A stretch of DNA of 64,000 bases from Pelosinus sp. UFO1. Lineage in GTDB: Bacteria; Bacillota; Negativicutes; DSM-13327. Within the stretch, counting starts at the first letter, position 1; each line of letters opens with the position of its first letter. Below, one piece after another: positions 1-64,000 of this stretch. The stretch lies in assembly GCF_000725345.1 (NCBI RefSeq), contig NZ_CP008852.1:372001-436000 (forward strand). Reading direction: 5' to 3'. The notes beneath the pieces are model-generated. The model saw only the letters and a program-made list of their open reading frames with translations. It did no database searches and had not been told where the DNA came from. The position numbers and the translations under genes are program-made.

Positions 1-1
1 A

Positions 2-205
2 TACAAATCAATTTTAGCGGAACGTTTTCTCGTAGGACAGGAAATGGGGAAAGTAAGAAGGGATTTACCAGCACAGCAATTATCTGATTTAGTTTGGGAC
101 TGCTGGCAGGGAAGCTTATTACGGATGAAAATTGAAAAATCAGTGGAGCCAGTCAATAATGATTTGGAATTGTTATTCCATCATATTTTGCCACCAGGAA
201 TCTAG
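2..205 (+). CDS. TetR/AcrR family regulator, C-terminal fragment (cut by window start)
   Basis: An open frame enters from the left edge and stops with TAG at 203-205, giving about 67 residues. They read like the C-terminal ligand-binding domain of a TetR regulator: helical, with a WDCWQGSLLRMKIEKS segment followed by a short closing helix. The DNA-binding domain lies outside the window, so neither the target nor the ligand can be judged. The next gene starts about 45 bp downstream on the same strand and could be co-transcribed. The family call rests on overall resemblance only. Confidence 0.55.
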   Translation, partial: YKSILAERFLVGQEMGKVRRDLPAQQLSDLVWDCWQGSLLRMKIEKSVEPVNNDLELLFHHILPPGI

Positions 206-249
206 TGAACAAGGCTACATTTGCCAAAATTTTTAAAACGAGGTGCAAA

Positions 250-1329
250 ATGAATAAAGTAAGATTTGCAATAGTAGGGACCGGATCGATAACCCCTACG
301 CATGCCCAGGCAATTTCAGCGATACCTGATGCTGAGTTGGTTGCGATTTTTGGTCGATCTGCTGCAAAGGCGCAAGAACTTGCTACCCAATTTAATTGTG
401 ATTGGTACAATGACTATCAGGAAATGTTAAAAAGAACTGATATTGATGTAGTTTCGATCTGTACTCCTAATGGACTGCATGCTGATCTTGGAATTCAGGC
501 TGCATTAGCGGGTAAACATGTTGTAATCGAGAAGCCAATTGATGTCACATTAGAAAAAGCGGATACCCTAATTAAAACCTGCCAAAAACAAGGAGTGGAA
601 TTGTCAATCGTATTCCAAAGGCGTTACAGTGATGGTGTTATCGCTTTAAAAAATTTACTGGAACAAGGCAAATTGGGTAAAGTGATTTTTGGAGGTTGCT
701 ACATTAAGCTATATCGGAGTCAGGAATACTATGACAGCGCTGCTTGGCGTGGGACATGGGATATTGATGGCGGTGGCGTTTTAATGAACCAAGGTATCCA
801 CTATATTGATATGCTGCAGTATTTGGCAGGATCAGTCGCAGAAGTTACAGGTCATTGTGGAACTTTCGGCCATACAGGCATAGAGGTGGAGGATACTGCC
901 TCGGCTGCTGTTACGTTTCAATCTGGTGCGTTGGGAGTAATCGAAGGGACTACCTGTGCATATCCAGGTCTAGTTTCGCGGGTAGACATCTATGGGACAG
1001 AAGGATGCGCGGTGATTGAGAATGATGTACTTACCTCTGTTCAATTAAAATCGGGTTATGAATATAAAGTAGGAAGTAGTACTGAAAATGCTGGGGTGAG
1101 TAGTCCCGATATTTCTTTTGAATGTCATCAGCGTCAATTTCAGGAAATAACTACAGCATTAAAAAATAACACGGAACCACCAATCAGCGGAGTGGAAGGC
1201 CGAAAAGCATTGGAAGTAATATTGGCTATTTATAAATCCGCATTTACAGGAGATAGCGTATTGTTGCCTTTAGCAGATAGCTTATTTTTAAAAGATCTAG
1301 CTAAAACGGGTGGGTTCAAGAGAAAGTAG
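250..1329 (+). CDS. Gfo/Idh/MocA family NAD(P)-dependent oxidoreductase
   Basis: A 359-residue protein of the usual length for the family. It opens with a Rossmann nucleotide-binding motif (IVGTGSIT, residues 8-15) and has the family EKP motif at about residues 94-96. A GGGVLMNQGIHYIDML segment (about 174-189) carries the His region used in catalysis. The family oxidises or reduces sugars, inositols and related polyols in the cytoplasm; the substrate cannot be read from sequence. I chose ATG at 250 because GAGGTG lies just upstream; an in-frame GTG at 205 overlaps the preceding stop and has no site. It may share a transcript with the upstream TetR gene. Confidence 0.85.
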   Translation: MNKVRFAIVGTGSITPTHAQAISAIPDAELVAIFGRSAAKAQELATQFNCDWYNDYQEMLKRTDIDVVSICTPNGLHADLGIQAALAGKHVVIEKPIDVTLEKADTLIKTCQKQGVELSIVFQRRYSDGVIALKNLLEQGKLGKVIFGGCYIKLYRSQEYYDSAAWRGTWDIDGGGVLMNQGIHYIDMLQYLAGSVAEVTGHCGTFGHTGIEVEDTASAAVTFQSGALGVIEGTTCAYPGLVSRVDIYGTEGCAVIENDVLTSVQLKSGYEYKVGSSTENAGVSSPDISFECHQRQFQEITTALKNNTEPPISGVEGRKALEVILAIYKSAFTGDSVLLPLADSLFLKDLAKTGGFKRK

Positions 1330-1353
1330 TGGGGCGGTAGCTGCTTTGGAGAC

Positions 1354-1382
1354 TTGACAATTTGTGTCTCCTTACATATAAT
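1354..1382 (+). promoter_or_regulatory. Consensus sigma-A promoter of the MarR gene
   Basis: TTGACA at 1354-1359 and TATAAT at 1377-1382 are separated by exactly 17 bp, a perfect match to the vegetative promoter consensus. The -10 hexamer sits inside the left arm of the palindrome at 1368-1413, so a bound dimer would block RNA polymerase. Confidence 0.85.
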
Positions 1383-1413
1383 TAGTTTCATCAAACTAAT
1401 TATATGTAAGGAG
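1368..1413. promoter_or_regulatory. MarR operator: 21-bp perfect inverted repeat
   Basis: Two perfectly complementary 21-nt arms (1368-1388 and 1393-1413) flank the 4-nt centre CATC. The core TTAGTTT-CATC-AAACTAA recurs upstream of the next gene. The palindrome covers the -10 box and reaches to about 11 bp before the MarR start codon, overlapping its ribosome binding site (AAGGAG). It could therefore act as DNA operator and also fold in mRNA over the translation start. Autorepression is inferred from position and symmetry. Confidence 0.8.
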
Positions 1414-1424
1414 AACAGACTAGT

Positions 1425-1871
1425 ATGGCGACGGAAGATATAATCGTTAAAGCAATCAATGTTCTATCTGAGTCAATGCGTGAATGTATGCGAAAATATA
1501 AAGAAGAGACTCCTAACAGCAAAGAATTATTTAATTTAACAATAACTCAATTACATTATCTTCATGCGATAAGAGAGAGGGGAAATCCTACGATAACCGA
1601 GCTTGCAGAAAAGTTTGGGGTGCAAAAATCTACGGTAACGGTTGCCATTAATAAGCTTTTACAAAGAGAGTTTATTGAAAAAATCTCCTCAGAAAGTGAT
1701 CTTAGGGTAGTACATATCAGCTTAGCAGCAAAGGGAAAAAGATTAATTGAAATCGAAGATATGGGATATTATCAATTTGCTGGTCATATTATGGAATCAC
1801 TGGATGAGACTGAAAGAGAAACATTTGCATACCTTTTAGGTAAAGTAACAGACAATACTACCCGCGACTAA
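1425..1871 (+). CDS. MarR family transcriptional regulator
   Basis: A 148-residue winged-helix protein of typical MarR length. The DNA-binding part spans about residues 35-105, with the recognition segment ITELAEKFGVQKSTVTVAIN near 55-75. MarR proteins are dimeric repressors released by phenolic, oxidant or lipophilic ligands. A near-perfect palindrome overlaps its promoter and its core is repeated before the downstream exported-protein gene. The simplest reading is that this protein represses itself and the following two genes. The ligand is unknown. The downstream nitroreductase-like gene hints at oxidative or electrophile stress, but that is inference. Confidence 0.88.
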   Translation: MATEDIIVKAINVLSESMRECMRKYKEETPNSKELFNLTITQLHYLHAIRERGNPTITELAEKFGVQKSTVTVAINKLLQREFIEKISSESDLRVVHISLAAKGKRLIEIEDMGYYQFAGHIMESLDETERETFAYLLGKVTDNTTRD

Positions 1872-1882
1872 ACGCGGGTTTT
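1860..1882 (+). terminator. Short terminator overlapping the MarR stop codon
   Basis: ACCCGCG pairs with CGCGGGT across a 6-nt loop and is followed by TTTT. The stem includes the last codons and the stop of the MarR gene. It should limit read-through into the next, separately controlled gene. Confidence 0.6.
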
Positions 1883-1896
1883 AAATAAATTTATAG

Positions 1897-1914
1897 TTAG
1901 TTTCATCAAACTAA
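1897..1914. promoter_or_regulatory. Second MarR operator copy
   Basis: TTAGTTT-CATC-AAACTAA repeats the 18-bp core of the larger palindrome at 1368-1413. It lies about 35 bp before the start codon of the exported-protein gene at 1948. Matching operators on both promoters link the regulator to its downstream neighbours. Confidence 0.75.
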
Positions 1915-1947
1915 TTTAATGTTAGACAAAAAAAGATTGGGGGTTGA

Positions 1948-2541
1948 ATGGTGAATAGGATGGGAAAAATCTTTAGTATAATTGTTATGATTATGATTTC
2001 TTTTAGTTCAGTATTTGTTTGTTCAGCAATGGATAAAAAGGATGTTACTGATGAGGTTGTTCTTTTGGTTGTTGCAGACGAATCGAGGGAGACTTATGGA
2101 CTTCAGCTAAAGAATGAAGTTTATACACAGTTAGAAAAGCAATTGAAGATTGCAATATGTAAAGATAGTGAGTCGCAAGACAAAATAACGAACTATAGTT
2201 TTGGCGAAATATCTAAGGCTGAGAAACCAGATCTTTTCGCACTAGCTGCTAAGAAAGGTGTGAATATGGTATTTGTTGTAGAGATATTGCCAACTAAATC
2301 TGATTTTAGTGAGATTCTTTTTTACCAGTCGATCAAATCGGAAGCAACAATAAAAGTTCGTTTATATGATGCAGTAAAACAACAATATGTATTGACAGAG
2401 GAAATAGGAAGTACAGGTATCAATAAAACAATAATTCCATACACTTTTGTTGGGAAAAAGGTAACTGTGCTAGAAGCCGTTCATAAAGCAACGAACATCG
2501 TAGCACAACGGGTTAACCAGACGCTAGCTAATTATAAATAG
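1948..2541 (+). CDS. Exported protein of unknown function
   Basis: A 197-residue protein with a clear Sec signal peptide: a Lys/Arg-containing start, a hydrophobic stretch rich in Ile, Met and Ser, and probable cleavage near VCSA at about residues 24-27. The mature part has no motif I recognise; it looks alpha/beta, with a KKGVNMVFVVEILP strand-like segment and few cysteines. The start ATG at 1948 follows a GGGGG-type site. It lies behind a MarR operator and 76 bp before a TAT-type nitroreductase, so the two probably form one regulated unit acting outside the cytoplasmic membrane. In a two-membrane cell this means the periplasm. Confidence 0.7.
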   Translation: MVNRMGKIFSIIVMIMISFSSVFVCSAMDKKDVTDEVVLLVVADESRETYGLQLKNEVYTQLEKQLKIAICKDSESQDKITNYSFGEISKAEKPDLFALAAKKGVNMVFVVEILPTKSDFSEILFYQSIKSEATIKVRLYDAVKQQYVLTEEIGSTGINKTIIPYTFVGKKVTVLEAVHKATNIVAQRVNQTLANYK

Positions 2542-2617
2542 AGATAAGAAGAGCCATATCATCTTACATACAAGAGTTATATAAAACAAGCAGCTTATCT
2601 ATAGGGAGTGGTGCTTT

Positions 2618-3724
2618 ATGAATCGACGGCAATTCATTAATTACAGTGGAGCGAGTCTTGCCCTGCTAGGGGGAGCTTATCTATTCAATTCATTGTTGCA
2701 GTTTAAAACACCTGATAGAGAAAACGTAGGTAACCAGATAAAGGGGTTAGAGGAGGGGGCGCTAGATATAATATATCTAGCCTCTTTGGCACCTAGCGGA
2801 CATAACACCCAACCATGGACGGTACGGATTATTGATAGTAATCACTGGATTATCGGTACAGATCTAACTAGGTGCTTAGCTGTTGTTGATCCAGAAAATC
2901 GTGAAGCTCTTCTTTCGATAGGGGCCTTTTTAGAAAACCTAGTCGTTGCAGCAAGGGTAAAAGGATATGATGTAGATGTTCAAGTAGTAGCTAAACAGCC
3001 AAAAGATAGAGATGTATTAGATATAAAGCTAAGAAAAGTTAACGGGTCAAATAATTTTGATGTTAAGAAAATAAGATTGCGCAGGACGGTTAGAAATAAC
3101 CTTCTTAACGATCAATTATCGAGGGAAGATATTCAATTTCTGATAGGAAAAAATACAGATTCTATTTATTATACAAGGGAGTCAAGAGAAGGGCATTATC
3201 TTGCAGAAGGGACTCTTTTGGCTAACAAATCACAGGTCTATAGGGATTCTGCGCAAGAGGAATTGGCGCAGTGGATTCGATGGTCGAACCAGGATAGTAG
3301 GCATTATCGCAATGGGTTAACTCCTGAAACAATGGAGATAGAAGGTATAGCGAAATGGTATGTTAAAAACTTTTATACTAGACAATCTGTTTTGGAGAAT
3401 AGCTTTCGAGAGGAAACAATTAAGAAAGTAGGGGAACAAGTGGCTGCTGGCAGTGGGTGGTTGCTAATTACCAGTAAGGATTCCTCGATTCCAGAATTGA
3501 TTGAGACGGGTCGAAAGCTTCAGAGGATGTGGCTTGAGGCACGGGATAAAAGAATAGCAATCCACCCCATGACCCAAATGCTCGAAGAAGAAATAATAGG
3601 AAATGAAATGGCATCTTTTTTAGGAATTACTGAGAAAATCCAATTTTTATTACGAATAGGCTATTGCAATGACTATCCCCAACCTGTGAGTCCAAGAATG
3701 TTATTAGCAAATATAATCTTATAA
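2618..3724 (+). CDS. Nitroreductase-like (Acg-type) protein with twin-arginine signal
   Basis: A 368-residue protein beginning MNRRQFINYSGASLALLGG, a twin-arginine leader followed by one hydrophobic segment. It is probably exported folded, or anchored facing the periplasm. The LAPSGHNTQPW segment at about residues 56-67 is the FMN-binding signature of Acg-type nitroreductases. A second flavin-binding region lies toward the C-terminus (GSGWLLITSKD). Family members reduce nitro compounds or quinones, or act as flavin storage; the substrate is not predictable here. Co-transcription with the preceding secreted protein under the MarR regulator is likely from spacing and operators. Confidence 0.75.
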   Translation: MNRRQFINYSGASLALLGGAYLFNSLLQFKTPDRENVGNQIKGLEEGALDIIYLASLAPSGHNTQPWTVRIIDSNHWIIGTDLTRCLAVVDPENREALLSIGAFLENLVVAARVKGYDVDVQVVAKQPKDRDVLDIKLRKVNGSNNFDVKKIRLRRTVRNNLLNDQLSREDIQFLIGKNTDSIYYTRESREGHYLAEGTLLANKSQVYRDSAQEELAQWIRWSNQDSRHYRNGLTPETMEIEGIAKWYVKNFYTRQSVLENSFREETIKKVGEQVAAGSGWLLITSKDSSIPELIETGRKLQRMWLEARDKRIAIHPMTQMLEEEIIGNEMASFLGITEKIQFLLRIGYCNDYPQPVSPRMLLANIIL

Positions 3725-3976
3725 GAGTTGCAACATATATTTGAAGTGCTTGTTCAAGATTATTTAGTAGAATATATCACGAATGTACTCAATAAAATTG
3801 GCATATAGATTCAATTAATTGAGTCTGGCTGATAACTCCTGAAATTAAAAAAAATTCCAGTTGACAAAGGAAACTGCAGAAAAATGTCGAAAAATATCTT
3901 TAAATGTAATTGATACGAAGCATTTTACCATGTTTGCTTTTGATGCAAGTACAATTTATTTAAAGGAGTCTATAAA

Positions 3977-6010
3977 ATGAAAGTGAAAAATATCCAAACT
4001 CGTTTACTACTAGGTCTTATTCCTCTTATTTTAGTGGTGTTAATTGCGTTATCGGGTGTTAGTTACTATCTAGCCAAACAATCTCTATTAAAAAGTGTAG
4101 ATGATACTGGGCGAGCGGTAGGTACTGATTATAGCAATCGAGTACAAGCAGATATGGAAAAGATGATTGTTCAATTAGAGGATTTAGCCAGTATTCAGCG
4201 TATTCGCGCAGGCACTGATAAAGTTCAGATTACAGAGGCCATGTCAGAGATGCAGAAACGCCTTGGAATTTTTGATGTCGTTGCTTTCATTTCACCTGAT
4301 GGATCAGGGGTTATTAATACAGGACAAACAGCTTCTTACAATGATCGAGAATATTTTAAGAAAGTGGTAGCAACAAAGAAGGCTGTTGTATCAGATCCTC
4401 TCGTTTCAAAAGTTACAGGGAAATTGGCAGTTGTTTTAGCAGTACCTGTAATGAATAATGGTCAACTAACAGGAGTCTTAATTGGAACTTTTTCCATGGA
4501 AAAATTAAGTGAAATGATGAAAGAGCTAAAATTTTTAGAGACAGGTTACGGTCAGGTTGCAGATGATTCGGGTATGGTTATTGCTCATCCCAAACAGCCT
4601 GATCTTGTAGGGAAATTAAATCTGCTTGACAAGAAAATCAATCCAGAACTTAAGTTACCACAAAGTGATCTTGACGAACGTTTGACCAATATATTTAAGG
4701 TAGCATCTAAAGAGGGGAAACAGTCCAGAGGGGTATATAGCTTTGTTGATGGTGTAGAACGAGTTGCAGTAGCCACTCCAATTAACTTACCAGGTGACCA
4801 GCGTTGGGTTGTAATCGTAGCGGCGCCTGAAGTGGAAGCAACTCGTCAAGTCGATAGCCTAACAAAAATGATGCTATTGATTTCTGTAATATGTTTACTC
4901 ATCGCAGTAGCTGCTATTTTGTTCATTGCGAAACAGTTTGTAAAACCAATTTTGGTCATACGTGACGAATGTCTACTATTAGCTGAAGGAGATTTGCGGG
5001 AGCGAGAAGCAAAAGTTTCTTCCGAAGACGAAATTGGGCAGCTAGCGAAGGGTTTTCGCGAGATGAGGACCAATCTGCGTGAGCTTGTCACAAAGGTACA
5101 CTCTCAGTCCGAACAGTTGGCGGCTTCTAGTGAAGAGCTGACAGCCAGCGCCGATCAGTCGGCTCAAGCTGCCAATCAAGTTGCTATATCGATTACCGAT
5201 GTGGCGAATGGTTCCCAGGAACAACTGACTGCCGCAAATGAAACCTCTGCAGTGGTGGAAGGGATGTCAGCAAGTATCGAGCAGATTTCCGCTACCACCA
5301 ATGAAGTAGCTGAGCAATCCAGTCAAACAGCTAATAAAGCAAACGAAGGTAATAAGGCAGTAAATAAAGCGGTTATTCAAATGAAACAAATTGAACAGAC
5401 GGTACAAACCTCTGCGCAAGCAGTAGCCGAATTAGGTGAACGATCTAAGGAAATTGGACAGATTGTAGCTACTATTTCCGGGATCGCTGGACAAACCAAT
5501 TTATTGGCTCTTAATGCGGCGATTGAAGCAGCGCGGGCAGGTGAGCAAGGACGCGGCTTTGCTGTAGTAGCTGAGGAAGTTCGTAAATTGGCTGAACAGT
5601 CCCAAGAGGCAACAAAACAGATCGCCTCATTGATTAGTGGAATTCAGGGAGATACGGATAAAGCAGTAATGGCTATGGATGATGGTACTAGAGAAGTTAA
5701 GTTAGGCGCAGAAGTAGTGGATGCTGCTGGACAGGCATTTCAAGAGATTGTGATAATGGTTACACAAGTATCAAATCAAGTAAGGGAAATTTCTTCTTCC
5801 ATTGATCAAATGGCAATTGGTAGTCAACAAATTGTAGAATCCGTAAACCGGATTGACAGCTTAAGTAAAAAGGCTACCGAAGAATCCCAGACCGTTTCTG
5901 CAGCTACTGAAGAACAATCAGCCTCTATGGAGGAAATTGCCTCTTCTAGCCAGAGCTTAGCAAATTTAGCTATGGATCTACGGGAAGCTGTTACTCGTTT
6001 CAGAGTATAA
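3977..6010 (+). CDS. Methyl-accepting chemotaxis protein, Cache sensor type
   Basis: A 677-residue chemoreceptor. The first membrane helix is at about residues 9-32. An extracytoplasmic double-Cache-like sensor follows (about 35-285, with the typical [19 protein letters not shown] stretch), then a second helix near 295-318. A HAMP linker (about 318-372) leads to a long signalling coiled coil. The hairpin tip is well conserved near residues 495-545 ([20 protein letters not shown]). It reports ligand binding to the CheA-CheW array and so steers flagella. Cache sensors usually bind amino or carboxylic acids; the ligand is unknown. It is a single-gene unit closed by the terminator at 6035. Confidence 0.93.
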
Positions 6011-6034
6011 TTTTACCCTTTAATTGAAGAACAT

Positions 6035-6081
6035 AAAATACTCTCCATCGTAGAAAAAAGCTATGATGGAGGGTATTTTTT
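6035..6081 (+). terminator. Rho-independent terminator after the chemoreceptor
   Basis: AAAATACTCTCCATCGTAG pairs with CTATGATGGAGGGTATTTT with minor wobble and runs into T residues. Confidence 0.8.
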
Positions 6082-6207
6082 ATGATTTTACGAATGACAG
6101 AGGGATTACAGAAAATGGTGTGGAATACAAATAAAGTTAATTATCTGATTATTTAGATGATTGCTGTACATCGTTATATGACAAATACCTTAACTGGAGG
6201 GGCTATA

Positions 6208-8877
6208 TTGTTTAATGACAAAAGTAATGATCTAAATCATAAGTTAAATAGAAAAGATAAGGTGTATTTAGAATTAAGGAATCTCACCCAGACAGTTAAT
6301 TTTAATGAAGCGAAATCGTTAGAGAAAATAGGCTTTGAAACAAATCATATAGCGAAACAGTTAACTATTACAAGGAATAATGTTAGTACAGCATTAAATA
6401 CTCTTTTGTCTGAGGGGAAAGTCATTAAGATTTTAGGCAAACCTGTTCGTTACCTTGATAGAATCTGTCTAGAATCGAATACAAATATAATGATAAAAAA
6501 TCCAATCATTAATAGCACTGATGAGTTTAAGAAGCTGATACGAAAAGTGCCCTTGTTTTCCAAGCTAGAAGAAGAAACTTTTTCTTGTAATAAGAATGAA
6601 ATACATAATCTAATTGAAAATCATACAAAACCGAAGAGTGATATTTTTGAAAATATAGTTGGTGCTGGTGATGACTTAAAAGTACAGGTAAAGCAGGCGC
6701 GGGCCGCCATACTATATCCGCCCAATGGTCTACATACCTTGCTAATAGGCCCTACGGGAATTGGGAAAACTACGTTTGCTGAAATTATGTATCGGTACGC
6801 TATAGAGATAGGAAGATTGCAGACTAACGCTCCTTATGTGATATTTAATTGCGCTGATTATGCTGAAAATTTACAGCTTTTAGTATCACATCTTTTTGGC
6901 AATGCAAAAGGTGCTTTTACGGGTGCTGATACAGAAAAGAAAGGATTAGTTGATCAAGCAAACGGCGGAATACTTTTTCTCGATGAAGTACATCGCTTAC
7001 CACCTGAAGGGCAGGAAATGCTATTTTCACTAATGGATCGAGGCAGCTATCGCCGGTTAGGAGAATCTGAAAATACACGAAAGGCAAATATACTTATTAT
7101 TGCTGCGACGACAGAAGATCCAAAGGAAGCTATCCTTGGTACCCTTTTGCGAAGAATCCCGGTCATTATTATGTTTCCTAGTTTAGCTGAACGCTCATTG
7201 AAAGGGAGAATGACCCTTATTTGTCAGTTCTTTAGGGAAGAGTCCGTTAAAGTAAAGATACCGGTAACCGTATCAAAAGAAGTATTAAAAATACTGCTGA
7301 TTTACAAATGTCCAGGGAATATAGGCCAATTAAAAAATGATATTCAGCTTATGTGTGCCAATGCATTTGTAGAATATGTCACGGAGCAACATAATTACGT
7401 ACATGTAAAATTATCTCAGCTTTCTCCAAGATTAAAGGAAGGTTTTTTTACAATTGATAATAAAAGACAGGAGATAGCCAAAGTCTTTAATCTAAATGAT
7501 TTTGAATCCATCACTTTTAATGGAGTCAATGAAGATTTAAATGAAAATCTAAATAATGTACTTCTTTATGATGAATATAAAACAGAAGAAGATTTTTATG
7601 ATTTAATTCTAGAAAGTGCCCAAAAGTTTTTAGAAAAAGGTCTTTCAATCAGCGAGATTAGAGAAAGGATAAATAAACAAATCCAAAATCGATTTCAGGA
7701 TTCTTTTGCTGCCGGAAAGGACAAAAGTTTACTGTTAGAGAAAGAAATTCTCTCTAAAATTGTAACTCCAGAAATCGTAAAGATTATTGAAGAATCCTTG
7801 GCTGAATCAGTAGACTTAATAGGATTGTCTTTTGACACTAAGGTGATATATAGTCTTGCTTTACACATGGAAACTTTAATTGAACGGTTACGTTTAGGGC
7901 AGATTTCCATACATCCCAATATTAAAAAAATTTACCAAGAACATCAACAGGAATATGCCGTTGCAGAAAAGATAAAGAATAAGCTGGAAGAAAAATTGTT
8001 CCTGACTATTCCTGATGATGAAGTAGCCTTTACTGCCATGTTGTTATACTCCTTAAATATAAAGAAAAGTGATGAAAATATTGAGGTATTAGTTATCACT
8101 CATGGCTATGCTACAGCTACGAATATGGTTCAAGTTGCTCAAACTCTCTTAGGTTATGAGTGTATTCACGCCTTAGACATGCCTTTAGAAGAAAAGGTAG
8201 AAGTGATATTGGAAAAGGCAATTGAAATGGTCAAAAAAATCAATAAGGGGCGTGGTGTGCTATTATTAGTTGATATGGGATCCCTTACCACATTTTCCGA
8301 AATAATTTCTGAAAGAACTGGTATTCCTACTAGAACAGTTAAGATGGTTAGTACGCCTATGGTCATCGAGGCAGCTAGAAAGGCTATGATGCCTACGATA
8401 AGTCTTGATCAGTTAGTTGAAAGTGTAAACGGGATGAGTCCTTTAATTGCTGGAAGAATTAAAGTCGATAACTCACCAGTTGAAATTGGCTATTCATCTA
8501 TCATCTACCAAGAACGGGCAATTGCCATGTTAGAGGAAATTCTCACCTTTTTAAATGTGAAAAAGGCATCAAAATTGCTATGCGAAGTGCTAGAGCAAAT
8601 TTTACATGCCTGTGATGGTATGATAGATGAAAGTATTAAAATTAAGTTTTTATTTCATTGTTCCTGCATGATTGAAAGAATCATACGAAATGAACCCTTG
8701 CCATATAATAATTTCTTGCAGGTACAAGAAACCAAGGCGTCTTTGTTTAGGCTGATTAAATCGAAGTTCATCTTAATTGAGGAAGTGTTTGGAATCAATA
8801 TTCCTAATACGGAGTTAGCCTATATTGTTGAAATGATCGATACTCATATTAATATAATATCCATAATGGAAAATTAA
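6208..8877 (+). CDS. LevR-type sigma-54-dependent PTS activator
   Basis: About 889 residues. Order: N-terminal winged HTH (about 20-85), AAA+ sigma-54 activator domain, PRD, EIIA-Man-like domain, EIIB-like region, second PRD. The AAA+ domain shows Walker A GPTGIGKT near residue 180 and the sigma-54 contact motif GAFTGA near 234. PRD1 carries LALHMETLIERLRLGQ, the EIIA-like part ITHGYATATNM near 630, and PRD2 FHCSCMIERIIR near the C-terminus. LevR proteins are phosphorylated by PTS proteins and activate mannose-family PTS operons. I prefer the TTG at 6208 because CTGGAGGGG lies 5 bp upstream; the in-frame ATG at 6157 has no site. It is followed by matching activator sites, a -24/-12 promoter and the PTS genes. 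Confidence 0.92.
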   Translation: MFNDKSNDLNHKLNRKDKVYLELRNLTQTVNFNEAKSLEKIGFETNHIAKQLTITRNNVSTALNTLLSEGKVIKILGKPVRYLDRICLESNTNIMIKNPIINSTDEFKKLIRKVPLFSKLEEETFSCNKNEIHNLIENHTKPKSDIFENIVGAGDDLKVQVKQARAAILYPPNGLHTLLIGPTGIGKTTFAEIMYRYAIEIGRLQTNAPYVIFNCADYAENLQLLVSHLFGNAKGAFTGADTEKKGLVDQANGGILFLDEVHRLPPEGQEMLFSLMDRGSYRRLGESENTRKANILIIAATTEDPKEAILGTLLRRIPVIIMFPSLAERSLKGRMTLICQFFREESVKVKIPVTVSKEVLKILLIYKCPGNIGQLKNDIQLMCANAFVEYVTEQHNYVHVKLSQLSPRLKEGFFTIDNKRQEIAKVFNLNDFESITFNGVNEDLNENLNNVLLYDEYKTEEDFYDLILESAQKFLEKGLSISEIRERINKQIQNRFQDSFAAGKDKSLLLEKEILSKIVTPEIVKIIEESLAESVDLIGLSFDTKVIYSLALHMETLIERLRLGQISIHPNIKKIYQEHQQEYAVAEKIKNKLEEKLFLTIPDDEVAFTAMLLYSLNIKKSDENIEVLVITHGYATATNMVQVAQTLLGYECIHALDMPLEEKVEVILEKAIEMVKKINKGRGVLLLVDMGSLTTFSEIISERTGIPTRTVKMVSTPMVIEAARKAMMPTISLDQLVESVNGMSPLIAGRIKVDNSPVEIGYSSIIYQERAIAMLEEILTFLNVKKASKLLCEVLEQILHACDGMIDESIKIKFLFHCSCMIERIIRNEPLPYNNFLQVQETKASLFRLIKSKFILIEEVFGINIPNTELAYIVEMIDTHINIISIMEN

Positions 8878-8914
8878 AAGGAGTCCAAGAGGGGTATCAC
8901 TCTTGGACTCCTTT
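8877..8914 (+). terminator. Terminator of the levR-like gene
   Basis: Perfect 15-bp arms AAAGGAGTCCAAGAG and CTCTTGGACTCCTTT with an 8-nt loop, beginning in the stop codon and leading directly into repeat A copy 1. Confidence 0.85.
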
Positions 8915-9015
8915 CTTTACGGAATCAGAAAGTATAACACTTTCTTGATTCCAAGTAAGAACGACTAAGGCTCTGCCTGCGTCCGAGGACTTGGCACAAG
9001 CCAAGTCTTTTCTTA
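8915..9015 (+). repeat. Intergenic repeat family A, copy 1
   Basis: About 100 bp, nearly identical to 45307-45407 and 50963-51063. It contains a first hairpin (GGAATCAGAAAGT with ACTTTCTTGATTCC), a spacer with TAAGAACGACTAAGG, and a second hairpin (GACTTGGC-ACAA-GCCAAGTC) followed by a T-rich tail. It directly follows a gene terminator, as the other close copies do. No coding potential is seen. Confidence 0.85.
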
Positions 9016-9078
9016 ATGTGTCTCAAATGTTGAGACACATATAAAGAAAAATGACTGAGACACATTTTAAGACACATA
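9016..9078. promoter_or_regulatory. Upstream activating sites for the LevR-type activator
   Basis: A perfect 11-bp inverted repeat, ATGTGTCTCAA-ATG-TTGAGACACAT (9016-9040), is followed by half-sites TGAGACACAT (9056-9065) and AAGACACATA (9069-9078). The array lies 110-175 bp before the -24/-12 promoter, the normal distance for a sigma-54 enhancer. Binding by the upstream activator is inferred. Confidence 0.75.
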
Positions 9079-9189
9079 ATTACGAAGGATTCATGTTGGT
9101 ATTGAAAATTAATTTATATAGGAGAAGTCAGTCACAGCGGATAGATGTTGGTTGCAATGAACTATTTTACAGGTAGTGAGACACTTTGT

Positions 9190-9204
9190 TGGCATGGCAG
9201 TTGC
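9190..9204 (+). promoter_or_regulatory. Sigma-54 (-24/-12) promoter of the mannose-family PTS operon
   Basis: TGGCAT, 5 bp, then TTGC matches the sigma-54 consensus with exact GG-GC spacing. It lies 34 bp before the EIIA start codon and downstream of the activator repeats. Confidence 0.8.
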
Positions 9205-9237
9205 AATATTATTTATACAAAAGAAAGGAGTGTTGTA

Positions 9238-9660
9238 ATGATTGGGATTTTGCTAGTAACCCATGAAGATTTCGGCGAAGCAGCTTTGAGAACTGCGGAA
9301 CTAATTTTGGGAAAACAAGAAGAGGCTTTCGCATTAGGTTGCCATCGTGGGGATAGTATTGAAGAGTTTTGTGAGAATGTAAAAGCATCTATAGAAAAAT
9401 TAGATACAGGAAAGGGCGTTTTGGTGTTTGCAGATTTGTATGGCGCAAGCCCTTATAATATTGCGGCCAAAGCGAGCAACACAAGTAACAGTAAATTTAG
9501 ATGCATTACTGGTTTTAGTTTGCCAATGGTGATAGAAGCTTTTAGCATGAGAGAAACCTGTGAATTAGAGGAGTTAACGGATAAATGCATGGAGACGGGG
9601 CCTTTGGGGATAAAAGAACTTTTCAAAGAAATAGAAATATTTGATGCGAAAAATAAGTAG
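9238..9660 (+). CDS. PTS mannose-family EIIA component
   Basis: A 140-residue cytoplasmic phosphocarrier. The phosphorylated histidine is His9 in ILLVTHEDFG. A DLYGASPYNIAAK loop (around residue 70) is typical of EIIA-Man folds. It takes phosphate from HPr and passes it to the EIIB encoded next. The start ATG at 9238 has AAAGGAG 7 bp upstream; an in-frame ATG at 9145 would lie before the sigma-54 promoter and is not credible. First gene of the PTS operon; EIIA and EIIB are separate chains here, unlike E. coli ManX. Confidence 0.92.
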   Translation: MIGILLVTHEDFGEAALRTAELILGKQEEAFALGCHRGDSIEEFCENVKASIEKLDTGKGVLVFADLYGASPYNIAAKASNTSNSKFRCITGFSLPMVIEAFSMRETCELEELTDKCMETGPLGIKELFKEIEIFDAKNK

Positions 9661-9676
9661 GGGTGAGATAAATTTT

Positions 9677-10150
9677 ATGTTAAACATTGTTCTTACTAGG
9701 ATCGATGATCGATTGATACATGGGCAAGTGATTACAGCCTGGTCAAAAATTACAAAAGCAAACCGCATTATTGTTGTTGATGATGAAGTGGCAGAAGATT
9801 CTTTTATGGTAAAAGTTTTAAAAATGGCAGCACCTTCCTCTATAAAAGTAGAAATCTTTACGATTGCTGATGCTGCAGTGGCTTTAGGAGGAGAAGATAT
9901 AGGCGAAAAAGTGATTATTTTAGTTAAGACACCTAAGACGGTACTTGGCCTTGTAAAGGCTGGGGTTAGTATAAAAGAACTAAATCTTGGTGGTATGGGA
10001 GCAACACAAGGAAGAAAGCAACTTTATAGAAATATTTCAATTTCAACGGAAGAGAAAGAAATATTTAAAGAACTTCTAACTCTTGGAGTAAATGTTTTTG
10101 TACAAATTGTTCCCGATGCAACTAAAATGCCTATGGCAACATTAATTTAG
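9677..10150 (+). CDS. PTS mannose-family EIIB component
   Basis: A 157-residue EIIB with the active-site His15 in RIDDRLIHGQV, the hallmark of mannose/fructose/sorbose-family EIIB (other PTS families use Cys). A conserved LNLGGMGA segment lies near residue 110. It phosphorylates the incoming sugar held by IIC-IID. ATG at 9677 follows GGGGTGAG 10 bp upstream. A 214-bp non-coding gap separates it from EIIC, which is unusual for this operon type. Confidence 0.92.
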   Translation: MLNIVLTRIDDRLIHGQVITAWSKITKANRIIVVDDEVAEDSFMVKVLKMAAPSSIKVEIFTIADAAVALGGEDIGEKVIILVKTPKTVLGLVKAGVSIKELNLGGMGATQGRKQLYRNISISTEEKEIFKELLTLGVNVFVQIVPDATKMPMATLI

Positions 10151-10364
10151 AAATGACAAGTTTCATGAGAGGATGGCAATAATCTCATGTTTCCCAGGTT
10201 ATCCTCAATGGATGTTCATTTTATGGGTGGATAAAATTGTTCTTCAATTAGGTACTTTTATGAATTACATATACACCGCCAAGGTCCACTGTTAGTAGAT
10301 TGATTTCCAATGAATATGGGGAAGATGGGCTTTATAAATAAAGAATAAAAGGGAGGACAAGAGT

Positions 10365-11126
10365 ATGCATATATCTTTTTTTCAGGCGGCGTTAATTGGT
10401 GCATTTTATTATCTTTCATGGAGTCCTTGGTTTACGTATGTTGGTTTTTTCACTTTTAATAGACCATTAGTAGCTGGATTTATTACTGGTATCATATTAG
10501 GGCAACCCTTAGAGGGAGCATTAATCGGCGCAGGAATTAATGTGATTTATTTAGGATTTATATCGGCTGGGGGAGCTCAAATGGGCGATCCTTCCTTCGC
10601 AGGATATGTTGGTACGGCCCTTGCTTTAGTATCACATTTAGATGTAACCACTGCCATGGCAATATCGGTACCCTTAGGAACCATCGCTACTGTTTTATGG
10701 ATTGCGAAAATGACAGTTAACTCCTTCTTTGTTCATTGGGCTGATAAAGAAGTTGAAAAAGGCAATTTACGGAGATTGGCTTTTATCAACGTAGTGCCTC
10801 CTCAGATATTACTTTTTTTAGTCAGTTTTATTCCTGCGACATTGGTAGTGTATTATGGGCCAGATGCAGTATCTGGAATGCTAAGTGTTATGAGTCCGAG
10901 TGTGCTGCATGTGTTTACTGTAATTGGTGCTATGTTGCCAGCATTAGGCATTGCCATGAATTTAAAGTTAATTGGCAATACGTTTACAATGCCATTTTTC
11001 GTATTAGGTGTTATTTTATCAGTATATTTCAAGCAAGATATTTTGATTATCGCTATCATGGGCATTGTATTAGCATTAACAGTAACGTCGCTCAAAGCAT
11101 CTAGTGGAAAGGATGTCAATGCTTAA
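10365..11126 (+). CDS. PTS mannose/sorbose-family EIIC permease
   Basis: A 253-residue polytopic membrane protein, the substrate channel of the PTS. Family-typical stretches are FNRPLVAGFITGIILGQP near residue 28 and INVIYLGFISAGGAQMGDP near 65-80. AGGGAGGAC precedes the ATG. It works with IID, encoded 26 bp downstream. The sugar cannot be predicted from IIC alone. Confidence 0.92.
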   Translation: MHISFFQAALIGAFYYLSWSPWFTYVGFFTFNRPLVAGFITGIILGQPLEGALIGAGINVIYLGFISAGGAQMGDPSFAGYVGTALALVSHLDVTTAMAISVPLGTIATVLWIAKMTVNSFFVHWADKEVEKGNLRRLAFINVVPPQILLFLVSFIPATLVVYYGPDAVSGMLSVMSPSVLHVFTVIGAMLPALGIAMNLKLIGNTFTMPFFVLGVILSVYFKQDILIIAIMGIVLALTVTSLKASSGKDVNA

Positions 11127-11152
11127 ATAAAATTGAAGGAGGGAATTAAAGA

Positions 11153-11968
11153 ATGGAAGTTACAAAGACGTTAACGAAGAATGATGTACTTAAATCTTGG
11201 TTTAGGTGGTATATGTTTGCTCAATCCAACTATAATTATGAGAGAATGCAAGCTACAGCCTTTGCACATTCCATGTTACCAGTTATAGAAAAACTGTATC
11301 CTGATAAAGAGGATGCCAAGGCTGCAGTTCAGAGGCATTTATCTTTTTTTAACACGGAACCAGTATGTGGTGCCGTTATTCATGGGATTACTATAGCGAT
11401 GGAAGAAGAAAAAGCAAATGGTAAACCGATTACTGATGGAGCTTTTAATGGTATTAAAACAGGATTAATGGGCCCATTAGCAGGTATTGGAGATACATTA
11501 ACCCAAGGAATTATTACCCCAATTATGCTTGCAATTTGTATCGGGATTACCAATAATCAAAACCTTGCGGGGCCCATCATATTTTTAATCGCTCAATTCA
11601 CAATTATGACTACGATCCAGTTAACAATGTGGATGAATGGTTATACCTATGGAAAGAAAGCGGTAGAGCAAATTCTTGAAGGCGGTACAATTAATAAGGT
11701 TATCGAAGGAGCATCCATTCTTGGAACTCTTGTTATGGGCGGACTCGTGGGACGATTTATTCCGCTACAAACCTTAATAAGTTTTGATGTGGGGCAAGTG
11801 AAGTTTAATTTGCAAACAGACTTACTTGATAAACTTATGCCAGGATTAATCCCGCTTGCATTAACTTTAATTGTACTTTCTATGGTTAAAAAAGGTGTAT
11901 CCCCGATAAAATTAATGGGTGTTCTGATAGCCTTAGGTGCGATTACAGGAATTTTAGGTATCTTTTAA
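11153..11968 (+). CDS. PTS mannose-family EIID component
   Basis: A 271-residue membrane protein with the family N-terminus (SWFRWYMFAQSNYNYERMQA), a cytoplasmic-side helical part with HLSFFNTEP, and GLMGPLAGIGDTLTQGIITP around residues 103-122. EIID is found only in mannose-family PTS and completes the IIC-IID translocator. The protein ends in hydrophobic segments and a short IFGIF-like tail. Confidence 0.93.
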   Translation: MEVTKTLTKNDVLKSWFRWYMFAQSNYNYERMQATAFAHSMLPVIEKLYPDKEDAKAAVQRHLSFFNTEPVCGAVIHGITIAMEEEKANGKPITDGAFNGIKTGLMGPLAGIGDTLTQGIITPIMLAICIGITNNQNLAGPIIFLIAQFTIMTTIQLTMWMNGYTYGKKAVEQILEGGTINKVIEGASILGTLVMGGLVGRFIPLQTLISFDVGQVKFNLQTDLLDKLMPGLIPLALTLIVLSMVKKGVSPIKLMGVLIALGAITGILGIF

Positions 11969-12006
11969 TAGGAAAGTATCCTCGATTTCGTATTGATAAA
12001 AGTTTG

Positions 12007-12050
12007 ATTGCCCAGAAGTGAAGTAACTTAGTTACTCGTTTCTGGGCAAT
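12007..12050. terminator. Inverted repeat after EIID
   Basis: ATTGCCCAGAA pairs with TTCTGGGCAAT, and an inner AGTAAC-TTA-GTTACT adds to the stem. There is no strong T-run, so it may attenuate or protect mRNA between the PTS genes and the dehydrogenase instead of terminating. Confidence 0.5.
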
Positions 12051-12116
12051 ACAATGAATTGACTAAGAATATTTACTTTAGGGTAAAGATTGAAATCTTA
12101 TGAGGGAGTGGTAAGT

Positions 12117-13496
12117 ATGAATGTAACAATAAATAATGTTGCTATGTTAGATATAAAAGATTTTCTAGGTGATGAAATAAAATGCGAATGCAAAAAACTT
12201 CATCATGTAGGTATTGATCGTATCATAATAGAAAAGGATGCTATTTCTAAACTACCTGAAATGTTAAGAGATTTTCAATTTAAAAAGGCATTAGTGGTTG
12301 CAGACCTTCACACCTATGAAGTAGCTGGCAAAGTTGTAGAATCAGTCTTAGGGGAAGAAAAATTTTCATACAAAACATTTATATTTCAAGAGCTAGAAGA
12401 GTTAGTCCCTGATGAAGCGGCAGTAGGCAAACTATTAATTCAAGTAGAAAAAGATATTGATGTAATTGTTACCATCGGTACAGGTACACTCAATGATTTA
12501 GCTAAGTTTGTTAGTCATAAAGTTGGTATTCCAACTATTATTGTAGCGACGGCTCCCTCCATGGACGGCTTTGCCTCTACAGGTGCGGCCTTAATTGTCG
12601 ATAATCTTAAAACCTCTTTTGAATGTGTATGTCCCAAAGGAATCATAGGAGATATTACTATATTAAAACAAGCACCGATGAATATGATCATAGCTGGTTT
12701 TGGTGATATCGTGGGAAAATATTCGGCTTTGACAGATTGGAAATTAGGCAAAGTTATTAATGATGAATATTACTGCGATGTAGTTGTAAAAATGGTTACT
12801 GACTCCATGGCAAAATGTATAAATAACATCGAGGGCATTAAAACAAGAGAAGAGATTGCTATTAAAAACTTGATGGAAGCCTTGGTAGTAACAGGGATTG
12901 CTATGAGTTTTGTCGGCAATTCAAGACCAGCATCAGGCTCAGAACATCATTTAGCACATTATTGGGAAATGATGTTTTTATTTGAACATAAAAAGGCAGT
13001 ACTCCATGGTACAAAGGTAGGTATTGGAACCATTATTACAGCCAAACTTAGTGAACTGGTAGCCCAATCAAATATTAACTTTGCAGAAGCTATTGCGAAA
13101 GCCAATTCATTTGATCAAAGCCAATGGCAAGAAAATGTTATGAGGCTCTACCAGAAGGCTGCTGCGGAAATCATTCATATCAATGAAAAAGAGGAGAGAA
13201 ACTCCATAAGTAAAAGATTAGCAAGAATCAATCGCATTCAAGAAAATATCGATGAGATTATCGATGTTTTTAAAAGTGTACCTTCCGCCAAAGAAATTAA
13301 ATCAATTCTTAAACATGCTGGTGGGCCAATTCACCCAAGGGAAGTTGGAATTGATGAGCACCATGTAGTCAATGGCATTCTTATGGCTAAAGAAGTGCGG
13401 ACAAGGTATACAATCCTTAACTTCTTATCGGATCTTGATCTGTTAGAGAAGTTTGCTTATGAGGTGAGTGAGGATTTAAAGAAGGAAGAGGCATAG
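12117..13496 (+). CDS. sn-glycerol-1-phosphate dehydrogenase-like (AraM/EgsA family) enzyme
   Basis: 459 residues, longer than the roughly 390-430 usual for AraM/EgsA. NAD(P)-binding and substrate segment TIGTGTLNDLAKFV is near residue 119, followed by TAPSMDGFAS. Metal-binding histidines lie in SGSEHHLAHYWE (about 272-284) and VLHGTKVG (about 295-302). The family reduces dihydroxyacetone phosphate to sn-glycerol-1-phosphate or acts on related polyol phosphates. Placed directly behind a PTS, it may oxidise the imported phosphorylated polyol; that is inference. ATG at 12117 has GAGGGAG 8 bp upstream; the in-frame start at 12090 has no site. Confidence 0.8.
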   Translation: MNVTINNVAMLDIKDFLGDEIKCECKKLHHVGIDRIIIEKDAISKLPEMLRDFQFKKALVVADLHTYEVAGKVVESVLGEEKFSYKTFIFQELEELVPDEAAVGKLLIQVEKDIDVIVTIGTGTLNDLAKFVSHKVGIPTIIVATAPSMDGFASTGAALIVDNLKTSFECVCPKGIIGDITILKQAPMNMIIAGFGDIVGKYSALTDWKLGKVINDEYYCDVVVKMVTDSMAKCINNIEGIKTREEIAIKNLMEALVVTGIAMSFVGNSRPASGSEHHLAHYWEMMFLFEHKKAVLHGTKVGIGTIITAKLSELVAQSNINFAEAIAKANSFDQSQWQENVMRLYQKAAAEIIHINEKEERNSISKRLARINRIQENIDEIIDVFKSVPSAKEIKSILKHAGGPIHPREVGIDEHHVVNGILMAKEVRTRYTILNFLSDLDLLEKFAYEVSEDLKKEEA

Positions 13497-13610
13497 CCTT
13501 AACTACAAATTAGATAGGTCTTCTACTTGTAACATGCAGGTATTTTAAATAAAATGTTGAACTCATCAGAAGATAGTATTGGTATAAATAACTTAGAAAA
13601 TGAGTGAAAT

Positions 13611-14465
13611 ATGAATAAAAATGATGTGCTTCAATATTTAAAAAATAATTATGACCAATTAACTGGCAGTCAAAAAATAATAGGGAAATATGTATTAGAT
13701 AACTATAGAGAAGTGGCTTTTCTATCTGCCATAGAATTAGGAGAAAAAGTAGGGGTAAGTGATGCCACGATTATAAGATTTGCCAAATCGATTGGTTTTA
13801 CTGGTTTTGCAGAGTTTAGAAGTAACATTAGAGATGGGATAAAAAATTTCGATTTACCTCATAAACGGCTTTCTAAGAATTTAGAGATTATTAATGATAA
13901 AAATAATCTTACTATGCAAGTTGGTAAAAAGGATTTAAAAAATCTTGAAGAATTTTTATTACATTTTGATGTTGAAAAAATAAAACAAGCAACTGACGCT
14001 ATATGTAGGGCGGATACAATATATTTGGTAGGGATAGGATCTTCTGGTGTTCTGGTAGACTTTTTAGCATTGCATTTTAGAAGAATGGGATTTAAGGTTA
14101 TGGCAGTTAGTGAAGGCGGAGTTGTGAATGTTGAAAAAATAATGTCCATTGCCGCAAAAGATTTATTAATTGCTTGTAGTTTTCCAAGGTATTCAAAGCC
14201 TACTTATCATGCTATAAATTTTGCAAAAAAAAGAGGGGCTAAAGTGATTACTATTACGGATAGTAACTTTTCAACTGTTAGTATTAATAGTGATATTGTG
14301 TTTTCCTTACCAATCGAGAATGCAACTTTTTTTAACTCATACATAGTCCCCATGGAATTATGTAATATGTTGATAATCAGCATATTAGAGAATGATAAGG
14401 AACGGATATATTCTAGTTTAGAAGAAAACATACAGAGTTTAGAAATTTTTGATTTACGGTTATGA
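13611..14465 (+). CDS. RpiR/MurR family regulator (HTH-SIS)
   Basis: 284 residues. An N-terminal HTH_6 domain (about 1-77, with GEKVGVSDATIIRFAKSIGF) is followed by a SIS sugar-phosphate-binding domain (about 125-260, with YLVGIGSSGVLVDFLALHF and LLIACSFPRYSKPT). RpiR proteins sense phosphosugars. Placed after the PTS and dehydrogenase genes, it may respond to the intermediate they make. This gives the locus a second regulator beside the LevR-type activator. A terminator follows at once. Confidence 0.88.
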   Translation: MNKNDVLQYLKNNYDQLTGSQKIIGKYVLDNYREVAFLSAIELGEKVGVSDATIIRFAKSIGFTGFAEFRSNIRDGIKNFDLPHKRLSKNLEIINDKNNLTMQVGKKDLKNLEEFLLHFDVEKIKQATDAICRADTIYLVGIGSSGVLVDFLALHFRRMGFKVMAVSEGGVVNVEKIMSIAAKDLLIACSFPRYSKPTYHAINFAKKRGAKVITITDSNFSTVSINSDIVFSLPIENATFFNSYIVPMELCNMLIISILENDKERIYSSLEENIQSLEIFDLRL

Positions 14466-14471
14466 TTTAAT

Positions 14472-14504
14472 AACTCATCTTTTAAAAAGAGATGAGTTTT
14501 TTTT
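14472..14504 (+). terminator. Terminator of the rpiR-like gene
   Basis: AACTCATCT pairs with AGATGAGTT and is followed by a long T-run. Confidence 0.85.
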
Positions 14505-14623
14505 ATTTTTTTAATTGAAAAAGCAGGATTTTAGTATCTATGTAGTGAAAGAAAGCATTATTAAATAAAATGTAGTGATTGCAAACAAAAGTAAAATATA
14601 GATATAGAATGAAGCTTGGCAAT

Positions 14624-14658
14624 GGCGCCTGAGTTTATTACTCGGGATGCCTTTTTTT
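14624..14658 (+). promoter_or_regulatory. Leader hairpin with T-run before yjiH (possible attenuator)
   Basis: GGCGCCTGAG and CTCGGGATGCC form an imperfect stem with a 7-nt loop, followed by seven T residues, about 100 bp before the yjiH-like start. The preceding gene already has its own terminator, so this looks like an intrinsic terminator within the leader of the next operon. No known riboswitch class could be assigned. Confidence 0.5.
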
Positions 14659-14757
14659 ATATAAAAAAAGGTAGGGGTGAAAGGAGGAAGTAAGAGAAAG
14701 TTACGTTTTCGGATTGTAGTTAGATGGTAATCGTAATAAGAATAGGAGGAGTAATAG

Positions 14758-15408
14758 GTGGATAAGCAACAAGAAACAATAAAAAAACTAGAAACGTATG
14801 TACCGACATCAGGATATGTAGTCTTAGGTTTTGCTCTAATCATATTTTCAGGAATTTTTGCTGGTACCCATGGCTGGATTTCTGTAATGGATTTTGATAC
14901 TCTGTGTGGGAAATTTGGAACTATGAAGGACGCAAGCAAAGCAACTTTTGCTGGGATGGGAGGAAGTGGTGCTAAAGATGGTTTTTTATTTGCCCTTGGT
15001 CTTCTTCCCAGTGTGATGCTAGCCATGGGAATTATTGAAGTTGTTGAACAGTATGGTGGTCTTAAGGCGGCACAAAAATTACTCTCGCCGATTCTTCGTC
15101 CCTTATTAGGCATTCCCGGAATTACCGGCATCGCTTTGGTCTCCAGTCTTCAAAGTACAGACGCAGGAGCAGGGATGACTCGGGTATTGTACGATACTGG
15201 TGAAATTACAGAAAAAGAAAAATTGATTTTTTCGGCTTTTCAATTTACTGCAGGCGGTACAATTACGAATTACTTAAGTTCCGGCTCCGCTTTATTTGGA
15301 TTTCTTACTGTGCCCATGTCAATACCCTTGGTCGTTCTGTTTGTAATGAAAATTTTTGGGGCGAATACAATGCGGCTATATGTAAAAAGGTTTTGTAAGG
15401 AGGAGTAA
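14758..15408 (+). CDS. yjiH: YjiH family membrane protein (nucleoside-recognition/Gate domain)
   Basis: A 216-residue integral membrane protein resembling E. coli YjiH, with the Gate-domain stretches GGSGAKDGFLFALGLLPSVM (about residues 63-82) and SSLQSTDAGAGMTRVLYDTG. It starts with GTG at 14758, supported by AGGAGGA 7 bp upstream. YjiG lies 5 bp downstream and a metallo-amidohydrolase follows. In E. coli the pair sits next to isoaspartyl dipeptidase iadA, so a peptide- or amide-related transport role is plausible. The transport function itself is unproven. Confidence 0.82.
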   Translation: MDKQQETIKKLETYVPTSGYVVLGFALIIFSGIFAGTHGWISVMDFDTLCGKFGTMKDASKATFAGMGGSGAKDGFLFALGLLPSVMLAMGIIEVVEQYGGLKAAQKLLSPILRPLLGIPGITGIALVSSLQSTDAGAGMTRVLYDTGEITEKEKLIFSAFQFTAGGTITNYLSSGSALFGFLTVPMSIPLVVLFVMKIFGANTMRLYVKRFCKEE

Positions 15409-15413
15409 GGATT

Positions 15414-15866
15414 ATGAACGATAAAACAGTAATTGATGTTTTTGTTGATGGCGCAAAAAAAGGTTGGCACGTGGGCATTAATAATATCATTCCTAATGTA
15501 TTAATGGCCTATGTTTGTATTCAAATATTAACAATTACAGGGCTGCTGGATTTACTAGGAAATTTGTTTGCTCCTGTTATGGCTGTTTTCGGGTTGCCAG
15601 GTCAGGCTGTTATGGTGCTAATTAGTGCTCTTATGTCAATGGGTGGCGCGGTTGGTGTAGCTCATGCTCTCTATACCAAAGGAGTTTTAACTGGAACCCA
15701 TATTACTATTTTAATTCCGGCAATTTACTTAATGGGTTCCAAAATTCAATACTTAGGCCGCTTGTTAGGTACGGTGGGTGTAAATCCTAAATATTATCCA
15801 ATCATGCTGGGGATTTCAGTTTGTAATGCGATGATTTCCATGTTGATTATGAAAATATTAGCTTAA
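15414..15866 (+). CDS. yjiG: YjiG family membrane protein
   Basis: 150 residues, with hydrophobic segments around GLPGQAVMVLISALMSMGGA typical of the second half of split Gate-domain transporters. Its ribosome site (AAGGAGGA) overlaps the end of yjiH, which indicates translational coupling and a YjiH-YjiG complex in the inner membrane. It is close in length to E. coli YjiG (about 153 residues). Confidence 0.82.
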   Translation: MNDKTVIDVFVDGAKKGWHVGINNIIPNVLMAYVCIQILTITGLLDLLGNLFAPVMAVFGLPGQAVMVLISALMSMGGAVGVAHALYTKGVLTGTHITILIPAIYLMGSKIQYLGRLLGTVGVNPKYYPIMLGISVCNAMISMLIMKILA

Positions 15867-15890
15867 AATAAAGAGATTGAAGGTGTTATT

Positions 15891-17012
15891 ATGACAGATT
15901 TGACAAATCGAGTAAACGAAGTGTGGAGTTTTTTGCATACTATACCTGAAGTAGGGTTTGAAGAATTTAAAACGTCTGCCTATTTGGCAGAGGCGTTGGG
16001 CAAGGCTGGTTATGTTGTGAAAACTGGAATTGGTGGAACGGGTGTAATTGGTATGTTGGATAGTGGATACCCAGGACCGACTGTAGCTTTACGTGCAGAT
16101 ATGGATGCATTAGCGCATACCATTGATAAACAAGAATGTGCGATCCATTCCTGTGGGCATGATGCACATGCAGCAATGGTGTTGACAGTGGCAGAAGCTA
16201 TAGCCAGAAAGGGTATTAATAAGGGGAAATTGAAAATTTTCTTTCAGCCAGCTGAAGAAAAGCTATTTGGTGCACTCCGAACCATTGAGGATGGCGTTAT
16301 TGATGATGTAGATATTCTGTTAGGAATACATTTGCGACCAATCCAAGAAGCTAAACTAGATCAGGCGACTCCAGCATTGTATCATGGCGCGAGTTATATA
16401 ATGGAGGCTGAAATTCAAGGTGAAGCTTGTCATGGGGCTAGGCCACACCTAGGGATAAATGCTATTGACGGAGCTGCGGCAGTTGTCAATGCAATTAATG
16501 CGATTCATGTCAATCCAGTAATCCCATCAACGGTTAAAGTTACTAAACTTCAGGCGGGTGGTGCGGCTCTTAACGCGATTCCTGACAAGGCACATATGGC
16601 ATTTGATTTGCGTGCGCAAAACAATGTTATTATGAAAGAATTGCAAGACAAGGTTAGCCGGGCAATTGAAGGTGGTGCCGCTACCGTTGGTGCCAGTGCT
16701 GATATTAAACTCGTTGGCGGTTGTCCAGCGGCTGAGTACAATGATGAGATTATTGCATTAGCCAAGGAAGCGATTGCGGCTGTACTAGGAGAGCAAGGAT
16801 TGCTTGAACCAATTACGACCCCAGGTGGAGAAGACTTTCACTTTTTTGTCAAACATAAACCAAGTTTAAAAACTGGCTACATAGGTTTGGGAGCTGATTT
16901 AACCCCTGGCTTACATAGTCCAGCTATGGCATTTGACCAGAGAGCACTCTTAAATGGGGTAAATATCTTAATTTATATGATGAATCAGTTGGTTGGTATA
17001 GCTGCTGAGTAA
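15891..17012 (+). CDS. M20 family amidohydrolase / metallopeptidase
   Basis: 373 residues with M20D hallmarks: SCGHDAHAAM (metal ligands, about residues 88-97), FFQPAEE with the catalytic glutamate, and a dimerisation lid containing CHGARPHLGINAIDGAA. The family hydrolyses N-acyl amino acids, indole-acetyl-amino acids or aminobenzoyl-glutamate in the cytoplasm. Placed 24 bp after yjiG, it probably cleaves the compound that YjiHG handles. Start ATG at 15891 with GAAGGTG upstream. Confidence 0.9.
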   Translation: MTDLTNRVNEVWSFLHTIPEVGFEEFKTSAYLAEALGKAGYVVKTGIGGTGVIGMLDSGYPGPTVALRADMDALAHTIDKQECAIHSCGHDAHAAMVLTVAEAIARKGINKGKLKIFFQPAEEKLFGALRTIEDGVIDDVDILLGIHLRPIQEAKLDQATPALYHGASYIMEAEIQGEACHGARPHLGINAIDGAAAVVNAINAIHVNPVIPSTVKVTKLQAGGAALNAIPDKAHMAFDLRAQNNVIMKELQDKVSRAIEGGAATVGASADIKLVGGCPAAEYNDEIIALAKEAIAAVLGEQGLLEPITTPGGEDFHFFVKHKPSLKTGYIGLGADLTPGLHSPAMAFDQRALLNGVNILIYMMNQLVGIAAE

Positions 17013-17042
17013 AAGTTGCTGATATATCTCGTTTCTTTGAAA

Positions 17043-17076
17043 AATAAAGCACGCCTTTTGGCGTGCTTTATTTTTT
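17043..17076 (+). terminator. Terminator of the yjiHG-amidohydrolase operon
   Basis: AAAGCACGCC-TTTT-GGCGTGCTTT stem followed by a T-run. Confidence 0.9.
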
Positions 17077-17109
17077 CCCTTTAATCGCGTTAAATCACCC
17101 TGTATTTTT

Positions 17110-17922
17110 TTAAGAATAGATTCGCAGTGTACTAGGGGAGATACCTGTGCGTTTCTTAAAAAGTTTACTGAAATAATAAGGATCCGAGTAACCGACACAA
17201 TCGGAGATTTCCGATATAGAGAAATTTGTAGTACATAATAATTCCTTCGCACGGTTTATACGCTGGGATATCAAATATTCATTGGGACTTATTCTCGCAT
17301 GTTTTTGGAATAGATAGGCGAACTGCTTACTGCCAAGACCATACTGTTCAGCTAGTTTTGGTATGGTAATCTGTTCCATATAATGATTGTTCATATATTC
17401 CATCGCCTGTTCTACTAATCCCCGTCCGCTGTCGTTGCGTCGGTTTCCCGAGCAGGTTAGTACTTCATCCATGACATTGAAAAACAGTGATTTTGCCCGA
17501 AGGCCTTCTAGGCTTCCCGGTTTTGTGCAGGTCTGACAAAGTTTTTGTAGCATGTCATTAATTTGTGGACTGTAACCTGGTTCGAGCTCGTAATGAGATA
17601 ATGCATAAGGAAAAAGATCCTTTTCATTATCAGGAATTTGATAGTGAATCAGCACAAATTCCCATTTAGATTCTCCAACAACTTCTTTATCTAGTGTCAT
17701 GCTAGGCCCTGCATGGAAAAAACGTCCAGACTCCATTTCATAGGGTACACCATTAAAAGTCATTCTTGCCTTTCCTCTTACAGGGAAAACAATCCCCGAA
17801 GCCGGTGCAGTATAAGTGGCTAGACGCTTTTTACCAGGTTCTATTACAAATCTGCGTGCGTCGAGGATATTAAAGGATACCTTAGAAAAACCTTCTGCTA
17901 TCTCATCAATATCAACCTTCAT
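17110..17922 (-). CDS. AraC family regulator divergent from siderophore receptor
   Basis: 270 residues from ATG at 17922, which has GGAGG 8 bp upstream (17931-17935); the longer frame starting at 17955 lacks a site. The C-terminal two-HTH AraC domain is clear (about 165-268, with FSISEISDCVGYSDPYYFSK and a closing GISPSTLR). The N-terminal half resembles a cupin-like sensing domain. AraC regulators beside siderophore receptors usually sense the ferri-siderophore and activate uptake genes. The shared 380-bp divergent region holds a Fur box, so both activator and Fur control are likely. Confidence 0.88.
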   Translation of the reverse strand: MKVDIDEIAEGFSKVSFNILDARRFVIEPGKKRLATYTAPASGIVFPVRGKARMTFNGVPYEMESGRFFHAGPSMTLDKEVVGESKWEFVLIHYQIPDNEKDLFPYALSHYELEPGYSPQINDMLQKLCQTCTKPGSLEGLRAKSLFFNVMDEVLTCSGNRRNDSGRGLVEQAMEYMNNHYMEQITIPKLAEQYGLGSKQFAYLFQKHARISPNEYLISQRINRAKELLCTTNFSISEISDCVGYSDPYYFSKLFKKRTGISPSTLRIYS

Positions 17923-18040
17923 GTGCTGCGCCTCCATAAAATAATAAAATTTCACCTATAAAGAGTATCTATCCTTTGAAATAATCAGTAATTGATTATT
18001 TTAGTTATTCACTATGCTATAGACATTGCTTACCAGGTAT

Positions 18041-18089
18041 CGTTTATACTATTGAAATGATAATGATTATCATTGCAATAGTATAAACG
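18041..18089. promoter_or_regulatory. Fur box inside a 49-bp palindrome
   Basis: The core GATAATGATTATC (18059-18071) is a strong Fur site. It is embedded in a larger near-perfect palindrome whose outer arms are CGTTTATACTATTG and CAATAGTATAAACG. It lies between the AraC gene (minus) and the receptor (plus). The outer arms go well beyond a normal 19-bp Fur box and may be a site for another dimer, such as the AraC regulator, or a nested Fur array. Confidence 0.85.
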
Positions 18090-18303
18090 GTCTGTGCTCT
18101 TTTGTCAATAATATCCTTATAAAATCTTGTTCTCCTCTTAGATATTAGGTAGGGATGTAGATAAATTGCTAAGTTATTGGGAAAAAATCCATGGCAGTTT
18201 TGAAATATATCCATTTACCCCAACTATTTTACTTAGTATGATATGGAAAAGTATTGACTTTGGTTCTCATTATCAGGATGAAAAAAGGAGCCGATGGTAT
18301 TAT

Positions 18304-20541
18304 ATGAAGAAGAAAAAAATGTCTAGGACGAATAAAAATCTACTCTATGCTCTTTTGAGTAGCAGTTTATTCTGGCATACGCCATTGGTTGCATACGCGG
18401 CAGAAGAACCAGTAACAACTGGGGAACAGGCTGCTGAGGAACAAGCTGCGGCAGAAAAAACAACCAAGGAACGGGATTTTACTCTGGAGGGAGTAGAAGT
18501 AACAGCTGATCGGGAGCAGAAGACGCTTCCACCAGTCTACGCTGGCGGCCAAGTGGCACGCGGGGGGCGCCTTGGTCTCTTGGGGAATAGGGACATTATG
18601 GATACGCCTTTCAATATTACCAGTTATACGTCGAAGTCCATCGAAGATCAGCAGGCACGTACCGTGGCCGATGTTTTGGTCAATGATCCATCAGTGCGTT
18701 TCACGACTTCCAGCGGCCATATGAACGAAAACTACTCTATTCGGGGGTTTGCCGTTACTGGCTGGGAATTGGGATTCAATGGTATGTATGGTCTAGCACC
18801 TTATGGTCATACACCAATCGAGTTCTTCGAGCGAGTGGAAGTTATTAAAGGTCCCAGTGCTTTACTCAATGGTATGCCCCCTAGTGGTGCTGTGGGCGGC
18901 TCGATCAACCTGGTTCCTAAACGTGCTGACGATCAGCCACTGACCCGCATCACTACAGACTACACTTCGGGTTCCAACTTCGGCACCCATCTGGATCTGG
19001 GACGGCGTTTCGGCGAAAATAAGGAATGGGGCATGCGATTTAATGGGGTTTTCCGAGATGGAGAAACCGGCGTTGATGACCAGTCGAAAAAAAGCGTCTT
19101 GGGGGCATTGGGACTGGACTACCGCGGCAAGCGATGGAGAGCCTCTCTCGATGCCTATAACACAGAAGAAAATAGCACCAATGGATCCCCAATGACGGTC
19201 AATTTTAAAAGTACTGTCACTTCTATCCCCGATGCTCCTAATGGCAGTACCAATGCCTTTCGTAATACCTTTGCCAAGCAAGATAATAAGGGGGTAGTAT
19301 TTCACGGGGATTACAATATCAATGACAACCTGACTGCCTATGCCGGCGTGGGAACCCTGCGTTACGATTACGCAGGATTTATCAATTCAACGCACATGCT
19401 GAATGTAGATGCACTGGGTAATTCTGGTACGACCCAAAGTACGTATATAAAGGGTTACTCTGATACGGTGTCCACCGAAACAGGTTTGCGTGGCCATTTC
19501 AAAACCGGTGCAGTCGGCCATCAGGTAGTGTTGAGTGCGAACTCTCTGAAAATTAATAGTGGCACGAATAACACCCAAGTAGCGTATACCTCTAATATCT
19601 ATAACCCTACATTACATGTGTTAGCTACTGAGCCAGCTTTTGTTCTTCAAACCGAAGATACTACGCTTTCTGGCATTGCCCTGGCAGACACGATGTCCTT
19701 TGAACAGGACAAATATTTGCTTACGCTAGGGGTACGCAATCAGCGAGTTCAAAGTAAAACTTATAATAATAAAACAGGTGCACTATTGACAGATTACGAC
19801 AAAAGTGCTGTTACCCCAGCCATCGCCCTTGTTGTCAAACCGTGGAATGCACCGGTGTCCTTGTACGCCAACTACATCGAAGGCTTGAGCAAAGGGGCCG
19901 CTTATACCGACAGTGATGGTAATGTCTCTACCTTTGCCCCTTTCAAGAGTAAACAGATGGAAGCGGGTGTCAAATGGGATGCAGGTACTTTTGCCAATAC
20001 CTTAAGTGTGTTTCAAATTACTAAACCGAGTGTAATCAAGGTCACTGATGCCAATAATGCCAGCAAATACACCTATAACGAGGATGGTGAACAGCGTAAC
20101 CGTGGTGTCGAGTGGAATGTGTTTGGAGAAGTTGCACCACACCTCCGACTGCTGGGTGGAATGGCGTTTACTCGTGGTGTACAGACCCATACTTTAAACA
20201 GTGCCAACGATGGTAAAACGGCCTATGGTACGCCTAAGTGGCAAGGTAATTTGGGCTTCGAATGGGATACGTCAGGGGTGCCTGGCCTGACGCTGAATGC
20301 CCGTGCCGTGTACACCAGTTCCCAATATGCCAATTCTGCTAATACGCAGGAAATGCCAAGCTGGATCCGCTACGATATTGGTGCCCGCTATGCAACCAAG
20401 GTCAATGGCAAATCAGTAACATATCGCGCTAGTGTTGAAAACGTGTTTGATAAAAACTATTGGTCTGGTACTTTCACCGACGGCTATCTCACGATAGGCA
20501 GCGGGCGGACATTCAAATTGTCGGCTACCATTGATATTTAA
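18304..20541 (+). CDS. TonB-dependent siderophore receptor
   Basis: About 745 residues. The signal peptide ends near VAYA; a TonB-box-like segment FTLEGVEVTADRE follows. The plug domain contains IEDQQARTVADVLVNDPSVR and VEVIKGPSALLNG. A 22-strand barrel ends in GRTFKLSATIDI, an outer-membrane-type C-terminus. It belongs to the ferrichrome/ferrioxamine-type receptor group, with no N-terminal signalling domain. I chose ATG at 18304 because it begins the signal peptide; AAGGAG is 13 bp upstream, slightly far. An in-frame upstream start would add 46 residues ahead of the signal. First gene of a six-gene uptake unit. Confidence 0.92.
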   Translation: MKKKKMSRTNKNLLYALLSSSLFWHTPLVAYAAEEPVTTGEQAAEEQAAAEKTTKERDFTLEGVEVTADREQKTLPPVYAGGQVARGGRLGLLGNRDIMDTPFNITSYTSKSIEDQQARTVADVLVNDPSVRFTTSSGHMNENYSIRGFAVTGWELGFNGMYGLAPYGHTPIEFFERVEVIKGPSALLNGMPPSGAVGGSINLVPKRADDQPLTRITTDYTSGSNFGTHLDLGRRFGENKEWGMRFNGVFRDGETGVDDQSKKSVLGALGLDYRGKRWRASLDAYNTEENSTNGSPMTVNFKSTVTSIPDAPNGSTNAFRNTFAKQDNKGVVFHGDYNINDNLTAYAGVGTLRYDYAGFINSTHMLNVDALGNSGTTQSTYIKGYSDTVSTETGLRGHFKTGAVGHQVVLSANSLKINSGTNNTQVAYTSNIYNPTLHVLATEPAFVLQTEDTTLSGIALADTMSFEQDKYLLTLGVRNQRVQSKTYNNKTGALLTDYDKSAVTPAIALVVKPWNAPVSLYANYIEGLSKGAAYTDSDGNVSTFAPFKSKQMEAGVKWDAGTFANTLSVFQITKPSVIKVTDANNASKYTYNEDGEQRNRGVEWNVFGEVAPHLRLLGGMAFTRGVQTHTLNSANDGKTAYGTPKWQGNLGFEWDTSGVPGLTLNARAVYTSSQYANSANTQEMPSWIRYDIGARYATKVNGKSVTYRASVENVFDKNYWSGTFTDGYLTIGSGRTFKLSATIDI

Positions 20542-20553
20542 AGGACAGTGTTG

Positions 20554-20895
20554 ATGATGAACTCAAATCTGATAAATAACTATATGTGGCTAAAGGCCAC
20601 ACTACAAAGTCGTACCCAGCCAGTCCAAACCATCCTGCGCATTCTGGCAGGCGCATTCGGGGGTTATGGGTTAACTTACAGCGCCTTGGCAGCTTTGGCG
20701 TTACTGCTGCCTTGGCCTCGAGTCGAGGTGGTATTCTTTAGCGCTCTGTTTCCTAGCATTTTATGGTTGGGGGCGCTGCTATGGGCCTTTGCTGCCCCGA
20801 CCGCCCAGCGTGCTTGGCGAGATTTGCTGGGAGTAACAACGATTTTTGGTATCCTGGCTCTAGCAGCTTGGGTTCATTCAAGGAGCATGTCTTAG
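20554..20895 (+). CDS. DUF3649 membrane protein of iron-uptake loci
   Basis: About 113 residues with roughly three membrane helices. The stretch LAGAFGGYGLTYSALAALAL and a WAFAAPTAQRAWRDL segment match DUF3649 proteins, which occur mostly in Proteobacteria beside siderophore receptors and PepSY proteins. Several starts cluster here (GTG 20548, ATG 20554, ATG 20557); 20554 has AAGGA about 9 bp upstream. It lies 12 bp after the receptor. The function is unknown; a part in iron release or reduction at the inner membrane is plausible from context. Confidence 0.75.
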   Translation: MMNSNLINNYMWLKATLQSRTQPVQTILRILAGAFGGYGLTYSALAALALLLPWPRVEVVFFSALFPSILWLGALLWAFAAPTAQRAWRDLLGVTTIFGILALAAWVHSRSMS

Positions 20896-20897
20896 TG

Positions 20898-22427
20898 ATG
20901 AAATTAGCGATAAACAAAACTTTTACTCGGTCAATGAGTGAACTACATACTTGGGGTGGCTTGATTTTTGGCTGGCTACTATTCGCCATCTTTCTGACAG
21001 GTACGTTGGCAATATTCCAGGCTGAATTGACTCATTGGATGAGGCCGGAATTCAGGGCAAGTCAAGTGTTGCCTGGTCAGGCCCTTGCTGCAGCCGATAA
21101 AAAACTTCGTCAGTTTGCTCCCCATGCCGATAATTGGACCATCCATATGCCTCAGAAGAACTCTCCTGTACTGGATGTAAACTGGAAAAGGGGCAAGGTA
21201 ACAACAGAGAGGCATTTAGATCCTCTGACGGGAGTGGTGCTCAAAGAACGCCAAACAGAAGGCGGCCATTTCTTTACTGATTTTCACTCTGAGTTACATA
21301 GCGGTAAGGCCGGATTATGGATAGTGAGCGCCGCCTCTCTCGTACTATTGGCGGCACTGGTGTCTGGGATTGTCATTCGCAAGCAGGTTTTTAAAGAATT
21401 TTTTCTTTTGCGCTGGCGCCGGACCTGGCTTCATGCTCATATTATGACAGGTGTATTCACGCTACCCTTTGTACTCTTAATTACCTATACGGGTTTGGTG
21501 CTGACCTTCATGGAAGTGATGCCGGTTGCAACCCACTTATTGTATGAAAATAAGGCAAAACTATGGACTGAAGTAGGATTGTTATCTGACCATACACGTG
21601 CGAATGTTCCTGCCACGATGCTGCCTTTAGCGCAGTTGTTACCTTTGGCCGAAGAACAATTTGGTAAGGGTAAGATTATTTTTGTTTTGGTGAAAAACCC
21701 GGGTGACCAGCAAGCCGAAGTCACCTTTATACGGAATATAGATGACCGGATTGCAGCCGTTGGTGACCGTATTTCTTTTAACGGAGTTACCGGTGAACTG
21801 CTCGGCATCCATACCAAGTGGGATCCTTATGTTTATACTGTTCGCTACTTGGCTGGATTGCATGTTGCTAGGTTTGGCGGTTATATCGTATCTTGGTTGT
21901 ATTTTCTGTCTGGTTTAATGGGCTGCATTATGATCGCCGCCGGACTGGTGTTCTTTACAGTCAAACGTCGTAGCCGCTATGCCAAGAGTAGCAAGGCAGT
22001 CCAATATGTTTATCGCGCTGTTGAAGCATTGAATACTACTGCTGTTGCCGGCCTTATCATTGCTTGCGCCGCCTATTTGTGGGCCAATCGGCTTTTGCCT
22101 ATCTCCATGCGGGAGCGGGGAGAGGCTGAAATAATCGTATTTTTTGGCGTATGGCTAATTATGCTGGTTCATGCCTTTCGGCGTTCACCGTTGGGAGCTT
22201 GGGTCGAACAATTGACAATCGCAGCAGGACTTTGCATAGGATTGCCAGTTATTAACGCGTTGACGACCCATGTCGGTCTAGTGCCGTCCATTTTACAGGG
22301 CGACTGGATGACTGCTGGCGTGGATTTGACGGCAATTGTGCTGGGAGCCTTGCTGGCCATTACGGCTTGGCGCGTCTCTGGTAAAAAAATAAATTTAATA
22401 AAAGGAGCAAACTCATGGAATTCATAA
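20898..22427 (+). CDS. PepSY-associated membrane protein (PiuB/FpvG-like)
   Basis: About 509 residues. An N-terminal helix with MSELHTWGGLIFGWLLFAIF begins the PepSY_TM fold; further helices follow, with LHAHIMTGVFTLPFVLLITYTGLV around residues 175-200 and LAGLHVARFGG. Conserved His residues in the helices are candidate haem or metal ligands. Homologues sit in siderophore loci and some reduce siderophore-bound Fe(III) at the inner membrane. The start is ATG at 20898, adjacent to the stop of the DUF3649 gene. The 3' end overlaps exbB by 13 bp. Confidence 0.85.
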   Translation: MKLAINKTFTRSMSELHTWGGLIFGWLLFAIFLTGTLAIFQAELTHWMRPEFRASQVLPGQALAAADKKLRQFAPHADNWTIHMPQKNSPVLDVNWKRGKVTTERHLDPLTGVVLKERQTEGGHFFTDFHSELHSGKAGLWIVSAASLVLLAALVSGIVIRKQVFKEFFLLRWRRTWLHAHIMTGVFTLPFVLLITYTGLVLTFMEVMPVATHLLYENKAKLWTEVGLLSDHTRANVPATMLPLAQLLPLAEEQFGKGKIIFVLVKNPGDQQAEVTFIRNIDDRIAAVGDRISFNGVTGELLGIHTKWDPYVYTVRYLAGLHVARFGGYIVSWLYFLSGLMGCIMIAAGLVFFTVKRRSRYAKSSKAVQYVYRAVEALNTTAVAGLIIACAAYLWANRLLPISMRERGEAEIIVFFGVWLIMLVHAFRRSPLGAWVEQLTIAAGLCIGLPVINALTTHVGLVPSILQGDWMTAGVDLTAIVLGALLAITAWRVSGKKINLIKGANSWNS

Positions 22428-23062
22428 ACCAAACCATATATTTATTTCACAAAGGCGGCCCGGTTATGTATCTCTTAGTGATCTGCTCGCTGTTTGTGGT
22501 GTCCATTGCTGTCGAACGGTTTTTGTATTATCGCAGTATTTCTGTTAACACCCAGACTTTTCAACAGAAGCTGCAGCCTTTGCTTGAGAAACAACGAATC
22601 AGTGAAGCCGCTCATTTCTGCGAACAAACTCCGGCTGCCATAGCTCGTATCGCACTGGCAGGTCTCATCGCCTCCCAACGGGGCAGCCAGGTTGAGAGCG
22701 CCCTAGAAAGCGCCGCCATGCTGGCAGCAGACCGCCTGCGGGAGCATCTCGACGATCTGAGCATGGTCGTTACCCTTGCCCCGTTACTTGGCCTCCTCGG
22801 TACCGTTATTGGCATGATCAATTCCTTCAGTGTATTCAATGCCCAGGCCGGTCAGCCCATGGCCATCACCGGTGGAGTCGGTGAAGCCTTAATTGCCACC
22901 GCCACTGGACTCAGTGTCGCAACCTTATCGTTGGTGCTGCACAGATATTTTTCCCGCAGGGTCAACCGCTTGATCACTGATATTGAGCAAACGGCAGCTC
23001 TAGTGGTCAGTTATGTGCTAATTAAGAAAACCGGACGGAGAGAATCCCATGAAATTGCGTAG
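22415..23062 (+). CDS. exbB: ExbB/TolQ-type proton channel subunit
   Basis: 215 residues with three membrane helices. The conserved channel stretch LAPLLGLLGTVIGMINSF lies near residues 123-140, followed by GGVGEALIATATGLSVA. It forms the proton channel with ExbD and energises TonB. The start overlaps the PepSY gene by 13 bp and the end overlaps exbD by 14 bp, so translation is coupled. A paralogue is encoded at 40661-41308. Its codons are visibly richer in G and C than most of the window. Confidence 0.94.
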   Translation: MEFINQTIYLFHKGGPVMYLLVICSLFVVSIAVERFLYYRSISVNTQTFQQKLQPLLEKQRISEAAHFCEQTPAAIARIALAGLIASQRGSQVESALESAAMLAADRLREHLDDLSMVVTLAPLLGLLGTVIGMINSFSVFNAQAGQPMAITGGVGEALIATATGLSVATLSLVLHRYFSRRVNRLITDIEQTAALVVSYVLIKKTGRRESHEIA

Positions 23063-23456
23063 TCTCCGTGTGGAAAATCAACCTGAGTTGATGATTATTC
23101 CGATGATTGACATTATCTTTTTTCTTTTGGTGTTCTTTATGATGAGTACTCTTTCTATGGTCCAACAGCAAACTATCCCCGTCAACCTGCCTCAGGTGAC
23201 CACCGCCCAGCAGGATAAACCCAGCAGCATCAATATCACGGTGCTGGAAAATAGCAGCGTCATGTTTAACCAGGAAGAGATTCCTTTAACTTTATTAGCC
23301 AAGCGTGTAAATCTTGAGCTTGGCAAGCAGTCAGATACCGTTTTTATCCTGCGAGGCGACAAACAGGCGGCTTACGGTCAGGTAGTAGCTGTACTAGATG
23401 AGCTGAAACAAGCTGGCGCTCACCGGGTGACAGTGGCGGTGGAGAAAGGGAGGTAG
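23049..23456 (+). CDS. exbD: ExbD/TolR-type proton channel subunit
   Basis: 135 residues: a short cytoplasmic N-terminus, one membrane helix with the essential Asp in PMIDIIFFLLVFFMM (Asp near residue 20), and a periplasmic domain. The first 20 residues (MKLRSLRVENQPELMIIPMI) are identical to the ExbD encoded at 40264-40674, so the two sets are paralogous. It overlaps exbB and is followed 5 bp later by tonB. Confidence 0.95.
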   Translation: MKLRSLRVENQPELMIIPMIDIIFFLLVFFMMSTLSMVQQQTIPVNLPQVTTAQQDKPSSINITVLENSSVMFNQEEIPLTLLAKRVNLELGKQSDTVFILRGDKQAAYGQVVAVLDELKQAGAHRVTVAVEKGR

Positions 23457-23461
23457 TAACC

Positions 23462-24166
23462 ATGACCTATGCCTATCACTGGCGTAAAGCCATGGTAATG
23501 TCTGTATGCCTACATATGTTTTTTATAATAGGGGCAGGTTATTTAGCTGCTGGTTGGACTGCCCCTTTACCAACAACGGAAGAAGTGATGTTGGAAATGG
23601 ATCTAGTCAGTGATCTGGGTGAACGGCCTGAGAATAGCAATACTGTTCCAGAAACAGCCACACTGCCAGAAGCGCTAAAACCGATTTCAGCTGAAATGTC
23701 GCCGGTTATGCCAGTCGATACGGAGACTAAGGTTAGTGAGTCAGAGTCAGTGGTTACCACTAGCGAGTTGGCGATGACTGCGGCCGAAAATCCGACTACA
23801 ACAAGGAGCCAATCATCTAATTCTGCCAGTACCACTACAGATAACAGTCCAGCTGCTGTTCCCATAGTGGGGGGAGGTTCTAGAAGCGGTATTGCCGCAC
23901 CTCTCATCCTATCCAAATCCGACCCAGTCTATCCTTCAGCGGCCAGGCAGGCTGGTCTGGAAGGAACAGTAATACTGAAAATACAAATTCTAGCGAATGG
24001 CAGGCCTGGTGACATTGCTGTGGCTCGTTCCACTGGCCATGCGGTACTGGATGAAGCAGCAATAACGGCTGTTGAAAAATGGCGATTTGTACCGGCCAAA
24101 GACCGTACTAGTGGTAGGGCTATGGCATGTACCACCACTCTGCCTGTGTCATTTCACCTACATTAA
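23462..24166 (+). CDS. tonB: TonB energy transducer
   Basis: 234 residues. One N-terminal membrane helix, a long periplasmic spacer, and a C-terminal TonB domain (about 145-234) with SDPVYPSAARQAGLEGTVIL and WRFVPAKDRTSGRA. The spacer is rich in Ser, Thr, Glu and Ala instead of the Pro-Glu/Pro-Lys repeats of enterobacterial TonB. It transmits the force from ExbBD to the receptor. Last gene of the cluster. Confidence 0.93.
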   Translation: MTYAYHWRKAMVMSVCLHMFFIIGAGYLAAGWTAPLPTTEEVMLEMDLVSDLGERPENSNTVPETATLPEALKPISAEMSPVMPVDTETKVSESESVVTTSELAMTAAENPTTTRSQSSNSASTTTDNSPAAVPIVGGGSRSGIAAPLILSKSDPVYPSAARQAGLEGTVILKIQILANGRPGDIAVARSTGHAVLDEAAITAVEKWRFVPAKDRTSGRAMACTTTLPVSFHLH

Positions 24167-24222
24167 AGATAAAATCCTAAGCTTCACTCTGAACTAGTGG
24201 TGAAGCTTAGGATTTTATCTTT
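24165..24222. terminator. Very long terminator hairpin after tonB
   Basis: Perfect 23-bp arms at 24165-24187 and 24200-24222 with a 12-nt loop, starting in the tonB stop codon. An A-rich left end and T-rich right end make it usable in both directions. Confidence 0.85.
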
Positions 24223-24312
24223 AAGAGTGCCCTCAAATAGTAGCTTGACAGCACGTCCTTTCTAAAGGAAAATTAATTTGGAAGTAAAGAGATAAAAAAG
24301 AGGAGAGTTCAT

Positions 24313-25404
24313 ATGAAAATCAAAGAAATCAAGATTGGCAAAGTGAGCATCCCACTAAAAAAAATCTTCAAGACAGCACTGCGCGAAGTGCATTCAGCAG
24401 AAGACATTATTATTAAAGTAATAGCGGATACTGGTGAAGTTGGTTATGGTAATGCACCACCAACAGCAGTAATCACTGGCGATAGCCAAGATTCTGTTAT
24501 TGCAGCAATACGAGATACGATTGGTCCTAAGATACTTGACATGGAAGTTGATAATCTAGAAAAAGTCCTGACGACAATTGAAGGAGCCATGTTACATAAT
24601 CACTCAGCGAAGGCAGCCCTCGATATTGCCGTACATGATTTATTTGGAAAGTTATATGGGATTCCGCTTTATAAGTTATTTGGTGGCTATAAGAATACAA
24701 TGACAACTGACCTTACTATTAGCGTAAATGCACCAGATGAAATGGTAAGGGATTCATTGGAAGCTATAGCAGAAGGATATAACGAGTTGAAACTAAAAGT
24801 AGGAACAGATGTCCAAATGGATATTAAAAGGGTCAAAGCAATTCGCCAAGCAGTTGGTTCCGAGGTTAAAATTCGCCTTGATGCCAACCAAGGCTGGTTA
24901 CCGAAAGAAGCTGTACGCATTATTCGTAAGTTTGAAGATATGGATTTAGGTATTGAACTCATTGAGCAACCTGTAAAGGCCCATGATTTTGCAGGACTTA
25001 AATTTGTTACAGATAATGTAGAGACGAATATTATGGCAGATGAATCCTCTTTTGGGCCTTATGAAGTATTTACTCTTTTGAGTATGCGAGCTTGTGATCT
25101 TATCAATATAAAATTAATGAAGGCTGGCGGATTACATAATGCGGTCAAAATTGCGAATATCGCAGAAACCATGGGAGTACAATGTATGATGGGCTGCATG
25201 CTGGAAAGTAAAGTGGGAATAACAGCGGCTGCTAGCATTGCGGGTGGGAAGAAAATTATTACAAAAACTGATTTGGACGCAGCAGTATTATTAGCTGCAG
25301 ATCCAGTAGTTGGTGGAGTTAGCTTTACTAAAAATCAGATTATTATCTCTGATGCCCCAGGTCTAGGAATTACAGATGTACATGGCTGGCAAGAGATACT
25401 TTAA
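24313..25404 (+). CDS. Dipeptide (L-Ala-D/L-Glu) epimerase, enolase superfamily
   Basis: 363 residues of the muconate-lactonizing subgroup. Visible catalytic elements are the LKLKVG lysines (about residues 160-165), metal ligands in RLDANQGW, IEQPV and MADESSFGP, and the opposite-face lysine in NIKLMKAGG. Such enzymes epimerise dipeptides such as L-Ala-D-Glu during murein peptide recycling. Specificity within the subgroup varies and is not fixed by these motifs. A stand-alone gene with its own terminator. Confidence 0.85.
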   Translation: MKIKEIKIGKVSIPLKKIFKTALREVHSAEDIIIKVIADTGEVGYGNAPPTAVITGDSQDSVIAAIRDTIGPKILDMEVDNLEKVLTTIEGAMLHNHSAKAALDIAVHDLFGKLYGIPLYKLFGGYKNTMTTDLTISVNAPDEMVRDSLEAIAEGYNELKLKVGTDVQMDIKRVKAIRQAVGSEVKIRLDANQGWLPKEAVRIIRKFEDMDLGIELIEQPVKAHDFAGLKFVTDNVETNIMADESSFGPYEVFTLLSMRACDLINIKLMKAGGLHNAVKIANIAETMGVQCMMGCMLESKVGITAAASIAGGKKIITKTDLDAAVLLAADPVVGGVSFTKNQIIISDAPGLGITDVHGWQEIL

Positions 25405-25442
25405 TGTAATTTTATCAATACATAATGCATTTTAAGTACACT

Positions 25443-25482
25443 AAAAAGCTTTAACCCAAACAAAGTTGGGTTAAAGCTTTTT
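25443..25482. terminator. Terminator between the convergent epimerase and VOC genes
   Basis: AAAAAGCTTTAACCCA pairs with TGGGTTAAAGCTTTTT; usable from both strands. Confidence 0.88.
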
Positions 25483-25495
25483 ACCATTGGATTTG

Positions 25496-25873
25496 TTAAC
25501 CTCTGAATTCTATTGACTCTCCATCTAAGCCTTCAAATACCACTCTGCGCCAGCCTTCTTCTCTTGGTTCTCTTGCTCCCGTAGGATGGGGTTCGGTAGT
25601 AACTGGAATACCTGCATTTTTTAGGCGGGTGTAGTCAGCAGTAAAATTCTCACTCTCAAGACAAAAGTGAAAGCCTTGATTTGTGGGGCCTTTTGGCATA
25701 TGTATCAATTCTAAAACGGTATCACCCAGTTTAAGGTATGCTATTTTTTCGATTGCTGGTACTGGTACATCGTGTTCATAATACTTCTTAAAACCAAAGT
25801 GTTCCTCGTAAAAATAGATTGATTTAGCAAGATCCTTAACAATAAAAGCTATATGGTCAATACGTTTAAACAT
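25496..25873 (-). CDS. VOC (glyoxalase-fold) family protein
   Basis: 125 residues, one vicinal-oxygen-chelate domain: FKRIDHIAFIVKDLAKSIYF at the N-terminus and the metal-ligand Glu stretch LELIHMPKG near residue 60. It closes with RRVVFEGLDGESIEF. The family includes lactoylglutathione lyases, methylmalonyl-CoA epimerases and dioxygenases; this short form is closest to glyoxalase I-like proteins. The start ATG at 25873 has AGGAGGA upstream; the longer frame to 25933 does not. Exact activity not determinable. Confidence 0.8.
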   Translation of the reverse strand: MFKRIDHIAFIVKDLAKSIYFYEEHFGFKKYYEHDVPVPAIEKIAYLKLGDTVLELIHMPKGPTNQGFHFCLESENFTADYTRLKNAGIPVTTEPHPTGAREPREEGWRRVVFEGLDGESIEFRG

Positions 25874-25950
25874 AGACCTTCCTCCTAGTGATTTTATTAT
25901 GATATTATACCAAGTGTCGCAGGTTCTAAACAAACTAGATTATAAATCGT

Positions 25951-25970
25951 GGGGACGGTTCTATTGAGTT
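25951..25970 (+). repeat. REP-like half-site beside the transposase
   Basis: GGGGACGGTTCTATTGAGTT, 42 bp before the transposase start, occurs again on the opposite strand at about 30824-30842. This is the relation expected of a REP-associated transposase and its substrate repeat. Confidence 0.65.
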
Positions 25971-26011
25971 AATCTTGATAGTGTGATAGAATATCGTGGG
26001 GTGATTAGGGA

Positions 26012-26773
26012 ATGTCCAGGCAAGCGCGTCAAAAGAGTCAAAGCGGTATATATCACATTATTTTACGCGGGATTAACAAGCAAATACTATTTGAAGAAGA
26101 GGAAGATAAAGAAAAATTCATTGAGTGTTTGCGATTTTATAAAGAGAGTAGCAACTACATAATATATGGGTATTGCCTAATGGACAATCATATCCACTTA
26201 CTTATTAAGGAAGGCAAAGAGTCCATTGGGAACACCATGAAGAGAATTGGTGTAAGCTATGTATCCTGGTATAATCGTAAATATGATAGAAGTGGTCATT
26301 TATTCCAAGATCGCTTTAAAAGTGAAGTAGTGGAAGATGATGAGTATTTACTGACCGTTTTACGCTATATTCATCAGAATCCATTAAAGTCGGGTAATGT
26401 AAAACAGTTAGAAAAATATAAGTGGAGTAGCTACGAGGAATATTTAAGTCAACCGAAGACCGTTGATACAGATCTTATATTAAAGATTTTTGCCTCGAAA
26501 AAAGAACAGGCAATGATCTATTTTAAAAACTTTATGAATGAGCAAAATGATGATACGTGCATTGATAGCATTGAGACGAAAAGAATGACGGATCAAGAGA
26601 TAAAAGAACTAATAAAAGAATATGCAAATGTTAATTCACCTAGTGAGTTAAGAAATATGGATATACTGGCAAGAAATCAAGTAATAAGAAAAATAAAGGA
26701 AGTCGAAGGGGTATCTACTCGCCAAATAGCAAGGCTTATAGGAATTAGTCAAAGTATAGTCTCAAAAGCCTAA
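26012..26773 (+). CDS. REP-associated tyrosine transposase (Y1_Tnp, TnpA_REP)
   Basis: 253 residues. The HUH motif NHIHLLI (His60 and His62) and a Tyr-bearing helix in SYVSWYNRKYDRSGHLFQ mark a single-strand Y1 transposase. The start SRQARQKSQSGIYHIILRG is typical of the REP-associated branch. A C-terminal HTH (RQIARLIGISQSIVSK) is present. These proteins cut and join REP-type hairpins and are usually single-copy and domesticated. A REP-like half-site lies just upstream and a full palindrome at 30798-30844. No IS-type ends are visible. Confidence 0.88.
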   Translation: MSRQARQKSQSGIYHIILRGINKQILFEEEEDKEKFIECLRFYKESSNYIIYGYCLMDNHIHLLIKEGKESIGNTMKRIGVSYVSWYNRKYDRSGHLFQDRFKSEVVEDDEYLLTVLRYIHQNPLKSGNVKQLEKYKWSSYEEYLSQPKTVDTDLILKIFASKKEQAMIYFKNFMNEQNDDTCIDSIETKRMTDQEIKELIKEYANVNSPSELRNMDILARNQVIRKIKEVEGVSTRQIARLIGISQSIVSKA

Positions 26774-26867
26774 GTTGTAGAACAATGTGACGACTCGTTC
26801 TCTTTCTTATAGATTGAATTATTGTTGGATGATTCTAGCAGCAATAACATGAAACGGAGTAATAATT

Positions 26868-27602
26868 GTGGATTTGATATCAAGTAATATATTTCTTATT
26901 GTCTTATTCTCATCCTTTATTCAATCAATTACCGGATTCGGTTTTGCGGTTGTAGGTACGCCGTTGCTTTTATTTTTTATGGAACCAAAGCAGGTTGTTA
27001 GTTTGATGGTTTTTGGAGCTTTAATATTGAATCTTATGGTTATCTATAAAACGAGGGGAAAATCGGACCCCAAAGTCATATGGCCCATGTTCATAGCCAG
27101 CTTAATTGGTATTGTACCTGGAGTATATATATTGAAAGTAGTAGATCCTTCGAATCTAAAGCTCTGCATTGGGATGTTGATTTTATTGGTATCATTTTTT
27201 ATGGCCTCGAATTATGTAATGACAATTAAGCGTGAGAAGCTGGCGACAGTTTTGGTTGGTATAGTAAGTGGTTTTATGGGGGGCGCAACCAGCTTAAGCG
27301 GACCACCCGTGGCCTTGTTTTTGATGAATCAACAACAAGACAAAGAAGCTTTTCGTGCCAATCTAGTTCGCTACTTTTGCCTTGGTAATATTGCTACTTT
27401 ACTTGTAATGTATTTTATGGAGACAATGGAGCTAGGGGTGCTAAGGCAAGGTTTGTATGCAATTCCGGGAGTCTTATTAGGTGTATGGGTAGGGGAAAAG
27501 GCTTTTGCAAAGGTAAGTCCAAAACTTTTCAAATGGATTACATTAGGAGTAATATTTTTTTGCGGCACGATTAGTGTTACTAGTGAATTGATAAAAAGAT
27601 AG
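26868..27602 (+). CDS. TauE/SafE (TSUP) family membrane transporter
   Basis: 244 residues with about eight hydrophobic segments. Both family repeats are seen: SITGFGFAVVGTPLLLFFM near residues 20-40 and GFMGGATSLSGPPVALFLM around 135-155. TSUP proteins export sulfite, sulfoacetate or related anions; the substrate is not predictable. The start is GTG at 26868 with ACGGAGT upstream. Confidence 0.85.
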   Translation: MDLISSNIFLIVLFSSFIQSITGFGFAVVGTPLLLFFMEPKQVVSLMVFGALILNLMVIYKTRGKSDPKVIWPMFIASLIGIVPGVYILKVVDPSNLKLCIGMLILLVSFFMASNYVMTIKREKLATVLVGIVSGFMGGATSLSGPPVALFLMNQQQDKEAFRANLVRYFCLGNIATLLVMYFMETMELGVLRQGLYAIPGVLLGVWVGEKAFAKVSPKLFKWITLGVIFFCGTISVTSELIKR

Positions 27603-28102
27603 ATAAAACAAAGAAGAAATTGAAATCTAGCGACAGCCGTTTAGCTAATCAAGTAGATAAAAGTACGAAATCTAACAACCATTAATAAAGCTAGATTACT
27701 AGGATTTTTTTGCAGCATGAAGGTGGATGAACGGTCTGCGAGCATGATTCAGCTTGTAGATCTTTTTCGTGTGGTTAGAATGACATTATTCTAGCTAGAA
27801 AGACTTTTTATTAAAAAATTCGATTGTTTGTAAAGAACAATCGACAAATGGAATCTATTTTGCTATTATTAGTTTCGTAGAAATTTTAAAGCATAAAAAA
27901 GCAGTCTGAAATCAAGCCTTATAACGGGTAAATAATATAATAAACGAATATTGGCCTACCTCAATCTTACAATAATAATCTATTGCATTTATTTTATTTA
28001 TTCTTGTCACAGTATTTGGATTGAGGTAGTTTATATAGATTATAATCAAGGTCAGAGTATTTACTTCTGGTACATCACATTCACAAAGAGGAGCTTTACA
28101 AA
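27603..28102. other. 500-bp gene-free stretch before nspC
   Basis: AT-rich and without a supported gene. It holds two inverted repeats: TCGATTGTT/AACAATCGA at 27820-27844, and CTACCTCAATC/GATTGAGGTAG at 27956-28029. A 25-codon open frame near 27718 has no homology I recognise. The second repeat lies in the probable leader of nspC. Confidence 0.6.
27956..28029. promoter_or_regulatory. Long-range inverted repeat in the nspC upstream region
   Basis: CTACCTCAATC (27956-27966) and GATTGAGGTAG (28019-28029) are perfectly complementary and 52 nt apart, 73 bp before the nspC start. It could be paired operators or the closing stem of a leader RNA. No known polyamine riboswitch is recognised. Confidence 0.45.
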
Positions 28103-29206
28103 ATGAAAATAGCCACTCCCTATTATCTTATTGATGAGAAAAAAATGTTGCGCAACTTAGAGATCATTCAGAAGGTGCGCCAGCTTTCCGGAGCTAAGTC
28201 AGTATTAGCACTGAAGTGTTTTTCAACTTGGTCTGTATTCGACCTAATGCAAGAGTATATGGATGGCACCACCTCTAGCTCTCTTTTTGAAGCACGCCTT
28301 GGGTTTGAAAAGTTTGGTAAAGAAACCCATGCTTATTGTGTAGGTTATTCAGAAGAGGATATCTTGGCCGTAACCCAATTTGCTGATAAAATCATTTTTA
28401 ATTCAGTTTCACAATTAGACACATATTACGATGCTGCCAAAAAAGCAAAACTTGGTTTACGTGTCAATCCAGGCATTAGCCACTCACATTTTGATCTAGC
28501 TGATCCAGCACGTAAAAATTCGCGTCTAGGAGTAGTAGACAAGGATGAACTCAAAAAACAAATATCACGTCTTAGTGGTTTGATGTTTCATTATAATTGC
28601 GAAAATGATGATTTTGATGCCTTTTCTCAGCAACTTGATGCCATCGGTGACAATTATGGTGATATGCTCAAACAACTAGAATGGGTAAGCCTTGGAGGTG
28701 GATTATATTTCACCAAAGAAGGCTATCCTGTAGAAAAGTTTAGCCAAAAGTTGGCGGACTTTGCTGCTAAGTTTAATGTTCAAGTATATTTAGAACCAGG
28801 AGAAAGCGCAATTACTGGCTGCGCTGAACTGGTCACTAGTGTGGTCGATGTGGTGCATAACGAAATGGATATTGCCATTGTTGATGCTTCAGTCGAAGGT
28901 CATATGTTAGATTTGTTGATATATCGATTATCAGCCAAAATAGAAGAGAGTGATATGGGAAATCATAAATATATGATAGCTGGACGATCTTGTTTAGCAG
29001 GAGACGTTTTTGGCACCTATCACTTTAAGGAAAAATTAAAAATCGGTAGTGAAATTCGATTTGCTGACACGGCAGGATATACGATGGTCAAGAAGAATTG
29101 GTTTAATGGTCTTCAGATGCCATCCATTGCTGTACGTAGATTGGATGGAAAAGTAGAGGTTATCCGTAAATTTACTTATACAGATTTCATTAATAGTTTA
29201 TCATAA
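28103..29206 (+). CDS. nspC: Carboxynorspermidine decarboxylase
   Basis: 367 residues, alanine-racemase-fold PLP enzyme. The PLP lysine is Lys38 in SVLALKCFSTWS, and the second-subunit catalytic Cys is in GRSCLAGDVFG (about residues 294-304). It decarboxylates carboxy(nor)spermidine to (nor)spermidine, the last step of the alternative polyamine route used by many bacteria lacking spermidine synthase. GAGGAGC precedes the ATG. The partner dehydrogenase follows 30 bp downstream. Confidence 0.92.
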   Translation: MKIATPYYLIDEKKMLRNLEIIQKVRQLSGAKSVLALKCFSTWSVFDLMQEYMDGTTSSSLFEARLGFEKFGKETHAYCVGYSEEDILAVTQFADKIIFNSVSQLDTYYDAAKKAKLGLRVNPGISHSHFDLADPARKNSRLGVVDKDELKKQISRLSGLMFHYNCENDDFDAFSQQLDAIGDNYGDMLKQLEWVSLGGGLYFTKEGYPVEKFSQKLADFAAKFNVQVYLEPGESAITGCAELVTSVVDVVHNEMDIAIVDASVEGHMLDLLIYRLSAKIEESDMGNHKYMIAGRSCLAGDVFGTYHFKEKLKIGSEIRFADTAGYTMVKKNWFNGLQMPSIAVRRLDGKVEVIRKFTYTDFINSLS

Positions 29207-29236
29207 AATTTTTTTTGACAAGTAAGGGAGGCAAAA

Positions 29237-30490
29237 ATGAAAAAAAATGTTTTAATTGTAGGTGCTGGGGGAGTGGCTCATGTAGTTGCTCATAAATGCG
29301 CGATGAACAACGATGTCTTGGGAGATATATGCATAGCTTCTCGGACCCAGCAAAAATGTGAGGCAATAATTGAAAGCATATTGCGCAAAAATAGCTTAAA
29401 AGATGTGACCAAGAAACTATATTCACGAGAAGTGGATGCGATGGATATTCCGTCTTTAGTAACTTTAATCAAAGAAACTAAGTCCGAGATTGTCATCAAT
29501 GTGGGGCAATCCTATATCAACATGTCCGTTTTGGAAGCTTGCATAGAAGCTGGCGTAGTATATATGGATACAGCAATCCATGAGGATCCAGATAAAGTTT
29601 GCGAAAATCCACCTTGGTATGCCAATCATGAATGGAAACGCAAAGAACGTTGTGCTGAAAAAGGAATTACTGCAATTTTAGGTATTGGTTTTGATCCTGG
29701 CGTAGTAAATGCATGGTGTGCTTTGGCGCAAAAGGAATATTTCGACACCATCGACACCATTGATATATTAGATGTAAATGCTGGCAGTCATGGTAAGTAT
29801 TTTGCTACTAATTTTGACCCTGAGATTAACTTTCGGGAGTTTAAGAAAGTATGGACATGGATTGAACGGAAATGGGTGTTGCAAGATGTTCACTCTATAA
29901 AAGTAGACTATGATTTTCCCGTAGTAGGAGAATGTCCAGTATACCTAACTGGACATGATGAATTACATTCTTTGTCTAAAAATATCGATGCTAATTCGAT
30001 TCGCTTTTGGATGGGATTTGGCGAACATTATTTGAATGTATTTTCTGTTTTGACTAATATTGGACTTACCTCTGAAAAACCAGTAGAAATAGCAGAGGGT
30101 GTAGAGATTGCACCCCTTAAGGTATTAAAGGCCTTATTACCAGATCCATCCTCCCTAGCACCTGGCTATACTGGTAAAACTTGTATCGGTAATTTTATCA
30201 AAGGTACAAAGGATAATCAAAAAAGAGAAATCTTCATCTATAATACTTGTGATCATGCTGAATGCTACGAGGAAGTAGAGTCCCAAGCAATTAGTTATAC
30301 CGCAGGTGTACCACCAGTAGCGGCAGCAATTTTGGTAGCCCGTGGTGAATGGGATGTAAACCATATGGTGAATGTTGAAGAATTGGATCCAAGACCTTTT
30401 ATTGACCTGTTAAATACAATGGGGTTACCTACAGAAGTTGTTGAAAATCCAATTACCTTTACATCACCAGTCATTGAATCATTAGAGTAG
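29237..30490 (+). CDS. Carboxynorspermidine/carboxyspermidine dehydrogenase (saccharopine-dehydrogenase family)
   Basis: 417 residues. An NAD(P)-binding Rossmann motif, LIVGAGGVAHVVAHKCA, lies at residues 6-22, and the family stretch GITAILGIGFDPGVVNAWC around 142-160. It condenses aspartate semialdehyde with a diamine to carboxy(nor)spermidine, the substrate of the upstream decarboxylase. In Vibrio the corresponding order is dehydrogenase then nspC; here it is reversed. The strong AAGGGAGG site supports the start. Repeat B copy 1 begins right at its stop. Confidence 0.9.
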   Translation: MKKNVLIVGAGGVAHVVAHKCAMNNDVLGDICIASRTQQKCEAIIESILRKNSLKDVTKKLYSREVDAMDIPSLVTLIKETKSEIVINVGQSYINMSVLEACIEAGVVYMDTAIHEDPDKVCENPPWYANHEWKRKERCAEKGITAILGIGFDPGVVNAWCALAQKEYFDTIDTIDILDVNAGSHGKYFATNFDPEINFREFKKVWTWIERKWVLQDVHSIKVDYDFPVVGECPVYLTGHDELHSLSKNIDANSIRFWMGFGEHYLNVFSVLTNIGLTSEKPVEIAEGVEIAPLKVLKALLPDPSSLAPGYTGKTCIGNFIKGTKDNQKREIFIYNTCDHAECYEEVESQAISYTAGVPPVAAAILVARGEWDVNHMVNVEELDPRPFIDLLNTMGLPTEVVENPITFTSPVIESLE

Positions 30491-30725
30491 TTTATCCGAT
30501 GACTAAACCGCTCCAAGACTCCATCTTCATCTCGTTAACAGCCTGTAATATCCTGCCCTCTGGTTAGGATAACAGTCTGTAAAACTCGAAGTAAGTTCGC
30601 TCTAAGGATCTTCGAATCCAAGGCTCACTTATATAAGTGGGAGTTAAGAGCGGCTAAGTCCCTGGATAAGAAGGGCTAAGATTCAGATGGAGTTAAAACT
30701 CCATCTGAATCAAGTCTTCTTTATA
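30491..30725 (+). repeat. Intergenic repeat family B, copy 1
   Basis: About 235 bp, nearly identical to 46912-47146 with about eight differences. Inner parts include TATCCT/AGGATA and CACTTATATAAGTG hairpins and several CTAAG endings. It finishes with a 15-bp stem, GATTCAGATGGAGTT/AACTCCATCTGAATC, and AAGTCTTCTTTA. It lies immediately after the dehydrogenase gene. No open frame of note. Confidence 0.85.
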
Positions 30726-30735
30726 ATGATAGAAT

Positions 30736-30780
30736 AAAACTTCTTGTGGATATCAAATAGATATCCACAAGAAGTTTTTT
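30736..30780 (+). terminator. Terminator after repeat B copy 1
   Basis: AAAACTTCTTGTGGATATC pairs with GATATCCACAAGAAGTTTT and runs into Ts. Confidence 0.85.
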
Positions 30781-30797
30781 AATTTATTTGGTAATTG

Positions 30798-30844
30798 AAG
30801 GGACGGTTTCGCTGGGTTAGAGAAACTCAATAGAACCGTCCCCT
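30798..30844. repeat. REP-like palindrome
   Basis: AAGGGACGGTT and AACCGTCCCCTT flank a 24-nt centre containing AACTCAATAG. The right half is the reverse complement of the 25951-25970 half-site next to the REP-associated transposase, suggesting a substrate element of that enzyme. Confidence 0.7.
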
Positions 30845-30888
30845 TGAGTTTCAATAGCTTTGTAAGTGGCTCCTGGTGTTTTATCAAT

Positions 30889-31392
30889 TTACTCTTTATA
30901 ACGGAATTGATTGATGATATCCTCTGAAATAATAAGTTTGATTCCTGGAGCCCATGTAGGGAGTACGGTAACAGGTAAGGGAATTCCTAAGATTTGACCA
31001 AGGGTATTAAAGACAGAATTACTATTTTTTTTATGGAAATGTTGCCACCAATTTGGATAATGTAACTGTAATGCATTGATTGCAGGTATTGCATTTATGG
31101 CTGCTTGCCATCTTTGTCTGATCGCAGCTTCAGAGGCGGTAGCGCAAACTACTGTTGGTTGGTTTGGTTGCAATGACCAAACAATGGTCGCATCTTGGAT
31201 TGCCAGTAATAGGTCATGGGAATTCCCGATTGCTCTGCTTTCTCCTGTTTCTGGGTCAACTGCCAGGCCGTGAAGTTGATCAAGGATAATATGGTTATTG
31301 TCAGTTAATACCCAAAAATTATGTGAAAAGGGAGTAAAGGGGATTTCGAAGGCACGTGCTTCGATACTCCACGAATGTAAGAGTTTTCTCAT
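30889..31392 (-). CDS. Hypothetical protein with HNFW...LHGLA motif
   Basis: 167 residues, no signal peptide. The N-terminal half has PFTPFSHNFWVLTD followed by LDQLHGLAVDPETGE, a pattern I associate with uncharacterised proteins of Gram-negative bacteria, some near secretion or toxin loci. The C-terminal half is rich in aromatic residues (LHYPNWWQHFHKK). I cannot assign a function. ATG at 31392 has GAAGA upstream, a modest site. It is divergent from the small gene at 31550. Confidence 0.65.
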   Translation of the reverse strand: MRKLLHSWSIEARAFEIPFTPFSHNFWVLTDNNHIILDQLHGLAVDPETGESRAIGNSHDLLLAIQDATIVWSLQPNQPTVVCATASEAAIRQRWQAAINAIPAINALQLHYPNWWQHFHKKNSNSVFNTLGQILGIPLPVTVLPTWAPGIKLIISEDIINQFRYKE

Positions 31393-31549
31393 TACGATAT
31401 TTTCATCTTCTTTCTATACATTATATGGCGATCTTGCGTGCTCTTAGTAATAGTATACTCATAAATTACATGTAAATAATCTTTACTAAGGGAATGAAAG
31501 GATGTTATAGGGAGATAATAATAAATACTAAGACGTTAGGGGGGAAAAC

Positions 31550-31819
31550 ATGGCGACAATTGAGCAAGCAATTGAAAGGATAAAGGCACTTGAATGTCCC
31601 ACGGGGGATGTTAAGGATCGGGTTAGAAAGATTCTTACTGATTACAAAGTTGCTAGTAAAAGTGAGATTATGGTTACGAGGGAGCATAGTCTCGATAAGA
31701 AGGGCGCAAGGGGCTATAACGCTAAAATATCCGGTGAAGGAGAAACTGATATTGTGGTTTTGGCGTTATCGGGAAGAGATGATTATGTGGCAAAGGTAAT
31801 GGATGTTTATATAAGTTAA
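31550..31819 (+). CDS. Small hypothetical protein
   Basis: 89 residues, soluble, charged, beginning MATIEQAIERIKALECPTGD, with a C-terminal strand-rich IVVLALSGRDDYVAKVMDV. A strong GGGGGG-type site lies 8 bp before the ATG. No family recognised. An overlapping frame at 31590 is rejected. Confidence 0.6.
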   Translation: MATIEQAIERIKALECPTGDVKDRVRKILTDYKVASKSEIMVTREHSLDKKGARGYNAKISGEGETDIVVLALSGRDDYVAKVMDVYIS

Positions 31820-32163
31820 AGCATATTTTTAAAAAATTAAAGTATGCCATCTAATTTGAGTGTAGCTGAGGGGAAGTAGGAACGAACATCATTCAATCGA
31901 GAAAGGCTGCGTTATAGCCTTTACGATTATTTCTTTATTATAATATATTCAAAGAGTCATTTGTTGCTACCTGCTCTTTATGAAATCGCATTAACGAAAA
32001 GCTCTACCAAGTAACAGTTGGTAAAGCTTTTCGTTTTTTAGTATGGAAAACAAATTTGATGATTGTTTTTTGATTTTAAAGGGATACTAGCTAATGGACA
32101 TCTAGAGCCTTAATCCTTTAGGGACTCTAAGATATATTCGTATAAAGGAAGGTGAGGCAACAG
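31820..32163. other. Gene-free stretch before yiegia
   Basis: 344 bp without a gene. It contains a terminator-type hairpin at about 31993-32040 (AACGAAAAGCT..TACCAA with TTGGTA..AGCTTTTCGTT, then Ts), probably closing the 31550 gene. Nothing else is recognised. Confidence 0.6.
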
Positions 32164-33087
32164 ATGGATGGACGCGGACCAGCGATTATATCTACAGAAG
32201 ATTTATGGTTAATCATTATAGCTGCAGCGATGGGAACAATGGCAAGAATACTGGCACTAAAGGTTGATTATAAGCAATATCCTTCCTATCCAAATGGATA
32301 TCTCATTCACATAGTATTGGCATTTATTGCGGCAGCAATTGGAGCAGTTGCTATTCCTGCAATCAAATCGAATAACTATACTGCAGTTACCTTCCTCGCG
32401 TTGGCAGTTCAACATTTTCGTGATGTGAGAAAGACTGAAAGAGAAAGCTTGAAAAGCCTAGAGCAAACGGAATATACGCCTAGAGGGGATGCTTATATTG
32501 ATGGAATCTCCAAGACTTTTGAGGCAAGAAATTACTTTGCGCTAGTTGTTTCATTAGTCTCAGCTGCTTCCATGGAAATAGTTGCAACTTATCATGTACC
32601 TATCATATGGCAGGTGCTTGTCGGTATTGTTGTAGGGAGCATTGTATATCAGTTGATCAGTAGATTTTCCAAAGGGAATAGTGTAGGGGATGTGGCTTCG
32701 GTTCGTTTCGCCGAAATAAAGGTAGAAGGGTCTGTGATTTCAGTAGAAGGTATTTTTGTCACAAATCTTGCAGGTACAGAAATTGCTCAGAAGATGATAT
32801 CTGAGGAAGGCGTGGCCGTTGTCATTGAAGCAAATCAAAAACATGCCACCATTGCTCTTCATAATTTTGGACAAAGGCAGGCAATATTGTTTGAGGCTAC
32901 GCGAACATTAGGGGCTAAAAGATATAATTTCACGAGAAAAGATTATGAAACAGGAAAAGTGATTCTTTTATTTGTACCAATTGTCAAAGATAATGATAAA
33001 TTACTTAAAGTGATTAAGAACACTCCATTATTGGAGTCAGTAAAAAAGAGTCATGCCGTTTTACGATCAAAGGTAACGGAGGATTGA
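32164..33087 (+). CDS. YIEGIA family membrane protein
   Basis: About 307 residues. N-terminal membrane helices and the family-defining stretch TPRGDAYIDGISKTFEARNY (about residues 102-121) are followed by more helices and a C-terminal soluble domain. The family occurs in spore-forming and related Firmicutes; its role is not established. ATG at 32164 has GGTGAGG 6 bp upstream; an in-frame GTG at 32152 is possible. The small partner gene follows 3 bp downstream. Confidence 0.82.
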   Translation: MDGRGPAIISTEDLWLIIIAAAMGTMARILALKVDYKQYPSYPNGYLIHIVLAFIAAAIGAVAIPAIKSNNYTAVTFLALAVQHFRDVRKTERESLKSLEQTEYTPRGDAYIDGISKTFEARNYFALVVSLVSAASMEIVATYHVPIIWQVLVGIVVGSIVYQLISRFSKGNSVGDVASVRFAEIKVEGSVISVEGIFVTNLAGTEIAQKMISEEGVAVVIEANQKHATIALHNFGQRQAILFEATRTLGAKRYNFTRKDYETGKVILLFVPIVKDNDKLLKVIKNTPLLESVKKSHAVLRSKVTED

Positions 33088-33090
33088 GTT

Positions 33091-33300
33091 ATGTCAAATG
33101 AAAGTGCACAGAGGCAGACGGCTTCCATTGTTGCAGCCGTTACCCTTAGCCATCATAAAGTTCCAGGATCAGGTGAGGCATTTTTAGTGGAGGCGAAGGA
33201 TGAGGAGGAACAGAAAAGGGTGACAAGTGACATTGCAAAGGCTGTTAAGGGGGATGTAGCAGAGCTGAGTAATGGCATCTATTTAATACTAAAAAGTTAA
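33091..33300 (+). CDS. Capping complex subunit for YIEGIA
   Basis: 69 residues, soluble, beginning MSNESAQRQTASIVAAVTLS. Such short proteins are annotated as capping partner of YIEGIA, and the 3-bp spacing to the YIEGIA gene fits obligate co-expression. The GAGG site lies in the preceding stop region. The name comes from family annotation; no mechanism can be read from sequence. Confidence 0.7.
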   Translation: MSNESAQRQTASIVAAVTLSHHKVPGSGEAFLVEAKDEEEQKRVTSDIAKAVKGDVAELSNGIYLILKS

Positions 33301-33318
33301 TGCTGGGAGAATTTTTTG

Positions 33319-33355
33319 GGTAGGCTCTGATTATTTAATCCAGAGCCTATTTCTT
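33319..33355. terminator. Bidirectional terminator
   Basis: TAGGCTCTG pairs with CAGAGCCTA between convergent genes; the right arm includes the stop of the DUF421 gene. Confidence 0.75.
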
Positions 33356-34000
33356 ATTTGTAAGTGCTACTTTTTTAAAAACATCCTCATGGGAAAGGGG
33401 GTCTTTAATTTCTTTTCCAAAAGATGTCTGACAATGGATGTGTGATTCTTGCCCCTTATTACCTGCTAGATGTTTTTCTATGGCTTCGAGGCGATGGAGT
33501 AATTCTTGATACTCACACCCTCCGATGGCTTGCAATTCGTCCCTTAGTAAAAAACCAAACTGTCCATTCGCCTCAATTGTCGCCCACTTTATATCGGCAA
33601 TTTTAGCAATACTTGCTTGTCGAAGCTCCATCTCTAATTGTTGAATTGTCATGCGAACTCGTTTTAAGTTTTCTCTTTTCACTTCACCATTTTCAATAAG
33701 TACCACAGGTTCTCCGGTAAAAAGTTTTCTTACAATAGGAAACTTAATCTCGGAATACTCAATTGCTATAAGGGTTGCCACGGAAATTGCAACTAATGTA
33801 AAAGTGTCAATGAGCTCAACTCCTCCGACAAGGGGCTCAATCAAAACCGTACCAACCGCCAACATAACAACAGTTTGGGCCACTGTCATTTGTGATAATG
33901 ATTTACGACCAGCAATACGCAGAATTAGTGTTCCATAAATTATAGTAACTATGGTTTTCCAACCAAGGGAAAAATCCAATTCAATCACCCCGATAAGCAT
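33347..34000 (-). CDS. DUF421 (YetF/YcaP-type) membrane protein
   Basis: 217 residues: N-terminal membrane helices (around TIIYGTLILRIAGRKSLSQM) and the family hallmark GEPVVLIENGEVKRENLKRV near residues 95-114, followed by a soluble domain. YetF-type proteins occur in many spore-formers; their function is not well defined. No good ribosome site is visible for ATG 34000, so the exact start is uncertain. Convergent with the YIEGIA pair. Confidence 0.82.
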   Translation of the reverse strand: MLIGVIELDFSLGWKTIVTIIYGTLILRIAGRKSLSQMTVAQTVVMLAVGTVLIEPLVGGVELIDTFTLVAISVATLIAIEYSEIKFPIVRKLFTGEPVVLIENGEVKRENLKRVRMTIQQLEMELRQASIAKIADIKWATIEANGQFGFLLRDELQAIGGCEYQELLHRLEAIEKHLAGNKGQESHIHCQTSFGKEIKDPLSHEDVFKKVALTNKK

Positions 34001-34222
34001 TTTCGATACAATACTTTGACCTCTTAAGTAATAGATCTCTATCCGTTACTATTACCATTTTCCTACTCGGATACCCATCTAATCATTAAAAAGTTCAAAG
34101 CGTTCCTATCGGATTTCTTTAGGCATATATTATCCGAGATAGCTGTCTCTATAGAAGATAAAAGGCGATTAGGCAAACATTCTTAAAGGCAGGCTAAATC
34201 TTTATAAGAAAGGACAGATAAT

Positions 34223-35329
34223 ATGCTGCCTAAGATTATGACGGTTTGCGGACCGATTACACCCGAGGAGCTTGGACTCACTTCTATGCATGAACATGTT
34301 CTTTCAGACTGTTCCATGTTTCGCCATCGAACTAGGAAGAGTTGTTTTGTTCCAAGTCGTCACAGCATAAGAGCAGAAGATAAGTTAACACTAGAGAATC
34401 GTTCGGCTCTAAGGCATGACATCGTACTATCCTTAGATAATATGTTACTAGACGATGAGATGATAATGGCAGCGGAAGTGGCCGATTTTAAAGCGAGTGG
34501 TGGTGACTCAATTCTTGAGGTGAGTGCCCCTGGCATTCGAAGTTCACCTGATGATCTGATTGCTATTAGGCGTATAGCAGAGCGTACCGGAGTTCACATT
34601 GTGGCTTCTACAGGTTTATATGCAGAAGATACTTGGCCATTCATTTACCGAGATATGGCTTTCGAGCAGTATGTTGGATTTTTACGACAGGAAATCACCC
34701 AAGGCATTGGCGATACAGGGATTTTGCCTGGTCATATTAAAGCTGCCTACGAAAAACCTACTAAACAGCTGGATATCTATTTGTCGGCAGCAGCCTTCGT
34801 TTCCAAGGAAACAGGCCTATCATTACAGGTTCATCTAGGTGCGGATGTAATGCCCGATGAAGTGCGGGATCATGTGTTACCACCTCTTTACCGAGGAGGT
34901 TGTATTCCAGAAAGGACTATTTTATGTCACGTTCAGTTCTTGATGGGCGCTTTGTCCATTAAAGAGTTGGTAACTAACCCGGGCTATGTGCCCTTTGATA
35001 TTAGCCTACTTAGAGAATTACTTGCTAGTGGTTTCATTCTTTCTTTTACCCCTCTAGGGTTTGAGGCAGATAATGAGCCTTTAGGTTTTGCCCATTATCC
35101 GGATTGGTACACATTAGCTGGAATGGTAGCGCTGATTCAGGATGGTTACGCAGGACAATTAGTCATCGGAAATGATGTGTTTACGAAGTTAGCTACCCGC
35201 AGGGGTGGGGGAGAAGGGTATCGACGCCTTACCGACTTTGTAATTCCTGCATTGAAAAAATGCGGTGTCTCAGACAATGACATCCATAAAATCATTATAG
35301 AAAATCCAGCTAGGATTCTCGCATTTTGA
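34223..35329 (+). CDS. Phosphotriesterase family metal-dependent hydrolase
   Basis: 368 residues with the binuclear amidohydrolase layout: HxH at His23-Glu-His25 (SMHEHVL), a probable bridging lysine near residue 173 (GHIKAAYEKP), later histidines in LQVHLGAD and ILCHVQF, and an Asp in VIGNDVF. The family includes lactonases, phosphotriesterases and related hydrolases; substrate unknown. The ATG at 34223 follows AAAGGAC. A stand-alone gene with a terminator at 35352. Confidence 0.85.
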   Translation: MLPKIMTVCGPITPEELGLTSMHEHVLSDCSMFRHRTRKSCFVPSRHSIRAEDKLTLENRSALRHDIVLSLDNMLLDDEMIMAAEVADFKASGGDSILEVSAPGIRSSPDDLIAIRRIAERTGVHIVASTGLYAEDTWPFIYRDMAFEQYVGFLRQEITQGIGDTGILPGHIKAAYEKPTKQLDIYLSAAAFVSKETGLSLQVHLGADVMPDEVRDHVLPPLYRGGCIPERTILCHVQFLMGALSIKELVTNPGYVPFDISLLRELLASGFILSFTPLGFEADNEPLGFAHYPDWYTLAGMVALIQDGYAGQLVIGNDVFTKLATRRGGGEGYRRLTDFVIPALKKCGVSDNDIHKIIIENPARILAF

Positions 35330-35351
35330 CCTATTATTGTACTCAATAAAC

Positions 35352-35388
35352 AAAAAGACCTGAACTCGTATGAGTCAGGTCTCTTTTG
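35352..35388 (+). terminator. Terminator of the hydrolase gene
   Basis: AAAAAGACCTGA and TCAGGTCTCTTTT form the stem and T-tail. Confidence 0.8.
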
Positions 35389-35437
35389 TTATGATAGAAA
35401 GTAAATGATTTTGTTAAAAAGGATGAGAAAAATGATG

Positions 35438-35650
35438 AACCACAGAGGCGCAGAGAACGCTGAGTGGGATTTTATAACTCTATCTATTTTCTCTGTGTCC
35501 TCTGCACCTCTGCGGTTCAAATCCTTTACGCCCTTCGTATCCAATGTTTTCTTTGTGCTCTCTGTGTCTTTGTGGTTCAAAAATTCGTTATCCCCCAAGT
35601 CCCCAAAGGAATTTATATATTTCGTGTCCTTCATATTCTTCATGTCTTCG
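35438..35650. repeat. Degenerate ACCACAGAGGCNCAGAG-type repeat region
   Basis: GAACCACAGAGGCGCAGAGA on one side and tandem, opposite-oriented variants of CTCTGTG..TCTGCGGTTCAA make up about 200 bp. It resembles the widespread intergenic ACCACAGAGG/CTCTGTGG sequence that yields spurious open frames in many genomes. Long frames on both strands come only from the repeat's period and are not genes. Confidence 0.65.
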
Positions 35651-35740
35651 TGTTTAAAATGCTTTTTCTCAATATGCACAAGGCGTGTTAAGGTTTTTCT
35701 TACTAAAGAAGATCATGATAGAAGTGCTCAGAGAGAGATG

Positions 35741-36391
35741 TTATGGGAGAGGGAATTCCAAGTGGATACTATTAAGAGGTGCACCCAATAAAGTTTCTAT
35801 CAGCTTGCCAGCAATTTTCAATTTGTTTTTCACGACGATCGGATCCGCTTCATGACCAAATTCCGAGGGAGAAGTGGCTTCTAATAAGGAACCCATAATA
35901 CCCGCGAAAAAAGAAAAGGTTTCTTCCATATGTACAACATGGGTCAGCCCTTCCTGATTACCTTGTTCTAGAATGCGCCGTAAAAGGGGGGTAGTAATGA
36001 TTAGCATTTGCCGCCATAGTTTGTTGATCAATTCCCCTTGTTTTTCCTTATACAGTATTTTACCAATCAAGCCAGGCTCATCATAATAGCATAGCTTGTA
36101 AAAAAGATTAAAAAATAATTGTAACTTTGCCAAAACTGTATCATCTTCTAAGTAAAAGGACTGGACTTCGGCCACCATATTGGCTACGTGACGAGCAAAG
36201 ATTGCTTCTAAGATGGCCTCTTTTGAAGCAAAATAGTAATAAAAAGTTCCCTGGGCTACACCCACTTTCTTCACGATAGCACTTACCGTAGTTTGTTGAT
36301 ATCCTGTCAAAATAAATAGTTCTTGTGCTGCATCTAGCAGTTCAGCCTGGCGAATCTCTGGATCTTTTGTAATTCTAGAAATATAGAGCAC
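35741..36391 (-). CDS. TetR family regulator of the second uptake locus
   Basis: About 216 residues. The N-terminal TetR HTH is clear: RQAELLDAAQELFILTGYQQ, then TTVSAIVKKVGVAQGTFYYY and FASKEAILEAI. The C-terminal helical domain would bind the effector. I favour GTG at 36391, where the family-typical N-terminus begins; an in-frame TTG at 36415 overlaps the operator. A palindrome at its own promoter matches two palindromes in front of the TonB receptor, so it probably represses itself and the uptake operon. It is the last gene on this strand of the locus. Confidence 0.85.
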   Translation of the reverse strand: MLYISRITKDPEIRQAELLDAAQELFILTGYQQTTVSAIVKKVGVAQGTFYYYFASKEAILEAIFARHVANMVAEVQSFYLEDDTVLAKLQLFFNLFYKLCYYDEPGLIGKILYKEKQGELINKLWRQMLIITTPLLRRILEQGNQEGLTHVVHMEETFSFFAGIMGSLLEATSPSEFGHEADPIVVKNKLKIAGKLIETLLGAPLNSIHLEFPLP

Positions 36392-36405
36392 CTCACTTTT
36401 ACCTA

Positions 36406-36421
36406 ACTGACACAAGTCAGT
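36406..36421. promoter_or_regulatory. TetR operator, copy 1 (autoregulatory)
   Basis: ACTGAC-ACAA-GTCAGT, perfect 6-bp arms, at the TetR gene start. It matches ACTGAC-AACA-GTCAGT at 43471-43486 and 43665-43680. Confidence 0.75.
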
Positions 36422-36484
36422 AGTATTGTAAATAAGATTTTCGTTGTTGTCAATAGTTGGATGTTTTAGTATGGTGAAGGAAAA

Positions 36485-37528
36485 TTAGTGGAAGTGGTTA
36501 GGATACAATGATTTTGCGATTTTTTCTATCGCATCAATGGTACGTACTCCACCGTTGTTAACAGTGAAGAAGGGTAAGTTGATGATACTTCCTGTTCGAA
36601 TGGCTCTCATACTCTGTAGTTCTTTGATTTTTTGCAGACTTTCTATAGCTTCTTTATCCGTCATATCTTTTGTACTATCCTCTCTACTGGAGGAGACCAC
36701 TAAAATAAAATCAGGATCAAAGCCCAAAACCTTTTCTGCTCCGACAAAGGAAGCCGGATCTTGACAGAGGTTTATACCACCAGCAAGAGTAATCATATGG
36801 CTAATCAGATAGTGATTGTCATACAAAGAGAAAGTACCATTCAGGTGATCTTGTAATACGAGGACTGTTTTCTTCTGCTTGATATCTTTGACAGATTTCT
36901 CTACACTGGCTACACGCATTTTTGCTTGCCCGATATATTCATCTGCTTTCATTTGTATATTAAAGATGCTGCCAAGATCGGAAATAGAGGCATAAACTGT
37001 ATTTTCTAGTGTAGGCTTGGTTTTAGTTAACGTACTTTGCAAGATAAAGGTGGCAACGTCTCTGTTTTGCCAAGTTTTTACCTCACCTAAGCCGTGAGAA
37101 GTAAATTGATGGGCCCAACCAATAAGCATGTCGGGCTGCATTTCGACTAGTTCCTCTTGGGATGGGTCGTATTGGGCCTTGAGAATATTAAGTTTAGCAT
37201 ACTTTGCAGCTAAACGATCTAAGGTCGCTCCATATGGGGCTACAGTTGATAGTATATGATCTTCTAGACCTAGTTCTAACATAAGCTCCGTTGCACCAGG
37301 ATGGGTAATGATGACTCTTTCTGGTGCTTTTTTATAGGTATAGGAAACTTCCTTTTCATTTGTATCATAATTGGCAATCGTAAGGGGATAGTAAGAGCCA
37401 TTTGATTGGGCAGCTGTCGGTTGTGATGCAGGAGGGGGAGTTGTCTTTAGCGGACTGCAAGCAGCAAGGGACAATGCTAGGAGCAACCATAGAAAGACAA
37501 GGAGTAGGTTACCTTTGATTTTTTTCAT
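36485..37528 (-). CDS. ABC transporter substrate-binding lipoprotein, iron-chelate/cobalamin type
   Basis: 347 residues. Lipoprotein signal with lipobox LAAC (Cys24), then a Pro/Thr/Gln-rich linker. The periplasmic-binding fold spans about residues 70-345, with APERVIITHPGATELMLELG and ADEYIGQAKMR; the fold is the helix-hinged FepB/BtuF type. It delivers a ferric siderophore, cobalamin or related chelate to the permease at 38336. Start ATG at 37528 with AAGGAG upstream; an in-frame start 36 nt earlier precedes the signal peptide and is rejected. Confidence 0.88.
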   Translation of the reverse strand: MKKIKGNLLLVFLWLLLALSLAACSPLKTTPPPASQPTAAQSNGSYYPLTIANYDTNEKEVSYTYKKAPERVIITHPGATELMLELGLEDHILSTVAPYGATLDRLAAKYAKLNILKAQYDPSQEELVEMQPDMLIGWAHQFTSHGLGEVKTWQNRDVATFILQSTLTKTKPTLENTVYASISDLGSIFNIQMKADEYIGQAKMRVASVEKSVKDIKQKKTVLVLQDHLNGTFSLYDNHYLISHMITLAGGINLCQDPASFVGAEKVLGFDPDFILVVSSSREDSTKDMTDKEAIESLQKIKELQSMRAIRTGSIINLPFFTVNNGGVRTIDAIEKIAKSLYPNHFH

Positions 37529-37539
37529 GATAAATCTCC

Positions 37540-38325
37540 TTACAGCGAAGAGACAAACTGGCAATCAGGATAGTAAGTGATTGCTAAATAGCCAGTATCA
37601 GGATTTTCTTTGATATCACATTCTATTTCATATACTTCACGGACAAGCTTTGGTGTAAGGATTTTGTTAGGTGCCCCGCTTGTTATTAGTTGTCCATCTT
37701 TCATTACATACAATTTACTACAGTACATTGCTGCGAGACTAAGGTCATGTAAGGCAGCTAAGACGCCAATGCCTAATGACTTTACAATAGAAAGAATCTG
37801 TAATTGATACTTAATATCGAGGTGATTCGTTGGTTCATCCAATACCAGTAGTTTTGGTTGTTGAGCCAAGGCGCGGGCAAGTATAATACGTTGTTTCTCC
37901 CCACCGGACAAGGTTGAAAAATTGCGGTTTACTTGGTTTTCCATACCCACTTTTCGAATGGCTTCTAGAGCAATTTCATAATCTTCCGGTTTATCCGCAC
38001 CAAGTAAGCTTTTGTGGGGAGTGCGTCCCATCATGACCATTTCAAAAACGGTAAAGTCAAAACTCATACTATTAAATTGTCCTACGACCCCCATTTTTTT
38101 TGCCGATTCCGATAATTTTACGTTTTTGAGATTCTGTCCATCAAAAAGGATAGTGCCATTAGTCGGTTCTATGATTCGATAAATGGTGCGCAATAAGGTT
38201 GACTTGCCGCTGCCGTTAGGTCCGATAATCCCGACAAACTCGCCTCTTTCCACAGACATAGAGACATCTTGGATAATCTGTTTATCACCAAGTTCTATAT
38301 TGATATTGTTTAGTGCTAGATCCAT
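37540..38325 (-). CDS. ABC transporter ATPase, FepC/BtuD type
   Basis: 261 residues with all ATPase motifs: Walker A GPNGSGKST (35-43), signature LSGGEKQR, Walker B LLVLDEPTNHLD, and the H-loop in AALHDLSLAAMY. It powers the permease encoded next to it. ATG at 38325 has AGGAGGT 5 bp upstream; an adjacent ATG at 38328 is possible. The sequence overlaps the regulatory end of the permease gene closely, consistent with one operon. Confidence 0.93.
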   Translation of the reverse strand: MDLALNNINIELGDKQIIQDVSMSVERGEFVGIIGPNGSGKSTLLRTIYRIIEPTNGTILFDGQNLKNVKLSESAKKMGVVGQFNSMSFDFTVFEMVMMGRTPHKSLLGADKPEDYEIALEAIRKVGMENQVNRNFSTLSGGEKQRIILARALAQQPKLLVLDEPTNHLDIKYQLQILSIVKSLGIGVLAALHDLSLAAMYCSKLYVMKDGQLITSGAPNKILTPKLVREVYEIECDIKENPDTGYLAITYYPDCQFVSSL

Positions 38326-38335
38326 CATGTACCTC

Positions 38336-39436
38336 CTACTTACTTCCAAAATCAAAAGAATGTTTAAAAAGAATATACATAAAAAAAGGCGCGCCAATTA
38401 GGGATGTGATAATACCGATGGGCAATTCGCCACTTTTTAAGAGGACGCGGGCCAATACATCAGCCCAAGTCAGAAAAATGCCTCCAACCAGGATGGTACC
38501 GGGCATTAAACGTCTGTGATCCGGTCCTACCAAGCCCCGGACTATATGGGGAATGACTAATCCAACAAAACCGAAGATACCACAAGTAGAAACGATGAGC
38601 CCAGTGGTTAAGGCTGTAAGCAATAAATAAATTCGGCGGATTTTTACTAAATTAACTCCTAAGGTAATCGCAGCTTCCTCGCCAAGGAGCAAGGTATTGA
38701 GCATACGAGATTGAAAAAGAAAAAATAAACAGCAAAGACCAACACCTATGGCTGGCAAGGCCAGATTATCCCATTTGGCAGCAGCAAGTGAGCCCATCGT
38801 CCAAAAAGTGACGGTACGCATACCTTCTGCATTGCTCGACATGTAAATAATAAAGTTGGAGAGGGCTATAAATAAAGCACTGGCAATGGCACCGGATAAG
38901 ACCATTTTGACCGTAGACATTTGACTGCCGATACCCGATAATACCAAAACAAAGAAGGAAGCACCCAATGCGCCTAAAAAAGCCCAAAATGCCGTGCCAA
39001 AACCAAAGAATATTTCTGAGGTACCGCCAATTAAAATGGAAAAAGTAGCACCTAAGGCAGCGCCAGCGGAAATACCTAAGATAGAAGGCTCGGCCAAAGG
39101 GTTTTGAACAGTAGCTTGCATTACTGTGCCACACATGGCCAAACCAGCACCAAGAATAACAGACATTAAAACCCGGGGTAAACGAATCTGCCATATGATA
39201 TCCATATGAGAGGGAGATACTTGACTGATAAAATCGCCTACATTATAGTTAAACATTTTATATAGTAGGATGCGATAGGATTCTTCTGGGGCAATTTGTA
39301 CCGTTCCTAAAGAAACTGCCAGTAAGATGGAAAGTAAAGTGGCGGCACTTAGGGTTATCATTAATAGTATAAAATTTCTTCTTTTTTTGACAATGGTTTC
39401 ATATTGAAGGGGTTGTCGTGGTTTTAATTGCGTCAT
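38336..39436 (-). CDS. FecCD-type ABC transporter permease
   Basis: 366 residues with about ten membrane helices. Family-typical segments are PRVLMSVILGAGLAMCGTVM (about residues 95-114), LAEPSILGISAGAALGA, and FVGLVIPHIVRGLVGPDHRR near 290-310. It forms the inner-membrane channel for the chelate. A 10-bp gap separates it from the ATPase gene. Confidence 0.93.
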   Translation of the reverse strand: MTQLKPRQPLQYETIVKKRRNFILLMITLSAATLLSILLAVSLGTVQIAPEESYRILLYKMFNYNVGDFISQVSPSHMDIIWQIRLPRVLMSVILGAGLAMCGTVMQATVQNPLAEPSILGISAGAALGATFSILIGGTSEIFFGFGTAFWAFLGALGASFFVLVLSGIGSQMSTVKMVLSGAIASALFIALSNFIIYMSSNAEGMRTVTFWTMGSLAAAKWDNLALPAIGVGLCCLFFLFQSRMLNTLLLGEEAAITLGVNLVKIRRIYLLLTALTTGLIVSTCGIFGFVGLVIPHIVRGLVGPDHRRLMPGTILVGGIFLTWADVLARVLLKSGELPIGIITSLIGAPFFMYILFKHSFDFGSK

Positions 39437-39478
39437 GTAAATGTGAATCTCCTACATATTTTTTTGTTTGTAAATCTA

Positions 39479-39535
39479 GCACCCCTTAAGATGACTATTG
39501 GGAAAAAAGTTCTCAATACTCATTTTAAGGGGTGC
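39479..39535 (-). other. Imperfect long hairpin between tonB2 and the permease gene
   Basis: GCACCCCTTAA and TTAAGGGGTGC pair around a longer imperfect stem. There is no T-run directly after it on the minus strand, so it may set the relative amounts of the receptor/TonB and ABC parts of one transcript instead of ending it. Confidence 0.5.
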
Positions 39536-39564
39536 CCCTATATAAAAAAGGTACGATTTAGCCA

Positions 39565-40260
39565 TCAATGTAAACGGAAAGAAATTGGTAAAGTCGTATA
39601 ACATGATATAGCAAGGCCGCTATCACGATCTTTGGCGGGAGCAAAACGCCACTCTCTTAAAGCTGCTATAGCCGCATCATCTAGAATTTCATGTCCCGAG
39701 GAACGAGAGATGGAGATATTGCCTGCACGGCCAGTCTCTAAAATTTGTACCTTAAGAACAACGGTACCTTCTAGGCCTCCTTGCCGTGCCGATTGAGGAT
39801 AAGATGGATCTGCCTTACTTAAAATGCTGGGCGGGATAATGCCTCCTGATTTTCCTTTACTACCTGAACTGGGACCACTACTGCTACTAGGAGTAGTGGC
39901 TTCAGAGGAACCAGTTGCTTCTTCACTACCGCTAGTATTGCCGAGGGGAGAGGCATCCGTTGTCACCATAGACAAAGCAGACGTAGATACGCTAGGAGTT
40001 GGTGTGGAGGCCGGCTGTTCCGTTTTAGCAAGGGACGGATTCGAAGGCGACAAAGGCGTAGGCGCTATTGACCTATTTGTTATAACAGAATCCCTAGCAG
40101 TTTCTTGAGATTCATTCATTAACTCTAATTCTACATATTGTTCTGGAGGTAATGGTGTAGCTAACAATTGGGCTGATAAATAACCGGCACCTGCAAAAAA
40201 GAAAATATGGCAGAAAAAAGAGACTATGACGGCTCTTCGCCAGCGTAGATGATATGCCAT
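39565..40260 (-). CDS. tonB: TonB energy transducer, second copy
   Basis: 231 residues, same layout as the TonB at 23462: N-terminal helix, Ser/Thr/Pro-rich spacer with a GSEEATGSSEATTPSSSSG run, and a C-terminal domain with KADPSYPQSARQGGLEGTVV. The two TonB proteins begin similarly (AYHLRWRRAVIVSFFCHIFF versus AYHWRKAMVMSVCLHMFF after the tyrosine) and end alike (LPISFRLH versus LPVSFHLH). They are paralogues in separate loci. Confidence 0.92.
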   Translation of the reverse strand: MAYHLRWRRAVIVSFFCHIFFFAGAGYLSAQLLATPLPPEQYVELELMNESQETARDSVITNRSIAPTPLSPSNPSLAKTEQPASTPTPSVSTSALSMVTTDASPLGNTSGSEEATGSSEATTPSSSSGPSSGSKGKSGGIIPPSILSKADPSYPQSARQGGLEGTVVLKVQILETGRAGNISISRSSGHEILDDAAIAALREWRFAPAKDRDSGLAISCYTTLPISFRLH

Positions 40261-40263
40261 TTT

Positions 40264-40674
40264 CTACCTTCCTTTCTGTTCTGTAGCCACAGACACTTTA
40301 TGGGCACCTGCTTGCTTTAATTCATCTAATACAGTAATCACCTTGCCGTATTCTACTTGTTTATCTGCGCGCAGTACGAAGACGTTGTCTGGTTGTTTCA
40401 GTAATTCTATGCCAACCCGTTTTGCAAGTAGAGGCAGTGGAATTTCTTCTTGATCAAATAGGATTTGCCCATTTTGCATTACCGTGACGTTGACAGTTCT
40501 GGGGATCTCTTGCTTAACTGCTGAAGCCTGGGGTAAATTCACAGGAATGGTATGTTGCTCTACCATAGATAAGGTGCTAATCATAAAGAAAACTAGGAGA
40601 AAGAAAATAATATCAATCATAGGGATAATCATCAATTCTGGTTGATTTTCTACCCGTAAACTACGCAATTTCAT
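40264..40674 (-). CDS. exbD: ExbD, second copy
   Basis: 136 residues. The first 20 residues equal those of ExbD at 23049, with the channel Asp in IDIIFFLLVFFM. The periplasmic domain differs more. It is 3 bp from tonB and overlaps exbB by 14 bp, as in the first cluster. Confidence 0.94.
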   Translation of the reverse strand: MKLRSLRVENQPELMIIPMIDIIFFLLVFFMISTLSMVEQHTIPVNLPQASAVKQEIPRTVNVTVMQNGQILFDQEEIPLPLLAKRVGIELLKQPDNVFVLRADKQVEYGKVITVLDELKQAGAHKVSVATEQKGR

Positions 40675-41308
40675 GATTTTCTCTCCGCACTGTTTTTTTA
40701 GCTAATAAGTAATTAATGGTTGTTGCGCACACCTGTTCCATGTCAGTAACAAACTTATCCAAACGATGACAAAAGTAAGTATGAGCAAGTAACGCCATAA
40801 CGGCAACAATTAAACCTGTAGCAGTCGCAATCAATGCTTCGCCTACACCACCAGTAATTGCCATAGGTTGACCTGCCTGCAAATTAAATACGCTAAAGGA
40901 ATTGATCATACCAATTACCGTACCTAATAGTCCAAATAGGGGGGAGAGAGTAACGATGGCACTAAGAAAATTCAAAGATTCTCGCAATCTTGCAGCAGAT
41001 AATTGCGCTGCGCTTTCTAACGCATTTTCTACATTACTGCCTCGTTGAAATGCTTTTAATCCTTCTAATGCTACTTGGCTCACTACTTTTGGCATCTTTT
41101 CGCATAATTGTATTGCTTCCGTAGTGCGTTGCCGTTCCAGTAAAGGTTGCAGTTTGGTAAGAAAGGTTTGGGTATCCGTAGAGACACTCTTATAATATAA
41201 AAAACGCTCCATTGCAATGGTGATTACAGCAAATGAACATACTACAAGGAGGTACATAACGGGACCACCCTTGTGAAATAGACTTAGACATTGTGATAAA
41301 AATTCCAT
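40661..41308 (-). CDS. exbB: ExbB, second copy
   Basis: 215 residues, the same length as ExbB at 22415. The N-terminus (FHKGGPVMYLLV) and the segment FGLLGTVIGMINSFSVFN are shared. Codons here are AT-rich like the surroundings, unlike the first cluster. It overlaps exbD and follows the receptor gene by 131 bp, which contain a small hairpin (GATGTACTGC/GCAGTACATC). Confidence 0.94.
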   Translation of the reverse strand: MEFLSQCLSLFHKGGPVMYLLVVCSFAVITIAMERFLYYKSVSTDTQTFLTKLQPLLERQRTTEAIQLCEKMPKVVSQVALEGLKAFQRGSNVENALESAAQLSAARLRESLNFLSAIVTLSPLFGLLGTVIGMINSFSVFNLQAGQPMAITGGVGEALIATATGLIVAVMALLAHTYFCHRLDKFVTDMEQVCATTINYLLAKKTVRRENHEIA

Positions 41309-41439
41309 GATTGATATCTCCTTTAGTTTTTATTGAATGGATGAAAATGGTGATGTACTGCCAACTTGCAATAAGCTAGCAGTACATCTTTTATTAGGCA
41401 AGGTGGTTCTTGGATTGCCACCTCTTGTGTCTACTTAGA

Positions 41440-43338
41440 TTACATGCGGTGTTCTACACCCAGGTAGAAGTTTCGTCCTGGCATTGGATAGGTCCCAGGA
41501 TCACCGTAGCCATTGGAAGAGCTTAACTCATAAGCCCTATTCGTTAAGTTATAGCCTTTGAGGTAAACACGGGTTTCAGGAGTGATTTTATAGTTGGCTA
41601 TCAGATCAAGAGTTACATAGGATTTAGATGTATACTCTTTCAAACTGCGGCCTGTTGCACTCCGTAGTGTAAGACTGGCATCCCACTTATCTTGATCGTA
41701 CTGTACATTCAAACGATAACCATTTGGTTGACTATTACGGTCATAGTTCACAAAATCGGTTGATGTACTGTCCTTAATTTCAGTCTTAGAGTAAGTGTAA
41801 CCGACTCCTACGTTCCATTGAGGTGATAATTGACGCGTCAGATTTAGGTCCAGTCCTTGTCTTTTTTCATTACTAACATTATAGTAGTAGCCAGGATCAG
41901 GTAGAGGCCAAAAACCTTTCCATTCTAGAGCATTTTTGAGGCGACTGCTGTAAATACTGGCTTGCAGTTTTGTCCCATCTCCTAGTTTGGTATTGACACC
42001 TAGAGTAGTTGTAGTTCCTTCTTCCGGTTTAAGATTTGGATTGCCAATCCAGTATTGGGTATTGCTAAAAAGTTCTGCGATTGTAGGATTTTTTACATAT
42101 TGTCCCCACGAAGCATAGACATTAGTAGTAGGGTTTAGTTCTCGATTTACCGTAATACGTGAGCTATAATTATCGCCAACGATACTATGATCGTCATAGC
42201 GCGTCCCGGCGGTCACCGACCAGTTATTCGCTAATAGCCAACGATTTTCTAGGAAGAGTGCTTTATTTGTATAGCCTTTATTAATGGATGCTTTGTCATC
42301 GATATGTTCTTCACGCCAATCTACACCACCAGTTAGAGTATGACCTTTGCTAAGTTGCCAGTTTTCTTGCCAATTAAAGCCGTTAGCATAAAGATTAGCG
42401 ACGGAGTTTAAGGACTTAAAATATTCTTGTTCGGATGTGTTGCGATATACACGGAAGAAATTTTCAGCTCCCTTGTACTGCCCATAATGGTAAGTTAGTG
42501 CAACGTTATTATCTACTATCTTACGGTAACCACCTGGGTATTGGAAAAGAGGGTTTCCATTTGGATTACCAAAGCCAGATTCATCATCTCCATGTTCTAC
42601 ATCTAGAGAAAGAGAATTTCCATTGCTGAGTTCTTTATCTAACTTCATCGTCATATATTCTTGATCAACCTGACTATCCCGACTAGTCTCCGTTTTACCG
42701 GTTTTGGCATTCTTATATTCAAAATTATTCCGTTTTTTCTTTTCTGCTGTAATCAGATAACCAAATCCATTTTCTTTGCCTTCGGTAGTCAGGCTATAGT
42801 GGCGTAAGCCCCAACTGCCAAATTCGGATGAAATTGAAGTACTGGCGGTTTTTGCTTTGCGAGTAATGATATTAATAATGCCTCCGACAGCGTCACTACC
42901 ATATAAAGAAGAAGCAGGGCCACGGACAATTTCAATACGCTCAATATTCTTTACGGGTAAGACATCGAGATTTACTCCAGCATGGCTGTTTCCACTTATA
43001 ACAAGGTGATCCCAATTCATTCTGCGACCATCTACTAGGATTAATACACGATCATCTCCATTGAGAACGGGGACGGTATTATTGCCATTTGTTCGTAGGT
43101 CAACATTACTTTTGCTTAGTATATCAGGCACGCTAGTGAAGCCGCCTTTTTCAATTTCTTCCTGGGTGATGACGGTGACATTGGCTGCAACCTCTGACAT
43201 TTTTACGGGCATGCGGTTGGCAGTTACTACATATTCATCAAAATTAAAATTTTCCTCGGCTGAGGCTATTCCTGAAATACTGCATAATAAAGTCCCACCA
43301 ATCAGTGAGCATAATAATTTTCGTTGTTTTTTGTTCAT
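41440..43338 (-). CDS. TonB-dependent receptor, BtuB/CirA-like
   Basis: 632 residues. Signal peptide to about residue 27 (SGIASA), TonB box near FDEYVVTANRMP, plug domain with VLILVDGRRMNWDHL and IERIEIVRGPASSLYGSDAVGGIINI, and a barrel ending in GRNFYLGVEHRM. The plug most resembles the BtuB/CirA/colicin-receptor group. With the adjacent ExbBD-TonB and ABC genes it forms a full uptake route from outer membrane to cytoplasm. Substrate: ferric chelate is favoured by the nearby Fur box; no cobalamin riboswitch is seen. Confidence 0.9.
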   Translation of the reverse strand: MNKKQRKLLCSLIGGTLLCSISGIASAEENFNFDEYVVTANRMPVKMSEVAANVTVITQEEIEKGGFTSVPDILSKSNVDLRTNGNNTVPVLNGDDRVLILVDGRRMNWDHLVISGNSHAGVNLDVLPVKNIERIEIVRGPASSLYGSDAVGGIINIITRKAKTASTSISSEFGSWGLRHYSLTTEGKENGFGYLITAEKKKRNNFEYKNAKTGKTETSRDSQVDQEYMTMKLDKELSNGNSLSLDVEHGDDESGFGNPNGNPLFQYPGGYRKIVDNNVALTYHYGQYKGAENFFRVYRNTSEQEYFKSLNSVANLYANGFNWQENWQLSKGHTLTGGVDWREEHIDDKASINKGYTNKALFLENRWLLANNWSVTAGTRYDDHSIVGDNYSSRITVNRELNPTTNVYASWGQYVKNPTIAELFSNTQYWIGNPNLKPEEGTTTTLGVNTKLGDGTKLQASIYSSRLKNALEWKGFWPLPDPGYYYNVSNEKRQGLDLNLTRQLSPQWNVGVGYTYSKTEIKDSTSTDFVNYDRNSQPNGYRLNVQYDQDKWDASLTLRSATGRSLKEYTSKSYVTLDLIANYKITPETRVYLKGYNLTNRAYELSSSNGYGDPGTYPMPGRNFYLGVEHRM

Positions 43339-43464
43339 AATAATCTCCTCTCATTTTCCGGTAAATAGAATCTAAATTTATAGGGGATATGAATTGGCTT
43401 AGATAATGAGAAATAAAAAATTCAACTTATGTAGGAAATAGGGCGGTAGCACTTGCACAACCAT

Positions 43465-43492
43465 CAATTGACTGACAACAGTCAGTCAATTG
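43465..43492. promoter_or_regulatory. TetR operator, copy 2 (extended)
   Basis: CAATTGACTGAC-AACA-GTCAGTCAATTG, a 28-bp perfect palindrome about 130 bp before the receptor start. The core is the same as at the TetR gene. Confidence 0.78.
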
Positions 43493-43664
43493 GCATTCTT
43501 ATCTTGTTATTCCTAACAGCATAGCTCCTTTCACGTTTCAATCTCACACTAGTTACCTGGAATCATCTAGTAGCTAGATCAATAAAAAAATTTTTAGACG
43601 AAAACAAAAAATATAATTTCAGAAGCAATCATCAAGTTTGATTCCAACGTACTTGATGAAATTG

Positions 43665-43680
43665 ACTGACAACAGTCAGA
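43665..43680. promoter_or_regulatory. TetR operator, copy 3
   Basis: ACTGAC-AACA-GTCAGA, one mismatch from copy 2, 24 bp before the Fur box at 43704. Confidence 0.65.
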
Positions 43681-43703
43681 ATCGGAACCTTATAACATTA
43701 ATT

Positions 43704-43722
43704 GACGATGATAATCATAATC
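43704..43722. promoter_or_regulatory. Fur box for the receptor promoter
   Basis: GACGATGATAATCATAATC matches 16 of 19 positions of the Fur consensus, with a central ATGAT-A-ATCAT palindrome. It lies upstream of the receptor and near operator copy 3. Confidence 0.65.
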
Positions 43723-43931
43723 AATTAGATTATAGACCTTTTAAAATTGTAAGTCAATACATTTAATTCATATTAATTATTATTCTATTTTTTCCTTGGT
43801 GAGAGGTAATTGCTTATGATTAAGGGGGCAGGTTTACTATTTATTCATCTATTTAGGGATGTGGATGTTTTTAAATTATTTAAAATAAGAGGCAATTGTA
43901 TAATGAAACAGAGTATTGTATACTATACAGC

Positions 43932-43944
43932 GATAATGATTATC
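43932..43944. promoter_or_regulatory. Fur box upstream of the MFS gene
   Basis: GATAATGATTATC, a perfect 6-1-6 Fur core identical to that at 18059-18071, 82 bp before the MFS start. Confidence 0.75.
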
Positions 43945-44025
43945 TCTATTTCTCTATTATATAAACTATTAATAGAGTATTGACCCTATGATATTCAACG
44001 ATACGAAAGTGGGATTTTTTACTAT

Positions 44026-45225
44026 ATGAATAAATTAAGCAGTCGAAATGTACCTATGATGATTTTAATTGTGAACATGTTTATTGTTCAACTTGGGGTT
44101 GGCCTGATTATTCCTGTATTGCCGAAGTTTATGCAAGACTTTGGGGTAAGTGGTGCTACCCTTGGTTATTTAGTCTCTGCTATGGGATTAAGCCAACTTA
44201 TATTTTCGCCAATTGCAGGTGAATGGTGTGATCAATATGGACGGAAAATAATCCTTGTTCTTGGTATTGCCATGTTTAGTGTGTCTCAATATATTTTCGG
44301 TTTTGCAAATGATCTTTGGATGCTCTATATTTCTAGATTAATAGGGGGCATGGGAATTGCTTTTACAACTCCAGCTATCACGGCTTATGTAGCCGATATT
44401 ACTACGGAGGAGAGCCGTGGCAAAGGCCTTGGATGGATGGGGGCCGCCATGTCCTTCGGTATTGTTATCGGACCTGGTATTGGCGGATTTCTAGCAGATT
44501 ATGATATACATTTTCCTTTTTATGTAGCAGCTGCTGCATCTGCCTTCTCTATGGGGGCAGCCATATTTGTACTGCCAGAAACTTTATCCAGAGAAAAACA
44601 AATAAATGCTAGAGAATCGCCGAAAAAACGGGAGAATATTTTCACGCAAATTGCGTTGTCCTTTAAAGCTCCCTATTTGTGTCTTTTGGTGCTCATTTTT
44701 ATTTTGACCTTTGGATTAGTGAATGTTGAGGTAGTTTTTGGCTTATATGTAGATGCTAAATATGGATTTACGCCTAAAGATATAGCAATTTTGCTTACGG
44801 TAGGTGCGTTAATGGGCGTTTTAATGCAGGGCGTATTAATTGATTGGTTATTGCGTCAATTTGGCGAAAGACAGGTCATCAATGTAAGTCTACTCTTATC
44901 TGCTCTATTTTTGGTACTGATGTTATTGACAGGAAATTTTTACTACATATTGCTTGTTACAACTCTTTTCATTTCTGTTACCTCTATCTTGCGCCCGGCA
45001 ATTAATACTTTATTATCAAAAATGGCGGGGCAAGAACAAGGATTTGTTGCTGGTATGAGTAATGCCTATACGAGTTTAGGCATTATTATCGGCCCAGCAA
45101 CTGCAGGTATTTTATTTGATATACATATTGATCTTCCTTATATGCTCGGGGCAGTGTTGATACTAATTAGCTTGGCTATACCTATTAGCGCCACAAGGGA
45201 AAAGAGCGTTATTTTAACGGAATAA
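44026..45225 (+). CDS. MFS efflux transporter under probable Fur control
   Basis: 399 residues, about 12 membrane helices, motif A as GEWCDQYGRKIILVLG (about residues 65-80), and motif C-like GIVIGPGIGG. It resembles NorA/Blt/TetA-type drug:proton antiporters. The Fur core just upstream and the iron-uptake neighbours suggest it may export a siderophore or relieve metal-linked stress; this is inference. A TATATG-type start without a strong site is used. Confidence 0.85.
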   Translation: MNKLSSRNVPMMILIVNMFIVQLGVGLIIPVLPKFMQDFGVSGATLGYLVSAMGLSQLIFSPIAGEWCDQYGRKIILVLGIAMFSVSQYIFGFANDLWMLYISRLIGGMGIAFTTPAITAYVADITTEESRGKGLGWMGAAMSFGIVIGPGIGGFLADYDIHFPFYVAAAASAFSMGAAIFVLPETLSREKQINARESPKKRENIFTQIALSFKAPYLCLLVLIFILTFGLVNVEVVFGLYVDAKYGFTPKDIAILLTVGALMGVLMQGVLIDWLLRQFGERQVINVSLLLSALFLVLMLLTGNFYYILLVTTLFISVTSILRPAINTLLSKMAGQEQGFVAGMSNAYTSLGIIIGPATAGILFDIHIDLPYMLGAVLILISLAIPISATREKSVILTE

Positions 45226-45265
45226 AGGAATTTTGGTTCAAAAGGCGGGTACGCCTACCGAATAG

Positions 45266-45308
45266 AATAAACTCCAGAAAAGTTTGCAATACTTTTCTGG
45301 AGTTTATT
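45266..45308 (+). terminator. Terminator of the MFS gene
   Basis: AATAAACTCCAGAAAAGT pairs with ACTTTTCTGGAGTTTATT, running directly into repeat A copy 2. Confidence 0.85.
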
Positions 45309-45407
45309 TACGGAATCAGAAAGTATAACACTTTCTTGATTCCAAGTAAGAACGACTAAGGCTTCTGCCTGCGTCTGAGGACTTGGCACAAGCCAAGTCT
45401 TTTCTTA
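45307..45407 (+). repeat. Intergenic repeat family A, copy 2
   Basis: Near-identical to 8915-9015 and 50963-51063, with TTTACGGAATCAG at the start and GCCAAGTC plus T-rich tail at the end. It is followed by a short palindrome GGAAATCAT-A-ATGATTTCC at 45412-45430. Confidence 0.85.
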
Positions 45408-45443
45408 TGATGGAAATCATAATGATTTCCCTATAATTTAATT

Positions 45444-46196
45444 TTAAAATATCTCCAACCCAACAGGACAATGATCACTTCCCATGATTTCACAATGAAT
45501 TGTAGCGGCTTTCATAGAATCCCTTAACCGATCCGAAAGGAGAAAGTAATCAATACGCCAACCAATATTACGATCCCTTGCTTTCATCATGTAGGACCAC
45601 CAAGTATAAGCATCCTTCTCAGTTGGATGTAAGTATCTAAAGCTGTCTGTAAATCCAGCTTGTAAAAGAGTTGTCATTTTGCCTCTTTCTTCATCGGTAA
45701 AACCAGCATTGCGTCGATTGGATTTCGGATTCTTAATGTCGATTTCTTCGTGAGCAACGTTAAGGTCACCGCAGACAATGACAGGTTTTTTCTTGTCTAG
45801 CTCTTTAAGGTAGCTCCGAAAGTCATCTTCCCATTTCATACGGTAATCTAGACGCAAAAGCTCTCGTTTTGAATTTGGTGTATAAACATTTACGAGAAAA
45901 AAATCTTCAAATTCTACTGTGATGATGCGGCCTTCTTGGTCATGCTCTTCTAGATTCATGCCATAGGTTACTGACAGAGGTTTGATACGTGTGAATACAG
46001 CCGTTCCAGAGTAACCTTTTTTAATTGCACTATTCCAGTACTTTTCAAAGCCAGGAAGGTCTAATTGGGCTTGATCGGGCTGCATCTTTGTTTCCTGTAA
46101 ACAAAAAATATCAGCGTTTATGGTATTGAAGAAATCTTCAAAGCCCTTACCAAGGCATGCTCTAAGTCCATTTACATTCCATGATACTAATTTCAT
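45444..46196 (-). CDS. xth: Exodeoxyribonuclease III (AP endonuclease)
   Basis: 250 residues of the ExoIII/ExoA family: MKLVSWNVNGLRA at the start, FCLQETKMQ with the metal-binding Glu, GDLNVAHEEIDI, and a closing SDHCPVGLEI. It cuts abasic sites during base excision repair and degrades 3' ends. ATG at 46196 has GAGGA 7 bp upstream; an earlier TTG adds only two residues. A single gene, divergent from a terminator-linked region upstream. Confidence 0.94.
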   Translation of the reverse strand: MKLVSWNVNGLRACLGKGFEDFFNTINADIFCLQETKMQPDQAQLDLPGFEKYWNSAIKKGYSGTAVFTRIKPLSVTYGMNLEEHDQEGRIITVEFEDFFLVNVYTPNSKRELLRLDYRMKWEDDFRSYLKELDKKKPVIVCGDLNVAHEEIDIKNPKSNRRNAGFTDEERGKMTTLLQAGFTDSFRYLHPTEKDAYTWWSYMMKARDRNIGWRIDYFLLSDRLRDSMKAATIHCEIMGSDHCPVGLEIF

Positions 46197-46317
46197 ATAC
46201 AATCCTCATTTCTATATGTTGATACAACTGAAAATGGCCTTTTAATTAATTGACATTAGTAGATACTATTTACTATAAATAAGAAAATACCTCTTTTATT
46301 GCTAAAAATTGCGATAG

Positions 46318-46349
46318 AAAAACCCAAACCATAATTGGTTTGGGTTTTT
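46318..46349. terminator. Terminator-type hairpin downstream of the 29-codon frame
   Basis: AAAAACCCAAACC-ATAATT-GGTTTGGGTTTTT. It is T-rich on both sides and lies 47 bp beyond the stop of the small frame at 46396-46485 on the minus strand. Confidence 0.8.
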
Positions 46350-46395
46350 CATATGCCTCATAATAGTACGCTATTTTCCTTGCCGTATTATCAGA

Positions 46396-46485
46396 TTAAA
46401 TAAGATGGGTCATATGAACTAAGTTTAACACAAATAAGCTAGCTGCGATAAAAACGAAAGCAAATGCTCCAAGTTTCAGAACCAT
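46396..46485 (-). CDS. Putative 29-residue single-helix membrane protein
   Basis: MVLKLGAFAFVFIAASLFVL begins a 29-residue peptide that is almost one membrane helix with a short His-containing tail. A good AAGGAAGG site lies 9-10 bp before the ATG, and a terminator follows at 46318-46349, so a complete minimal transcription unit is visible. Many real mini-proteins attach to transporters or oxidases in this way. No homologue recognised; conservation in relatives would settle it. Confidence 0.5.
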   Translation of the reverse strand: MVLKLGAFAFVFIAASLFVLNLVHMTHLI

Positions 46486-46504
46486 AATATCAATCCTTCC
46501 TTTA

Positions 46505-46911
46505 CAGTTTTATTTGTTTGTCGATTCATTAATGTAAAATATAGATATAAAAAGATAACGGGGAAGATGCGTTAGATAATTCACATGTATAAGGCAATTC
46601 CTAGTTTATCTGTTTCCATAAAAATTATCAAATCGTTACAAGAACACTCTGACAACATTAAGACGTATTTTGTTCAAATAGATAAGATTTGCTGTTATTT
46701 TCTTTATAATTGAAAAAATTCATAAAATTTCAGTATATCATAATAAATTCTAATAATAAAGTATTTTTATAGAAAATTCATTAAATTCAGAATAAATTAA
46801 CATGTAATTTTAATCCCAAATGATTATAGTAATAGAAAAAAGGGCATGGGTCACTGGAATCGCAATCTTCTTTGTGATATAGTTTAAAAAATAGGCAGCT
46901 CTTTATTAGAA
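46505..46911. other. AT-rich gene-free stretch before repeat B copy 2
   Basis: About 400 bp, very AT-rich, with no supported gene. A 42-codon frame from ATG near 46586 lacks a ribosome site. Confidence 0.6.
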
Positions 46912-47146
46912 TTTATCCGATGACTAAACCGCTCTAAGACTCCCATCTTCATCTCGTTAACAGCCTGTAATATCCTGCCCTCTGGTTAGGATAACAGTCT
47001 GTAAACTCGAAGTAAGTTCGCTCTAAGGATTTTCGAATCCAAGGCTCACTTATATAAGTGGGAGTTAAGAGCGGCTAAGTCCCTGGATAAGTGCGACTAA
47101 GATTCAGACGGAGTTAAAACTCCATCTGAATCAAGTCTTCTTTATA
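46912..47146 (+). repeat. Intergenic repeat family B, copy 2
   Basis: 235 bp matching 30491-30725. Here the terminal stem is GATTCAGACGGAGTT/AACTCCATCTGAATC with one wobble pair, and the motif before it is TAAGTGCGACTAAG, closer to that of family A. It ends 26 bp before the MFS start codon, so it probably lies in that gene's promoter or leader. Confidence 0.85.
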
Positions 47147-47172
47147 TAAAAGTGGTTTGGGGGACGTTATTA

Positions 47173-48354
47173 TTGAATTGGCGTAGAAATCTGTGGGTTT
47201 TATCAATAGCAGTTATGTTATCGGGGTCAAGTTATACAATGGTGATTCCGTTTTTGCCTCTATATCTTTTAGATATTGGGGTAAGTCAGAATGAAGTGAA
47301 TATGTGGTCTGGGGTTATATTCTCTGTTTCTTTTTTAGTTGCCGGATTAATGGCACCTTATTGGGGGCGATGTGCAGATAAGACGGGCAAAAGGCGTATG
47401 ATCATGCGGGCAGGTTTTAGTCTGTCAGTGGTATATTTCTTAGGTGCATTCGTTAGAAATCCAATCGACTTATTAGTTGTTAGAATTCTGCAAGGTTTTG
47501 CAAATGGCTTTGTTCCCGCGTCTATGGCGATTGTTGCTTCATCGACGCCAAAGGATAAAATGGGCTTTAGTTTAGGTTTTATGCAAACTGCATTATTAAT
47601 TGGTGGGATTTTAGGCCCGTTGGCAGGTGGTGGGTTATCCCATCTTTTTGGCATGCGTTTATCCTTTGTTATTGCAGCAGGGATTATCTTTTTGGGAACG
47701 ATTGGTGTAGGTATGTTGGTAACAGAACCAGAAAATAATAATCCGCCAAGTGAGGGGAGTATTACCGACGACCTAAAACGGGCATTTCATAATCGTAAAT
47801 TAGTAGAAATGTTACTACTTTTGTTTAGTGTACAAATGGTTAGTATGATGCTTCAACCTTTGATATCTCTCTACGTAGCAGAGCTCCAAGGGAATATGGA
47901 AGGAGTTGCATTAACGGCAGGTATTGTTTATAGCTTAGCAGGGATTGCCGGTGCCATAGCCGCCCCGTCATGGGGAAAGGTTGGTCAGCGAAGAGGATTC
48001 TTGAATATATTGGTGTTTGCTTTTATTGGTGCTGGTGTATTTAATATGGGGCAATTTTTTGCTGGTAGTATATATAGCTTTAGTGTTTTACAATTTATTT
48101 TTGGCTTATTTATAGTCGGTGTGTATCCTGCCATCAATACCATTGCTGTTAATTCTACCGATAAGGCCTTTCAAGGACGTATTTTTGGTCTTACTACACC
48201 GGCAAATCAAATGGGCTCGATGGTTGGGCCAATATTGGGTGGATTTATTAGCTCTTGGTTTGGGATTAAGCCTGTTTTTCTTTTTACGGGTAGCGTATTG
48301 ATTCTACTCGGTTTACTTGTCCTATTCAAACTTTCAAGGAAAAAGACGGCTTAG
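47173..48354 (+). CDS. MFS multidrug-type transporter
   Basis: About 393 residues, 12 helices. The start NWRRNLWVLSIAVMLSG matches the usual N-terminus of this MFS group, which is why I prefer TTG at 47173, with GGGGGA about 10 bp upstream; the GTG at 47152 has no site. Motif A reads GRCADKTGKRRMIMRAG near residues 62-78. It is probably a drug or metabolite exporter. Repeat B copy 2 sits directly upstream and a terminator follows at 48371. Confidence 0.85.
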   Translation: MNWRRNLWVLSIAVMLSGSSYTMVIPFLPLYLLDIGVSQNEVNMWSGVIFSVSFLVAGLMAPYWGRCADKTGKRRMIMRAGFSLSVVYFLGAFVRNPIDLLVVRILQGFANGFVPASMAIVASSTPKDKMGFSLGFMQTALLIGGILGPLAGGGLSHLFGMRLSFVIAAGIIFLGTIGVGMLVTEPENNNPPSEGSITDDLKRAFHNRKLVEMLLLLFSVQMVSMMLQPLISLYVAELQGNMEGVALTAGIVYSLAGIAGAIAAPSWGKVGQRRGFLNILVFAFIGAGVFNMGQFFAGSIYSFSVLQFIFGLFIVGVYPAINTIAVNSTDKAFQGRIFGLTTPANQMGSMVGPILGGFISSWFGIKPVFLFTGSVLILLGLLVLFKLSRKKTA

Positions 48355-48370
48355 TATTGCAGTAAAAAAA

Positions 48371-48405
48371 CTGCAACGTTAGTTTAAAAACGTTGCAGAA
48401 TTTTT
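48371..48405 (+). terminator. Terminator of the MFS gene
   Basis: CTGCAACGTT pairs with AACGTTGCAG, followed by a T-rich tail. Confidence 0.85.
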
Positions 48406-48455
48406 ATTATCTATGGAGAGGGTTATTTTGATAATAGGCATGACTTGGAGGAATT

Positions 48456-49862
48456 ATGAATTTAATTATACTTAATGCAAATAGCAAAACCCCTTTATAT
48501 TTACAACTTTATAAACATTTTAAGGCGGCAATTGAAAGCAATCGTCTAAAGGAAGGCGAAAAAATGCCGTCCATACGAGGGCTAGCAAAAGATCTCTCGA
48601 TTAGCAAAATAACGGTTGAAAAAGCATACCAACAGCTTATGAGTGAAGGTTATATTGAGAATTATGATCGTTCTAGATATACTGTGAAGAAATTTGAAGG
48701 AATTGTTTTGAAAACACCGACTCCTTCCATCCGAAGCCAGGATAATCAGCTAGATATAGAGCACAATAAGATTTGTTATGATTTTGCAAGTGGCGATATG
48801 GATAAAGAGGGGTTTAATTTTGCTTTATGGAAAGGATATATTAATAAAGCTTTTTTGCAGAAGGAGCGTCTTTTTGGTTATGGGGATATAAAAGGCGAAG
48901 ACGAATTGCGCAGAGAAATAGCAAAATATATTCAAAAATCACGGGGCGTACAGGCTCACAAAGAACAAATTATAATCGGCGCAGGTGTACAAAGTCTCTT
49001 GAGTGTGCTTTGCAGCATTTTGCAACTAGAACATTCAAGTATCGCTTTTGAAGAACCAGGGTTTAAAAATGGCAGACGGATTTTTGCAGATCATTCCTTT
49101 CAAATTGCCCCAATACCCATGCAAAAAGATGGTATTGATATGGAACAGCTAGTTAGTAGCGGTGAAAAACTTGTTTATGTAAGTCCATCACACCAATTTC
49201 CTACTGGCTATATTATGCCCATAGCGAAAAGAAGCCAGTTGTTAAATTGGGCGGAAGAAAAAATGGGTATAATTATTGAAGATGACTATGATAGTGAGTT
49301 TCGCTATTTTGGTCGCCCGATACCTGCCTTAAAGGGGCTCGATCAAAGAGGCAAGGTTGTATATTTAGGGTCGTTGTCAAAGATAATTCCACCTTCTATA
49401 CGCATTAGTTATATGGTATTACCTGAAGAATTTTTAGAAATTTATCAAAAGAAAGCATCTTTATACAACCAAACTGCTTCTACAATTGAACAGCTGGCCC
49501 TTGCTCATTATATGGCAGATGGTCACTTGGAAAGGCAAATACGGCGCCTTCGCAAACTGTATCATGAAAAAAGAAGATTGTTTTTGGCTGAAATTAAAGC
49601 GATTTTAGGTGATAAGGTAGAGGTAAATGAGAACGAATCTGGACTTCACATCCTACTCAGTTTGAAATCTGAATTACCGGCGAAAATGTTAGCACAAAAA
49701 GCGCTTGAAAAAGGTTGTCGTGTAGCTCCTGTCCAGGATTATTATTTGGAACGCTCACCTGAAAAATTACCACAAGTATTATTATACTTTTCTAAAATTC
49801 CGGCAGAAGAGATGAAGAATGGAATTAATTTATTAAGGAATGCATGGTTTTCAGCACAGTAA
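48456..49862 (+). CDS. MocR-type regulator (GntR HTH fused to aminotransferase domain)
   Basis: 468 residues. The N-terminal GntR HTH (about 1-75, with MPSIRGLAKDLSISKITVEK) is joined to a class I aminotransferase-like domain containing the probable PLP lysine in YLGSLSKIIPPSIR. PdxR, which controls pyridoxal phosphate synthesis, and GabR are examples. The target is not evident; no pdx genes lie nearby. It might act on the adjacent MFS or hydroxyacid dehydrogenase gene. GGAGG precedes the ATG. Confidence 0.9.
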   Translation: MNLIILNANSKTPLYLQLYKHFKAAIESNRLKEGEKMPSIRGLAKDLSISKITVEKAYQQLMSEGYIENYDRSRYTVKKFEGIVLKTPTPSIRSQDNQLDIEHNKICYDFASGDMDKEGFNFALWKGYINKAFLQKERLFGYGDIKGEDELRREIAKYIQKSRGVQAHKEQIIIGAGVQSLLSVLCSILQLEHSSIAFEEPGFKNGRRIFADHSFQIAPIPMQKDGIDMEQLVSSGEKLVYVSPSHQFPTGYIMPIAKRSQLLNWAEEKMGIIIEDDYDSEFRYFGRPIPALKGLDQRGKVVYLGSLSKIIPPSIRISYMVLPEEFLEIYQKKASLYNQTASTIEQLALAHYMADGHLERQIRRLRKLYHEKRRLFLAEIKAILGDKVEVNENESGLHILLSLKSELPAKMLAQKALEKGCRVAPVQDYYLERSPEKLPQVLLYFSKIPAEEMKNGINLLRNAWFSAQ

Positions 49863-49884
49863 GTATTGAAGGTCTTGATAAGTG

Positions 49885-49913
49885 TTGACAGTTTTCTAAT
49901 GCATAAATATACT
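49885..49913 (+). promoter_or_regulatory. Sigma-A promoter of the hydroxyacid dehydrogenase gene
   Basis: TTGACA, 17 bp, TATACT, located 35 bp before the start codon. Confidence 0.75.
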
Positions 49914-49947
49914 TATAGTTATAATATTCCAAAAACAGGGGGTAACC

Positions 49948-50904
49948 ATGAAGAACACAGTCTTTCTGAATGTAGCAAAATTGGATTTTGATAACAAACT
50001 TGATTTTTCTTCATTAGCGAAACTCACTACGATTACAAAATACGATGCAAGTAGTAATGAAGAAATTCTAGAACGGGTGAAGGATCAAAATATTGTAATT
50101 ACTAAGGAGTTGCCCGTAGGAAGGGATTTGATTTCAAAATTTCCTCCTTCTGTAAAACTCATCTGTGAAGCAGGCACTGGCTATAATAATATTGATATTG
50201 CAGCCGCCAAGGAAAAAGGGATCATTGTCTTAAACGTTCCTAGTTATAGTACAGAAGCTGTCGCTCAGTTGGTAATTACCTTTATATTGAATTTAAGTTC
50301 TTCCTTGATTCAGCAGCAGATTATGCTCCAAAAGAAAAATTTTGATAATTTTACAAAACATTTGCAGTATCCACATTTCGAGCTACAGGGAAAAAACCTT
50401 GGAATTGTTGGTGCAGGTGCCATTGGTAGGGAAGTAATGAACATTGCCTTGGCTTTGGGAATGAATATTCTTGTCTACAACCGCACTCCGAAGCCTTGGG
50501 ATAATCCCAAGATCCAAAATGTTTCTCTTGAGGAACTTCTGAAACAAAGTGATTTTGTTAGTCTTCATTGTCCTCTTACCCCTGACACCAAACATCTTAT
50601 TAATAAAGATCGATTACAATTAATGAAGCCTACTTCCTATATTATCAATACGTCCCGAGGGGCAATCATCAAAGAAACGGATTTAATTGAAGCGTTAGAG
50701 CAAGGGGAAATTGCCGGTGCAGCTCTTGATGTGCAGGATCCAGAACCACCAGAATTAAATAATCCCTTATTTTCCATGGATAACGTCATTCTGACACCTC
50801 ATATAGGGTGGAGACGTTTAGAATCTAGGCAGAGATTGCTTGAACTCATGGCGGATAACGTGGCAGCATTTCTTCAAGGAAAACCAATTAACGTTGTAAA
50901 TTAA
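49948..50904 (+). CDS. D-2-hydroxyacid dehydrogenase
   Basis: 318 residues of the D-isomer-specific dehydrogenase family. The NAD-binding GIVGAGAIGREVMNIALALG (about residues 152-171) is followed by the catalytic Arg in NTSRGAIIKETDL, the Glu in ALDVQDPEPP, and the His in LTPHIGW. It interconverts a 2-hydroxy acid and 2-keto acid using NAD(P). Substrate unknown; glycerate and hydroxypyruvate are common in this group. A GGGGGT site precedes the ATG. Confidence 0.9.
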   Translation: MKNTVFLNVAKLDFDNKLDFSSLAKLTTITKYDASSNEEILERVKDQNIVITKELPVGRDLISKFPPSVKLICEAGTGYNNIDIAAAKEKGIIVLNVPSYSTEAVAQLVITFILNLSSSLIQQQIMLQKKNFDNFTKHLQYPHFELQGKNLGIVGAGAIGREVMNIALALGMNILVYNRTPKPWDNPKIQNVSLEELLKQSDFVSLHCPLTPDTKHLINKDRLQLMKPTSYIINTSRGAIIKETDLIEALEQGEIAGAALDVQDPEPPELNNPLFSMDNVILTPHIGWRRLESRQRLLELMADNVAAFLQGKPINVVN

Positions 50905-50916
50905 GTAACTATCACC

Positions 50917-50962
50917 ACAGTAATCTTTAGAAGGGTAATACCAACTAAGGATTACTGTTTAT
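50917..50962 (+). terminator. Terminator of the hydroxyacid dehydrogenase gene
   Basis: ACAGTAATCTTTAG pairs with CTAAGGATTACTGT with one wobble, and leads straight into repeat A copy 3. Confidence 0.7.
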
Positions 50963-51063
50963 TTTACGGAATCAGAAAGTATAACACTTCCTTGATTCCA
51001 AGTAAGAACGACTAAGGCTTCTGCCTGCGTCTGAGGACTTGGCCTAAGCCAAGTCTTTTCTTA
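50963..51063 (+). repeat. Intergenic repeat family A, copy 3
   Basis: Near-identical to copies 1 and 2 (two hairpins, TAAGAACGACTAAGG). In this copy the second loop reads CTAA instead of ACAA, leaving the stem intact, which fits selection on structure. It ends 28 bp before the DHFR start codon. Confidence 0.85.
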
Positions 51064-51090
51064 TGAGATTGAATGTTTTCTGGAGGTTGT

Positions 51091-51612
51091 ATGAAATTAA
51101 TTGTAGCAGTTGATCAAAATTGGGCTATTGGCTACGAGGGAAAATTACTGGAGATCATCCCAGCAGATATGAAATACTTTAAAGAAAAAACAATTGGAAA
51201 AGTAGTCGTAATGGGAAGAGCTACTTTTGAATCTCTACCTGGTGGTAGACCCCTTCAGGATCGAATTAATATTGTATTAACAAAAAGCCGCGTTACTAAT
51301 TGCGAGGGAATGATAGTATGTAATTCTCTAACCGCACTGTTTAAGGAAGTGAAGAAGTATAGCTCTGAGGAGATTTTTGTAATAGGAGGAGAATCTATAT
51401 ATGAGCAACTCATAGCATATTGTTCAGAGGCATATGTTACTAAAATTGATAAAAGCTATGTAGCAAATAAATCTTTCCCCAATTTAGATGCTCTCCCAGA
51501 TTGGAAGTTGGTTGAGGAAAGTAGTTTACAAAATTATAAGGATATAAACTATCGCTTTATAGTCTATGAAAATAAAGTTAGGAAGAGTTGGCCTACTGAA
51601 GAAGTAACATAA
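51091..51612 (+). CDS. folA: Dihydrofolate reductase
   Basis: 173 residues. MKLIVAVDQNWAIGYEGKLL at the start and VVVMGRATFESLPGGRPLQD carry the NADPH-binding and folate-binding parts; FVIGGESIYEQL near residue 100 is the second nucleotide stretch. It reduces dihydrofolate to tetrahydrofolate for thymidylate and purine synthesis. ATG at 51091 has GGAGGT upstream; an in-frame start 18 bp earlier is rejected. No thyA gene is nearby, so this may be an accessory copy. Confidence 0.92.
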   Translation: MKLIVAVDQNWAIGYEGKLLEIIPADMKYFKEKTIGKVVVMGRATFESLPGGRPLQDRINIVLTKSRVTNCEGMIVCNSLTALFKEVKKYSSEEIFVIGGESIYEQLIAYCSEAYVTKIDKSYVANKSFPNLDALPDWKLVEESSLQNYKDINYRFIVYENKVRKSWPTEEVT

Positions 51613-51711
51613 GAAATTGAATGTGGGATATATTCCCTTTTGTTGTTTGGCAGATAAAGAAGAACTGTTATGTTACAATATAAAGGGAAATGTTACTTAA
51701 TGAGGTGCTAA

Positions 51712-52476
51712 ATGAATAAAAAAATTGTTATACTTGTAGTTATGCTAACTCTGTTCACGACAAACGTTTTCGCAGCTTCTGCTCTTGAAAAAGAAATTAA
51801 GAAAGATCTCAAAGGGTTCAGTGGGAGAGTTGGAGTTTTTGCCAAGAATTTGAATACTGGAAATACGATTGAGTTTAGTCAAGATGATATTTTTCCTACG
51901 GCTTCGACTAGCAAATTAGTCGTTGCTTTAGCAACGTATAAATATCTTTATCCTAAAGCAGATGCAGATAAGGCCAGTACATACGACCGAGATATTGAAT
52001 TAATGATGACGATTAGTGATAATGGGTCTTTCTATGAGTTATTAAATGAGATTAAAACAAATAAAGCAGATGCTTTAAGTAAAGTAACAAAGGATCTCCG
52101 TCTTCGTCAGACACAAATACATAGCGAAGCTGCCTTTACTAAATATCAATATCATAGTGTGACGACCCCATATGAAATGGCAAAGGTCTTTGAAAACATC
52201 TATAGAAATAAATATTTGCCAAGAGATAAGAGTGAAGTATTAAAGGGTGAACTAGCAAATACTATCTTCCATGAGGAGATTCCTCGTTATATGCTAACGA
52301 AAGTCTTCCACAAGGTAGGAGAATTAGACGATGTTCTTTGTGACGTTGGCGTAATAGAAGATGGTCATGATCCCATACTAATCAGCTTCTATACTGTTAC
52401 ACCAGATCATGAGTATTCTAGTAATTTCATCGCGACCGAATCAGCAAAGCTTTATAATGCATTAAGAAGGAAATAA
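51712..52476 (+). CDS. Class A beta-lactamase-like serine hydrolase
   Basis: 254 residues with a Sec signal peptide ending near FAAS. Active-site pattern: SxxK at Ser65-Thr-Ser-Lys68, SDN at 102-104, and Lys201-Val-Gly in place of the KTG motif. The general-base region is not clear. The fold and motifs match class A lactamase/DD-peptidase-related hydrolases acting in the periplasm, but the altered KTG and short length make true beta-lactam resistance uncertain. A weak AGGTG site precedes the start. Confidence 0.8.
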   Translation: MNKKIVILVVMLTLFTTNVFAASALEKEIKKDLKGFSGRVGVFAKNLNTGNTIEFSQDDIFPTASTSKLVVALATYKYLYPKADADKASTYDRDIELMMTISDNGSFYELLNEIKTNKADALSKVTKDLRLRQTQIHSEAAFTKYQYHSVTTPYEMAKVFENIYRNKYLPRDKSEVLKGELANTIFHEEIPRYMLTKVFHKVGELDDVLCDVGVIEDGHDPILISFYTVTPDHEYSSNFIATESAKLYNALRRK

Positions 52477-52543
52477 GTTTACCTCGGACTCACGCAGAGG
52501 TATCACGCGGGAATTTATATTTTAGATAAGGGGTTAATATAAT

Positions 52544-52768
52544 ATGACACCAATTAATTTGTCAAAAGAATTAAGGAAGCAAGCCCTTGATGAAATTAAG
52601 AAATATTTTTTGGAAAAGCGAGAAGAAGAGATTGGGCAGCTAGCTGCTGAGCTATTACTCGATGTAATGATTGAAAAAGTAGGTGCAGCTATTTATAATC
52701 AAGGCATCAGAGACGCGCATACTTTTATGAGCGAAAAGATTGAAGATTTATATGGTCTTGAGAAGTGA
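52544..52768 (+). CDS. DUF2164 family small protein
   Basis: 74 residues, helical and acidic, beginning INLSKELRKQALDEIKKYFL, with the DUF2164 stretch AAELLLDVMIEKVGAAIYNQ. Function unknown; the family is widespread in Firmicutes and Proteobacteria. GGGG lies upstream of the ATG. Confidence 0.8.
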   Translation: MTPINLSKELRKQALDEIKKYFLEKREEEIGQLAAELLLDVMIEKVGAAIYNQGIRDAHTFMSEKIEDLYGLEK

Positions 52769-52880
52769 AAAATCTAGACATTGTTATTATGTACTTGAAG
52801 GAAGATAGTAAGTGTCAAAGCTATAACTAATTCAAACCTTGAAGTCATAACGTTACATAAATAAAGTCTTTAGGATAAGC

Positions 52881-52930
52881 AATGACCTCCTACTTGTAGA
52901 AGAATGGCTACAAGTAGGAGGTCATTTTAT
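52881..52930. terminator. Bidirectional terminator
   Basis: AATGACCTCCTACTTGTAG and CTACAAGTAGGAGGTCATT are perfect 19-bp arms between convergent genes. Confidence 0.9.
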
Positions 52931-52951
52931 GGGTGAAAAGCTGTTATTTGT

Positions 52952-53617
52952 TTACAGTTTAAAGGCAAAGAGACAAGAGATACCTTTCATAGTGTAGTTT
53001 TCTTTGCCACTAATTACTGATAGTGCTTTGAGGTCGACATTGTTAACTTCACGTTCTGCATAAGAAAGATTGAATGTCGAAGATTTTGACATCTTATAGC
53101 TAATGCCTACTTCTTTTAACGATACATCTTTACCAGTGAGTAAAGTTGCAAATAGGGTATATTTATCACTTAGCTGTTGCGTCCCAGTCAGGCCAAAATG
53201 CAAAGCCGACTTAGAGGCAGGATCCACGTAGTTACCATAGGATATTTTAGTGTTTTCATAACCTGCAATAAAAGTAAGGTTCGGATTTACCTTGTATAGT
53301 AAATTAAGATCACGAGGTTTCGATTCAGCATATGTTGTCTTTGTCAATATAGTAGAGTCTTTCGATACGAAGAGTCCTTGTTTGTACTGGACTGCTAAAT
53401 GGTCGTTTAAACCAGTGGTCACTGCAGCCTTAAAACCAAACTTACCAGTTACATCGGCTGGAACTTTTCCTCTACCACTCACTTTAGAATTGAGGGTGCT
53501 TCCGATTTCTAAAGTCGTGGCTCCTTTTTCAAACTCTGTTGTAGGAGAGGCAAAGGTATTATCTGCTATCATGATGAGTCCCGTTGTTAGTGTTAATGCA
53601 GCGATTAATTTGCGCAT
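52952..53617 (-). CDS. Exported beta-barrel-like outer-membrane protein
   Basis: 221 residues with a signal peptide ending near TFAS. The mature part alternates hydrophobic and polar residues and has repeated strand-like units (LHFGLTGTQQLSDKYTLFAT, NLSYAEREVNN), ending in LFAFKL. The pattern fits a small outer-membrane barrel, in keeping with a diderm cell. No precise family assigned. AGGAGG lies before the ATG. Confidence 0.7.
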   Translation of the reverse strand: MRKLIAALTLTTGLIMIADNTFASPTTEFEKGATTLEIGSTLNSKVSGRGKVPADVTGKFGFKAAVTTGLNDHLAVQYKQGLFVSKDSTILTKTTYAESKPRDLNLLYKVNPNLTFIAGYENTKISYGNYVDPASKSALHFGLTGTQQLSDKYTLFATLLTGKDVSLKEVGISYKMSKSSTFNLSYAEREVNNVDLKALSVISGKENYTMKGISCLFAFKL

Positions 53618-53860
53618 GTTTCCTCCTTAGTATGTTTCCTTGTTTATACACCACATTTGTAGTTGCAAAAGTTGCTTTTACAGGGCTCAAAATGGCTATT
53701 GCTTATTTTACCATAAAAAAATATTGTGACAAATAGAGACTGGCCAGTCTCTTGCGGGTTAATGTAGCTCTCTAAATTTGTTATTTATAAATTGTAGATT
53801 ATTTGGGTGGAGGAAATTCTTTGTCGATTTGGGAGAGGATAATGAATTATAGGAGTTGAA

Positions 53861-53902
53861 ATGAACAAGATAAAGCAATTGAAAGATGGTGAGTCATACT
53901 GA
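53861..53902 (+). other. 13-codon open frame with ribosome site before the AEC gene
   Basis: ATG at 53861, preceded by AGGAG, encodes MNKIKQLKDGESY and stops 3 bp before the AEC transporter start. It could be a leader peptide that couples translation. The peptide has no run of one amino acid that would mark classical attenuation. Confidence 0.35.
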
Positions 53903-53905
53903 CCT

Positions 53906-54853
53906 ATGGATATAAAAATGAAACTGCTTCTATTTATTGTTGATTTATTAGCACCGTTAACAATCGGTTATTTTTGCCGATTCCAAAAGATAGTTCCAGA
54001 ATCGGTTTTTAACAAAATGATTTTAAACAACATCCTTGTGATTTATCCCGCCTTATCTTGTCTGAGTTTTTGGATTTTACCTCTTAATTATGGACTAATT
54101 TGGTTACCCATGATGGGACTCTTAATGGGCATTATTCCAGGAATCATTGCTTACTTTGTTGCTGAGTATAAGTATACTAGTGATCTAGATAGGGGAAGTT
54201 ACGTAATGTCTGCTATTTTATCAAATTTGGGAACGATTGGCGGGCTATGTATATTTCTGCTATATGGTGAAACTGGGTATGCTTATCAACAGCTGGTAGT
54301 TTTATTTCAATATATTTTAATGTTTATGTTTTGTTATCCTTTGGCTCAGTATTATTATCAACGTTCTCAAAGTAGAGTTGAGGTTAAGGCAGTATCAATC
54401 AAATCTGTTTTATTCAGCCGCAACCAATTAGCGATTGTTGGTATATTGTGCGGGGTCGTACTACAAATAATAGGGATACCAAGACCGCAAATGCTAGGTG
54501 GCTTCGCTGAAATTTTAATTCATGTTGGAGCCTGGACCGCTCTAATCCCAGTTGGCTATTCGATTGATTTTGCCAAATTAAAAGAGCATTATCATAGTAT
54601 TAAAGATATAACCTTAATAAAATTTGTATTTACTCCTCTACTAATTTATGGAATGGCAAGAATGGTGATGTCTGAAGAAAAAATGATCAATACCATATTG
54701 GTTTTATCTTGTATGCCGACGGCTGTAAACGCTGTTATTACTTCACGAATATATCATCTTAATATTCATATCTCGATAGCTTCCTTTATCATAACAACAA
54801 TCGTATTTTTATTAGTTGTTTATCCCGTATTATTTTTAGGGTTAGCGTTGTAA
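53906..54853 (+). CDS. AEC (auxin efflux carrier) family permease
   Basis: 315 residues, about ten helices. The segment VMSAILSNLGTIGGLCIFLL (about residues 100-119) matches the conserved AEC crossover, and MPTAVNAVITSRIYHL is near the C-terminus. Bacterial members move malate, lactate or other organic acids. Substrate unknown. A GGTGAG site lies inside the preceding 13-codon frame. Confidence 0.85.
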   Translation: MDIKMKLLLFIVDLLAPLTIGYFCRFQKIVPESVFNKMILNNILVIYPALSCLSFWILPLNYGLIWLPMMGLLMGIIPGIIAYFVAEYKYTSDLDRGSYVMSAILSNLGTIGGLCIFLLYGETGYAYQQLVVLFQYILMFMFCYPLAQYYYQRSQSRVEVKAVSIKSVLFSRNQLAIVGILCGVVLQIIGIPRPQMLGGFAEILIHVGAWTALIPVGYSIDFAKLKEHYHSIKDITLIKFVFTPLLIYGMARMVMSEEKMINTILVLSCMPTAVNAVITSRIYHLNIHISIASFIITTIVFLLVVYPVLFLGLAL

Positions 54854-54953
54854 GAGAAGTATTTATACATTACTGGAGTAAACCTTTAGAAAAAATCGAT
54901 TTACTAGTATAATAAGGGGAACGTTTTAATTTGTGATAAGGGAGACGATATAT

Positions 54954-56321
54954 ATGTTAATTGATAAGCAGACAAATTTTGCAAAGGAAAGGCTCTCCTT
55001 TAATGAAATAGATGAGGGTTTTACAACGAAAGAGGCAATTGCTGAGGCTAAGCGATGTTTAAATTGCCCGAAGCCACTGTGCCGTGCTGGCTGCCCTATT
55101 GAAAATGAAATTCCCAGCTTTATTTTAGCGCTAGCAAAAGGTAATATTGGGGAAGCCAGTACTATAATTGCACGCCGCAGTAATCTCCCTGCCGTTTGCG
55201 GGCGGGTTTGCCCACACGAAAAACAATGTGAAGGTGCCTGCATTCTTAATAAAAAGAATTGCGGAATTCAGATCGGTAAACTGGAACGCTTTATTGCTGA
55301 TTTTGATGCGGAAATGAGTATAGATAGACCTAAGTGCGCTTCTTTGGTAAACGGTAAGATTGCAGTAATTGGTTCTGGTCCAGCTGGATTGACTGTGGCT
55401 GGAGATCTTGCCAAGCTGGGCTTTGAAGTTATTATCTTTGAATCACAAGAGGAACCGGGTGGAGTCTTAATGTATGGAATTCCTGAATTTCGTTTAGGGA
55501 AGGAAATTGTCCGTCGAGAAATTAAAAGAATTGAAGAACTAGGAGTTACGATCAAGACGAATGTTTTAGTTGGACAGGATCTTACTGTAGACGAATTATT
55601 TGCAGAAGGTTTTGATGCGATCTTCATTGGGACAGGTACTGTACTGCCCAAAATAATTGATATTCCGGGGAAAGATTTAGTGGGCGTGATACAGGCAACG
55701 TATCTACTTAGAATGGTGACCTTAATTCGAACAGAAAAAATTGATGAAAAAGAAATTCCTGTGAACCCTCATGATCGAGTAGTAGTCATTGGGGCCGGAA
55801 ATGTAGCCATGGATGCTGCCCGTACCGCAGTGCGTTTGGGAGCTGCTAAGGTTACCGTTGTCTATCGTCGCACGGAGAATGACATTACAGCCTTACATTC
55901 TGAGTATGAAGCGGCAAAAGCAGAAGGGGTGGAATTTAAGTGGCTATCAAGTCCTACTTCGATTCTAGGAACAGATCAGGTTATCGGGCTAGAATATGAA
56001 GTTCAGGAAATTGATGGAGAAGGAAAGGTCTACGGAACAGGAAAAAGAGAAGTGATTGAGGCCGATAAAATTGTTCCTGCAATCGGCCAACGTCCAGCGG
56101 CTCGAATCGTATCCACTACTCAAGGAATTGATGTTAATGCCAATGGATATGTAGTTACCCGTGATCGCCCTTATGGTATGACAACTCGTAAAGGTGTTTT
56201 TGCAGGGGGAGATGTTGTGCATGAACCTGCCACTGTAGTGTTAGCAATGAAAGAAGCTAAAAAATTAGCAGCAGGGATCGCTCAATATGTGGAAGCAAAG
56301 AAACTAATTGAGAATTGCTAA
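54954..56321 (+). CDS. GltD-like NADPH-dependent glutamate synthase / FAD oxidoreductase
   Basis: 455 residues. N-terminal Fe-S cysteines (CLNCPKPLCRAGCP, about residues 35-48) and a second cluster in VCPHEKQCEGACIL are followed by FAD-binding IGSGPAGLTVAGDLAK and NADPH-binding VIGAGNVAMDAARTA. It resembles the glutamate synthase small subunit. No large-subunit gene is beside it, so it may be a stand-alone GltA-type enzyme or an NfnB-like/sulfide dehydrogenase subunit. ATG at 54954 has AAGGGAG 9 bp upstream. Confidence 0.88.
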   Translation: MLIDKQTNFAKERLSFNEIDEGFTTKEAIAEAKRCLNCPKPLCRAGCPIENEIPSFILALAKGNIGEASTIIARRSNLPAVCGRVCPHEKQCEGACILNKKNCGIQIGKLERFIADFDAEMSIDRPKCASLVNGKIAVIGSGPAGLTVAGDLAKLGFEVIIFESQEEPGGVLMYGIPEFRLGKEIVRREIKRIEELGVTIKTNVLVGQDLTVDELFAEGFDAIFIGTGTVLPKIIDIPGKDLVGVIQATYLLRMVTLIRTEKIDEKEIPVNPHDRVVVIGAGNVAMDAARTAVRLGAAKVTVVYRRTENDITALHSEYEAAKAEGVEFKWLSSPTSILGTDQVIGLEYEVQEIDGEGKVYGTGKREVIEADKIVPAIGQRPAARIVSTTQGIDVNANGYVVTRDRPYGMTTRKGVFAGGDVVHEPATVVLAMKEAKKLAAGIAQYVEAKKLIENC

Positions 56322-56366
56322 AAGATAGTAAAAAATTCTTCTAGAAGCCTAAGAATCGCTACATCT

Positions 56367-56412
56367 GAAGGGACTGTATTGAAATGTTATTTCAACACAG
56401 TCCCTTCTTTTT
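56367..56412 (+). terminator. Terminator of the gltD-like gene
   Basis: GAAGGGACTGT pairs with ACAGTCCCTTC, with an inner ATTGAAAT/ATTTCAA stem and a T-tail. Confidence 0.88.
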
Positions 56413-56614
56413 AGATAATATTAACTCTACATTAAGTTGACAATTCCTATAAAAATAGTACTGCATAACTTGTTGCTAAAATGTGATTTAGTGTAGAACG
56501 GATTCTTTGATTAGCACTCTATTAGTTCATTTTTGCCATAATGTTAGTGAAAGATGTTAAACTTCTGATTATTCAAATAATAAAGTAAAATAAATATGGA
56601 AGTAGGTGAAAGTT

Positions 56615-58726
56615 ATGTTACTAAATGAACGCCGTTGTAGTGTGCTTCTTGATATTTTAGAAAACGAAGGTTGGGTTCGGATTCGAGATTTGGCTCAACG
56701 TTTTCATGTTAGTGACCGTACCATCCGTTATGACTTGGATGTAGTGGATGATTTTTTGCACTTTAACAATCTATCGCTACTGATTCGCAAACAAAACGGG
56801 GGCGTGAAGTTTGTAGAATCATTAGAAGAGAAACATAAGCTATTAAGATTGTTTCAACATTTGGGATTATATCAGTACGTGATGTCATCTAGTGAACGGC
56901 TGCAGAGAATTTTGGCGGAATTATTATATGTTAAAGATTATATTAGAATTAATGACCTAGCTACTATTTTATATGTTAGTCGAGGAACGGTAATAAAGGA
57001 TTTGCAGAAGGTACGTGAATGGTTAGAAGTACGGCATTTAGAATTACGATCAATTCCTAAGTATGGGATCAAAATTGTAGGACCAGAAAGAGAATTCCGC
57101 CAGGCTGTTGTAGAACTTCTGCGTAAAAATTTGTCTTTACCGTCTATGTTGGAATGGATTACAACAGCGGAAACCAATTGGGGCGACAAGCAGTTATTTA
57201 AAAATTGGTTGGAGGACATTGATATATCCTTCCTGCAAACTTATATTAGACAATTAGAAAAAGAGTTGCAGGTTATATTTTCAGATGTAGCATTTAGTGG
57301 GTTGGTAATTTACCTGATTGTTTCTATTCATAGAATCAAAGGCGGACGTGATATTATTGTTGGTCAGTCAGAGCTAGGAGTTCTGCAGAATTCACGTACA
57401 TTTGCTATTGCACTTACCACCATTTCTCTTTTAGAAGAAAGATTTGATGTATCGATTCCTATTGATGAAGTCAGCCTTTTTACTGAATATATTTTAGGAA
57501 GTAATGTTGCATCTTCAACAGTAGAAGAACAAGAAAGTGGAACTGAAATGCAGATGTTAGTCTGTAATCTAATTGCGCATGTAAGCCAGGATTTACCTTA
57601 TGATTTGACAGAAGATCATCAATTATTTGAAGGACTCCTGGAAGAAGTACGCCCTACACTGTACAGAGTAAAATATGGACTAAGCTTGGAAAACCCATAT
57701 TTGGATGAAGTCAGGTCTAGTTACCCTATATTGTTTGAATCAGTGAAAAAACATATAAAATCTTTGGAAAATTATATTGGTGGCCAGCTATTAGATGAAG
57801 AAATCAGCTATCTAACGGTTCATTTTAGTGCTGCTCTTGAAAAAATGAGGAACAGTAAAAAAAATCGGCCATCAGTTCTTGTCATTTGTGCGACAGGTAA
57901 GGGAACCGCTAATTTACTTTCTTCCCGTCTACAATCTTTATTTGATATAAAAATTGTCGGTGTAGCACCTTGCCGTCAAGTTCAAATGCTATTAGAAAGC
58001 CGCCAGGTAGACATTATCGTATCTACGGTACCGATTACTCCCGTACATGTACCTATACTAATTGTTAATCCTCTACTGCCTCCCCATGATATTGCATTAT
58101 TAGAAAATCACATGGATAAAGCAAAAGAGACCTCTTCCGTTGATGATATTGTTAAAGTTATTGAAAAATACTGCAGCATTCAGGACTATCCTCAATTACG
58201 CCGTGAGTTAGACAACATGCTGAATGCTTCTTTAGAAGAAGCACAAATAAGTTCCAATCCGCCGTCTTTATATCAGTTATTACCTGCCGCGAATATTAGA
58301 CTGGATGTGCCTGCTCAGAGTTGGCGAGATGCTATTTACCAGGCCGGAAATGTATTGTATCAAGAGGGCTATATTGAACATGCATATACGCAAGCAATGA
58401 TTGACGTAGTAGATAAGATGGGACCTTATATTGTTTTTTGGAAGGGCGTTGCCCTGCCTCACGCAGATATTGATTGCGGAGTAAAAAAATCTGGCTTCAG
58501 CTTTATTCGACTAAGAGAACCCGTTTCTTTTGGATCACAGGATAATGATCCAGTAGATATAATATTTGCTCTGGCAGCAGTAGATCATTCTGCTCATGTT
58601 ATTGCACTGCTAGAATTAACTAATATTCTCAGTAGTCCGGAGAAAGTAGCATACCTTCGTAGTGAGAATGATATCGAAAAAATAACTCAAGTACTTCTGT
58701 CCTGGTCTGATACCAAGACAATTTAA
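56615..58726 (+). CDS. PRD-containing transcriptional activator (BglG/MtlR-type) of the downstream PTS
   Basis: About 703 residues. Order: N-terminal HTH_11 (RFHVSDRTIRYDLDVVDDF) and a second HTH, two PRD domains (about 190-400), an EIIB-like domain with Cys in VICATGKGTANLL near 425, and an EIIA-like domain with a probable phospho-His in LPHADIDCGVKKSG near 615. PTS phosphorylation of these domains switches the activator. ATG at 56615 has AGGTGA upstream; GTG at 56606 is an alternative. It lies 58 bp before the PTS EIIA gene and almost certainly controls that operon. Confidence 0.9.
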   Translation: MLLNERRCSVLLDILENEGWVRIRDLAQRFHVSDRTIRYDLDVVDDFLHFNNLSLLIRKQNGGVKFVESLEEKHKLLRLFQHLGLYQYVMSSSERLQRILAELLYVKDYIRINDLATILYVSRGTVIKDLQKVREWLEVRHLELRSIPKYGIKIVGPEREFRQAVVELLRKNLSLPSMLEWITTAETNWGDKQLFKNWLEDIDISFLQTYIRQLEKELQVIFSDVAFSGLVIYLIVSIHRIKGGRDIIVGQSELGVLQNSRTFAIALTTISLLEERFDVSIPIDEVSLFTEYILGSNVASSTVEEQESGTEMQMLVCNLIAHVSQDLPYDLTEDHQLFEGLLEEVRPTLYRVKYGLSLENPYLDEVRSSYPILFESVKKHIKSLENYIGGQLLDEEISYLTVHFSAALEKMRNSKKNRPSVLVICATGKGTANLLSSRLQSLFDIKIVGVAPCRQVQMLLESRQVDIIVSTVPITPVHVPILIVNPLLPPHDIALLENHMDKAKETSSVDDIVKVIEKYCSIQDYPQLRRELDNMLNASLEEAQISSNPPSLYQLLPAANIRLDVPAQSWRDAIYQAGNVLYQEGYIEHAYTQAMIDVVDKMGPYIVFWKGVALPHADIDCGVKKSGFSFIRLREPVSFGSQDNDPVDIIFALAAVDHSAHVIALLELTNILSSPEKVAYLRSENDIEKITQVLLSWSDTKTI

Positions 58727-58784
58727 ATATGAAATTTCCCGGTTCATTTGTGATTGGGAAAAGAAGGGTAGGAGATTTACAGAT

Positions 58785-59264
58785 ATGAGTGGCAACCAAG
58801 TTTTGTCAGCAGATTTAATAGTATCGCAGTTAGTGGCTGCAAGTTTTCAAGAAATAATCCAATCTCTTGGTAATAAATTACATGATTTTGGTTATGTAAA
58901 AAATTCTTATGTACCAGCGGTTATAAAGCGAGAGGGAATATTTCCGACAGGTCTTCCCCTTGGTAATATTAATGTAGCTATTCCACATACGGATGTGGAG
59001 CATGTGAATAGACCAGCGATTGCTGTAGCGACTTTAGCTCATCCAGTAACTTTTGGTAATATGGGTGATCCAGGTAATAAGCTGGAGGTTAGCATCGTTT
59101 TTTTATTAGCAATGAAGGAGCCTCATGCGCAAGTCGATTTGTTACAAAATCTAGTTGAGACCTTTCAGAACCCTGAAGTTTTAGAAAATTTACTGGGAGC
59201 TACGGACTCAAAAGAAATCGAAAAGATTTTACAACAGTATTTAAAACTAAAGGAGGTTCATTAA
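58785..59264 (+). CDS. PTS EIIA, fructose/galactitol family
   Basis: 159 residues with the phosphorylated His68 in INVAIPHTDVEHV. Typical PTS_EIIA_2 length. It phosphorylates the EIIB encoded at 60937. Strong GTAGGAG site. The dehydratase gene begins 2 bp after its stop, so the genes are translationally coupled. Confidence 0.92.
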   Translation: MSGNQVLSADLIVSQLVAASFQEIIQSLGNKLHDFGYVKNSYVPAVIKREGIFPTGLPLGNINVAIPHTDVEHVNRPAIAVATLAHPVTFGNMGDPGNKLEVSIVFLLAMKEPHAQVDLLQNLVETFQNPEVLENLLGATDSKEIEKILQQYLKLKEVH

Positions 59265-59266
59265 GA

Positions 59267-60904
59267 ATGGAACGCGCAATTGATCGTTTAGAACCCTACC
59301 AAAGGGCCATAGCCAAAGTTCATCTTGCGTCTGCAGGAATCTCTTTAGATGCACTGGACGGAAAGCCTTTAATTGCTGTTGCGAATAGCTGGAATGAAGT
59401 ATGTCCTGGTCATGAGCCTTTACTGAAGTTGGCTGAAGCTGTTAAGAACGGTATACGGGCAGCGGGTGGGGAGCCCGTTGAATTTAATACTATTGGTATG
59501 TGTGATGGTATCAGCCAAGGGCATCTTGGTATGAGATATACATTGCCACATCGTGACATTATCGCCGACTCTGTAGAAGTAATGGTTCTCGGCCATGGTG
59601 TGTTTGATGGGATGGTCTTATTAGGCTCTTGCGACAAGATTATTCCAGGCATGATGCAGGCAGCTTTACGCATCAATCTTCCATCTGTGATAGTCACTGC
59701 TGGCACTTCTGTGCCAGAATGTAAGCCATCCGATTCAAAAAAATTACGTACTAGGTTTCTAGCAGGTGAAATAACAGAGCGCCAACTAATTGAAGGATCG
59801 CTCCAGTATTATTCTGGACCAGGAGTATGTCCCTTTTTTGGTACTGCCAACACGATGGCGGTTCTCTGTGAGGCAATAGGACTGATGTTGCCAGGTAGCA
59901 GCGTACTCCCCGCACCAACCAGCCTTCGTCGATTTTCTGCTGAAAAATCTGGTATGGCAGTAATGGAGATGATTAAACAAGGTATCAGACCAAGGGATAT
60001 TGCAACAACGGATGCATTTTATAATGCGCTGGTGGTGCTAAATGCTTTAGGTGGCTCATTGAATGCCTTTCTTCATCTTCCAGCTATCGCCGCTGAGGCA
60101 GGGATCTCTTTATCATGGGATAGTTTTGCTGAAGTGAGTGATAAGACTCCGCTATTGTCAGCGCTTGTGCCAAATGGTAATCAGACAGTATACGATTTAT
60201 ATCGTGCTGGTGGTTTACCTTCTGTACTTAAGGAACTTCAACCTCTGCTTAAAATGGAAGCAAAAACCGTAGGCGGGATAACCATTGGCGATGTTGCTCG
60301 TGGAGCTTCTGAGGGGGATCGAGATGTGATTAAGGCTTTTGATAAACCTCTTGCCCCAACTGGTGGGGTTCAAGTACTTTATGGTTCGCTGGCACCATGT
60401 GGAGCATTGGTCAAAGCTTCTGCTGTACCAGAAGAGCAACATATATTTAGTGGACCAGCCATTGTATTTGAAAGTGAGGAAGCGTGCCACAATGCCTTGC
60501 ATGAAAATAAAATTAAACCTGGTCAAGTAGTGGTTGTCCGTTATGAAGGGCCTAAAGGCGGTCCTGGTATGCGAGAATTGCATAGGGTCACCGAGGTGCT
60601 AAAAGGAGTTCCCAATACGGCGTTAATAACAGATGGCCGTTTTTCCGGGGCCAGTGCAGGCTTAAGTATTGGTTATTTGTGTCCTGAAGCAGCAGAAGGA
60701 GGGCCCATTGCTTTAATTAAAGATGGTGATGAAATTACTATTAGTCTTAAGGAAGGCACCGTTAATTTAAATGTGGATCCTATGGAATTGAAACGTCGGA
60801 GCTTAAACTGGCAAGCGTTGGTGAAAGATACTGGTTCAAATTTACTGCTTAGGTATAGCAAGCAGGTTGGCCCAACCGTCAAAGGAGCAATCTGGGGACT
60901 ATAA
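59267..60904 (+). CDS. IlvD/Edd family dehydratase (probable sugar-acid dehydratase)
   Basis: 545 residues. Fe-S cysteines and active-site parts are seen in IGMCDGISQGHLGMRYTLPH (about 70-90), LLGSCDKIIPGMMQAA (about 118-133) and GVCPFFGTANTMAVL (about 184-198), with DGRFSGASAGLSIGYLCPEA near 450. IlvD makes branched-chain keto acids; Edd-type members dehydrate gluconate-type acids. With a PTS before it and a KDPG aldolase after it, it most likely dehydrates a phosphorylated or free aldonic acid to a 2-keto-3-deoxy acid. The exact sugar is unknown. Confidence 0.85.
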   Translation: MERAIDRLEPYQRAIAKVHLASAGISLDALDGKPLIAVANSWNEVCPGHEPLLKLAEAVKNGIRAAGGEPVEFNTIGMCDGISQGHLGMRYTLPHRDIIADSVEVMVLGHGVFDGMVLLGSCDKIIPGMMQAALRINLPSVIVTAGTSVPECKPSDSKKLRTRFLAGEITERQLIEGSLQYYSGPGVCPFFGTANTMAVLCEAIGLMLPGSSVLPAPTSLRRFSAEKSGMAVMEMIKQGIRPRDIATTDAFYNALVVLNALGGSLNAFLHLPAIAAEAGISLSWDSFAEVSDKTPLLSALVPNGNQTVYDLYRAGGLPSVLKELQPLLKMEAKTVGGITIGDVARGASEGDRDVIKAFDKPLAPTGGVQVLYGSLAPCGALVKASAVPEEQHIFSGPAIVFESEEACHNALHENKIKPGQVVVVRYEGPKGGPGMRELHRVTEVLKGVPNTALITDGRFSGASAGLSIGYLCPEAAEGGPIALIKDGDEITISLKEGTVNLNVDPMELKRRSLNWQALVKDTGSNLLLRYSKQVGPTVKGAIWGL

Positions 60905-60936
60905 ATAGTAAAAATTATAGTTAGGGGGATTCTGTA

Positions 60937-61233
60937 ATGGCAAAAAGAGTATTAGTATTATGTGGCAATGGGGTAGCGACTTCTACGGTGGCTTGTAAGA
61001 AAATTCAGGATTATATGGCAGGTGCCCATGTTCGCTGTGAAGTAATTCAGGCCAAAATCGGAGAATTAGCTTCCTATGCTGATAAAGTGGATGTAATTGT
61101 CTTAATGGCAATGGGGGCAGCGCTTCCAGAAATAGCAAACAAACCGCTGCTAATTAAGGGGCTTCCTTTTCTCACTGGCATGGGTTTACCAGAAACATTA
61201 GAACAAATCAAACAACATATACAAAAAAATTAA
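60937..61233 (+). CDS. PTS EIIB, galactitol family
   Basis: 98 residues with the phospho-Cys9 in VLVLCGNGVATST, typical of EIIB-Gat. It passes phosphate to the substrate carried by IIC at 61249. GGGGGA site upstream. Confidence 0.9.
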   Translation: MAKRVLVLCGNGVATSTVACKKIQDYMAGAHVRCEVIQAKIGELASYADKVDVIVLMAMGAALPEIANKPLLIKGLPFLTGMGLPETLEQIKQHIQKN

Positions 61234-61248
61234 AAAGGGGAATGTGAA

Positions 61249-62643
61249 ATGGAGTTAATTGGAAGTTACTTTAAGGCGATATTCGATTTTGGACCTAATA
61301 TTGTACTCCCGTGTTTCATCTTTTTGTTTGCTTTGGCCTTAGGAACTAAACCAGGAAAAGCCATACGCGCAGCTATTTTTATTGCTATTGCCCTTATCGG
61401 TATCAAGATGGTTGTCGGTTTTATGGGTGATAATTTAGGGCCAGCAATGAAGGCACTATCAAAAAATTCAGGAATTAAATTAGATATTATGGATGTAGGT
61501 TGGGGCGCTGTCGCGGCGGCTATTTGGGCCACTCCTATGGGAGCTATTGGCATTCCACTATTACTACTATTTAATTTTGTATTACTTTATTTTCGTGTTA
61601 CAAAAACGTTAATGGTTGATATTTGGAACTACCACCATTTGATAACCGTCGGTGTACTCACTTATTTCGCGACAGATAATGTGTATCTTGGTTTTGTCGG
61701 CATGCTGCTAGCGTCTTTAATTACTTGGTTACTTGCGGATTGGGCAGCACCATTCCTGCAAAAATTCTATGGTCTACCAGGAATTACCATGCCTACGTTG
61801 TCTTCTATATCCGAGTGTCTTATTGCAGCGCCAATGAACGAATTACTAGACCGTATTCCAGTTGTGAGAGATATTCGTGGTAATTTTAGTTCGGTTAAAA
61901 AATACCTTGGTGTGTTTGGAGAGCCGGCAGTACTTGCTGTAATTATCGGTATGGGCATTGGATTTATGGCCAAATATTCCATGAAAGATTCTTTAAATTT
62001 AGCCATGAACCTAGCTGCAGTGATGATCATTTTACCTAAGGTAGTTGCTATTTTAATGGAAGGCTTAATGCCGATACAAGAAGCCAGCCAAGAGTTTCTC
62101 CACAAACATATGGGTGGTCGAGAGATCTTCTTAGGACTTGATTCTGCCATATCAATTGGCCACCCTTCCGTTTTAACAGCGGCACTACTCTTGACACCTT
62201 TCGTATTGGTACTGGCTGCTATTTTACCAGGTAATCAAATGCTTCCCTTTGCTGATATTACGGTAATCCCTTTCCGGATTGCTTTCGTTGTGGCGCTGGT
62301 TAATGGCAACGTATTTCGTACCTTGCTGATTGGTGCGGTTGTACTCGTACAAATATTGTTGTGTGGTACTGTAACCTCACCTGTTTTGACAAAAATATTT
62401 TTATCCGTTGGAGGCAAAATTCCTGAAGGGGCTATCGGTGTTGCCTCATTCTCAGGTGGCTCTTTATTTGTCACCTATGCAATTATGCAAACGTTGTCTT
62501 TCGTTTTGAGTGGTGTAATCATTTCGGCTGTTGTTTTTGGACTCTTCCTGCTAGTAGCAAAATCACAAGCTCGCAAAGCAGTTCAATTAATGGAAACGGA
62601 AGAAGAAAACACTTATGCTGGTATAAAGAATATTCAAGGTTAA
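61249..62643 (+). CDS. PTS EIIC, galactitol family permease
   Basis: 464 residues, polytopic, with PNIVLPCFIFLFALALGTKP near the start, WGAVAAAIWATPMGAIG, and the conserved GLDSAISIGHPSVL near residue 300. EIIC-Gat homologues carry hexitols or, in operons with dehydratases, sugar acids. GGGG lies before the ATG; 15 bp after EIIB. Confidence 0.92.
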   Translation: MELIGSYFKAIFDFGPNIVLPCFIFLFALALGTKPGKAIRAAIFIAIALIGIKMVVGFMGDNLGPAMKALSKNSGIKLDIMDVGWGAVAAAIWATPMGAIGIPLLLLFNFVLLYFRVTKTLMVDIWNYHHLITVGVLTYFATDNVYLGFVGMLLASLITWLLADWAAPFLQKFYGLPGITMPTLSSISECLIAAPMNELLDRIPVVRDIRGNFSSVKKYLGVFGEPAVLAVIIGMGIGFMAKYSMKDSLNLAMNLAAVMIILPKVVAILMEGLMPIQEASQEFLHKHMGGREIFLGLDSAISIGHPSVLTAALLLTPFVLVLAAILPGNQMLPFADITVIPFRIAFVVALVNGNVFRTLLIGAVVLVQILLCGTVTSPVLTKIFLSVGGKIPEGAIGVASFSGGSLFVTYAIMQTLSFVLSGVIISAVVFGLFLLVAKSQARKAVQLMETEEENTYAGIKNIQG

Positions 62644-62668
62644 AAACTGAAAAAGGGAGGGTGATTTC

Positions 62669-63316
62669 ATGCATGCAGTATTGGAACATGTTGCTGAAAT
62701 TGGTGTTGTAGCCATTCTGCGCGGTGTTGATCCTAGCATACTCGTACCCCTCGGACAAGCATTGGAAGAGGCTGGCGTAGGTGCAATTGAGATAACCTTA
62801 AATAGTGAAGGGGCTCTCCAGGGCATCGCGGCACTCAAGGAAGCAATTGGTGAAAAACTACCTATTGGAGCTGGGACCGTCATGACAGGAGAAGATGCTC
62901 ATGCTGCTATTAAGGCTGGTGCGACTTTTGTGCTAACGCCACATCTGGCAGAGGAAACATTAGCCGTTTGCTGCCAGGCCAAAATTCCCGCAGTAATTGG
63001 TGTTATGACGCCATCAGAAATTGTACGAGCCTATGACTTAGGATGTGAAATGGTAAAAATTTTCCCAGCATCATCTTTAGGTGCTAACTATTTTCGGGAA
63101 CTTCGTGGTCCATTACCACAGATAGCAACTATGGCGGTTGGCGGTGTGAACAAAGATAACGCTGTAGAGTTTATAAAAGCTGGTGCGATGGCTGTTGGTG
63201 CTGGAGGTCAACTCGTTGATTTTGCAGCTGCAGCACGGGGGGATTGGGACGCGGTAACGCTTAAAGCCAAGGAGATTGTTACTGCTGTTTATTCTGCGAA
63301 AAATAGAGATTTATAA
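62669..63316 (+). CDS. KDPG/KHG-type aldolase
   Basis: 215 residues. The Schiff-base lysine is in CEMVKIFPASSLGANYF (about Lys130), the catalytic Glu in GAIEITLN, and the phosphate loop in GAGTVMTGE and AVGGVNKDNAVEFIKAGA. It splits 2-keto-3-deoxy-6-phospho-sugar acids into pyruvate and a triose phosphate. It completes the chain transport, dehydration, cleavage in this operon. GGGAGGG site upstream. Confidence 0.92.
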   Translation: MHAVLEHVAEIGVVAILRGVDPSILVPLGQALEEAGVGAIEITLNSEGALQGIAALKEAIGEKLPIGAGTVMTGEDAHAAIKAGATFVLTPHLAEETLAVCCQAKIPAVIGVMTPSEIVRAYDLGCEMVKIFPASSLGANYFRELRGPLPQIATMAVGGVNKDNAVEFIKAGAMAVGAGGQLVDFAAAARGDWDAVTLKAKEIVTAVYSAKNRDL

Positions 63317-63334
63317 GCAAGATTTATTTTATTC

Positions 63335-63398
63335 GAGAAGAAGACTTAGGCATTTGCCGACGTCTGGGGACTTGGCAGATGCCAAGTCCTTCTTGTTA
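63335..63398 (+). repeat. Degenerate family A-like element
   Basis: GACTTAGGCATTTGCCGACG is followed by GACTTGGC-AGAT-GCCAAGTC and a T-rich tail. The second half matches family A in order and structure but the first hairpin is missing. It may act as a terminator or processing site between the aldolase and the next gene. Confidence 0.6.
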
Positions 63399-63428
63399 TT
63401 AACTAGAAAAATAAATGGAGGAATGATC

Positions 63429-64000
63429 GTGTACAAGTGGAAGGTTGTTGTTACAGCAGTTACATTTGCAAAAGCTGACCCTGAGCCTTTAAATCGTTTA
63501 AAAGCTATAGGCTGTGAAGTTATCACCAACTCTTACGGTAGACCTTTGACGGAAGGTGAAATGATAAATATTGCTCAGGACGCAGATGCTTTAATTGTAG
63601 GTAATGATAAAGTGACGAGTGCAATGATTCGATCCTGTCCGAAATTAAAGGTAATTGCTAAACATGGTGTGGGTGTAGATGCTATCGACAGTAAGACGGC
63701 GACCGAATGTGGTGTAGTAGTGACAAATGCTCCAGGGGTAAATAGCCATGAGGTAGCTGATTTGGCTTTCGGATTACTCCACATGTTATCACGTGGATTA
63801 TATATCGCAAATAAAGCAACGAAAGAGGGGAATTGGCTAAAGCCGATGGGAGTAGGTCTTTGGGGAAAAACGATTGGTATTATCGGTGTTGGGAAAATAG
63901 GTTTAGCTGCGGCTTATCGTGCAACAGGATATAATATGAAGATTTTAGGTTTCGACTGTGTGGAGCGATTGGAAGCAAAGAAAATAGGAATTAAATATGT
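63429..64000 (+). CDS. D-3-phosphoglycerate dehydrogenase-like enzyme (cut by window end)
   Basis: The frame runs off the right edge with about 190 residues visible. D-2-hydroxyacid dehydrogenase family: KVIAKHGVGVDAIDSKTATE, then the NAD-binding TIGIIGVGKIGLAAAYRATG near residues 147-166. GTG at 63429 has GGAGGA 6 bp upstream; an in-frame ATG at 63423 touches that site and is less likely. In this operon it may reduce a keto acid or oxidise a hydroxy acid linked to the sugar-acid path. Catalytic Arg, Glu and His lie beyond the edge. Confidence 0.85.
   Translation, partial: MYKWKVVVTAVTFAKADPEPLNRLKAIGCEVITNSYGRPLTEGEMINIAQDADALIVGNDKVTSAMIRSCPKLKVIAKHGVGVDAIDSKTATECGVVVTNAPGVNSHEVADLAFGLLHMLSRGLYIANKATKEGNWLKPMGVGLWGKTIGIIGVGKIGLAAAYRATGYNMKILGFDCVERLEAKKIGIKY

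Follow-up and report, generated by a model that had tools for sequence, protein, structure and literature searches.

The 64-kb window (the whole stretch of DNA analysed) from Pelosinus sp. UFO1 carries what is probably an inducible operon that takes up a sugar alcohol and carries out its first oxidation step, with an AraM-type enzyme as the proposed polyol-phosphate dehydrogenase. The initial annotation had proposed import of a polyol or ketose whose phosphate ester is oxidised; the polyol version of this proposal is the best reading, and the order of the PTS and AraM genes is kept in 10/10 Negativicutes genomes with this PTS. The genes are all located on the + strand in the order LevR-type activator, IIA, IIB, IIC, IID, AraM-type dehydrogenase, RpiR:

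6208-8877, +, LevR/DagR-type sigma-54 activator (Sigma54_activat 9e-39, two PRD, EIIA-man)
8876-8915, strand open, hairpin after the activator gene (-26.4 kcal/mol, z -6.1)
9016-9077, +, cluster of four repeats of the TGAGACACAT type, the first inverted (repeat search of the 64-kb window)
9177-9186, +, fifth repeat, abutting the -24 element (repeat search of the 64-kb window)
9190-9205, +, predicted -24/-12 sigma-54 promoter TGGCATGGCAGTTGCA (motif search of the 64-kb window)
9238-9660, +, PTS IIA, mannose family (EIIA-man 8.5e-25)
9677-10150, +, PTS IIB (PTSIIB_sorb 6.5e-50)
10365-11126, +, PTS IIC (EII-Sor 2.1e-65)
11153-11968, +, PTS IID (EIID-AGA 8.6e-93)
12004-12055, +, hairpin in the IID-AraM gap, lacking a T-run (-26.1 kcal/mol, z -6.6)
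12117-13496, +, AraM-type (Fe-ADH_2) dehydrogenase, 459 aa (PF13685 5.2e-33)
13611-14465, +, RpiR/SIS regulator, neighbour of the AraM gene

The PTS operon and its predicted sigma-54 promoter

The LevR activator, the enhancer repeats, the -24/-12 site and the IIA-IIB-IIC-IID order were found where the initial annotation had placed them, as was the AraM/EgsA-type gene with its Fe-ADH_2 domain after IID. The activator, for which an earlier start codon is available at 6157, combines sigma-54 AAA+, PRD and EIIA-man domains as expected for the LevR/DagR type; with the DagR equivalog model it reaches 568 bits, under the cut-off of 1400. The hairpin behind it was scored as a terminator-like site on the - strand, and both strands could fold into the stem.

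Exact copies of TGAGACACAT are present at 9016-9025 (- strand), 9031-9040 and 9056-9065, and copies with one mismatch at 9068-9077 and 9177-9186. Seven such matches were detected in 64 kb compared to 3.5 ± 2.0 expected, five of them between LevR and IIA. The repeat cluster is kept in Pelosinus relatives, with repeats of the GATACACAT type in loci L051, L052 and L081, and the relatives' promoters show the same layout of a repeat abutting the -24 element. TGGCATGGCAGTTGCA, the sole exact match in 64 kb, fits TGGCAY-N5-TTGCW ahead of the first structural gene and is the predicted sigma-54 promoter of the PTS operon. A similar site precedes IIA in 10/10 fetched loci with LevR and IIA on one strand (window included; these loci represent eight genomes, since two pairs are one genome fetched twice).

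IIA, IIB, IIC and IID all score above the gathering threshold, identifying a mannose-family PTS. Regarding its specificity, NCBIfam models gave generic matches only, all under their cut-offs. An L-sorbose operon was considered and rejected: the 54% relatives of the PTS seemed sorbose-like, but their second gene encodes a DhnA-type aldolase, accompanied by an MDR gene, and not SorD; the SorD and SorE genes are absent among the window ORFs.

On the + strand, the 148-base gap between IID and AraM showed neither a promoter-like nor a terminator-like site, and read-through from the PTS into AraM is therefore expected; in three loci this gap spans just 24-25 bases. The hairpin at 12004-12055 was rejected as an attenuator: the gap sequence varies among relatives, so it is not a conserved regulator, and further copies of the stem in the window are no more frequent than chance would give. 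Rfam families gave no match in the 64-kb window.

The AraM gene is linked to the PTS in Negativicutes

The gene-order search that the initial annotation had recommended was carried out in 200 Negativicutes genomes. Ten of them encode this PTS (IID identity 74-100%, next best 47%), and in 10/10 the AraM gene directly follows IID. By this gene order, the PTS and the AraM dehydrogenase are one conserved unit. This does not extend to the RpiR gene, which the initial annotation had drawn into the pairing: the gene is present, but it occupies this place in only 1/10 loci, and its ortholog (69%) in P. fermentans JBW45 has genes for a transporter and an M20 peptidase as neighbours. On these comparisons RpiR is a neighbour of the operon and not a part of it.

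Downstream of AraM the loci differ. A HAD-IIA gene follows in 5/10 (split into two ORFs in one), in L081 genes for a HAD phosphatase, a transketolase and a 6-phosphofructokinase come next, and four of the ten contain no further recognised enzyme gene; the window's operon is followed by RpiR only. The HAD-IIA family includes polyol-phosphate phosphatases, and the five HAD-IIA genes would suit a redox valve, in which AraM would spend surplus NADH on reducing DHAP to G1P, the phosphatase would free glycerol and the PTS would supply sugar only. We regard this as very unlikely, because the HAD-IIA gene is absent from the window's operon and four others, the HAD found elsewhere in the window's genome is no more than 45% identical, and in L093, a genome outside the class whose IIC is 80% identical, the cluster contains an MDR polyol-dehydrogenase gene in place of AraM.

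L050 has the same PTS with an AraM from another subclade, whose nearest relatives lie beside AraD, an Rpe-like epimerase and a canonical RpiB. Two origins of the mannose-PTS label are therefore needed on the AraM tree (a quick tree of ORFs of 380-520 aa with SH-aLRT support only and long branches flagged), according to which this PTS acquired an AraM gene on two or more occasions.

The PTS-AraM pairing noticed in the initial annotation is real and broader than supposed: genes of the AraM type are also found behind PTS operons of the galactitol and glucitol types and, outside the class, beside FGGY kinases. Among 87 scored AraM genes in fetched loci, 60 have a PTS, an FGGY kinase or an enzyme of pentose-phosphate metabolism close by (loci L072 and L073, identical to L010 and L009, were dropped before this count and the tree; the PTS counts of L053 and L054 may be chance neighbours); the remaining 27 have none of the scored neighbours, which counts against the polyol reading. 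In the phylum sample (L125-L164, 39 scored genes), none is near a PTS and 14 are near an FGGY gene.

The AraM-type enzyme

The enzyme has the Fe-ADH_2 domain and the G1PDH fold. Its predicted structure (pLDDT 95.2) matches PDB entry 9h4x best (Z 48.3, rmsd 1.8 over 382 residues, 30% identity). With the NCBIfam G1PDH equivalog NF002022 it scores 229.9 bits, far under the cut-off of 413. The metal ligands D150, H277 and H297, assigned by alignment, are invariant in 78/78 alignment rows together with the cofactor glycines, and the SRPASG-EHH and LHG metal/substrate motif is common to this enzyme and B. subtilis AraM. The window AraM is about 49 residues longer, the extra residues being located at 318-380.

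Lipid synthesis had been named in the initial annotation as the role that would speak against its reading. The database name of AraM and the B. subtilis precedent, an AraM that makes G1P in vitro (cited in PMC5059525), would agree with an enzyme that makes G1P for archaeal-type lipids and stands here by chance. The conserved PTS linkage argues against it, and a profile search of the window's genome found no full-length PcrB; the sole match covers 50 residues (model positions 166-215 of 226) with 25 bits at a family cut-off of 23.9. A lipid enzyme is thus extremely improbable.

A substrate leading straight to DHAP, namely glycerol, also fits, because four of the ten operons lack a further recognised enzyme. 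In that case the PTS would deliver sn-glycerol 1-phosphate, which AraM, being a genuine G1P dehydrogenase, would oxidise to DHAP, a single step into glycolysis. The retained catalytic motif and the activity of B. subtilis AraM on G1P/DHAP (cited in PMC5059525) agree with this; the equivalog score (230 vs 413 bits), the transketolase gene in L081 and the placement of the sister clades in polyol PTS clusters that also encode enzymes acting on pentose or tetrose phosphates speak against it. We consider this route quite improbable. To our knowledge, no glycerol PTS has been described.

A sister clade in glucitol-type PTS clusters

The sister clade of the window AraM is found in glucitol-type PTS clusters, and both together form one clade with 98% support. 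Seventeen genomes were tested for a tetrose-type (EryI-like) RpiB: it is present in 11/11 genomes with the sister clade, which are not independent since five belong to one genus, and in 0/6 without it. In that genus, isomerase and AraM are physically near in four fetched loci. This co-occurrence makes the sister-clade AraMs candidate tetritol-phosphate dehydrogenases. A search for an EryH counterpart in C. psychrophilum yielded a TIM that belongs to the archaeal kind (PRK04302 subfamily, 172.6 bits over 132), which is no firm evidence of an EryH. L-erythrulose 1-phosphate was reportedly named as an intermediate for Propionibacterium in 1968; the genes for this route are said not to be found in P. 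freudenreichii.

Shared membership of the 98% clade and the 11/11 isomerase count would allow the window AraM, too, to oxidise D-erythritol 4-phosphate to L-erythrulose 1-phosphate. However, the window's genome encodes two canonical RpiB and one distant homolog but no tetrose-type RpiB, and none was found in G017 and G004, both with a window-type operon. A tetritol operon is thus rather unlikely here, and the substrate of the window AraM probably differs from that of the sister clade.

Proposed function

For the proposed polyol operon, the LevR-type activator would bind the repeat cluster and open the -24/-12 promoter, and the mannose-family PTS would import and phosphorylate a polyol. The AraM-type enzyme, its gene reached by read-through from the PTS genes, would use a bound metal and a nicotinamide cofactor to oxidise the polyol phosphate, yielding a ketose phosphate (this chemistry is established for the family; the substrate is one that we infer), and the product would enter central metabolism. 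Our best guess for the mannose-PTS branch, a tentative one, is conversion of a pentitol to pentulose 5-phosphate. G1P-type chemistry has the carbonyl next to the phosphate and hence does not fit this product; tetritol, hexitol or glycerol may be substrates instead.

On a wider scale, chances are nearly even that most bacterial G1P dehydrogenase/AraM genes encode polyol-phosphate dehydrogenases recruited repeatedly by PTS or FGGY-kinase polyol operons, the glucitol-type PTS branch with its tetrose-type RpiB converting D-erythritol 4-phosphate to L-erythrulose 1-phosphate and the window's branch acting likewise on another polyol via a mannose-family PTS. That a probable uptake operon for a small sugar alcohol has, as its metabolic enzyme, a relative of the enzyme producing the backbone of archaeal membrane lipids suggests that many bacterial genes with the lipid-related name are sugar-alcohol-phosphate dehydrogenases. 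In studies of the lipid divide, bacterial araM is taken as an archaeal-type G1P gene (PMC5059525, PMC7852524); if most araM genes serve sugar-alcohol catabolism, araM is unreliable as a G1P/lipid marker. The clusters also offer candidates for two functions, a tetritol-phosphate dehydrogenase and a mannose-family polyol PTS. A literature search in the accessible parts of CC-licensed papers found none describing a PTS operon with an AraM-type enzyme; one paper that mentions both Pelosinus and xylitol deals with soil fertiliser, judging by its title and the opening of its abstract.

Comparison with known systems

The window AraM resembles the Ni2+-dependent G1P dehydrogenase AraM of B. subtilis (PDB 9h4x) in fold, metal ligands and SRPASG-EHH/LHG motifs. 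The B. subtilis gene belongs to an arabinose operon, whereas the window gene belongs to a PTS operon, encodes about 49 extra residues and occurs in a genome without full-length PcrB. A HAD-IIA-type gene can adjoin in both, here in the window's relatives; in B. subtilis this neighbour of araM is araL. LevR- and DagR-controlled mannose-family PTS operons share the activator domains, UAS, -24/-12 promoter and IIA-IIB-IIC-IID genes; the window's operon differs by the AraM-type enzyme and a DagR score of 568 of 1400 bits.

Galactitol, glucitol and arabitol PTS operons contain an MDR or SDR polyol-phosphate dehydrogenase. They are alike in combining a PTS with one dehydrogenase, and an MDR gene lies beside the closely related PTS in L093, but the window's dehydrogenase belongs to the Fe-ADH/AraM superfamily. 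The rhizobial erythritol operon (L172) encodes an FGGY kinase, a GlpD-like dehydrogenase, a TIM barrel, Tpi and RpiB. It shares the tetrose-type RpiB with the genomes carrying the sister clade of the window AraM and differs in using a GlpD-like dehydrogenase and a kinase instead of a PTS, while the window's genome lacks the isomerase.

Operon layout and promoter

Window ORFs, domain matches and motif scans bore out the layout proposed in the initial annotation: a LevR/DagR-type sigma-54 activator is followed by repeats, a promoter, the IIA, IIB, IIC and IID genes of a mannose-family PTS and the gene for an AraM-type dehydrogenase. The host genome has 5.1 Mb.

6208-13496, + strand: operon from activator to AraM-type dehydrogenase
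9190-9205: -24/-12 promoter TGGCATGGCAGTTGCA, sole exact match in 64 kb
13611-14465: RpiR regulator gene, 3' of AraM

Activator-type repeats (TGAGACACAT) are present in three exact copies and one with one mismatch inside 62 bases, and a fifth, a half-site with one mismatch, adjoins the -24 element (region 9177-9205). The -24/-12 site is retained in relatives, where repeats are discernible too; in three loci of greater distance they read GATACACAT instead. A site like the fifth repeat also lies at the -24 element in the relatives compared, with an inverted repeat in loci L052 and L081, and this half-site could mean repression besides activation.

IID and AraM are 148 bases apart in the window; in L051, L052 and L081 the distance is 24-25 bases. 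Promoter and terminator scans of the window's gap detected no sigma-70-like and no terminator-like site on the + strand, so the PTS promoter should, judged from sequence, also drive AraM.

The RpiR gene, initially counted with the PTS, does not belong to a conserved unit with it. The gene 3' of AraM encodes a HAD-IIA phosphatase in five of ten loci, in one of which it is split into two ORFs, and neither HAD-IIA nor RpiR in four; RpiR stands there in the window only. Its ortholog in P. fermentans JBW45 (69%) lies elsewhere, upstream of a transporter-like and an M20-like gene (named from sequence), much like the window RpiR, which precedes two Gate-domain genes (domain match) and likewise an M20-like gene (named from sequence). 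Terminator-like hairpins at 14472-14498 and 14628-14646 are located behind RpiR and ahead of the Gate-domain genes. In P. propionicus (L073, L009) the HAD-IIA gene 3' of AraM is split into two ORFs of 179 and 107 aa.

Conservation of the PTS-AraM pairing

IID was used as query against 200 Negativicutes genomes, giving matches in ten genomes at 74-100% identity, with the next level at 47%. AraM directly follows IID in all ten (in G039 judged by coordinates). Among 398 genomes of the phylum, G235 has IID at 72% and IIC at 80%, yet no AraM; its cluster contains an MDR gene with galactitol-1-phosphate 5-dehydrogenase as best NCBIfam match (254 of 550 bits). In this close relative of the PTS operon (L093), unrelated ORFs separate IIB from IIC and IIC from IID.

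On an AraM tree of 88 rows with SH-aLRT support, the mannose-family PTS label requires two changes: eight rows cluster together (SH-aLRT 94), and L050 falls in a different subclade, next to L055/L056 (with AraD) and L058/L062 (with an Rpe-like gene and canonical RpiB). The same PTS thus acquired AraM-type enzymes on at least two occasions.

The dehydrogenase

The window AraM is recognized by PF13685 (5.2e-33); its match to the G1PDH equivalog is weak, at 229.9 bits against a cut-off of 413. Among solved structures, its AlphaFold2 model (pLDDT 95.2) best fits that of B. subtilis AraM (9h4x; Z 48.3; 382 residues superposed at rmsd 1.8, with 30% identity); next in rank are 3ce9, a C. acetobutylicum glycerol dehydrogenase entry, and M. 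jannaschii G1PDH. Residues 318-380 face only 14 residues of 9h4x, leaving about 49 extra in the window AraM. All 78 rows of the family alignment share D150, H277, H297, R270 and K201. A role in lipid synthesis, an objection raised initially, finds little backing, since a profile search of the genome for PcrB, the partner prenyltransferase, returned a single 50-residue match of 25 bits.

The genome encodes three long AraM paralogs, two of them in galactitol-type PTS clusters, where some names were assigned by clustering with a scanned member: one combines AraM with AraD and transketolase, the other with MDR, DeoC, RpiB, transketolase halves and 6-phosphofructokinase. A distant RpiB homolog of 220 aa lies behind an SDR-like gene of this genome (L193:6444-7106).

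AraM neighborhoods and a candidate tetritol branch

Fetched loci contained 87 AraM genes above 150 bits (L072 and L073 omitted as duplicates), a sample in which window relatives are abundant. PTS genes, counted on the same strand at most seven genes away, accompany 39 of the 87 and an FGGY kinase 17; either is found near 54, and 60 have one of these or a pentose-phosphate enzyme. HAD-IIA genes are near 28/87. Plasmid records from other phyla place AraM beside FGGY kinase and HAD genes in rhizobia and related bacteria, in most cases together with GlpD; in Rubrobacter its neighbors are FGGY, RpiB, HAD-IIA and GlpD. Two Rubrobacter plasmids (L167, L176) carry a dense polyol cluster in which AraM (one or two genes) and FGGY kinases (two or three) are accompanied by tetrose-type RpiB, HAD-IIA, a DHA-kinase-family gene and GlpD. 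The AraM-type genes of L053 and L054 are beside ribosomal-protein, ABC and truA-like genes (named from sequence), distant from any clear polyol operon.

The window AraM falls within a 21-row clade (98%) shared with AraMs of glucitol-type PTS clusters (PTS type by Pfam). RpiB proteins near the latter lack the canonical GSDHAG and R(A/E)HN signatures and carry xKSN, as do those of Listeria and Pasteurella clusters, which we take from gene order to be tetrose-type; the position reads LSN in Roseibium and in L172, by gene order presumably a rhizobial erythritol operon. Canonical and tetrose-type RpiB separate with 100% support in a tree of 50 RpiB rows. RpiB was surveyed in 17 genomes, the loci of the best 30 hits being taken and read: tetrose-type RpiB (54-66% identity) occurred in 11 of 11 genomes holding a glucitol-clade AraM, and among these hits the other six, including the window's genome, gave no match above 48%.

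By hand derivation from Fischer projections, an enzyme of sn-G1P stereochemistry oxidizing the phosphate-adjacent carbon converts D-erythritol 4-phosphate to L-erythrulose 1-phosphate. P. freudenreichii is described as fermenting erythritol and adonitol although the known genes are missing, and as carrying a locus with two araB, araM and araL (PMC4437456). Among the references of that paper is a 1968 study by Wawszkiewicz that, by its title, concerns L-erythrulose 1-phosphate in P. pentosaceum. Glucitol-PTS/AraM clusters also contain a DRL-type oxidoreductase gene (L077:4364-5656, L011:4595-5884, L074, L075 and L080), assigned by a PF21135 match in L077 and by clustering in the other loci. DRL enzymes produce 2-C-methylerythritol 4-phosphate, and branched tetritols are therefore possible substrates of these clusters.

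Substrate of the operon and comparison with known systems

In the RpiB survey the tetrose-type isomerase was missing from the window's genome and from G017 and G004, which have the same operon, so the operon's product should enter central metabolism independently of this isomerase. The G017 operon (L081) also includes transketolase and 6-phosphofructokinase; together with the AraD, Rpe-like and canonical RpiB genes of the L050 AraM subclade, this gene content favors a pentitol as putative substrate. Against a pentitol, the shared catalytic motif would, by analogy, place the carbonyl beside the phosphate, as in DHAP. Weighing these genes against the motif, we are fairly confident of the substrate class, a polyol phosphate, and have little confidence in any exact substrate.

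LevR-controlled mannose-family PTSs and the combination of a PTS with a polyol-phosphate dehydrogenase are already known kinds. The literature searched yielded no description of an AraM-type enzyme in the place of the polyol-phosphate dehydrogenase of a PTS operon. Relative to the known kinds, the operon is a variant with an AraM-type enzyme in the dehydrogenase place.

Follow-up and report, generated by a model that had tools for sequence, protein, structure and literature searches.

To our knowledge, no mobilizing enzyme has been identified for small folded repeats such as bcr1, and the TTTAT sequences that lie on both sides of such repeats have been taken as a target repeat. The bcr1 element, as described by Okstad in 2004, reportedly has TTTAT at each end and a stable fold. 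IS200/IS605 elements have a guide at the 5' base of an end hairpin that pairs with the cleavage site, its published position being the left end, and in some members insertion is biased to the lagging-strand template; the Helitron/IS91 rolling-circle elements insert without duplication and have a hairpin near the 3' end. The repeat of Pelosinus sp. UFO1 analyzed here is a real, widespread, mobile, and gene-free element, a variant of the bcr1/PATE kind of repeat (PATEs are ends-only derivatives of IS200/IS605 elements), whose mode of insertion can be read directly from empty sites. Judged by description, bcr1 of the Bacillus cereus group (group A, bcr1–bcr3) appears to be its nearest described analogue, being small, noncoding, present in high copy number, mobile, and linked to TTTAT (PMC6542083, PMC3446304); the Pelosinus element is likewise flanked by TTTAT at each end, mobile, and chromosomal. 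No sequence relation between the two was seen in a comparison that covered plasmids and exact left-end matches in 84,980 species (no Bacillus). Identity with bcr1 itself was considered and dropped, because the 16S at contig position 1, of Negativicutes type on inspection, and the named left-end matches identify the host as a Pelosinus, and bcr1 was kept as an analogue.

The window, the whole stretch of 64,000 nucleotides that was analyzed, corresponds to positions 372001–436000 of a single 5,115,410-base contig (a 5.1-Mb genome). It contains two copies of the repeat on the + strand, at 30491–30724 and 46912–47145, whose features are listed in Table 1. A sequence-only reading had recognized both copies and their common strand and put their identity at ~95%, which compares with 96% here; its length of 235 bp placed the end one base too far, each copy having 234 bp including the left pentamer. 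The paired indels to which it drew attention are real, with copy 1 lacking a C near element position 31 and copy 2 an A near position 93, so that both have 234 bp. Copy 1 does adjoin a stop codon, the TAG (30488–30490) of a saccharopine-dehydrogenase-like gene, and the earliest possible start of an MFS transporter gene lies 6 bp beyond the end of copy 2. The description of an intergenic multi-hairpin repeat without terminal inverted repeats of the MITE type was correct. The genome-wide search that the same reading recommended places the pair in a family with at least ~40 copies in the Pelosinus sp. UFO1 genome, a count that includes further short copies and is a lower bound, both searches having scored part of the candidates. 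The repeat cannot be recognized as a fragment of a known transposon, which that reading had named as a contrary outcome, and far from lacking conservation the repeat family is conserved across genomes.

Table 1. Positions within the window of the two repeat copies and of the RAYT-type gene
Feature	Position	Strand	Basis
Copy 2, left TTTAT, insertion target (host sequence)	46912..46916	+	Varies among copies while right end is fixed; equals the empty-site pentamer at two non-TTTAT sites
Copy 2, element proper, CCGATGAC...TTCTTTAT, 229 bp	46917..47145	+	Flanks unrelated directly outside; absent at the G006 site
Copy 2, internal module, 103 bp, 0–4 per copy	46951..47053	+	Number differs at orthologous sites; stand-alone module relative in locus L068
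Copy 2, module hairpin GGATT-TTCG-AATCC	47027..47040	+	Covaries with GGGTC-TCCG-GACCC; UNCG tetraloop is kept
Copy 2, GGATAAG, candidate guide (putative function)	47085..47091	+	Pairs with TTTAT/CC over the left junction in predicted folds; bases involved nearly constant among 19 diverse copies
Copy 2, right-end hairpin, GACTAAGATTCAG...CTGAATCAAGTC	47095..47137	+	Six covarying pairs; best-conserved part across genomes
Copy 2, right-end TTTAT, element-borne	47141..47145	+	TTTAT in 128/140 copies; never matches the left pentamer where that deviates
Copy 1, left TTTAT target, adjoining the preceding TAG stop	30491..30495	+	Exact empty site AGAGTAG-TTTAT-AGTGAT in relative G006
Copy 1, element proper, 229 bp	30496..30724	+	Copy alignment, unrelated flanks, empty site in G006
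RAYT-type Y1 (IS200-like) protein gene, 253 aa; weak mobilizer candidate	26012..26773	+	Sole Y1 gene detected in genome; flanked by the different repeat GGGACGGTTC, not by the hairpin element

Joined flanks were searched for within the genus, and orthologous sites were then read in a close relative, G006 (23 sites). About 10 of the 23 are empty, and at the clean ones the flanks meet at a single pentamer; the element is therefore mobile. The relative lacks the element at the site of copy 1, with the join given in Table 1, and also at that of copy 2, where divergence of the flank makes the exact join unreadable. At two sites the empty pentamer is CTTAT or TCTAT; in the filled copies it is retained on the left, and the right pentamer is TTTAT. 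Insertion at the TCTAT site has apparently converted the TAG stop codon of the opposing gene to TAA. Of 140 copies, 28 have a deviant left pentamer (nearly always NTTAT) and 12 a deviant right one; the two spectra differ, and in no copy does one deviant pentamer occur at both ends. The left pentamer is thus the old target and the right TTTAT is the element's own, and target duplication is excluded as a general rule by the CTTAT and TCTAT sites together with the absence of mirrored deviants. These sites show that the element inserts directly 3' of NTTAT, mostly TTTAT, leaving the order target, element, and original right flank. This mode of insertion matches that described for IS200/IS605 elements (PMC7290912).

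The same evidence bears on the view that the repeat is a MITE of an ordinary cut-and-paste transposon that duplicates a TTTAT target. Most copies have TTTAT on both sides, and for the analogue bcr1 both an association with a TTTAT motif and a classification among MITEs have been published (PMC6542083, PMC3446304, PMC3733652). However, the right side is still TTTAT where the target is CTTAT or TCTAT, deviant left pentamers are mirrored on the right in 0 of 28 cases, and the element differs from MITEs in having neither terminal inverted repeats nor target duplication. The empty sites largely refute this view, to which we give hardly any weight.

The repeat folds strongly both as RNA (−88.4 kcal/mol versus −51.2 ± 4.5 kcal/mol for shuffled sequences, z −8.4) and as DNA (z −7.9 versus shuffles). 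The 235-bp form consists of a 132-bp core, which includes both pentamers, and a 103-bp module, and outside the left and right TTTAT the flanks of different copies are unrelated. In the predicted fold, pairing of TTTATCC with GGATAAG is part of a large structure on the left of the core, and the right end of the core forms a hairpin of 18 pairs that stops eight bases before the 3' end. Terminal inverted repeats are absent; subterminal hairpins are present. In 19 diverse copies, 95% of the cells pair and ten pairs are changed on both sides, versus 4.5 in shuffles; it should be noted that this alignment was built without structure but that the structure was partly derived from the same sequences, which favors the percentage paired and makes the double changes the better evidence. 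The covariation signal is lost when the structure is slid along the alignment, and the GGATAA-TTATCC pairing is nearly invariant. A search of Rfam with the repeat gave no match to any curated model. The linker at the right end and the bases that follow GGATA covary by lineage; pairing between them was sought and none was found. Variant elements at three loci (L070, L075, and L064), which lack the right-end hairpin or have another inner hairpin (CCCCTACGGGG, CAGGCGAGCGG), represent further subfamilies.

Individual copies have none, one, two, or four modules. At orthologous sites of the Pelosinus sp. UFO1 genome and G006, the numbers are 1 versus 0, 4 versus 2, 1 versus 2, and 2 versus 1, and the module therefore changes in place; it is a passenger sequence that gains and loses tandem units and behaves like a variable-number repeat. 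The existence of a stand-alone relative of the module (locus L068) and of a hybrid of a module half with the right end (locus L067) suggests that it probably arose as a separate repeat that became nested into the core. The stem of its inner hairpin is either GGATT/AATCC or GGGTC/GACCC (37 and 8 copies), and the loop stays TTCG or TCCG; this constancy of a UNCG loop over a changing stem hints at selection as RNA.

With a covariance model and strict filters, the family was detected in 54 of 300 sampled Negativicutes genomes, representing 30 of 97 genera. The exact left-end pattern, searched in 84,980 species, has matches in Pelosinus (including Pelosinus fermentans JBW45), several Sporomusa, Syntrophomonas, Desulfosporosinus, and other Bacillota, and in several groups of anaerobic Bacillota there are dozens of copies per genome. 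Collections of plasmids, phages, and viral contigs searched with the repeat gave no match, and no described repeat in the carrier genera was found in the open-access literature. Copies listed in the Pelosinus sp. UFO1 genome become sparser toward the terminus (KS p 0.0015), and the stretch at 1.49–2.85 Mb around the replication terminus has no copy among the matches listed. A replication-strand bias was sought and is absent, 17 of 40 copies being in the leading orientation (p 0.43), although old copies may blur such a bias; the element differs in this respect from some IS200/IS605 members. Insertion at the stop codon of an opposing gene is enriched in the Pelosinus sp. UFO1 genome (9/39 versus 4.9%, p 9e-5), an enrichment that was not confirmed in other genomes (7/68 versus 5.9%, p 0.12). 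In Pelosinus sp. UFO1, the right-end TTTAT provides the stop codon (TAA) of the opposing gene at one site (L019) and at eight others. At three loci (L194, L284, and L306) adjacent copies lie head-to-tail, the pair at L194 having one TTTAT in common, an arrangement suggestive of insertion of one element at the end of its neighbor.

Neighboring gene arrangements in the Pelosinus sp. UFO1 genome are mixed, with 11 co-directional in each sense, 11 convergent, and 5 divergent, which is consistent with an element tolerated away from promoters. There is nothing specific in favor of a regulatory role of copy 2 in the leader of the MFS gene, since copies occur in all gene arrangements and the MFS site is empty in G006. 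More generally, a regulatory or structural RNA kept by the host, for example one acting in untranslated regions, might be expected to have a stable and conserved fold and to keep an RNA-type UNCG tetraloop in its module hairpin despite changes in the stem, as is seen here, but its sites would not be expected to differ even in a very close relative, its neighbor genes and orientations to be mixed, or Rfam to hold no match. We regard such a host-kept RNA as highly improbable, although the element might nevertheless be transcribed or have acquired a secondary use. Its spread can be accounted for without any cellular function.

The reading that we favor, and consider probable, is that of a non-autonomous mobile DNA element, inserted 3' of NTTAT and carrying its own 3' TTTAT, that is moved as a folded single strand by an HUH-type enzyme acting in trans. 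According to this model, an HUH-type (Y1-like) enzyme would cut and join the strand, the internal conserved GGATAA would act as a guide by pairing with the target TTAT and the first CC of the element, and possibly also with the terminal TTTAT, and the right-end hairpin would be the docking site of the enzyme. The element resembles IS200/IS605 and PATEs in that it lacks inverted repeats, does not duplicate its target, inserts 3' of a pentanucleotide, and has hairpins at its ends and a plausible guide. It differs from IS200/IS605 in its large extra left structure and in the location of the candidate guide, which is 3' of that structure and 5' of the right hairpin and would pair with the left target. 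Site-specific recombination of a circular form with NTTAT sites, catalyzed by a tyrosine or serine recombinase and with the pentamer as the crossover segment, would also account for one host-derived and one element-derived pentamer, and a mechanism like site-specific recombination has been proposed for bcr elements (PMC6542083). However, recombination predicts that the host-derived pentamer is on a random side, whereas it is consistently on the left; such a reaction does not require a strong fold with covarying stems, and the element has no long core site. We therefore consider recombination unlikely.

Profile searches of the Pelosinus sp. UFO1 genome gave no match to PF07282 (TnpB) or PF04986 (Y2) and a single protein matching PF01797, a RAYT with a different repeat. 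The element thus differs from IS200/IS605, there being no related TnpA or TnpB in its own genome, and also from the Helitron/IS91 elements, which it resembles in the absence of duplication and in a hairpin near the 3' end; there is no Y2 transposase in the genome and the end motifs of the element are different. Of six carriers searched for TnpB, five gave no match; a search for copies that enclose a transposase gene revealed none; and the IS200-type loci of relatives have ends that differ from those of the hairpin element, which, unlike a PATE, does not have its ends in common with any autonomous tnpA/tnpB element found. In one genome (G025), an IS200 fragment near a right-end-like hairpin is a degraded Y1 fragment beside a weak match to the element, and the association was taken as chance. 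The mobilizer may be of a new kind, may have been lost, or may come from a family outside those searched.

No Y1 protein other than the RAYT encoded in the window was detected in the genome, and this RAYT could move the hairpin element as well as its own GGGACGGTTC repeats. The element resembles REP sequences in being folded, high-copy, and intergenic, and in that most genomes carrying it have a Y1 enzyme; in 60 genomes, with RAYT type assigned by eye from length and score, a RAYT-type protein was present in 24 of 25 repeat carriers versus 5 of 35 non-carriers (Fisher p 1e-10, not corrected for kinship). However, this correlation may only mirror large-genome families. Desulfosporosinus sp. PR has many copies of the element without a RAYT, its only Y1 sequence being a sub-threshold fragment of 36 aa. 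At RAYT loci, the element is within ~1.5 kb in 0 of 40, whereas GGGACGG-type sequences are in 24 of 40; the element is, moreover, much larger than a REP and of other sequence, and the RAYT has its own GGGACGGTTC palindromes. Judged by co-occurrence and proximity, the RAYT is an unlikely partner, and we give little credence to its moving both repeats.

A GGGACGGTTC palindrome lies ~60 bp upstream of the RAYT gene, and related palindromes are present in the window at 25952 and 30800–30845. There are 65 GGGACGGTTC sequences in the genome, ~55 of them within some 230 kb (3509524–3741883), mostly on the + strand and at a spacing of 1–3 kb; this stretch, part of which was read and contains duplicated paralogous genes and ordinary genes, is a dense, largely one-way REP cluster.

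Going further, and only tentatively, the element may represent a new transposition system, in which a gene-free folded element uses one internal guide, GGATAA, for NTTAT and perhaps for its own TTTAT end, is served by an enzyme that belongs to none of the TnpA, TnpB-linked, and Y2 families, and has spread over Negativicutes, Syntrophomonas, and Desulfosporosinus; this broader proposal is possible but doubtful. The empty sites, in identifying the left TTTAT alone as the target, narrow the mechanism and provide a testable candidate guide sequence. They concern a single repeat family that crosses class borders among the anaerobic Bacillota and has an internal module that acts like a variable-number repeat.
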